Part shown: positions 1 to 22,614 of the stretch, piece after piece
How positions within the stretch are numbered: the stretch's first letter is position 1
Layout of the letters: each line of letters opens with the position of its first letter
Source: a virus
Virus record (IMG/VR): IMGVR_UViG_3300003873_000071
Location: 1 to 22,614 of that record
Direction: 5' to 3' (one strand)
DNA: 22,614 bases
The notes under the pieces: model-generated
What the model saw: only the letters and a program-made list of their open reading frames with translations
The model's database searches: none
What the model was told of the DNA's origin: nothing
Position numbers and translations under genes: made by a program

Positions 1-3
1 TTT

Positions 4-37
4 ATTATATCATAACTTACATTAAACCGAGTTTAAA
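4..37 (-). promoter_or_regulatory. Phage promoter copy 1 (extended -10 with two TTTAA boxes)
   Basis: On the minus strand this reads TTTAA, 6 nt, TTTAA, 12 nt ending in ATGA, then TATAAT. The same layout with identical spacing occurs six more times in the window. It faces left and should drive the gene beyond the left edge. The distal TTTAA box contains the TAA stop codon of the preceding polymerase-half gene. Confidence 0.8.
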
Positions 38-2048
38 TTAGTGATTTTTTTACTTTATTTGGAAATTTCCACCCTCTATTTTCAACTAATTTATCCAATG
101 AAGCAAATATCGTCTTATTAAACATAGTTTTTTTATCTATTATTTTATCAAAGCCAAATTCTTTTATAAATGGAATACAAGATTTTTCATCTAAATATCC
201 TATTACATTTGAATTAAATGATAAACCAGATTTATTAATATATAAATATTTCATTTTAGTTTTATTTTCTATATATCTATATTTTGTTTCTAACTTATTT
301 TTTTCTATTATTTTATTATATATTAGACTAGCTCTTACATGTATTGGTACTCCTTTATCTGTTAATGAATAATTTAAAAAATCATCAATAGTTTTTTGCT
401 TTTCTTCAAAAAGAACACTTCTTTTATTTTTATACTTAATATAATTTTGTTTAGCTTCTTTTATTCTTTTTTCAGATTGTTTTTCAAATGTAACATTTTT
501 TGGAAATGCTATTTCATTATAATCAAGTGAATAATAATATTTCTTTATATCAGTATAATATTTACTAAAATCATTTTGTGTTTTAGTAAGGATTATTTGT
601 AACCCTTTTTTTAATTCTTTTCTAATTACAGGTGGTATATTTGTTTTTTTCAAATTTAATCCGGCCATTTTAATATAACCCTCATGATAAATTGTACCTT
701 CTGAATCTATTACATTCATAGCATAATTTCTCATTCCATTTACAATACCAGATGATGCTATAATTTCTCTTTCAAGTTCTATTACCTCAGGTCTTTTAAA
801 GTTATATATATTACCAATATAGTCTATATTCTTTTTATTAAATTCTGATATTTTAGGTTCTAATTTATCAGCAATATATTTAGCAGTATTAACATAATCA
901 TTCTTATTTAATTTTTTTTGATTGTGTAATTTATCTATAACATCTTCTAATACTATATATCCTGAATCAGTATCCCAAAGAGCTATTATATTTTTTTTAG
1001 ATAGTCTTTTTTGTAATTTATCCATCCAGTATAAATCTAATAATCTACCTATAGCAGTTATTGATCTAGCTATTTCTAATTTATATAATATAAAATATTT
1101 ATTACCTCCTGCTCCATAAAAACTATTTAATGCGAGTTTTTTTGACATTTGACCTGCATTATAATATACTACTAATTTATTATAATCTTCTATTATTTTT
1201 TCTAACTCTTCAATTGATTTATTTCTATTTTCTTCATCAATTTCATTAATAAATTTGCATTTTTTGTTATTTTTTATATCATGTATATAATCTTTATACA
1301 ATTGGGCTTTTTTAGAATACATTTTCATTTTCTTCTTGTCTGTTTTTCTAGCATTATATATGTCATCCACTAATTTAGATATAAATGTAATATACGAGGT
1401 ATCAAATATATCGCCAGTTGGCGATATATGCATTTTATATTTTTTTAATATAGGAGTGACTTCTTTTTCTATTTCAGCAGTATTATTGATAAGTCTATTT
1501 ATTGTACTTGGAATAGCTTTATTATCATAATAATATTTTTTTACAATATCTTGTATTTCCTTAGGAGCCTTTGAATAAGGTATATGTGAGTCATATGCAT
1601 AATTACAAGCTCTCAGAATACTTGGGTATAGTGAAGCAAAGTCAAATGAAACTACCCATTTATAAAAACCTGGATTAGCTCCCACAGTACCACCTAAAAA
1701 ATCTGGATAGTTATCATATTCAGAATTAGAAGTAAGATTAAAACTACTATCATTTGTAATAGATTCAACTTCTTCAATATCTCCATAAAATTCAGGTGTT
1801 CCATATTTATTCTTATAGCATTCGCAATATATTTTCTGATTCCATGGTGTAACTGTTCCTATTACAGAATCTAAATTACAATTATATAATTTACATAAAG
1901 CTATACTTGTATTTAATATAGATGTTTTCTTATCAATTTTTGCTAAAATATCAACATCCTGTATATTATAATCAATAAATTTTTGATAATTTACAGAATA
2001 TAAAGATTCAAGATTTATCGATTTTTTACTAATTCTTTTTATTTTCAA
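33..2048 (-). CDS. 43B: DNA polymerase, C-terminal part (gp43B: Exo III plus polymerase domain)
   Basis: This is the C-terminal two-thirds of a T4-like family B replicative DNA polymerase. Visible motifs, in order: Exo III YNIQDVD at residues 27-33, motif A DFASLYPSI at 136-144 with the metal-binding Asp136, motif B KKLALNSFYGAGG starting at 303, and motif C DTDS at 359-362. These align well with T4 gp43 from its Exo III onward. Exo I and Exo II are absent here and lie in the separate gene at 4170-5255, so the two products must associate to rebuild a proofreading polymerase. The start is TTG at 2048, 6 nt after AAAAAGG; no in-frame ATG occurs until about residue 206, well past motif A. The promoter at 2066-2099 serves this gene alone. 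The C-terminus ends in KKSLI, which could be a clamp-binding tail, but this is uncertain. Residues 1-11 have no T4 counterpart. Confidence 0.93.
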   Translation of the reverse strand: MKIKRISKKSINLESLYSVNYQKFIDYNIQDVDILAKIDKKTSILNTSIALCKLYNCNLDSVIGTVTPWNQKIYCECYKNKYGTPEFYGDIEEVESITNDSSFNLTSNSEYDNYPDFLGGTVGANPGFYKWVVSFDFASLYPSILRACNYAYDSHIPYSKAPKEIQDIVKKYYYDNKAIPSTINRLINNTAEIEKEVTPILKKYKMHISPTGDIFDTSYITFISKLVDDIYNARKTDKKKMKMYSKKAQLYKDYIHDIKNNKKCKFINEIDEENRNKSIEELEKIIEDYNKLVVYYNAGQMSKKLALNSFYGAGGNKYFILYKLEIARSITAIGRLLDLYWMDKLQKRLSKKNIIALWDTDSGYIVLEDVIDKLHNQKKLNKNDYVNTAKYIADKLEPKISEFNKKNIDYIGNIYNFKRPEVIELEREIIASSGIVNGMRNYAMNVIDSEGTIYHEGYIKMAGLNLKKTNIPPVIRKELKKGLQIILTKTQNDFSKYYTDIKKYYYSLDYNEIAFPKNVTFEKQSEKRIKEAKQNYIKYKNKRSVLFEEKQKTIDDFLNYSLTDKGVPIHVRASLIYNKIIEKNKLETKYRYIENKTKMKYLYINKSGLSFNSNVIGYLDEKSCIPFIKEFGFDKIIDKKTMFNKTIFASLDKLVENRGWKFPNKVKKSLI
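1406..1429. repeat. Perfect 11-bp inverted repeat inside gp43B
   Basis: Arms 1406-1416 and 1419-1429 (ATATATCGCCA and its complement) are separated by only 2 nt. The palindrome has an unusually GC-rich centre for this genome. It lies inside the polymerase coding sequence, around the codons for SPTGDIF. Function unknown. Confidence 0.6.
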
Positions 2049-2065
2049 AACTAACCTTTTTCTTT

Positions 2066-2099
2066 ATTATATCATAACTTCCATTAAACGAAGATTAAA
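2066..2099 (-). promoter_or_regulatory. Phage promoter copy 2, driving gp43B
   Basis: Same TTTAA / TTTAA / ATGATATAAT layout as the other copies. The distal box contains the TAA stop of the GIY-YIG gene (2095-2097). The -10 ends at 2066, giving a leader of about 10 nt that carries AAAAAGG before the TTG start at 2048. It lets the downstream polymerase half be transcribed independently of the endonuclease and of the upstream half. Confidence 0.8.
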
Positions 2100-4056
2100 T
2101 TTTATCTAAATATCCTTCTCCAATACTTTCTAAATAGCACCCAATAGCCCATTCAACGTTATATTTTTTTATACGTATAAATGTTTTAGCGTGGCTTGGA
2201 TTAAATGGATTTTCTTTTGAAGTACACCTAAGATATCCCCATAAATGCATAGTTCTCATATCTATCCCTCTAACTGTTTTTATAATTTCATCTCTTGAAT
2301 TTCTAATATTATATAGAGGTACTTTTCTTTGTGCATAAAATCTACCTTTATTCCATCCTTTAGATAGGTATTCTTCTAATTTATCTTTATCAATGAACTT
2401 ATTTACTTTATTTTTAGTTATCCAAACTCGTCCAACACTGTAAGAAACAAATTCTCCTGATAAATATCTAGGGTCATTTTTATCAATTAATATTTTATAG
2501 TTATTTTTATCTTTAGCTAGTAATTTATTCTTATGAACACCAACTAATTCTCCTGAAATATATCTAGGATCGTTTTTATTAACTTGAAATGTATTTCCAT
2601 CTTTATCTTTTACATTTACTTTACCTTTAATAACAAAATTTAGTTCTCCACTTAAATATCTTGAATCATTTTTAGAAATACATATAACATTTCCATCTTT
2701 ATCTTTAACATTTATTTTACCTTTCATAATTGATACTAACTCTCCTGATAAATATCTAGGGTCATTAGTTGAAACTCTCATTGTATTTCCATCTTTATCT
2801 TTAACAGAAACACATTTTGTACCTAAATGAACTAATTCGCCTGAAAGATATCTAGGGTCATCTTTTTTAACTGAAAATATATTATTATTTTTATCTTTAA
2901 CAAGACATCTACCTTTAGCAACATGAGTTAATTTACCAGAAAGATATCTAGAGTCGTTAGTTGAAACTCTCATTGTATTTCCATTTTTGTCTTTTACTGA
3001 GATTTTATTTTTATGGATACTGACTAATTCTCCTGACAAATATCTTGGATCATCTACATCAACCTGAAATGTATTGCCATCTTTATCTTTAACGACAGTT
3101 TTACCAGTTCCACACGTTACTAATTCGCCTGAAAGATATCTAGGATCGTCTTTTTTAACTGAAAACCATTCACCTTGTTTATTTTTAACAAGATAATGGC
3201 CTTTCATTGCTGAAACTAATTCTCCTGATAAATATCTTGGGTCATCGATATCAACTTTAAAAATCTTTCCATCTTTATCTTTAACAGATACTCTATCTTT
3301 CATGACTGATATAAGTTTACCAGAAAGATATCTTGGATCGTCTACATTAACTTGGAATGTAGACCCATCTTTATCTTTAACAGATACTCTACCTTTCATA
3401 ATTGATACAAGTTCTCCTGATAAATATCTTGGATCATCTACATCAACTTGAAATATATTTCCATCTTTATCTTTAATGATAGTTTTACCTTTCCCAATAA
3501 AAATTAATTCTCCTGATAAATATCTTGGGTCAGTAGTTGAAACTCTCATTGTATTTCCATCTTTATCTTTAACGATAACTTTATTTTTACCAATAAAAAC
3601 TAATTCTCCTGATAAATATCTTGGATCATTAATATCAACCTGTAAAATTTTTCCATTTTTATCTTTAACCATTACTTTGTCTTTCATGATCGATATAAGT
3701 TCTCCTGATAAATATCTTGGGTCATCATTAAAAACTCTTGTAATATTTCCATCTTTATCTTTAACTAAAATACATCCTTTCATGCCACCTCTACCACCTA
3801 AACAAAGATTATACGTGTCTTTCCTTTTTACAAATTCTTCATTGACAAGCTCTTCTTCTTTCTTGTACATTTCCTTTTCTGAATCTAAGGTAGAAAGAAT
3901 TTCTTTCTTGAAATTCTTCATCCCATATTTCTTCTGAGCTCGAAGAATTAATTTCCCTGAGCCCATATACTTATCATTTAGATCTGTAGTGCTATGAGCA
4001 CCTATATAGATCTTGCCATTTGTTAAGTTTGTGATTTTGTAAACTGTGTAGTACAT
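2095..4056 (-). CDS. GIY-YIG (Seg-like) homing endonuclease with fourteen 32-residue repeats
   Basis: Residues 1-90 are a GIY-YIG nuclease domain of the T4 Seg type: YTVYKITN, then GKIYIGAHST with the YIG motif at 17-19, the YMGSGK segment at 30-35, and an acidic helix around 65-75 that should supply the catalytic Glu. Residues 96-543 are fourteen contiguous 32-aa repeats of the form VKDKDGN..V..DDPRYLSGELV..KGK. Residues 544-572 resemble the ENK..ID...LEEYLSKGW.KGR module common at the C-termini of phage homing endonucleases; the repeats look like diverged copies of it. The gene sits exactly between the two halves of gene 43, the classic place for a free-standing homing endonuclease that fractures an essential gene. 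Start ATG is preceded by AGGAG at good spacing. Known Seg proteins are about 200 aa, so this one is roughly three times larger. Activity and target are inferred. Confidence 0.85.
   Translation of the reverse strand: MYYTVYKITNLTNGKIYIGAHSTTDLNDKYMGSGKLILRAQKKYGMKNFKKEILSTLDSEKEMYKKEEELVNEEFVKRKDTYNLCLGGRGGMKGCILVKDKDGNITRVFNDDPRYLSGELISIMKDKVMVKDKNGKILQVDINDPRYLSGELVFIGKNKVIVKDKDGNTMRVSTTDPRYLSGELIFIGKGKTIIKDKDGNIFQVDVDDPRYLSGELVSIMKGRVSVKDKDGSTFQVNVDDPRYLSGKLISVMKDRVSVKDKDGKIFKVDIDDPRYLSGELVSAMKGHYLVKNKQGEWFSVKKDDPRYLSGELVTCGTGKTVVKDKDGNTFQVDVDDPRYLSGELVSIHKNKISVKDKNGNTMRVSTNDSRYLSGKLTHVAKGRCLVKDKNNNIFSVKKDDPRYLSGELVHLGTKCVSVKDKDGNTMRVSTNDPRYLSGELVSIMKGKINVKDKDGNVICISKNDSRYLSGELNFVIKGKVNVKDKDGNTFQVNKNDPRYISGELVGVHKNKLLAKDKNNYKILIDKNDPRYLSGEFVSYSVGRVWITKNKVNKFIDKDKLEEYLSKGWNKGRFYAQRKVPLYNIRNSRDEIIKTVRGIDMRTMHLWGYLRCTSKENPFNPSHAKTFIRIKKYNVEWAIGCYLESIGEGYLDKI
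2428..3771 (-). repeat. Fourteen 96-bp in-frame tandem repeats
   Basis: Exactly 14 units of 96 bp encode residues 96-543 of the endonuclease with no length variation. The core DPRYLSGEL is nearly invariant. Variation is concentrated at the residues following DG (for example TMRVST, TFQVDV, FSVKK) and just after GEL. Some variants recur in non-adjacent units (TMRVST in units 3, 9 and 11; FSVKKDD in units 7 and 10), suggesting shuffling by recombination. Confidence 0.95.
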
Positions 4057-4080
4057 ATAGTACTCCTATAATTTTAAATT

Positions 4081-4161
4081 TATAAGAGTGTCTGTTGGGA
4101 CTATATTAGAAGTGTATCTGAGTCCCAACACAGAGCAGATACACTTCTAATATCTCTTATA
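4081..4161 (-). promoter_or_regulatory. Interlocked inverted-repeat element in the leader of the GIY-YIG gene
   Basis: Three perfect inverted repeats lie in 81 nt. An 8-bp outer pair is 4081-4088 with 4154-4161. A 10-bp pair is 4093-4102 with 4121-4130 (TGTTGGGACT). An 18-bp pair is 4103-4120 with 4136-4153. The last two interlock (A-B-A'-B'), with B filling the loop of A. With almost no linker nucleotides, both stems cannot form in full, so the RNA would be bistable or a partial pseudoknot. It lies between the stop of the upstream polymerase half and the AGGAG of the endonuclease gene, about 14 nt before that site. Role unknown; control of endonuclease expression or a homing-associated structure are possibilities. 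Confidence 0.75.
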
Positions 4162-4169
4162 TATTCTAT

Positions 4170-5255
4170 TTAAACATCTGAAATTTCATCAATTTCTGTT
4201 AACTCTTTAACTTTAATTATTCTCCCATCTTTTAGTTTAATATTATCAGTTTCTTTTAATGTTAAAATTTCACCATTCTCTAGTTCAATCTCATATAGAT
4301 AATCTTCTGAATACTGGAGTTTTCCTGAGATACCTTCAAGTTTAGCAATACTGTCTAATTTATAAGAATCGGGAGTTTTAGAATATCTAAATTTTTCATA
4401 AAAATCGAGTAAATCTATAAAATAATATCCTAAAGGTTCTACGCGCAATAAATCTGATTTAGATTTATTAAAATTATTAGGTTTATTTATTTTATAATAA
4501 TGTGATATTATACTTCCAACTTTATTTAATATTTTATTTTCAATAGTTTTTTCATCTTCTTTTGGTATTTTACCATTTTTTTCTATATAGTTATCTTTTA
4601 TAATTTTAAACAATCTGTTAATTAAAAACGGGTTATCAAATCCAGATGAGTTCCATCCAATTAAAGCATCTACCTGAATTTTATTTACTAATTTAAAAAA
4701 ATCTATAAGCATTGTATATTCAGATAAGCATTTTATATATTCAACATTATTTTTAGATGGTGTATAATCTTTTAATCCAAATACAAAAAATTTATCTAAT
4801 TTATCTGAATATATAGTAATAGAAGTTACTGAAGTACTTCCATCTAATTTTGGAAAACCACCTTTGCCTCTTTTTAATTCACCGCTTGGTAATACTATTG
4901 TACCATTAAATCCAGTTTCAATATCAAAATATGATAAATGTAAATTATTATCTTTATCATTAGAAAATTCTTTAAATCTATATTGATCTTCTGGAGATGC
5001 ATTAGAGTATATTGGTAAATTTAATTCTTTATATCTATTAATTGAATCTCTATATGATTTAATAGAATTATTAACAATTACTTTTAATTTTTTTGATCTA
5101 GTCTTATAATCAAGAAAATCTGAATCTTTTCCATCAGATTCAGTAAAATATTCAAATTTATAATTTTTTACTTCATCAATATGTCTTACACCATCTTTAT
5201 AATATATACTGACTATTTTATTTTTATAAGGAAAAACTCTAACATATGATTTCAT
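4170..5255 (-). CDS. 43A: DNA polymerase, N-terminal part (gp43A: N-terminal and 3'-5' exonuclease domains)
   Basis: This is the N-terminal third of a T4-like family B DNA polymerase. Exo I is DIETGFNG at 111-118 (Asp111, Glu113), and Exo II is GWNSSGFDNPFLINR at 200-214 (Asn202, Asp207). The segment DLLDFYEKFRYSKTP...LDSIA matches the T4 region just after Exo II. Similarity ends at GKLQYSED (residues 311-318), where T4 gp43 continues to Exo III; here Exo III is in the gene at 33-2048. The final 43 residues (319-361) do not match T4 polymerase. They have the pattern YEIELENGEI, IKLKDGRI, KELTEIDEI, resembling the block-B part of Hint/intein folds. The start codon shares one base with the gp44 stop (TAATG), so the two are translationally coupled and share the promoter at 6213-6246. 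Confidence 0.9.
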   Translation of the reverse strand: MKSYVRVFPYKNKIVSIYYKDGVRHIDEVKNYKFEYFTESDGKDSDFLDYKTRSKKLKVIVNNSIKSYRDSINRYKELNLPIYSNASPEDQYRFKEFSNDKDNNLHLSYFDIETGFNGTIVLPSGELKRGKGGFPKLDGSTSVTSITIYSDKLDKFFVFGLKDYTPSKNNVEYIKCLSEYTMLIDFFKLVNKIQVDALIGWNSSGFDNPFLINRLFKIIKDNYIEKNGKIPKEDEKTIENKILNKVGSIISHYYKINKPNNFNKSKSDLLRVEPLGYYFIDLLDFYEKFRYSKTPDSYKLDSIAKLEGISGKLQYSEDYLYEIELENGEILTLKETDNIKLKDGRIIKVKELTEIDEISDV

Positions 5256-6190
5256 TATATTTCTTTCATTTTACATTGTTTCATAATTTCTATAACTAAA
5301 GATAAAAAATTTATTTCTTTTGATATACTTATATTTGTTTGATATGCATATTCTGATAATATAATAATACAATCAGGAATAGATTTAGTATCAATAAATT
5401 TATCAATTATATTATACAAATGTATTATAGCATTATCATAATTAGATATTTCTTGAACAGATTTTCTAATTAATGGAAATGATTTCGATTTCATAGAAGA
5501 TATTAATTCATTATATTTTATCATTTCAGATTCATTTTTTAATACAACTTCATTATTTATAATAGAAGATTGAATTACCATTAATATATTTCTCATATCT
5601 GGAAAATAATTTTTAACTAATATACCTATTTCTTTTTTATCATACGCTATATTTTCTTTATCTAATATTTTTAGAAGTGATTGAAAATATATTTTAATCA
5701 TTTTTAATTTTTCTTTGTCTGAAAATGAAAATGAAATTCCGCCACCTGTTCTTGATAAAAGGGGACTTACAATTTTATCTTTATAATTTGTATCAAATAT
5801 AAATCTAACAGTTTTAGAATATTTTTCTATAATATTTTTTAAAGCATTTTGAGCTGCTGAAGATAATCCATCAGCTTCATTTACAAAACAAATTTTTACT
5901 GGATTACCTACTAATGATGCTCTTGAGGCAAATTTTTCAACCTTATATCTAATTATATCTATAGATGTATCAAGAGAACCATTAATTTCAATAAAGTCAG
6001 CATTGAGCTCTTTTATTATAATTTTTGCTAAGCTTGTTTTTCCACAACCAGCAGGACCATAAAATGTTAAATTTGGAATATCACCTTTTTCTATCATATC
6101 TTTAATAGGATTTATAATACGTGATGGTAATATAATATCATTTAATACTTTAGGTCTATATTTTTCAACTAACAATTTTTCTTCTATCAT
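5255..6190 (-). CDS. 44: Sliding-clamp loader large subunit, AAA+ ATPase (gp44-like)
   Basis: AAA+ clamp-loader ATPase that should load the phage processivity clamp for the gene 43 polymerase. Walker A is GPAGCGKT at 45-52, and Walker B is ICFVNEAD at 100-107. A sensor-1 segment follows (DTNYKDKI, Asn135), then the SRC-type arginine finger LLSRTGG with Arg147. Length (311 aa) matches T4 gp44 (319 aa). Two departures from consensus are visible: the Walker B Asp is Asn104 (NEAD rather than DEAD), and the Cys of the SRC motif is Thr. It is the first gene after the promoter at 6213-6246, has AAAAGGAT as ribosome binding site, and is coupled to gp43A. T4 gene order (44, 62, 43) is echoed, but no gp62-like gene is recognisable between it and the polymerase. 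Confidence 0.9.
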   Translation of the reverse strand: MIEEKLLVEKYRPKVLNDIILPSRIINPIKDMIEKGDIPNLTFYGPAGCGKTSLAKIIIKELNADFIEINGSLDTSIDIIRYKVEKFASRASLVGNPVKICFVNEADGLSSAAQNALKNIIEKYSKTVRFIFDTNYKDKIVSPLLSRTGGGISFSFSDKEKLKMIKIYFQSLLKILDKENIAYDKKEIGILVKNYFPDMRNILMVIQSSIINNEVVLKNESEMIKYNELISSMKSKSFPLIRKSVQEISNYDNAIIHLYNIIDKFIDTKSIPDCIIILSEYAYQTNISISKEINFLSLVIEIMKQCKMKEI

Positions 6191-6212
6191 TGATTTATCC
6201 TTTTAATATTAT

Positions 6213-6246
6213 ATTATATCATAACTTACTTTAAACTAAGATTAAA
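6213..6246 (-). promoter_or_regulatory. Phage promoter copy 3, driving gp44-gp43A
   Basis: Same two TTTAA boxes and ATGATATAAT with identical spacing. The distal box contains the TAA stop (6242-6244) of the 160-aa gene upstream. Expected start is about 7 nt downstream of position 6213, giving a leader of roughly 15 nt before the gp44 ATG. Confidence 0.8.
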
Positions 6247-6724
6247 TTTTTAAAATTTTTATTAACTGCATAATTTTATAGAATAAATAAAAAAGTACTT
6301 CTGATTCTTTAATTTTATCTTTAGCATCAGGTTTCTTTTTTAATATATATACTCCTGATATTGGATTTATTTTATTAAAATAAACTAAATTTATTATATC
6401 ATCTGTTGGTAAACAAGAATATTTATTAACATCATTTTTTATGATATTTTTTATATCTAATATTTCTCTAGAAAACATATAAAAAGCCTTTGACTCAATA
6501 ACTGTTTTTGCATCTTTTTTAATATTTAGAAATATTATGTATACTAAATAAGTATTAATAGTTCTATTCGTTTTTCTAAACAAATATGGGCTTAATAATT
6601 GACTGCAAATTATCCTTTCTATTTTTGGTATATATATGTTTTTATCAGAATAATTATAATTGTTTAAAGAAAAATGTTTTTTTAATTTATAAGCGATATT
6701 AAGATATTTTTCTTCACGAGTCAT
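6242..6724 (-). CDS. Hypothetical protein, 160 aa, between clamp loader and recombination genes
   Basis: I do not recognise this protein. It is lysine- and isoleucine-rich and probably mostly helical, with no signal peptide and no clear membrane segment. Notable segments are a basic stretch LFRKTNRT near residue 50 and a Pro-containing NKINPISGVYILKKKPD near 115. It has its own promoter (6743-6776) and a good AAAAAGGA ribosome binding site, and ends inside the gp44 promoter. Its place beside gp44 is where T4-like phages often keep clamp or clamp-loader small-subunit genes, but I see no convincing similarity to gp62 or gp45. A replication accessory role is inferred only from position. Confidence 0.75.
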   Translation of the reverse strand: MTREEKYLNIAYKLKKHFSLNNYNYSDKNIYIPKIERIICSQLLSPYLFRKTNRTINTYLVYIIFLNIKKDAKTVIESKAFYMFSREILDIKNIIKNDVNKYSCLPTDDIINLVYFNKINPISGVYILKKKPDAKDKIKESEVLFYLFYKIMQLIKILKI

Positions 6725-6742
6725 TTCTATTCCTTTTTCAAA

Positions 6743-6776
6743 ATTATATCATTTTTTACTTTAAATATAGTTTAAA
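6743..6776 (-). promoter_or_regulatory. Phage promoter copy 4, driving the 160-aa gene
   Basis: This is the most divergent copy in the spacer (AAAAA in place of AAGTT), but it has the same TTTAA, 6 nt, TTTAA, 12 nt, TATAAT layout and the TGA extension. The distal box contains the stop codon (6772-6774) of the upstream gp33-like gene. The leader would be only about 12 nt, just enough for the AAAAAGGA site. Confidence 0.75.
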
Positions 6777-7068
6777 AAAGAGATTTAATTTTATCTTTTT
6801 CTAAATAATGTAATTCTTGAGCTTCTTTTTTTATGATATTAATAAAATTATTATCATTTTTTATAATTTCAATTAATTCTTCTAATTCAGTATCAGTTTT
6901 GATAGAGTATTCAATAATACTATCTATTAATGATATATTGTATTCCTTTGATATTAAATATATCCTGTTTAATATAACATTTTTACAAGATTCCTGGGTA
7001 TTATTTAATACTATTTTTTTAATTTTTGTTGTAGAATTTTTAGATGTGTTTGTTTTCAATAAATTCAT
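6772..7068 (-). CDS. 33: Probable late transcription co-activator (gp33-like)
   Basis: Small 98-aa protein with a basic N-terminal third. It then has a helical region: VILNRIYLISKEYNISLIDS, IIEYSIKTDTELEELIEII, and finally IIKKEAQELHYL. This resembles gp33-type late-transcription co-activators of T4-related phages, in which a short helical domain binds the RNA polymerase flap and ends in a similar EA..L..L segment. The C-terminus IKSLF could be a sliding-clamp-binding tail, as gp33 uses in T4. It begins directly at the gp46 stop (TAAATG) with GGGGA upstream, in an operon that also contains the gp55-like sigma factor, which fits the two working together. The assignment rests on pattern resemblance, so alternative identities remain open. 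Confidence 0.5.
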   Translation of the reverse strand: MNLLKTNTSKNSTTKIKKIVLNNTQESCKNVILNRIYLISKEYNISLIDSIIEYSIKTDTELEELIEIIKNDNNFINIIKKEAQELHYLEKDKIKSLF

Positions 7069-8778
7069 TTATTCCCCTTTAGTAATTTTTGTAAAATTAT
7101 TTTCTTTTTTGATTTCGTAAATTTGATCAAAAAACTCTTTGTCAAGCTGTCTATGAGATATAGTTATAATTTCTTTATTATTAAAATTATATTTTAAAAA
7201 ATCAAGAATTAACCCAACATTATCATTACTTAATGCTGAATCTACAAGTTCATCTAAAAGTAAAATATTTATTGAAAAACTATTACGAGCTTCTACTAAT
7301 TTAATAAAAGAAAATATAACAGCTAATGATAATCTCAATTTTTCTGAACCAGAAAAACTCATGTAATTTCTTTCTATGCCTCTTTCTAATATTTTAACTT
7401 CAAATATTTCATTAAAAACTATATTATATGGTATACCGAATTTTTCTAAATATTTATTTAGATACATATTAAATAATGGTATATATTTTATAAATATTTG
7501 TTTTTTAATTCCATTATCTGAGACTAATTCATTAATTATTTCTAATGATTTTCTATCTTTTTCTATTTTCCTTAGTTCTTCTTGAATTTGATTTTTTTCT
7601 TCAATGTAATTATCTAATTTATACGTATCTTCTTTCCATATAGTGTATTCTTTTATTTTAACTAGTTCATCTTCATTATATATTATGAGTGATTTATATT
7701 TATCTATATTAGATTGTATATTGTATTTATTATTAATTTTTTTTTCTAAATCATTTATTTTATTTTGCTTTACTTCTATATCAGATATTACCTCCTGGAC
7801 ACTCTGCTTAATCCCTGTGATGTTTGATTTAACATTGTTTATAGTATCATCATCTATCTTTATATTAACTATAGAGTCTAATTTAGAACATCCTATACAA
7901 TTGATAAATGTTTTCTTTAATGTAGTTTTTTTCTTAAACAGTGTTGTTAATTTTTTACCTTCTTTAATTAAATTACTTTTTTTAATATTAAGGTTAAAAA
8001 TTTCTGTTTTTAGAGTATTATATTCTTTAGTATATTCCTCTATATCTTGAAGTAATATTTTTAATTCTTTAATTTTATTATTATATTCTATTATATTACT
8101 ATTTATTTTATCTATATTAAAATTTCTTGAATTTTTTAAATCTTCATTTATTTTTTTTATTTCAGCAATATGTTTCTTCTCTTGATTTATTGCATTTATA
8201 ATATTTTTATATTGGTATTCTTTTTCTACTTTATTAGTACTTACTATATTATATCTTGCTTTACTTTCTAATAATAAATAATAAAGAATTTTTATATCTA
8301 ATATTTCTTCTAAAAAATTTTTTCTTTGACTTTTTGACATTGTAAAAAAAGATTTTGCTATTAATGTACTATCAAGTGAAATTAATCTAGTATAGGTATC
8401 ATAAGAAATTCCAAGAATATCTCTTTCTAATAATTCTTGTTCAGTTTGAATTCTATTATTAGATTCTATTTTTACATTATTTTTATATATTTCAAATATT
8501 TTAGGTGAATCACCCCTAATAATTTTATATTCTATATTATTTTTTTCAAATATTAACTTAACTAATAAATTAGATGAATTTGTAGAATTTATTAACTCAT
8601 TTATTTTAATGTTTTTTATTTTACCAAAAAGAACATAAGTAATAGCCATCATAGTAGAAGATTTACCTTCCCTATTATGACCTTTAATTAATGTCATTCC
8701 ATTCTTAAATTCGTATGTAACTGGTGAATTACCAAAACTTCTAAAGTTTTTTATTTCTATTGATTTTAATACTAGCAT
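7069..8778 (-). CDS. 46: Recombination endonuclease subunit, Rad50/SbcC-like ATPase (gp46)
   Basis: SMC-like ATPase partner of gp47; together they resect DNA ends for recombination-dependent replication. Numbered from the start chosen here: IKNFRSFG at 9-16, Walker A GHNREGKS at 33-40, a long coiled coil with a zinc-hook CIGC at 294-297, an ABC signature FSGSEKLRLS near 475 (SGS instead of SGG), Walker B ILLLDE near 505 with a D-loop DSAL, and a switch His (ISHRQ). Length of about 569 aa is close to T4 gp46 (560). The frame is open up to ATG 8796, but MLVLKSIEIKNF at 8778 follows GGAG overlapping the gp47 stop and matches the usual Rad50 N-terminus, so I prefer it. It is directly coupled to gp47 upstream and the gp33-like gene downstream. 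Confidence 0.92.
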   Translation of the reverse strand: MLVLKSIEIKNFRSFGNSPVTYEFKNGMTLIKGHNREGKSSTMMAITYVLFGKIKNIKINELINSTNSSNLLVKLIFEKNNIEYKIIRGDSPKIFEIYKNNVKIESNNRIQTEQELLERDILGISYDTYTRLISLDSTLIAKSFFTMSKSQRKNFLEEILDIKILYYLLLESKARYNIVSTNKVEKEYQYKNIINAINQEKKHIAEIKKINEDLKNSRNFNIDKINSNIIEYNNKIKELKILLQDIEEYTKEYNTLKTEIFNLNIKKSNLIKEGKKLTTLFKKKTTLKKTFINCIGCSKLDSIVNIKIDDDTINNVKSNITGIKQSVQEVISDIEVKQNKINDLEKKINNKYNIQSNIDKYKSLIIYNEDELVKIKEYTIWKEDTYKLDNYIEEKNQIQEELRKIEKDRKSLEIINELVSDNGIKKQIFIKYIPLFNMYLNKYLEKFGIPYNIVFNEIFEVKILERGIERNYMSFSGSEKLRLSLAVIFSFIKLVEARNSFSINILLLDELVDSALSNDNVGLILDFLKYNFNNKEIITISHRQLDKEFFDQIYEIKKENNFTKITKGE

Positions 8779-8779
8779 A

Positions 8780-9832
8780 TTACTCCATTTTATCAAGAGC
8801 TACTTTATATAATTCATTAAATATTTCTTTTGTATTAGTATCTAAATCTTTATTATTAATAATACTTATAATATCAACTTTATCATCATGAATTGATTTT
8901 TCTAATGAAATATTCTTAAGGAGCTCTTCTGTTTCATCTATTATTATATATTCTATATTTTCAATATTCATAAATACTCTCACAGTATTTAGAATTAATT
9001 TATCATCATATTTTAATATTATTTTTATAATATCATTTTTAAAATTATAATACTTATATAACTCTTCAATTGTTTTAAAATTTTGTTTTTTTGTAAAAGC
9101 TCCTTCAATTCTAATAGGTAATTCTTTTTTTGAATTTATATATAAGTATATATATTTTGGAGCTATTTTATTTTCAATAAATTCTAATTCAAAGTTAGGT
9201 TTTAATATATGAACTCCTTTCTTTTCATTAAAATCACCAAAATCGTGTTGTTCTGATGTTCCAAGATACATATCAGACTTTATATGATAATGACCAGAAA
9301 TTATTTTAGTATTTTTAAAAATATTCTTATTATTTCCGCCTTCAGATTTTATACCTTTTGTTAAAGGTGCTCCTTTAATTTCAAAATGACCAAATATTAT
9401 ATCATACTTAGAAGGGTCTTTTTTAAATTTTATTTCAGGGATCCAAGGTACTAATAAGCCTTTTTTACCATTTATAATAAATTCTGTATCTTCATCTATA
9501 ATATTAAAATTAAACATATCTCTTAAATATGATAATGAATTAATAGATATTGTACTTTTATAATAAGAGTCATGATTTCCTATTAAAATTGTTACATTTA
9601 TATCTTTTTCTTTAATATATCTAAAAAACTCATTAACTTTATTAAATATAAACCAATCTATATATGTTCTATTATGCCAAACATCACCAAGAATTATTAT
9701 ATTTTTTACTTTGTATTTATCTATTACCATTTTATAAAATTTAATTGTATCATCTACAATATTTAATCTATAATTTTTTCTTCCAAAATGTATATCTGTT
9801 AATAATAAAACATCTCCATTAATCTTAAACAT
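8780..9832 (-). CDS. 47: Recombination endonuclease subunit, Mre11/SbcD-like nuclease (gp47)
   Basis: Metallophosphoesterase nuclease, partner of gp46. Metal-binding motifs, numbered from the start chosen here: LLTDIHFG (Asp13, His15), ILGDVWHNR (Asp50), IGNHD (Asn86-His87-Asp88), and later FGHFE and SGHYH. Length of about 350 aa is similar to T4 gp47 (339). The frame is open to ATG 9865, but M at 9832 (MFKINGDVLLLTDIH) gives the expected distance to motif I and lies after GGAAGGGA, though 11 nt away. This start overlaps the gp55-like gene by 8 nt, while the longer starts (9865, 9853) lack a visible ribosome binding site. The stop overlaps the gp46 ribosome binding region. Confidence 0.9.
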   Translation of the reverse strand: MFKINGDVLLLTDIHFGRKNYRLNIVDDTIKFYKMVIDKYKVKNIIILGDVWHNRTYIDWFIFNKVNEFFRYIKEKDINVTILIGNHDSYYKSTISINSLSYLRDMFNFNIIDEDTEFIINGKKGLLVPWIPEIKFKKDPSKYDIIFGHFEIKGAPLTKGIKSEGGNNKNIFKNTKIISGHYHIKSDMYLGTSEQHDFGDFNEKKGVHILKPNFELEFIENKIAPKYIYLYINSKKELPIRIEGAFTKKQNFKTIEELYKYYNFKNDIIKIILKYDDKLILNTVRVFMNIENIEYIIIDETEELLKNISLEKSIHDDKVDIISIINNKDLDTNTKEIFNELYKVALDKME

Positions 9833-10526
9833 ATATTGGTTGGTCCCTTCCATTATATAATTCACATAATATATCTATATCACGTTTTGTATTTTTATTA
9901 TCTGAAATTTCTTTAGATTGTTTACTTTTATTAAGAAATTTTATACCAGCTAAATTACCAGAATAAGCTAATGACGTAAAATATAAAAAAGCACCTTTAT
10001 GCTCTATTTTTTCTTTAAGTATTTTTTTACCTTTTTCTAATGTATAATTAAGTCTCATTCTAATTGGATCAAATTTCCACCAATATCTAGCAAAAAATGT
10101 ATTTGCTGATGACATTAACTCATCTTTATATGCTTGTGAATAATTTCTCCAATTTGATTTTTTAAGTATATTTTCTTCTATTTCTAAAAAATATTTTCCT
10201 AATTCATTTGATGCAATATACTTTAAATTACATTTTTGTAGAATTAATTTTTTATTATTAAATATATTTAGAACTGTTTTTCTATTTTTTATTTCATCAT
10301 TAGTAAGTATATTTACTGGTATACTAACCCTTATATATTTTTTATTAAATTTAGTAATATACTTTTTATTTAATACATTATTATCATATTTAATTTTAAT
10401 ATTATTAATATCTGAAACATCTTCTAATTTATGTACTACTTCATCTATTAATATATCAGAATATAATATTTGTTTTTCTTTAATTAATAATTGAGTTAAC
10501 TTTAAATCATCTATATAATTTGCCAT
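9825..10526 (-). CDS. 55: Late-transcription sigma factor (gp55-like)
   Basis: A highly divergent sigma70-family factor for late promoters. Residues about 105-200 follow T4 gp55: ELGKYFLEIEENILKKSNW, then RNYSQAYKDELMSSAN, KFDPIRMRL, and an AFLYFTSLAYSGNLAGIKF segment. These match the T4 pattern of Y-Q-W-K-E-M, F-D and AYITQACFNAF. At 233 aa it is longer than T4 gp55 (185) because of an N-terminal extension of about 100 residues without recognisable motifs. As in T4, it lies upstream of gp47 and gp46. It is the first gene after the promoter at 10554-10587 and has AAAAAGGAA as ribosome binding site. Its likely targets are the lysis and structural genes on the right of the window, which lack the early/middle promoter motif. 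Confidence 0.75.
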   Translation of the reverse strand: MANYIDDLKLTQLLIKEKQILYSDILIDEVVHKLEDVSDINNIKIKYDNNVLNKKYITKFNKKYIRVSIPVNILTNDEIKNRKTVLNIFNNKKLILQKCNLKYIASNELGKYFLEIEENILKKSNWRNYSQAYKDELMSSANTFFARYWWKFDPIRMRLNYTLEKGKKILKEKIEHKGAFLYFTSLAYSGNLAGIKFLNKSKQSKEISDNKNTKRDIDILCELYNGRDQPIYV

Positions 10527-10553
10527 TATATTTCCTTTTTGTTTTAATAATAT

Positions 10554-10587
10554 ATTATATCATAACTTTCATTAAAAGGAGATTAAA
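10554..10587 (-). promoter_or_regulatory. Phage promoter copy 5, driving gp55-gp47-gp46-gp33
   Basis: Minus-strand TTTAA, 6 nt, TTTAA, 12 nt, TATAAT with the TGA extension. The distal box contains the TAA stop (10583-10585) of the 102-aa gene. It precedes four tightly coupled genes, with no further copy until 6776, so it probably transcribes them as one operon. Confidence 0.8.
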
Positions 10588-10891
10588 CTTTCTTTTTCCA
10601 TTGTTTTAATTCAGTAGTTTTTATCCTTTCCCACAATCTAGCAGATTCGTCATCAAATATAAAATTAACAAAATTTTCATCAATAAATTGATCTAAAAAA
10701 TTTTTATTAATATATACAATTAAATTTATATAAGCTATTAAAGACACACTATATTTCTTTTTTTTATCTAATAAAATTATAAATTTTTCTAATAATCTTA
10801 TTTTCTTTTGAAATATATATGTATTTGTATGTTGAATGTCTAAATTTTTAATAAGAGTATAGATATTCAATGGTAATTTTGATTTAATCAT
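10583..10891 (-). CDS. Hypothetical protein, 102 aa, helical
   Basis: Not recognised. It is a small basic protein, predicted mostly helical, with a hydrophobic stretch VSLIAYINLIVYI around residues 48-60 that is probably a buried helix rather than a clear membrane anchor. The last 25 residues are charged with a Trp pair (LWERIKTTELKQW). It starts shortly after the HTH gene stop with AAGGAT upstream, and is the last gene of the uvsY-uvsW operon. Its stop codon is inside the next promoter. Confidence 0.7.
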   Translation of the reverse strand: MIKSKLPLNIYTLIKNLDIQHTNTYIFQKKIRLLEKFIILLDKKKKYSVSLIAYINLIVYINKNFLDQFIDENFVNFIFDDESARLWERIKTTELKQWKKKV

Positions 10892-10897
10892 TAATGT

Positions 10898-11284
10898 TTA
10901 TCCTTCTTCTAAAACTTTTCTAATATCAATAGTTTTTATTTTTAATTTTCTTCCAATTTTAGATGGTGTTAATCCTTCAGATTTATATTTTAAAATAAGA
11001 GCTTTTATTTCATCTGTTATTTTCGGTGTTTTTTGTGTTTTTTGTGTTATAGATTTTTTTCTTATTTTAGTTTCTACAGTATCTTCTACAATAGATTTTT
11101 TAACTGTTTCTGGTGATACTTTAAATACAGCACCTGATAAAATTCCTTCTATATAAATATCATTATCTATTTCATAAAGATAATACGATTCATTTGATTT
11201 TAAGCTATATGTAATATCCTTATTTATACTAACATTCTTATTTTTCAATATTTCATCGAATTCATGTTTTTTTATAAGTTCCAT
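10898..11284 (-). CDS. Hypothetical protein with C-terminal helix-turn-helix, 128 aa
   Basis: The N-terminal half (1-60) is an apparent beta-rich domain (YYLYEIDNDIYIEGI, GAVFKV). A basic Thr/Gln/Lys linker with near-repeats (QKTQKTPK) follows at about 70-88. Residues 89-126, TDEIKALILKYKSEGLTPSKI then GRKLKIKTIDIRKVL, have the pattern of a homeodomain-like or resolvase-like helix-turn-helix. It probably binds DNA, but target and role are not evident. It follows uvsW closely (start after AGGAG) in the recombination operon, so it could be a replication or transcription accessory. I cannot name the family. Confidence 0.75.
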   Translation of the reverse strand: MELIKKHEFDEILKNKNVSINKDITYSLKSNESYYLYEIDNDIYIEGILSGAVFKVSPETVKKSIVEDTVETKIRKKSITQKTQKTPKITDEIKALILKYKSEGLTPSKIGRKLKIKTIDIRKVLEEG

Positions 11285-11293
11285 CGTTTCTCC

Positions 11294-12826
11294 TTAAATG
11301 TAAATTGATTTTTCGTGTATAAAATGTTTTTCTGCACGGTATGTTGCTAATCTATCTAAATAGTGTTTAAATGCAAAATTAGTATGTACTTTTTTAGATT
11401 TTGGATTTTTAACTCTAAAATCATCTACTAAATCATATAAATAAGCAATTTTTTTATTGGCATTCTGTCGTAAAAATCTACCAATAGATTGTATTAAGTT
11501 AATATTAGATTTACCAGCATTTTGAGCTAATATACCTATATGAATATTTTTTATATTAACACCTGTTGAGAATGTTTTGTATGAACAAACAGTAATTACA
11601 CCATTTTCAGATTCAAGGGATTTTCTAATATTCTCTCTAACCTCACCTTTAACACCTCCATCTATATAATATATTTTTGTATTAATATTATTTAATTCAT
11701 TATATTTTTCTAATTCTTCTACTATTTTTTTACCATAGCTTACGTTTCTAAAAAATATTAATGAATTTCCTTTTTTAGCCATATTAATAGCTAATTTAAT
11801 AACAAAATTTATTTTATTAATATCAGAACAAATATATTGTTCTTCTTTAAAATATTTTAATCCTTTAATACTCTTACAAAGTTCAGTATCCCTCCTTTTC
11901 AAATATATAGCTGTAATTTTTATGTCAGTAGCATAACCACGTTCTATTAATTCTCTTGATGATATAATTTTTATTACTTTACCTGTAATTGCTTTAATTT
12001 GATATAAATCTATTTTAGATTGGGGTAAACTGCCTGTTGTACCTATTTTAAATTCAGCATTAACACTTTGTACAGTTTCACCAATCTTTTTTCCTTCTTT
12101 ACCTAAATGAGCTTCATCAATTAATATTGTAGATATATTTTTAGTAATTAATTCACTTGTAATATCTTTATTCATTAGTGACTGCCATGTGCTAATTATA
12201 ATATCAGCATCTAAATTTTTAACTGTACCAGAATATATTCTATTTATTTCAATATCTGTATTTGTATTAGCTTTATACTTTTCTATTCCATAGTCAATAA
12301 AATCAGCATACATCTGTTCAACAAGATTAATAGATGGTACTATTAACAAAGATGAACCTTGATTATATTTTAAATTGTAAAGCATAATAATATATATCAT
12401 TAATGATTTACCTGAAGAAGTTGCTGAAACAAGTATACATTTTTTATTAAATATACCTTCTATTATACCTTTATATTGATAATCTCGGGGTTTAAATGGT
12501 AACTCTGCTTGTTTAATAATAGAATCTATTCTTTCTTTAATCGTATCTTTACTTACATTCTTTTCATCTTCTATATCTAATATATACTCTATTTCATTAT
12601 TATCTAAAAATGATAATAAATCATCTAATAAACCTATACCTAAAAGATTTTTCTTAAAATTAAAAAATTTATATTTACCATCCCAAATACCTAATTTATA
12701 TAGTGGCATAAATCTATAGCCATCTACAAATTCAGAAAAATAATTATATATTTGTTTTTTAAATTCTAATTCATCTAAATTAAAACTTATTTTAACAAAT
12801 GATTCATTAAATTTTGAAATTTTCAT
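11294..12826 (-). CDS. uvsW: UvsW-like superfamily 2 helicase
   Basis: SF2 helicase expected to unwind R-loops and branched DNA during recombination-dependent replication. The N-terminal 100 residues form the small UvsW-type domain (GYRFMPLYKLGIWDGKYKFF). Helicase motifs: Q-like RDYQ at 114-117, Walker A ATSSGKS at 135-141, DEAH at 237-240, TGSL at 264-267, a motif IV/V region (SLIFFRN, TFSTGVNIKNI), and motif VI QSIGRFLRQ near 455. Length (510 aa) is close to T4 UvsW (503). It overlaps the UvsY-like gene by 4 nt (ATGA), which mirrors T4, where uvsW and uvsY are neighbours. Confidence 0.9.
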   Translation of the reverse strand: MKISKFNESFVKISFNLDELEFKKQIYNYFSEFVDGYRFMPLYKLGIWDGKYKFFNFKKNLLGIGLLDDLLSFLDNNEIEYILDIEDEKNVSKDTIKERIDSIIKQAELPFKPRDYQYKGIIEGIFNKKCILVSATSSGKSLMIYIIMLYNLKYNQGSSLLIVPSINLVEQMYADFIDYGIEKYKANTNTDIEINRIYSGTVKNLDADIIISTWQSLMNKDITSELITKNISTILIDEAHLGKEGKKIGETVQSVNAEFKIGTTGSLPQSKIDLYQIKAITGKVIKIISSRELIERGYATDIKITAIYLKRRDTELCKSIKGLKYFKEEQYICSDINKINFVIKLAINMAKKGNSLIFFRNVSYGKKIVEELEKYNELNNINTKIYYIDGGVKGEVRENIRKSLESENGVITVCSYKTFSTGVNIKNIHIGILAQNAGKSNINLIQSIGRFLRQNANKKIAYLYDLVDDFRVKNPKSKKVHTNFAFKHYLDRLATYRAEKHFIHEKSIYI

Positions 12827-13242
12827 ATTATATTTCCTGTAAGTTTAGAATATTCAATTGCATTTTTTAAATTCCAATTCATACTTTCTAACTCTTTAAG
12901 AGTTCTTTCTATGTATTCTATTAAAATTTTATATTGTTGTATATTTTTTTGTATATTGATATATTCTAAATCTGATATTATAAACATTTTAAGTTCATTT
13001 TTTTCTAATTTTATATCAAAATCAACTTTATAATACATATATAATTCTTTATACTTGATATTTAAATCATTCTCAAGCTCGTAATATGCCTTTGTAAATC
13101 GAGCTAATAATTTTGAATATTTATGCATTTTTATTCCAGATGTAAATAAAAAATTAGTTATAGATTCTATATCTTTATTAGTACTTAAATCTTTTTCAGC
13201 TTGATCTTTAAGTTTATCAAAAACAACTTCAAAATCTTCCAT
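12823..13242 (-). CDS. uvsY: UvsY-like recombination mediator
   Basis: At 139 aa it is essentially the size of T4 UvsY (137 aa). UvsY helps load the UvsX recombinase onto gp32-coated single strands. The sequence is helical and follows the UvsY pattern: KYSKLLARF near 40, a segment KYKELYMYYK, an acidic-basic KNELKMFIISDLEY, and QQYKILIEYIERTLKEL then NWNLKNAIEYSKL at the end, where T4 has LQYWGILLDF and FAIKHIQDM. The strongest support is context: it is 4-nt coupled to uvsW. It is first in its operon behind the promoter at 13331-13364, and has an unusually long leader (about 80 nt) with a GC-rich hairpin. Confidence 0.75.
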   Translation of the reverse strand: MEDFEVVFDKLKDQAEKDLSTNKDIESITNFLFTSGIKMHKYSKLLARFTKAYYELENDLNIKYKELYMYYKVDFDIKLEKNELKMFIISDLEYINIQKNIQQYKILIEYIERTLKELESMNWNLKNAIEYSKLTGNII

Positions 13243-13270
13243 TGCGTATCCTTTTTTTTATATCTCTGGA

Positions 13271-13292
13271 GCATCTGGTGACACCCAGAAGC
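13271..13292 (-). promoter_or_regulatory. Hairpin in the uvsY leader
   Basis: TCTGG (13274-13278) pairs with CCAGA (13285-13289). After an A-A mismatch, GC (13271-13272) pairs with GC (13291-13292). The loop is TGACAC. No T-run follows, so it is not a typical terminator. It lies between promoter copy 6 and the uvsY ribosome binding site (AAAAAAGGAT), where other leaders in this window are only 10-15 nt, so translational control is possible. A second small hairpin (AGTAA/TTACT) lies at 13306-13319. Confidence 0.5.
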
Positions 13293-13330
13293 TAAATCTA
13301 AATAAAGTAATATGTTACTGTATATTTTAT

Positions 13331-13364
13331 ATTATATCATAAAACATATTAAATCTGCATTAAA
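13331..13364 (-). promoter_or_regulatory. Phage promoter copy 6, driving uvsY-uvsW
   Basis: TTTAA, 6 nt, TTTAA, 12 nt ending ATGA, TATAAT on the minus strand, with the same spacing as the other copies. It lies in the 144-nt gap between the large polymerase-like gene and uvsY. Unlike copies 1-5 it does not overlap the preceding stop codon (13387). Confidence 0.78.
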
Positions 13365-13386
13365 TAGAGGTATTCATTAAAACTTT

Positions 13387-16300
13387 CTATTTTATATAGG
13401 CACTTCTATTTTCTTGAAATATACTCTTTTCTGAGAAAATATCTAATTTTTTATAAAAATATATAGTATTTTGTTTAATATTATTAGTTTTATTATTTAA
13501 TATTTCTTTTATATTACTATCAATAAATCCGAGTGCAGCTAATATACTATTAACAGTTATTGAAGTTATTGGAGTTGTTGGATTAATTGGATTAACTGGA
13601 TTAACTGGATTAATTGAATTAACTGGATTAACTGGAGTTGTTGGATTAATTAAATTAACTGAATTAAAAGAAAATGGATAATATACATGAAAATTCGATA
13701 CATTGAATTGAAGATTCAATGTATTGGATTTGCATATAAATTCATGAAATGAATTTATATGTTTAGATATTGACAGTACATTAATATTATTAATGTTTTT
13801 ACTGTCAGTGTCTAAAGAGAACTTAAGGGAAGAAATGATATTATTAGTAGGTTGAATTGGTTTACAGCTTAGTGTTCTGAAATCATCAGATAAATCAGCT
13901 GTTTTCAGAACACAAGGACAAGAATGATTGACATCATTCTTATCCTTAGAATTTTTTCTGTCAATAAAATTAAAGAATTCATTAATATCATCTAATTCAA
14001 TATCTAAATTATTATGTTTATTTTCATTATAGAATTTATTTAATATATCATCTTTATTCAAGGATTTATCGGAGTTCAAGGATTTATCGGAGTTAACTGA
14101 ATTATTAGAATTCTTATTAGAATATATTGATACATCATTAAAATATATTATTTCATCATGTATTCTTATCATTTTACTTTCATCATATTTTAAATTTCTG
14201 TTTTTTAATTCATTATTTAATTTGTTAAATTCTAATGTTGTAAATAAATGATTAAGAGATTTGAATGGATATAAAGTATTATTATTAGACTCTAAATAAG
14301 TATTAATTGCATTTAATTCTTTAGATAGATTATTATTAAATTCATTTAATACTAATTCTTTTTTTATAGCTTCTTGTATTTCATTTTTTTCATAATTCTT
14401 AAGTTCAAAATAATTAAATTCTTCTTTTATTAGCTCAAAAAATGCATTATTAGATGTTTTAACACCATTAGATATTAATTTAAGAAAATGAAATTTAGCA
14501 GCTCTTGAAAGAATATATTTTAATGTTTTTTTATCTATATCTACATTAATTCTTTTTATTATATTATTAACTGTATACTTTATTATTTCTTTTCTGTTAT
14601 TATAATATTTAGTTATATAATCTGTACAGAAATCTTTATCTTTGAATTCATCATGTATTATAGTATAAGCTGAATTAGATAGATCAAATGATGTGAAATT
14701 ATCTTTAATTAGTGTTTTTCTAACTCTTCTAGGTAACTGATTAAAAATATAATAAGTTCTATTTGTAAATTTTGATAATGTTGTTTTAATTATCATTTCT
14801 CCTGTTACAGGATTTATTAAAGAACATAATTTTTCTATAGCTTTTTTTTCTCTATAAAGTTTTTTTTCTTTTTTTGTCCATTTAACTTCAGAATGAAAAT
14901 CTATTAATTTAACACTAATAAATAACTTAATTAAATTATACTTATCATTTTTATTCAGTATTTTTTTATTATATAGTTTATTTAATACTAATATAATTTC
15001 TTTACCATATTGAACTTTATCTTTTGTATCTTGGAATTTATTAAATTCTATTATATGCTCTTTTATTTCATTAGGTATTATTCTTTTTATTACTCTAAGA
15101 ATATTACTTAATTCGCTTAATGATTTTTCTTTTAAACTAGCTAATGAATTATTCTTAATAAATTCTATATCATTAATTTTATTCATTGATTTTGTTTTGA
15201 ATTTATTATTTATTACTTTTTTTAATATTATTCTATACCCAGTAAGTACTGTATTTAATAGTTTATTTTTTATTTCTTTTAAATCATTGGGGGTATACTT
15301 AATTTGTTTATTAAAATACTTATTAATGTCATTATCAGTAAAAGTATTTATATTTATATTAAATTTCTCTATAATATAATTTAATTCGTTCTCAGATGCT
15401 GTATCTATATCAGGTAATTCAAAAATATCGTGAATTTTTTTATATTCATAAGTATATCCATATAATTTTTTATTTGTTAATACAGCTAATTCATGTACCA
15501 TTTCATGTTTTTTAATATCATGTAATTTAGATATTAATTCTTTATCTAATTCTAATAAATATTCCATAGCTGTTTTTTTAGATGAATTAGCTGGTCTATA
15601 AAAAATTGTTCCATCAAATTTAGTAGGATAAATTACTTTATTAGAATTATTATTATTTTTTTGAATTTCATTAATAGCATCTATTTTATCTTGATTTGAT
15701 GAATAATTATAATTATATGGATTAGTGTATTTTTCATCATTAATTTCTAAAGATATCTCAAACATATCTTCCATATATTCAGGTGTTAATGGGTTATTCA
15801 TTAATTTTAAAGTATTTACTAAAGAATCTGAAGTATACTGATAATTTATTATATCACACATTCTTACATTAAATTTATAAAAAGGTATTAATTCATCTCT
15901 TTTTTTTGAATTCAATGGATTTAATGAATCTAAGATATTTTCTTTATTATCAGTACATATAATAGGTGCTTCATAATTTATCTTAAAATTATTAATATTA
16001 ATTATTTTGTTCTCAGTACTACTATAAATAAATTTTTTATTTATAGATTTAAGTTTTCTTGATATAATTTTTTGATATTTTTTCTTATACCATTTAAGAT
16101 CTTTTTTATTAGTATATAAATCATATACTATACTTACTATTTTATCTTCAGAATTTTTAACAACAATATTATCTAATACATTATCAGATAATATTTTTGA
16201 TTTAGCAAAAGTACTACAACCTTTACCATCAATAGAATTACCTGTATGTACTTCACTAAAAAGTTTTTTGAATACATTTCTTACTGATTTATTTGATTTA

Positions 16301-16515
16301 TAATATCTTATATTTTTATTTTTATATGAAGTAGATAGAATATAATTGCCATCATATTTAGAAATACTTAATTCAGAATTATATATTTTATAAACATCAA
16401 GCATACCTTTAATACTATTTTTTATGTTCAAAGGATTATTTATTTTACCCTTTAATTCAGATAATATTATATTAATAAAATTTATATTCGGTACGTATGC
16501 ATAGGATGTTTTCAT
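13387..16515 (-). CDS. Putative superfamily A (TV-Pol-like) polymerase / primase-polymerase, 1042 aa
   Basis: No family is obvious at first sight, but three motifs appear in superfamily A polymerase order. Motif A-like is FDLSNSAYTII at 610-620 (Asp611), preceded by LPRRVRKTLIKDNFTS. Motif B/O-helix-like is SRAAKFHFLKLISNG at 670-684 (Arg671, Lys674). Motif C-like is IRIHDEIIYF at 783-792 (His786-Asp787-Glu788), preceded by a helix LFTTLEFNKLNNEL as in Pol A and T7-like enzymes. HDE rather than HDS favours a DNA polymerase over a T7-type RNA polymerase. The described TV-Pol family, thought to combine primase and polymerase activity, is the closest fit I know. The N-terminal 600 residues are lysine- and asparagine-rich and unassigned. 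The tail (800-1042) is low complexity, with NSDKSL and VNP/INP repeats. The ATG is only 5 nt from the -10 box, implying leaderless mRNA. It sits next to uvsY and may act in priming or origin replication. The function is inferred. Confidence 0.6.
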   Translation of the reverse strand: MKTSYAYVPNINFINIILSELKGKINNPLNIKNSIKGMLDVYKIYNSELSISKYDGNYILSTSYKNKNIRYYKSNKSVRNVFKKLFSEVHTGNSIDGKGCSTFAKSKILSDNVLDNIVVKNSEDKIVSIVYDLYTNKKDLKWYKKKYQKIISRKLKSINKKFIYSSTENKIININNFKINYEAPIICTDNKENILDSLNPLNSKKRDELIPFYKFNVRMCDIINYQYTSDSLVNTLKLMNNPLTPEYMEDMFEISLEINDEKYTNPYNYNYSSNQDKIDAINEIQKNNNNSNKVIYPTKFDGTIFYRPANSSKKTAMEYLLELDKELISKLHDIKKHEMVHELAVLTNKKLYGYTYEYKKIHDIFELPDIDTASENELNYIIEKFNININTFTDNDINKYFNKQIKYTPNDLKEIKNKLLNTVLTGYRIILKKVINNKFKTKSMNKINDIEFIKNNSLASLKEKSLSELSNILRVIKRIIPNEIKEHIIEFNKFQDTKDKVQYGKEIILVLNKLYNKKILNKNDKYNLIKLFISVKLIDFHSEVKWTKKEKKLYREKKAIEKLCSLINPVTGEMIIKTTLSKFTNRTYYIFNQLPRRVRKTLIKDNFTSFDLSNSAYTIIHDEFKDKDFCTDYITKYYNNRKEIIKYTVNNIIKRINVDIDKKTLKYILSRAAKFHFLKLISNGVKTSNNAFFELIKEEFNYFELKNYEKNEIQEAIKKELVLNEFNNNLSKELNAINTYLESNNNTLYPFKSLNHLFTTLEFNKLNNELKNRNLKYDESKMIRIHDEIIYFNDVSIYSNKNSNNSVNSDKSLNSDKSLNKDDILNKFYNENKHNNLDIELDDINEFFNFIDRKNSKDKNDVNHSCPCVLKTADLSDDFRTLSCKPIQPTNNIISSLKFSLDTDSKNINNINVLSISKHINSFHEFICKSNTLNLQFNVSNFHVYYPFSFNSVNLINPTTPVNPVNSINPVNPVNPINPTTPITSITVNSILAALGFIDSNIKEILNNKTNNIKQNTIYFYKKLDIFSEKSIFQENRSAYIK
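13571..13660 (-). repeat. Ten 9-nt tandem repeats (iteron-like)
   Basis: Ten consecutive 9-nt units of the GGATTAACT type (variants GGATTAATT, GGAGTTGTT, GAATTAACT, AAATTAACT) encode VNP/INP tripeptides in the tail of the polymerase-like protein. The order GGAGTTGTT then GGATTAATT occurs twice, pointing to a duplicated block. Such short tandem repeats resemble replication iterons, but they also maintain the reading frame. Confidence 0.85.
13698..13947. repeat. Cluster of five perfect or near-perfect hairpins inside the coding region
   Basis: Five inverted repeats lie within 250 bp. Arms: 13698-13707/13715-13724 (10 bp, ATACATTGAA); 13733-13745/13749-13761 (13 bp, 3-nt loop); 13771-13785/13789-13807 (8 + 7 bp around a 4-nt bulge); 13872-13882/13903-13913 (11 bp, GTGTTCTGAAA); and 13914-13928/13933-13947 (14 of 15 pairs, 4-nt loop). 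The last two abut exactly. All are within the open reading frame of the 1042-aa protein. Confidence 0.85.
14057..14092 (-). repeat. 18-nt tandem duplication
   Basis: Two exact copies of an 18-nt unit (starting TTCAAGGATTTA) at 14057-14074 and 14075-14092 encode a duplicated NSDKSL hexapeptide in the low-complexity linker after motif C of the polymerase-like protein. Confidence 0.9.
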
Positions 16516-16520
16516 AGCTT

Positions 16521-16554
16521 ATTATATCATAACTTTCATTAAACGAAGATTAAA
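16521..16554 (-). promoter_or_regulatory. Phage promoter copy 7, leaderless promoter of the 1042-aa gene
   Basis: Same TTTAA, 6 nt, TTTAA, 12 nt, TATAAT layout. The last T of TATAAT is at 16521 and the ATG begins at 16515, so the expected transcription start falls on or next to the start codon. No room for a ribosome binding site remains. It is the rightmost copy of the motif and marks the boundary with the lysis/structural block. Confidence 0.8.
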
Positions 16555-16605
16555 TTTTGAGATATTTATATATTTATTCATTATAACAGCCCTTAAAGAT
16601 TTTTG

Positions 16606-16670
16606 TTTACTATTTGTGAGACTTATAGAAGCAAGGCTGATAAACTAATATAAGTCTCACAAATAGTAAA
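16606..16670 (-). other. 20-bp-stem hairpin between lysis block and replication block
   Basis: Arms 16606-16625 and 16651-16670 are perfectly complementary over 20 bp (TTTACTATTTGTGAGACTTA), with a 25-nt loop. Within the loop AAGGCTG (16633-16639) can pair with CAGCCCTT (16587-16594) with one bulged base, giving a loop-to-downstream interaction on the minus-strand RNA. The segment after the stem in the transcribed direction is A-rich rather than T-rich, so it is not a textbook intrinsic terminator. It may protect the 3' end of the endolysin mRNA or cause pausing. The rest of the 209-nt gap 16516-16724 holds only promoter copy 7. Confidence 0.7.
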
Positions 16671-16724
16671 TGTTTATATTTTATTTAAACTTTTGGGAAA
16701 AAACTTGGGATCATTTTAAGATCC

Positions 16725-17318
16725 CTAATACATGATAAAATCTCTTCTAATCCAACCTTTCATATATTTTTTCTTATCCATTATTTCTGTTTTTTTCTTT
16801 TTAGCTCTCATTGATTTAATTCTGCCATAAGATATTAATACTATCATAATTCTTATTAAATCATAAGGGTTATATTTTTTAATATATGATAAAGTTTCTG
16901 GTCCAATGTCACCATCTACAGATATTTTATTTTCAGGAGAATTAAGAACATTTATTGCTTCCTGTAATTTTTCACATACAGTAGGATACCAAATATTAGT
17001 ACCTTCATCAAATAATTTTAATTTAAGATTTTTAAATGTATTTGGTGTTTCTGGAATAATTGAAAAATATTTTTGGTAATTTTCATAATAAAAATCTTTA
17101 ACTTCTTTTATTATACCATCATTATTTTCTAAAGATTTTATTGAATTTCTTTTTTTATAATCATCTATTGTTTTCCATAAATCAAGATTAGGATTATTTT
17201 TTCTTGATATTCCATAGACAGTTTCACCACCTTTATCTGATTTATCATCAGAATAAAATCCTTCATTTCTTTTAATTATATTAAATAATTCACTTTTTAT
17301 TTTATCTATAAGTGTCAT
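16725..17318 (-). CDS. Endolysin, GH108 N-acetylmuramidase with peptidoglycan-binding C-terminus
   Basis: Cuts the glycan backbone of peptidoglycan at lysis. The N-terminus has the GH108 signature IIKRNEGFYSDDKSDKGGETVYGIS, with catalytic Glu19. The second half contains the PG_binding_3-type segment: LQEAINVL, a VDGDIGPETLSYIK stretch, and the closing KKYMKGWIRRDF typical of this family. Length (197 aa) is normal. There is no signal peptide, so it depends on a holin. It starts 1 nt after the stop of the tail-tube-fold gene with a strong AAAGGAGGT site. The holin-like gene is one gene upstream, and spanins are at the start of the same block. Confidence 0.9.
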   Translation of the reverse strand: MTLIDKIKSELFNIIKRNEGFYSDDKSDKGGETVYGISRKNNPNLDLWKTIDDYKKRNSIKSLENNDGIIKEVKDFYYENYQKYFSIIPETPNTFKNLKLKLFDEGTNIWYPTVCEKLQEAINVLNSPENKISVDGDIGPETLSYIKKYNPYDLIRIMIVLISYGRIKSMRAKKKKTEIMDKKKYMKGWIRRDFIMY

Positions 17319-17888
17319 TTATACCTCCTTTATTGTCACATTTTTATTGTTATTTTTTAGTATATCTAATTCATTTCCAGGTACTGAATTATTATATTCT
17401 AATTTATCTTTTAAAATTGTATAAGTAAAATTTGTAAATACGAATTGTAAATCTAATGTTAGCATAGTACCATCATTTCCCATATCATTATATTCAATTG
17501 ATGATATAGATGAAATATAGCCATCAGAATATTTAAAATTTATAATAGGGTTACCTTTATTAGAAAGTGCAAATACATCTACATTAAATTTATTATCTTT
17601 TAATTCTCCAGTTTCTTGATTTATAGTATCAAATATTAAATCAAGAAGTGATGTATAATTATATAAATTTTCATCTATTATTATTCTTATATTAATTGGA
17701 GAAAATTCTAAAGAACCACCCACTTGACTTATTTTTGCTAATTTAGATCTTACTTCTAATGGTTGTAAATCTATTGTAGGTGTACTTATACTTTGTAAAT
17801 AATATTTTATTGATTTTAATTTTTCATTAGAAATAACAGCATAATAATTTGAAGATTTTGCTAATGATGTATTTAGTGAATTAATCAT
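17319..17888 (-). CDS. Tail-tube-fold structural protein (gp19/gp54-like)
   Basis: The 189-aa protein has beta-strand patterning like T4-type tail tube and tube-initiator proteins: SLEFSPINIRIIIDENLYNYTSL, then a helix LLDLIFDTI, GNPIINFKYSDGYISSISSIEY, and TMLTLDLQFVFTNFTY. The central arrangement (predicted strand, ID-E-YTSL, helix, final strand pair) is shared by gp19, gp54 and related baseplate-tube proteins. I cannot tell which one it is. At 189 aa it is somewhat longer than gp19 (163) and much shorter than gp54 (320). No strong ribosome binding site is visible; it starts 17 nt after the holin stop in an AT-rich spacer with a short direct repeat. Its position between holin and endolysin is odd for a tail gene. 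Confidence 0.6.
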   Translation of the reverse strand: MINSLNTSLAKSSNYYAVISNEKLKSIKYYLQSISTPTIDLQPLEVRSKLAKISQVGGSLEFSPINIRIIIDENLYNYTSLLDLIFDTINQETGELKDNKFNVDVFALSNKGNPIINFKYSDGYISSISSIEYNDMGNDGTMLTLDLQFVFTNFTYTILKDKLEYNNSVPGNELDILKNNNKNVTIKEV

Positions 17889-17905
17889 ACTTAATTTTTA
17901 CAATT

Positions 17906-18499
17906 TTACAATTTTATATTTAATTTTTGAGATATAACTTGCTCAAAAATATAAAATGCTCGTGTACCTAAATGTGCAAATACACCACTAATACCTACAC
18001 TTAAATATTCATTTCCAGTATATCCATATACAACTAAATACGTTATAATTGCAATACCACCACTAGTTATAACATCTAGTATAAATAAACCCATTTTTTT
18101 AAAAATATTATAATTATCATTTTTTCTTTTTATATAATTCATAATAGCACCCCATATTCCTAAAAATAATACAAATAATGTATTAAATTCTGGTGTATCA
18201 TTTAAATGTTTATATGGCATTTTACCCTTCTTTTTTTCTGATTTTTTACAACTAACTAAAATTATAGGAATAAGTAAAAAAACTAAATCATAAGTTAAAT
18301 TATTAAAATTAATAAAAATTTTACTTAAATGAAAATATTCTATTGCTATAAAAAATACTTGTGTAAATAACATAAATCCAAATAAAATAGGATATAAAGT
18401 GCAAAAGTACTTTATATTTTTTATGCTATATTGCAAAGCAAATAATAAAACAATAATCGATAGATATAAAACATTTATATCTATATTTTCTATACTCAT
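17906..18499 (-). CDS. Holin, LydA-like, with extra N-terminal membrane segments
   Basis: The 197-aa integral membrane protein has hydrophobic segments at roughly 10-25, 33-53 and 69-83, then a charged loop KKSEKKKGK, and further segments near 107-120, 138-158 and 165-180. The second half, with LGIWGAIMNYIKRK, ITSGGIAIITYLVV and SVGISGVFAHLGTRAFY, resembles the LydA/holin superfamily III pattern (G-I-hydrophobic, TSGG, G-G-H-G-T-RA). Its role would be to permeabilise the inner membrane for the endolysin encoded two genes downstream. The start has AGGA at 8-nt spacing. Holins of this family are usually about 100-110 aa, so the N-terminal half is an addition that may tune timing or have another role. 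Confidence 0.7.
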   Translation of the reverse strand: MSIENIDINVLYLSIIVLLFALQYSIKNIKYFCTLYPILFGFMLFTQVFFIAIEYFHLSKIFINFNNLTYDLVFLLIPIILVSCKKSEKKKGKMPYKHLNDTPEFNTLFVLFLGIWGAIMNYIKRKNDNYNIFKKMGLFILDVITSGGIAIITYLVVYGYTGNEYLSVGISGVFAHLGTRAFYIFEQVISQKLNIKL

Positions 18500-18538
18500 A
18501 ATTTTTTCCTGTATTTTTAATATATTTTATTTAAAAAA

Positions 18539-18748
18539 CTAAGATGGCTTCGTTGTCCAATTCCATTTAGATAAATATCCAAGAGTTGCTAAAAGAGGTG
18601 TATAAATAATACCTTTTCCTATATCAGTCCATGATTTTATTTCTTCAAGAAATGGCTTTTGCAGCACATACCAAACTATATAGCATATAAATGCTATTAA
18701 TAAATATCTCAATCCCCATTTTATATCTGTTCTAGTTACTTGTATCAT
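18539..18748 (-). CDS. Small two-TM membrane protein, 69 aa
   Basis: Starting at MIQVTRTDIKWG, the protein has two hydrophobic segments: YLLIAFICYIVWYVL at about 16-30, then a charged-amphipathic link (PFLEEIKSW), then GIIYTPLLATLGYLSKW. The frame is open to ATG 18814, but that start would overlap the preceding coiled-coil gene by 83 nt and lacks a ribosome binding site. The start at 18748 overlaps it by 17 nt, consistent with coupling. Size, topology and place just upstream of a holin-like gene suggest a second holin or antiholin, but I see no specific family signature. Confidence 0.65.
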   Translation of the reverse strand: MIQVTRTDIKWGLRYLLIAFICYIVWYVLQKPFLEEIKSWTDIGKGIIYTPLLATLGYLSKWNWTTKPS

Positions 18749-18938
18749 TCGCTGTATCTTTTTTACTTGTAAATTCTTTATTATACTTTCGTATTTCGTT
18801 ATTAAGATAATCATTTGATTTTTGTAACTTAATACAATTTTCTTTTAATAGTTTATAGTTATTTACTAAATCTTTAAAATCTTTTATTGAAAGTACAACT
18901 TTATTACCAATATTATTAGTTTTTATTTTATCTATCAT
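18732..18938 (-). CDS. Small coiled-coil protein, 68 aa
   Basis: Not recognised. It is charged and helical, with a heptad-like run (LVNNYKLLKENCIKLQKSN, then YLNNEIRKYN) that suggests a coiled coil over residues 24-52. It has no membrane segment and no signal peptide. The start has AAGGTGAT 3 nt before ATG, within a 24-nt sequence that is repeated exactly upstream of the fibre gene. It overlaps the next, two-TM gene by 17 nt. It may be a cytoplasmic partner of the neighbouring membrane proteins; that is a guess from position. Confidence 0.7.
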   Translation of the reverse strand: MIDKIKTNNIGNKVVLSIKDFKDLVNNYKLLKENCIKLQKSNDYLNNEIRKYNKEFTSKKDTANDTSN

Positions 18939-18962
18939 TTTATCACCTTATAATTTAAATTT
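18939..18962 (-). repeat. 24-bp direct repeat, copy A (left edge of fibre cassette)
   Basis: Identical over 24 bp to 22279-22302 and includes the AAGGTGAT ribosome binding site. Together the two copies flank 3.3 kb holding the fibre gene and its three small downstream genes. Here the copy directly precedes the ATG of the 68-aa gene. Confidence 0.9.
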
Positions 18963-18968
18963 TATCAT

Positions 18969-19256
18969 CTATACTGGGCTGTTGACATCTAATGTTACTT
19001 TACTAGCATATCCACTCCAAGATGCAAGCGTAATATGAGGCTGAATTACCCAACTACCAGGAACTGATAAATCTTGTGCTTTTAATATATATTCTATTTC
19101 AGTTGAATTTGGTACTGGACTTGCAACCCATGTTACTATTTCATTATTAGGATTTTTAACTCGTAAATAAGCTTCTTTAACTTCATTACTATCTATTCCT
19201 ATATCAAATAATAATTTTGTTCCAGTATCTCCTACATATACTATATTTTCTTCCAT
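18969..19256 (-). CDS. Small tail-associated Ig-like protein, 95 aa
   Basis: The N-terminus VYVGDTGTKLLFDIGIDSNEV, the middle RVKNPNNEIVTW and the end SWVIQPHITLASWSGYASKV match a widespread small phage protein: an Ig-like beta sandwich related to the N-terminal domain of BppU-type upper baseplate proteins, found near tail fibre and lysis genes. The likely role is a structural or accessory component of the fibre or baseplate. It has GAGGAT 8 nt before ATG and starts 1 nt after the stop of the 54-aa gene. Family resemblance is good; precise function is unknown. Confidence 0.75.
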   Translation of the reverse strand: MEENIVYVGDTGTKLLFDIGIDSNEVKEAYLRVKNPNNEIVTWVASPVPNSTEIEYILKAQDLSVPGSWVIQPHITLASWSGYASKVTLDVNSPV

Positions 19257-19257
19257 T

Positions 19258-19422
19258 TTATATATCCTCTATAACTAAATCTGTTTTAAATTTTAATACT
19301 TTATTTATATTCATATTTGAATATACTATCATTGTCATATTATTTGCAAAAAGTTTTTTTCTTTGTATTGTTATTATATATTTAATAAATTCTATTATTT
19401 TGTTATTATATTTTAATATCAT
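19258..19422 (-). CDS. Small hypothetical protein, 54 aa
   Basis: Short frame MILKYNNKIIEFIKYI ... LVIEDI, with AAAGG 7 nt before ATG. It overlaps the preceding 44-aa gene by 17 nt and ends 1 nt before the ATG of the Ig-like protein gene, so it fits the packed gene order exactly. It is basic in the middle (QRKKLF) with alternating hydrophobic residues, suggesting a small beta domain. Function unknown; it travels with the fibre module. Confidence 0.6.
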   Translation of the reverse strand: MILKYNNKIIEFIKYIITIQRKKLFANNMTMIVYSNMNINKVLKFKTDLVIEDI

Positions 19423-19540
19423 ACAATACCTTTGTTGTTATTTTAGTTATAAATCGAATTGCTTCTCTATAAGCTCTTTTTATCCAACTGCCAATACCTC
19501 TTGTAAGTAATGTATTATTAGTAAAGCCTTTAGTTATCAT
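19406..19540 (-). CDS. Small hypothetical protein, 44 aa, coupled to the fibre gene
   Basis: Starts at ATG 19540, overlapping the fibre gene stop by 4 nt (ATGA). The sequence begins MITKGFTNNTLLTRGIGSW and continues with a basic amphipathic helix (IKRAYREAIRFITKI). The GF..NTLLTRG.G pattern is seen in very small proteins next to phage tail-fibre genes. The exact stop-start overlap argues that it is translated. Role unknown. Confidence 0.6.
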   Translation of the reverse strand: MITKGFTNNTLLTRGIGSWIKRAYREAIRFITKITTKVLYDIKI

Positions 19541-22233
19541 GCTAATTCTCGTTTAAATATATTTACTTCTGAAGGTTCTCCATATTTATCAAATAAATTA
19601 AATCTCATCATTTCAGTTCCATCTATTCTATAAAAAATCATTTGATTATTATTTATAAACCATTCTCCTTTTTCTATATCTATAAGGTCTTGTAATTTTT
19701 GTACTATATTTGTATCATTATAATTCTCTAATGACATAAGTTTATTGTGTTCTTTATTTGTTAGAGAACTACCTCCTATTTCAATTGTATAGACTCTATT
19801 ATTGGGTACCCATATTATTGTATTAGAAGAACTATCTATCATACTTTTACCATTTGTTTTAGTCCATACTCCGTTAGTTATAGTTAATATATCATTTTTT
19901 ATATTTTTTATTTGTATATTTCCATCTATTACGATGTTAAAAACATCTGGGTTATATATAAGACGAGATGGATCATAATAAGATATACCCATAGCAGTTG
20001 TTGTGATATATCTCCACCAGGCTATTGCTTTTCTACTATCGAATATATTGTTTGGGTCTTTTACATCTATTTTGATATTAGTAAAATCAGCTATTAATTC
20101 CCCACTTGTAGGGTTATTTACCTTATCTATTTTACTACCATCATAACCTAATTGATTATGTTTTACATCAGGTTCTTGTTTATCGATAAAATCTATACCT
20201 TTTGTTGTAAGTATTGCTCTAACTTGTATAGGTAACATAGCATTTGTACCAGATTGCCAGCAAGCTCTCATTCTAATAATATCGCCTATATTTAACGAGG
20301 CATTAGGCTGTGTAACATAAGAATACCCATTGCCTCCTGCAACTACAGAATTATCTATCTCTTTGCCTTGAGTTATATTATATAGTTGTACTCTTGTACC
20401 ATCTATGATGTTTTTATTCCTAATAGTTAAAGCTGTATCAAATATATCAATTAAAGTAGATACACCGGTTCCCCCTACAAATTCTTTACTACCTATATCT
20501 ACTGCTGTACCATTAATGAAAACATCGTCAATGTTTAATATCGTTCCTATGCCAAAAGAATTTAAAACAAAATTAATATTTCCTGATGCAGTAGGTGTAT
20601 AATTAATATTGTAAGTTTGCCATCCTGTTTTAGTCGTATCTATAATAACTGTCTGAGAACCTACTACAGCCATAGATGAATTAGCGTTACTTGAATAATT
20701 AGTTATTTTAATTGAGAAAACTATTGTGTAAGTAATATTTGCTGTTACAAAAAAGTTAAATGAATAAGGTAATGGTATGTTATCATAATTTGGTTCTAGT
20801 TTTATACTCGCTACTTTTGTTTTGAATACTGTAGTATCTCTTGATAATACACCTCCTGCTATTACTACCTTTTGAGCATTAAGGTCGCCCCCTTCATCAA
20901 AAGACTTTACAAAAGTTTCGCTATCTTTATTTATGAATGTATTATTTTTTATATTAACAGCATCTAATCTTTTAAATATAACTTGTGAAGTGTTTATAGT
21001 AGGTGCTTGAGCTATTGTATCACAGAAATATATTGAAGAATCTGTTATTTTATTTGCTAATGAGTTAGCATATAATCCATTTCTACTTCCTGCAAATTGA
21101 CCACTTTCTATATTTGACCCAACACTTTGTTCTAATGTAGCGCTACTGCCTGCATTAAATGTTCTGAAATTTTTGAAATTAACCAATGAATTATTTACAA
21201 CAATACCGTCTTGTGCTCCATTAATAGTGTATGTATTTGTATCAAGTACATCATTTTGTCCTTGACAATCTTTAAATGTTATAGCTCTCGAGCCTCCGTA
21301 ACCATTCTTCTTGTGCATAAAAAGACAGTTGCCTTGCAGTATACTATGCATATTTAAAGATGAGTTTTGCTGGTTCCATACAGTTATTAATGACTCACTA
21401 CTTCCTCCGTTGCTATTATTAGATTGTAACCCACAATTTTTTACAATGACACTCCCGACCGGTCTTCTGTAACTATATATTGTTGCTGCTCTATAATCCC
21501 CAGCGTTATTCATATATTCGCCTGCTATATTCTCTAAATAGAATATATTAGAAGCTATCTTGCCAAGAGGTCTGTCATCCCATTGTCCTGATAGAATAAC
21601 ATTACTGCTCATATTTGATACAGCCCCTATTTTTTTAAATTTAGCCTCAGTATATCCATGGTCATATTGTAAAGGTGCTTTCAATGTTATAGTATTTTTT
21701 GATATACTTTTGATTATAGCAAATTCATAATTTGTATTAGTGGGAGCAGAGATTGTATATTTAGGTGCAAGTAAAAGTTGGTCTCCTACTTCCCAGCCTG
21801 TTAGGTCTTCTACTACTATCGAATTGTCCTTTGCCAAGCAGGGTTGAGATAAAATGGTGTTCCTCTTCCTATATTTAGCACTAATCATTGTTAAAGTGCT
21901 GATACCCATAGAGGTTGTCCATGCATTTGTACTTCTATTATTATTTAGTAAAAGTTTTGCTGTAATTGTACTCGGAATAGGGTCAGAAACAGTTCCATAA
22001 TCGACTGTGCCACCTCCTACATAATTATTAGCTAATGAGTTATTATTACTTCTAGAAGCTTTTAAAGTCCCATTATTAGTTATTTTTGCAGCTACATAAT
22101 TACCATCAATAATTAGGACATCACCACTTTCTATGATTATATCATCAGTATTAGCAGGTAAAATGCCATCACTCCAAGTAGCATTACTAGACCATTTTCC
22201 ACCACCTGTTCCATTTGTATTTATTGTAGACAT
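19537..22233 (-). CDS. Tail fibre / receptor-binding protein with G8-like, beta-helix and carbohydrate-binding-like domains
   Basis: 898 aa, poor in Lys and rich in Asn, Ser, Thr and Gly compared with its neighbours. Residues about 15-65 (TWSDGILPANTDDIIIESGD, then VLIIDGNYVAAKI) plus 140-200 (DLTGWEVGDQLLLAPK) resemble G8 domains of CEMIP-like proteins. Residues 200-450 look like a parallel beta-helix with repeated short strands. Residues 460-575 (YTIVFSIKI, TGWQTYNINY, LNIDDVFING) follow a CBM4/9-type jelly roll. The C-terminus (NNQMIFYRIDGTEMMRFNLF) resembles the end of other phage fibre proteins. It probably binds and perhaps cleaves surface glycans. DNA is visibly less AT-rich than elsewhere (22 of 60 G+C in the row at 21421 versus 10 of 60 at 6361), a sign of separate origin. 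The start is ATG after a weak GAG site, immediately behind a micro-ORF. Confidence 0.8.
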   Translation of the reverse strand: MSTINTNGTGGGKWSSNATWSDGILPANTDDIIIESGDVLIIDGNYVAAKITNNGTLKASRSNNNSLANNYVGGGTVDYGTVSDPIPSTITAKLLLNNNRSTNAWTTSMGISTLTMISAKYRKRNTILSQPCLAKDNSIVVEDLTGWEVGDQLLLAPKYTISAPTNTNYEFAIIKSISKNTITLKAPLQYDHGYTEAKFKKIGAVSNMSSNVILSGQWDDRPLGKIASNIFYLENIAGEYMNNAGDYRAATIYSYRRPVGSVIVKNCGLQSNNSNGGSSESLITVWNQQNSSLNMHSILQGNCLFMHKKNGYGGSRAITFKDCQGQNDVLDTNTYTINGAQDGIVVNNSLVNFKNFRTFNAGSSATLEQSVGSNIESGQFAGSRNGLYANSLANKITDSSIYFCDTIAQAPTINTSQVIFKRLDAVNIKNNTFINKDSETFVKSFDEGGDLNAQKVVIAGGVLSRDTTVFKTKVASIKLEPNYDNIPLPYSFNFFVTANITYTIVFSIKITNYSSNANSSMAVVGSQTVIIDTTKTGWQTYNINYTPTASGNINFVLNSFGIGTILNIDDVFINGTAVDIGSKEFVGGTGVSTLIDIFDTALTIRNKNIIDGTRVQLYNITQGKEIDNSVVAGGNGYSYVTQPNASLNIGDIIRMRACWQSGTNAMLPIQVRAILTTKGIDFIDKQEPDVKHNQLGYDGSKIDKVNNPTSGELIADFTNIKIDVKDPNNIFDSRKAIAWWRYITTTAMGISYYDPSRLIYNPDVFNIVIDGNIQIKNIKNDILTITNGVWTKTNGKSMIDSSSNTIIWVPNNRVYTIEIGGSSLTNKEHNKLMSLENYNDTNIVQKLQDLIDIEKGEWFINNNQMIFYRIDGTEMMRFNLFDKYGEPSEVNIFKRELA

Positions 22234-22237
22234 TTAA

Positions 22238-22273
22238 TTATTTCTCATTTATAGTTTCTGCAAGTCTTTTCAT
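22238..22273 (-). CDS. Micro-ORF, 11 aa, ahead of the fibre gene
   Basis: Encodes MKRLAETINEK. It has the strong AAGGTGAT sequence 8 nt upstream, while the fibre gene itself has only a weak site and begins 4 nt after this stop. It may act as a leader peptide feeding ribosomes to the fibre gene, or be the stump of a gene replaced when the fibre cassette was exchanged. Translation is not proven. Confidence 0.35.
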   Translation of the reverse strand: MKRLAETINEK

Positions 22274-22274
22274 T

Positions 22275-22472
22275 TCACTTTATCACCTTATAATTTAAAT
22301 TTAACGGTTTAATTTTTGTTGTATTTACATCAAATGTTTGTAATTTAGGACATTTTGTATGAACATAAACTATCTTAGTAATTACCTGTGGTTGTCTACT
22401 ACATCCACTAAAGCTTAAGTTTATAAGTACCAGGGATATTATTAATATCACTGCTGGAATTCTTATCATCAT
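22275..22472 (-). CDS. Outer-membrane spanin lipoprotein (Rz1-like)
   Basis: 65-aa lipoprotein. The basic start MMIR is followed by a hydrophobic signal segment (PAVILIISLVLINLSF) and a lipobox-like FSGC with the lipidated Cys23 (Phe at -3 is unusual). The mature part, SRQPQVITKIVYVHTKCPKL, resembles Rz1-like proteins with their VxxxCPxL motif. It would join the outer membrane to the inner-membrane spanin during the last step of Gram-negative lysis. The start has AAGGAG at ideal spacing and lies inside the 3' end of another open frame, the classical overlapped spanin layout. Confidence 0.75.
   Translation of the reverse strand: MMIRIPAVILIISLVLINLSFSGCSRQPQVITKIVYVHTKCPKLQTFDVNTTKIKPLNLNYKVIK
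22279..22302 (-). repeat. 24-bp direct repeat, copy B (right edge of fibre cassette)
   Basis: Identical to 18939-18962, including AAGGTGAT. At the position equivalent to the ATG in the other copy there is GTG (22276-22278), followed by AAA and TGA, so no gene starts there. This copy lies within the final codons of the outer spanin gene. Confidence 0.9.
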
Positions 22473-22614
22473 TTTTAATCTCCTTCTTTATTTGTTTTTT
22501 AATCTCTTTTTGTTTAATACTAAATATTTTATTTTTAGTACTAATTTTTTGCTGTATATTTTTAGTATTTAAATTATTTATTTTTACTTTCTGTATTATA
22601 TTCTTATTTTGTAA
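22408..22614 (-). CDS. Inner-membrane spanin, C-terminal part (Rz-like), cut by the window edge
   Basis: An open frame runs in from the right edge for 68 codons and ends at TAG 22408-22410, overlapping the outer spanin gene by 65 nt in another frame. The visible part is strongly charged and helical (NIIQKVKINNLNTKNIQQK, then KQKEIKKQIKKEI), as in the periplasmic coiled coil of Rz-type proteins. It ends with a loose tail (GTYKLKL). The N-terminal membrane anchor would be beyond the edge. Identification rests mainly on the nested arrangement with a convincing Rz1-like lipoprotein. Confidence 0.6.
   Translation of the reverse strand, partial: LQNKNIIQKVKINNLNTKNIQQKISTKNKIFSIKQKEIKKQIKKEIKNDDKNSSSDINNIPGTYKLKL

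Follow-up and report, generated by a model that had tools for sequence, protein, structure and literature searches.

A GIY-YIG homing endonuclease of a T4-like phage with a 14-unit repeat array that probably forms an expanded DNA-binding region

We analyzed a 22,614-nucleotide stretch of viral DNA (IMG/VR record IMGVR_UViG_3300003873_000071), hereafter called the window. Between the two halves of its DNA polymerase gene (gene 43) lies a gene for a GIY-YIG endonuclease that carries 14 phased copies of a 32-residue unit, and this repeat array is real, exact, and old. The protein is probably a free-standing homing endonuclease of a T4-like phage in which the part that binds DNA has grown to a string of 14 beads.

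Endonuclease gene and its site in gene 43

The window is a 22.6-kb virus contig with T4-like genes, including a clamp loader with a Gp44 lid and a UvsW-type helicase, and it encodes both parts of a B-family DNA polymerase. Open reading frame (ORF) calls with Pfam and PHROG annotation of both flanks place the endonuclease gene between the gene 43 halves, in agreement with the first-pass annotation of this DNA. The features of the locus are as follows.

4170-5255, minus strand: upstream half of gene 43 (gp43A, exonuclease part of DNA polymerase B), from ORF call, Pfam, and PHROG
2095-4056, minus strand: GIY-YIG homing endonuclease ORF, 653 aa, ATG start (phrog_12434, E 9.7e-110; phrog_314, E 9.3e-38; SegE_GIY-YIG, 26 bits)
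3787-4056, minus strand: GIY-YIG catalytic domain, aa 1-90 (Pfam SegE_GIY-YIG at 5-77, GIY-YIG at 3-73)
2431-3774, minus strand: array of 14 32-residue units, aa 95-542, from unit spacing and an AlphaFold2 hairpin plus short helix per unit
2338-2430, minus strand: C-terminal "WIT..K.....L..Y...GW..GR" module, aa 543-573, a motif shared with relatives and predicted as strand-strand-helix
2095-2337, minus strand: C-terminal tail, aa 574-653, modeled at low confidence
33-2048, minus strand: downstream half of gene 43 (gp43B, polymerase part), TTG start, from ORF call, Pfam, and PHROG, with an identical split in the related contig L091

The nuclease end of the protein is as first described. Besides the Pfam and PHROG matches, Foldseek equates the catalytic domain with that of I-TevI (1mk0) at a probability of 1.0, and the model has a pLDDT of 86-94 across most of residues 1-90. 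The N-terminal 146 residues are ~44% identical to SegC-type proteins. The array that follows corresponds to repeated stretches in the phrog_12434 match, 13 of them at the E value given above, and bears out the description of a nuclease carrying an amplified module. A further 111 residues follow the array; the tail (aa 574-653) has no family match in Pfam. An ORF of 153 aa also runs antisense through the first units (3476-3937, plus strand), but it arises from the repeat and is therefore no evidence for a gene.

In the 31-kb contig L091, whose gp43A is 64% identical, gene 43 is divided at the same point; a 47-nt spacer separates the halves, the ~2-kb endonuclease insert is absent, and no 32-residue unit was found on the contig. 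Because the same split occurs there without the insert, the endonuclease probably moved into a gap that already separated the gene halves. On the simplest reading of these two contigs, gene 43 was split before the endonuclease arrived; loss from L091, instead of gain in the window phage, could also have produced this arrangement. The catalytic domain and the clean absence of the gene at the same site in L091 are both features of free-standing, Seg-like GIY-YIG endonucleases. Rfam detected no intron in the window. A comparable case is Aeromonas phage 25, where the endonuclease seg43(25) accompanies a split gene 43; phage 44RR has an untranslated insert (PMC2988022).

The tail of gp43A (4170-4310, minus strand; YLYEIELENGE...KLKDGRIIKVKEL) and the head of gp43B (2010-2048, minus strand) lie outside the stretches that align to the intact polymerase L069. 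By eye, they resemble split intein remnants without splice-site blocks, and the same is seen in L091.

The unit array and its predicted fold

The 14 units are each exactly 32 residues long, as first reported, with all 13 spacings equal to 32 (aa 95-542; window positions 3774-2431 in our phase), and Tandem Repeats Finder returns a 96-nt period for the same array. This copy number is the largest seen in the unit family. The motif DPRYLSGEL had been called invariant. The exact string occurs in only 9 of the 14 units, and the residues that are invariant are K5, K7, D18, R20, Y21, S23, and G24.

We modeled four units with AlphaFold2 from a register-correct alignment of 94 four-unit pieces, which gave a pLDDT of 94.4 and a pTM of 0.56. 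Each unit shows a strand at residues 2-5, a turn, a strand at 11-15, a helix at 19-23, and a short bridge at 27-28. The full-length model has the same pattern in 14 of 14 units at lower confidence (pTM 0.26) and with no fixed relative placement. Since pTM values of 0.26 and 0.56 leave the bead-to-bead arrangement uncertain, we call the units beads; a regular wrap of beads around DNA may occur. The bead itself is confidently predicted as a β-hairpin with a short helix of 4-5 residues, and we infer an exposed hairpin face from the strand alternation. The first-pass annotation had set independent hairpins with no DNA-facing surface against a role in DNA reading. Separate hairpin beads are indeed predicted, and with them comes a putative DNA-facing surface.

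Searches of the PDB returned no match to the unit by sequence and no convincing match by fold (best E 0.075; best VIA-align Z 2.3). Among viral predicted structures, the best matches are mostly phage homing endonucleases. We rejected the Pfam matches of the array to Myosin_N, Cupin_3, and Imm26, which are short, vary between units, and reflect a mere likeness of hairpins. A calcium loop at D-K-D-G-N was rejected too: just 43% of units have an acid at position 8, and the predicted structure there is the hairpin turn. The family alignment has no conserved Cys or His in its 32 unit columns. Pfam finds no NUMOD in the window array; in relatives, NUMOD3 follows the arrays. When the unit was compared with the GW..GR module, the hhalign score was not above that of column-shuffled controls; the topology and phase of the two look alike.

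Variation, selection, and recombination among units

Column statistics were taken from 339 distinct units of the family. The frame residues D6, G9, D18, R20, S23, G24, E25, and L26 are 85-97% conserved, and positions 2, 4, 12, and 14 are 88-96% hydrophobic. Entropy reaches at least 2.6 bits in 11 of the 32 columns, about a third, so variation is not confined to a few positions as had been thought. Asp and Glu account for 0-2% at the alternating positions 1, 3, 5, 11, and 13, of which 1, 3, 11, and 13 are variable and position 5 is K or R in 86% of units; positions 8 (in the turn) and 15 are exceptions at which acids are present. When size-matched samples were drawn (18 units, each from a different one of 18 proteins), acid-free columns made up 78% of the variable columns, compared with 5/16 and 5/19 in the catalytic domain. 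Units carry a mean net charge of just +0.7. Positions 3-13, 11-13, 1-13, and 28-30 covary, and the hypervariable positions lie on one predicted face, most of them alternating with the putative buried core.

Over all pairs of the 14 window units, pN is 0-0.05 and pS is 0.4-1.6 at the frame residues D18, G24, and D6, and pN is about equal to pS at the variable positions. The frame is under purifying selection, and there is no sign of diversifying selection at the variable positions. Uniformly spread, neutral variation, which the first-pass annotation had also counted against DNA reading, is thus found only in part: the variable positions are near-neutral, whereas the frame is constrained.

Diversity among units within an array is ~0.9 of that between arrays, which indicates that the arrays are old and not fresh duplications. 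A 40-nt identical run is common to units 3 and 11; such runs exceed a codon-order-shuffled null (p ~0.013). Identity between units does not fall with distance along the array, and left-right agreement between units is weaker than odd-even agreement. The long identical runs in non-adjacent units and the weaker left-right agreement suggest mosaic recombination between units. The earlier proposal of unit shuffling thereby gains modest support from the identical runs and the lack of decay with distance. Our searches found no orthologue pair at 71-96% identity over full arrays and no set of orthologues at one site.

The unit family across phages

Scans of viral contigs with two-unit alignments as queries detected 138 and 36 stretches that encode the unit. 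Once near-identical proteins were merged, these came down to 86 ORFs with 1-14 units, some of them fragments; the family sequences are related, and the counts that follow are not independent. Spacing is exactly 32 in 292 of 325 neighboring unit pairs. The unit is found on several GIY-YIG subtypes and on HNH enzymes, with catalytic class assigned through simple sequence patterns that left 16 ORFs unclassified, most of them GIY-YIG by eye. The profile phrog_12434, labeled HNH endonuclease, covers the unit and is matched by 18/18 aligned proteins. There is no Pfam or NCBIfam model of the unit, its core motif strings were not found in the searched literature, and the module itself seems unnamed. 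No plasmid matches were found. At least two metagenome-assembled (MAG) contigs among the bacterial genome matches listed carry the unit, both on GIY-YIG endonucleases, and from the sequences among the matches listed the family appears nearly confined to phages.

Krischvirus ECD7, Vibrio phage VmeM-32, and Acinetobacter phage SH-Ab 15599 have HNH endonucleases with a single unit lying between pieces of gene 43. Other phage homing endonucleases thus contain the module in one or few copies, which bears out the first-pass description of a single module amplified here. These enzymes share the module and the interrupted gene with the window protein and differ by their HNH domain and single unit. In relatives, the unit also adjoins NUMOD3 or zinc-finger-like modules. 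A module that moves between unrelated catalytic domains and sits beside such modules is not catalytic.

The GW..GR module is common at phage endonuclease ends and follows the array in many relatives. Proteins with 3-5 units commonly keep a tail of ~60 aa with GW..GR, sometimes with NUMOD3. After long arrays the tail is usually short: 0-8 residues in 7 of the 8 other proteins with at least 8 units and a full-length N-terminal region, the exception being L038, and the window protein is likewise an exception. Among the 58 proteins with a recognized catalytic domain, 12 have at most 16 residues after the array, including most of those with at least 8 units. Tails tend to be shorter where units are more numerous (rho -0.46, uncorrected for relatedness), and the array therefore seems to replace the usual binding tail.

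Some other contigs have related layouts. In L063, L064, L019, and L057, GW..GR-type modules are themselves in tandem, sometimes mixed with 32-aa units. L013, from the same metagenome as L091, has an endonuclease island (4518-8668): the gene for a close array endonuclease immediately precedes an NrdB-like gene, and a further endonuclease-like ORF comes next; the GIY-YIG part of the array protein is seemingly cut off by frame.

Comparison with known systems

The closest precedent appears to be the T5orf172 (GIY-YIG) endonucleases, in which CapR/DUF723/DUF4397 zinc fingers are repeated as class V beads on a string and repeat recombination changes the bead copy number (PMC10448857). Like the window protein, they combine a nuclease with several small bead-like modules. 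Their beads are zinc fingers, whereas those of the window array are predicted β-hairpin/helix units without zinc ligands, phased at 32 and numbering up to 14; the unit columns have no conserved ligands of the CxxC...CxC type, which rules out the zinc-finger bead identity. The T4 Seg endonucleases such as SegC, seg43(25), and the window protein are all free-standing GIY-YIG endonucleases, and SegC has NUMOD3 and an I-TevI-like DNA-binding domain without the 32-residue unit. I-TevI shares the catalytic fold and an extended, modular DNA-binding region. However, it has no repeat array, and its binding region consists of a zinc finger, a helix, and a helix-turn-helix.

TALE and PUF arrays resemble the window array: their units, repeated in tandem, are also a little over 30 residues long and combine variable positions with a conserved frame. 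They are helical superhelices with two or three code positions, in contrast to predicted β-hairpin beads with ~11 variable positions. We rejected identity with either, as the predicted hairpin and helix of 4-5 residues match neither the two-helix TALE repeat nor the three-helix PUF repeat of ~36 residues, and 11/32 columns at 2.6 bits or more do not fit variation at two TALE code positions.

A probable DNA-binding array and its alternatives

Several features point to DNA binding by the beads. Catalytic domains with no relation to each other have exchanged the module, it sits beside NUMOD3 or zinc-finger-like DNA-binding modules, and long arrays usually replace other C-terminal parts. The depletion of acids at most variable positions fits a surface that faces nucleic acid. 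We infer DNA contact, the contacting face, and a part in the choice of target site. In such a protein, the N-terminal domain would cut, and the beads would follow the target DNA close to the gene 43 junction, either in a row or wound around it, each with its exposed hairpin face against the DNA. Affinity and selectivity would then be the sum of many weak contacts. The GW..GR module and tail could be a further anchor; because the window protein keeps its 111 residues after the array, array and tail may both bind here. Recombination between units would grow or shrink the copy number and change the footprint quickly. Homing endonucleases need new sites to persist, and a self-recombining, expandable bead array common to unrelated nucleases would, if this is true, allow quick evolution of phage target sites. 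Being common and lacking a Pfam or NCBIfam name, the module lends itself to a first structure determination in complex with DNA.

Other accounts fit parts of these data. The array might be a spacer or ruler with little or no DNA contact, set between the nuclease and a C-terminal anchor (GW..GR and the tail), as an extended counterpart of the I-TevI linker, which has a distance role (PMC2988022). The rigid spacing of 32, the extra C-terminal part of the window protein, and the tails kept by relatives with few units agree with a ruler, but no anchor would remain in the 12/58 proteins that end soon after the array, and acid depletion is unexpected of a plain spacer; on balance we find this unlikely. 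We are more doubtful that the extra copies are a by-product of repeat recombination, with one or two units at work and the rest drifting at exposed positions. Copy numbers from 1 to 14, pN close to pS at variable positions, and mosaic units suggestive of recurrent recombination would follow from such drift. Against it, 14/14 units are intact, the frame is under strong purifying selection at high synonymous divergence, within-array diversity is nearly that between arrays, and the avoidance of acids is not neutral.

The first-pass annotation had proposed a TALE- or PUF-like reader, in which each unit reads a fixed short DNA stretch through two or three variable residues by a simple code. Exact phasing, mosaic units, and covarying hypervariable positions on one predicted face are in keeping with that proposal, which we nevertheless abandoned as very improbable: the predicted fold is one of beads and not a helical superhelix, about a third of the positions vary instead of two, pN is not above pS overall, and the searches found no orthologue set at one site to which a code could be fitted. 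TALE repeats and zinc fingers read C through Asp or Glu. The near absence of acids at most of the variable positions thus speaks against a code of either style, and any reading code for this module is speculation. An undescribed β-type class of modular reader, in which the exposed face of every hairpin contacts a set number of base pairs, is rather unlikely; if it exists, gain, loss, or exchange of units could give the enzyme a new specificity. Scarcely credible is that the beads bind RNA, single-stranded DNA, or a replication protein at the fork. The single-unit HNH relatives do also sit in polymerase genes, yet among the matches listed all contexts are nuclease-linked, restricted to phages, and next to known DNA-binding modules.

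Other elements in the window

Two hairpin features lie upstream of the endonuclease gene.

4103-4153, minus strand: 18-bp perfect inverted repeat whose loop, TGTTGGGACT, is complementary to the 10 nt after the stem (X-Y-X'-Y')
4062-4089, minus strand: predicted 10-bp hairpin pairing the AGGAG ribosome-binding site of the endonuclease gene

With the loop pairing, a perfect inverted repeat of 18 bp and one of 10 bp overlap in an X-Y-X'-Y' order at 4085-4165 on the minus strand, just after gp43A, and the stretch 4057-4175 has a fold z of -5.7. The overlapping repeats are a candidate pseudoknot or pair of alternative hairpins; their sequence was not found in other viral contigs. Hairpins that pair the ribosome-binding site delay translation of T4 intron endonucleases.

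Elsewhere in the window, an Asn-rich ORF of 1042 aa (13387-16515, minus strand) has no PHROG match. NPVNP is repeated in tandem close to its end, and it also contains an HDEI motif that recalls A-family polymerases.

Follow-up and report, generated by a model that had tools for sequence, protein, structure and literature searches.

A putative TV-Pol-like superfamily A polymerase gene in a deep-branching T4-like phage that also carries a family B polymerase

The phage fragment analyzed here encodes, in addition to a complete family B DNA polymerase (PolB), a protein of 1042 residues (hereafter POL) whose core is supported by profile statistics as a distant relative of the TV-Pols. We consider it fairly likely that POL is a divergent TV-Pol acting as an accessory primase-polymerase beside PolB. 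TV-Pols were predicted as primase-polymerases in 2008 (Iyer, Abhiman, and Aravind; PMC2579912), and elsewhere they are small polymerases of plasmids, transposons, and virophages. Phages combining a regular polymerase with a divergent PolA (divPolA1, divPolA2; PMC11348598) and a TV-Pol in the Ma-LMM01 group are already known, but the records and literature that we searched contained no TV-Pol-type enzyme in a PolB-bearing T4-like phage. A standalone divergent TV-Pol in such a phage would extend the family to T4-like phages, and POL would offer a testable supernumerary A-type polymerase that bears on whether these enzymes, divPolA1 and divPolA2 included, serve in priming, repair, or transcription.

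RESULTS

POL is encoded in a T4-like phage with its own PolB

The window, that is, the whole stretch of DNA analyzed, makes up one 22,614-base virus entry of IMG/VR, itself a fragment, with about 20% GC across its length. On the minus strand, the order is tail and lysis genes, POL (13387..16515), uvsY, uvsW, a gp55-like sigma factor gene, gp47, gp46, gp44, and a split PolB gene, gp43. The preliminary description had placed uvsY and uvsW beside POL and a family B polymerase in the same phage, and both statements were confirmed. The neighbors encode a UvsY-like recombination mediator (12823..13242, minus strand; phrog_231, 5.2e-15) and a UvsW-like helicase (11294..12826, minus strand; phrog_16, 1.8e-79). 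PolB is complete though split over two open reading frames (ORFs), an N-terminal exonuclease part (4170..5255, minus strand; Pfam DNA_pol_B_exo1, 2.9e-10, and phrog_262) and a C-terminal polymerase part (33..2048, minus strand; Pfam DNA_pol_B, 2.2e-12, and phrog_262, 2.5e-106), the latter with the motifs SFDFASLYPS, NSFYG, and DTD all intact. Relatives of gp44, gp46, gp47, and gp55 were also confirmed, together with a relative of a late regulator. The closest cultured matches are T4-like phages with merely 28 to 36% protein identity; the host of POL is a deep-branching T4-like phage of 20% GC, whose replicative enzyme is PolB.

By scanning all of IMG/VR with the promoter motif of this lineage (TTTAATGNAAGTTATGNTATAAT), we found three related contigs, while gp44 used as bait gave no match. 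The closest relative (L106, 31,369 bases) has a common gene order with the window at 50 to 79% protein identity and encodes a gp41-like helicase, a clamp, a single-stranded DNA-binding protein (SSB), and UvsX; a second one, tied to the lineage by promoter motif and low GC only, encodes a Toprim (gp61-like) primase. POL is absent from the three lineage records, all of which are fragments, and the contig of L106 stops 155 bases upstream of uvsY, short of where POL could lie. Because PolB is present in the window and the replication set in the relatives, POL is probably additional to the standard T4-type replisome and not a replacement for it, as judged across related genomes rather than within one.

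POL is an intact ORF with ordered polymerase motifs

POL holds 1042 open codons at 19% GC with no internal stop, and its codon usage resembles that of the other window genes (KL 0.037, range 0.018 to 0.089). The long open frame at this GC content and the neighbor-like codon usage point to a working gene. Its strand skew, 0.01, lies below that of most neighbors, and that of the C-terminal tail is reversed on the coding strand (-0.21). Residues 1 to 545 (14881..16515, minus strand) form an N-terminal region without a recognizable domain (no Pfam match below E 0.1), and the tail (residues 801 to 1042; 13387..14115, minus strand) is of low complexity, rich in NP/NPV, and contains 9-bp tandem repeats (Tandem Repeats Finder, 13579-13667). 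A Pfam search found no nuclease domain in residues 1 to 1042.

Between these regions, the motifs reported in the preliminary description, FDLSNSAYTII from residue 610, SRAAKFHFLKLISNG from 670, LFTTLEFNKLNNEL from 757, and IRIHDEIIYF from 783, were verified at their places. When the protein was shuffled 100,000 times, the chain R-x-Y...K/R...D-x-x-N...L-x4-E-x3-L...H/Y-D, a pattern written after seeing the data, recurred 4 times; a strict form recurred 3 times when the C-terminal half was shuffled 200,000 times.

We then have the residues themselves, as seen in three MAFFT alignments of POL with 11 to 16 TV-Pols (A5, A6, and A7). The published hallmarks of TV-Pols are a hairpin whose Arg contacts the template, a pair of aspartates in the palm, and RxxxK in the fingers (PMC2579912). 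In POL, R586, D611, I619, E762, and D787 fall in invariant columns in all three alignments, and N614 and L766 do so in two of them. Thus, among distant TV-Pols, which are what this conservation check covers, both catalytic aspartates are conserved. R586, the putative template-contacting Arg, opens the hairpin RTYYIFNQLPRRVR (residues 586 to 599, including the R599 region; 14719..14760, minus strand), assigned from the three alignments and a low-confidence model. Motif A (residues 610 to 620; 14656..14688, minus strand) contains the predicted metal ligand D611 with N614 and I619, all three invariant in A6 and A7, and also A616. The TV-Pol motif HLxxxxExxxL ahead of motif C reads HLFTTLEFNKL (residues 756 to 766; 14218..14250, minus strand), with H756/L757 invariant in A6 and E762 and L766 in A7, and motif C itself (residues 783 to 792; 14140..14169, minus strand) carries D787, the other predicted metal ligand, in a strand-turn-strand of the model.

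The fingers helix, or motif B (KKTLKYILSRAAKFHFLKLISNGV, residues 662 to 685; 14461..14532, minus strand), is divergent in form and ambiguous in register. A motif B/O-helix had been claimed, and the stretch is there, but it reads R-x-x-K at 671 to 674 rather than the R-x-x-x-K of TV-Pols, and MAFFT sets K662 in the invariant Lys column in place of the originally chosen K674. In the K674 register, N683-G684 may match the Y/N-G position of TV-Pols, where the Ma-LMM01 enzyme also carries NG. Moreover, POL has HDE in motif C and NSA in motif A, whereas known TV-Pols have HDG and NCH. A616 is aligned to what we take to be the Pol I-type steric-gate position, a small residue where most TV-Pols here have H. 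Pol I and T7 DNA polymerase carry E as the steric-gate residue, and T7 RNA polymerase carries G; with A616 in place of a gate residue, the predicted enzyme may use either dNTPs or NTPs.

Profile comparisons link the POL core to TV-Pols

Family libraries gave zero significant matches to POL (Pfam, PHROGs, NCBIfam, PADLOC, and PDB sequences), and Pfam DNA_pol_A (PF00476) had no match at E <= 10, as is likewise true of typical TV-Pols. Nothing was found by tblastn in 50,697 phages and 72,556 plasmids, neither the whole protein nor the core had a homologue in IMG/VR, a DNA pattern of the POL motifs scanned through IMG/VR gave no match, and the matches in 297 Bacteroidota genomes were, on inspection, noise. 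TV-Pol matches in 86 uvsW-centred loci of T4-like phages (720 kb) were no stronger than noise, and the TV-Pol queries used here matched a single group among the 50,697 phage records, that of Microcystis phage Ma-LMM01.

TV-Pol profiles for comparison were built without POL. The putative Ma-LMM01 TV-Pol, MAP_030, an assignment that we made from its motifs, served as the query that led to plasmid members, and a TV-Pol motif scan of bacterial genomes recovered a dozen true members, including one from Thauera, a genus in the list of Iyer et al. A two-sequence TV-Pol alignment tried as genome bait was dropped because its patterns fell outside the core. With hhalign, a profile of four TV-Pols matched full-length POL at the predicted place with a score of 47.9 (E 3.7e-5; probability 71%, or 85% with the core), against at most 25.1 for 300 shuffles, 16.3 for reversed POL, and at most 19.2 for 11 other window proteins; a 13-member profile scored 42.9 (shuffle maximum, 27.8). 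With HMMER, POL reached 22.0 bits and ranked first over more than 5,000 decoys, whereas 13.1 bits was the most that any of 5,000 shuffles scored, and a 23-member profile gave 19.9 versus 8.1 for the best shuffle.

The significant signal is confined to about 75 residues around motif A (profile matches at residues 570 to 646), and the C-terminal half alone compared with TV-Pols was not significant. A Pol I profile (20.1; shuffle maximum, 23.6) and a T7-like RNA polymerase profile of T7, SP6, and phiKMV (17.4; shuffle maximum, 23.7) did not exceed shuffles, but both also miss a true TV-Pol and thus have little power. The profile search proposed earlier had a divided outcome: Pfam and PDB sequences gave no match, while TV-Pol profiles matched above all shuffles. 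Together with the near-invariant columns of R586, D611, and D787 and a weak structural comparison, these controlled profile scores support the earlier suggestion of a TV-Pol-like superfamily A polymerase; the consequence proposed with it, a second replication or priming system or an unusual RNA polymerase, would follow by inference.

A low-confidence structure model shows a palm-like order in the core

An AlphaFold model of residues 440 to 870 was discarded (pLDDT 38.8). The model of residues 546 to 830 with 16 TV-Pols is of low confidence (pLDDT 52.5, pTM 0.36); it places in order the hairpin, with the R586 region as a beta-hairpin, the D611 strand, helices, the E762 helix, and the strand-turn-strand with D787, so that strands and helices follow one another as in the palm of Pol I, and it has no resolved fingers helix-turn-helix. 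In a Foldseek search of the PDB with this model, ranks 1 to 11 and 14 of 15 were Pol I-type enzymes, none below E 1. Among viral models, the best E value was 0.005, and the Zamilon virophage DNA replication protein came fifth (E 0.09, probability 0.90). Since the alignment behind the model was made of TV-Pols, virophage-like ones included, this match is supportive and not independent.

POL differs from known TV-Pols in its N terminus and genomic setting

One of the closest known systems is the bacterial mobile-element branch of the TV-Pols (Thauera, Polaromonas plasmids, Ma-LMM01 MAP_030), with which POL has in common the R-x-Y hairpin Arg, a motif A of the form D-x-x-N, E...L ahead of motif C, the HD of motif C, and the lack of a nuclease domain. 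Besides HDE and NSA, an N terminus of about 545 residues sets POL apart from known TV-Pols. Association with a D5-like helicase or a resolvase/integrase is typical but not obligatory, and standalone TV-Pols are known (PMC2579912). In contrast to that typical setting, none of the ORFs in this 22.6-kb fragment encodes a D5-like helicase, resolvase, or integrase, and relatives of the phage have a T4-type replication set. The virophage TV-Pols (Sputnik/Zamilon type) have the same core motif order as POL, but in Sputnik a D5 helicase is joined to the C-terminal side of the polymerase (PMC2579912), whereas POL has no helicase fusion, and the virophage-like viral contigs encountered in this analysis have YDG in motif C where POL has HDE.

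The biochemically tested TV-Pol member is CcPol-MP of SCCmec (PMC7581432), in which an A-family core works as a DNA primase on a mobile element, making it a putative functional analogue of POL (PMC7581432; PMC10061031). It primes DNA de novo with dNTPs, only together with a single-stranded DNA-binding partner (PMC7581432, PMC10061031). CcPol is close to Pol I and requires its OB-fold partner MP, whereas the genes adjacent to POL include none recognized as MP-like. Another comparison is with divPolA1/divPolA2 of Caudoviricetes, extra PolA-like proteins with no working exonuclease that occur beside a regular polymerase, including PolB (PMC11348598). The divPolA2 motif-A stretch RMYDLGIQNLPKYERHRLQ..VYDFKAFE resembles motif A of POL by eye, but divPolA2 retains the gate glutamate where POL has A616, and the POL core scored 11.6 against a single representative, AUR84708, with 100 shuffles reaching up to 21.5.

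DISCUSSION

Proposed function and alternative explanations

We propose that residues ~546 to 800 fold into a right-hand core that would bind the template through the R586 hairpin and link nucleotides by a two-metal mechanism centered on D611 and D787; such polymerase activity is very likely. By analogy with CcPol-MP, POL would probably start short strands on a single-stranded template and then extend them, perhaps aided by its long N-terminal part or by the SSB of the phage; priming plus extension is the likeliest use, at roughly even odds. Its role would lie in recombination-dependent replication or gap filling and not in that of the replicase. A bolder extension, which we regard as speculative, is that this T4-like lineage recruited a TV-Pol as a second initiation system beside a gp61-type primase and PolB, which would add to DnaG/gp61 and AEP a third type of primase in phages, acting in recombination-dependent replication; the alanine at the steric-gate position would permit possible rNTP use.

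It is unlikely, though the likeliest of the competing ideas, that POL is a divPolA2-type DNA polymerase for repair or translesion synthesis and not a primase. The divPolA2 of barbaviruses is likewise an extra exonuclease-less PolA that occurs beside PolB and has an unrelated N-terminal domain (PMC11348598), the similarity in motif A fits, and the neighbors uvsY, uvsW, gp46, and gp47 are recombination/repair genes; yet the pairwise comparison stays at shuffle level where TV-Pols score 43 to 48, and the gate residue differs. A divergent single-subunit RNA polymerase of T7/mitochondrial-type function, transcribing a subset of genes or making RNA primers, seems rather improbable. A616 sits at the gate position that holds glycine in T7 RNA polymerase, and the same option was raised for divPolA2 by Yutin et al. 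2024 (PMC11348598). Against it, the T7-like profile gave no signal, with the little power noted above, the gp55-like sigma factor and the late-regulator relative imply that the phage uses the host RNA polymerase, and CcPol, itself a TV-Pol, prefers dNTPs (PMC7581432).

The divergent O-helix, the repeat-rich tail, and the low strand skew would also suit a protein that has lost polymerase activity and persists as a structural or regulatory protein or a decaying mobile-element remnant. We hold this to be quite improbable, considering the 1042 open codons, the window-like codon usage, the retention of both catalytic aspartates and the template arginine, and the phage promoter copy in front of the gene. 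That the motifs are a chance resemblance in an unrelated AT-rich protein is very improbable: the missing family-library matches and low-complexity composition speak for it, but two profile methods rise above shuffles, the motifs are ordered, and Pol I-type folds head the structure search. We favor the divergent TV-Pol described above.

A promoter-like motif of the lineage precedes POL

An exact copy of the promoter-like motif TTTAATGNAAGTTATGATATAATA lies right before the POL ATG (16520..16543, minus strand); the window has five copies within three mismatches, with a chance expectation of 0. The 24-bp motif is the same as at the PolB C-terminal part and gp55 except for the free base, and it has one mismatch at gp44, while the T4 late promoter TATAAATA showed no enrichment over shuffles ahead of POL. 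Because the ATG is only five bases past the -10 box, the mRNA may be leaderless or translation may start later, for example at M38, which would leave the core unaffected. Farther upstream lies a perfect 22-bp inverted repeat with a 21-nucleotide spacer (16606..16670; z = -5.5 for the predicted RNA folding here), and a terminator-like hairpin behind the lysozyme gene (16707..16725, minus strand) sets that gene apart from POL.

A lineage-specific promoter-like motif

The promoter-like motif (AATTTAATCTTCG)TTTAATGNAAGTTATGATATAATA is repeated ahead of several replication genes, occurring on the minus strand of the window at 3-26, 2065-2088, 6212-6235, 10553-10576 and 16520-16543, and at positions 15, 2818, 7302 and 8095 of L106, the closest of the related contigs. 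Only three IMG/VR contigs contain this motif, and it is specific to the lineage. In L183, a contig that shares it, the ORF at 4577-5413 on the minus strand opens with the C-intein-like VYDIEVENNHTYTVTKNNINVHN, followed by SGKG, and adjoins a separate ORF; the two possibly form a split intein.

The split family B polymerase

The family B polymerase (PolB) is divided into two ORFs in both the window (33-5255) and L106 (9055-12074), with the break at the identical point, but only in the window does a GIY-YIG homing endonuclease gene lie between the halves, L106 having no such ORF. The N-terminal half ends in a conserved tail, YLYEIELENGE..IKLKDGRII.VK.LTE.DEISD, a putative intein-like element. 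The endonuclease itself carries about 13 tandem 32-aa repeats (DPRYLSGEL...VKDKDGN; 2445-3765), and a perfect 18-bp inverted repeat occupies the intergenic region upstream of its gene (4103-4153).

Features of the TV-Pol-like polymerase gene

Another perfect inverted repeat, of 22 bp, is found in the intergenic region upstream of the TV-Pol-like polymerase gene (16606-16670), and 9-bp tandem repeats at 13579-13667 encode an NPVNPINP-rich stretch in the C-terminal tail of its product. Among other TV-Pols, those of the viral contigs L075, L080, L095 and L101, which are virophage-like, have YDG instead of HDG in motif C.
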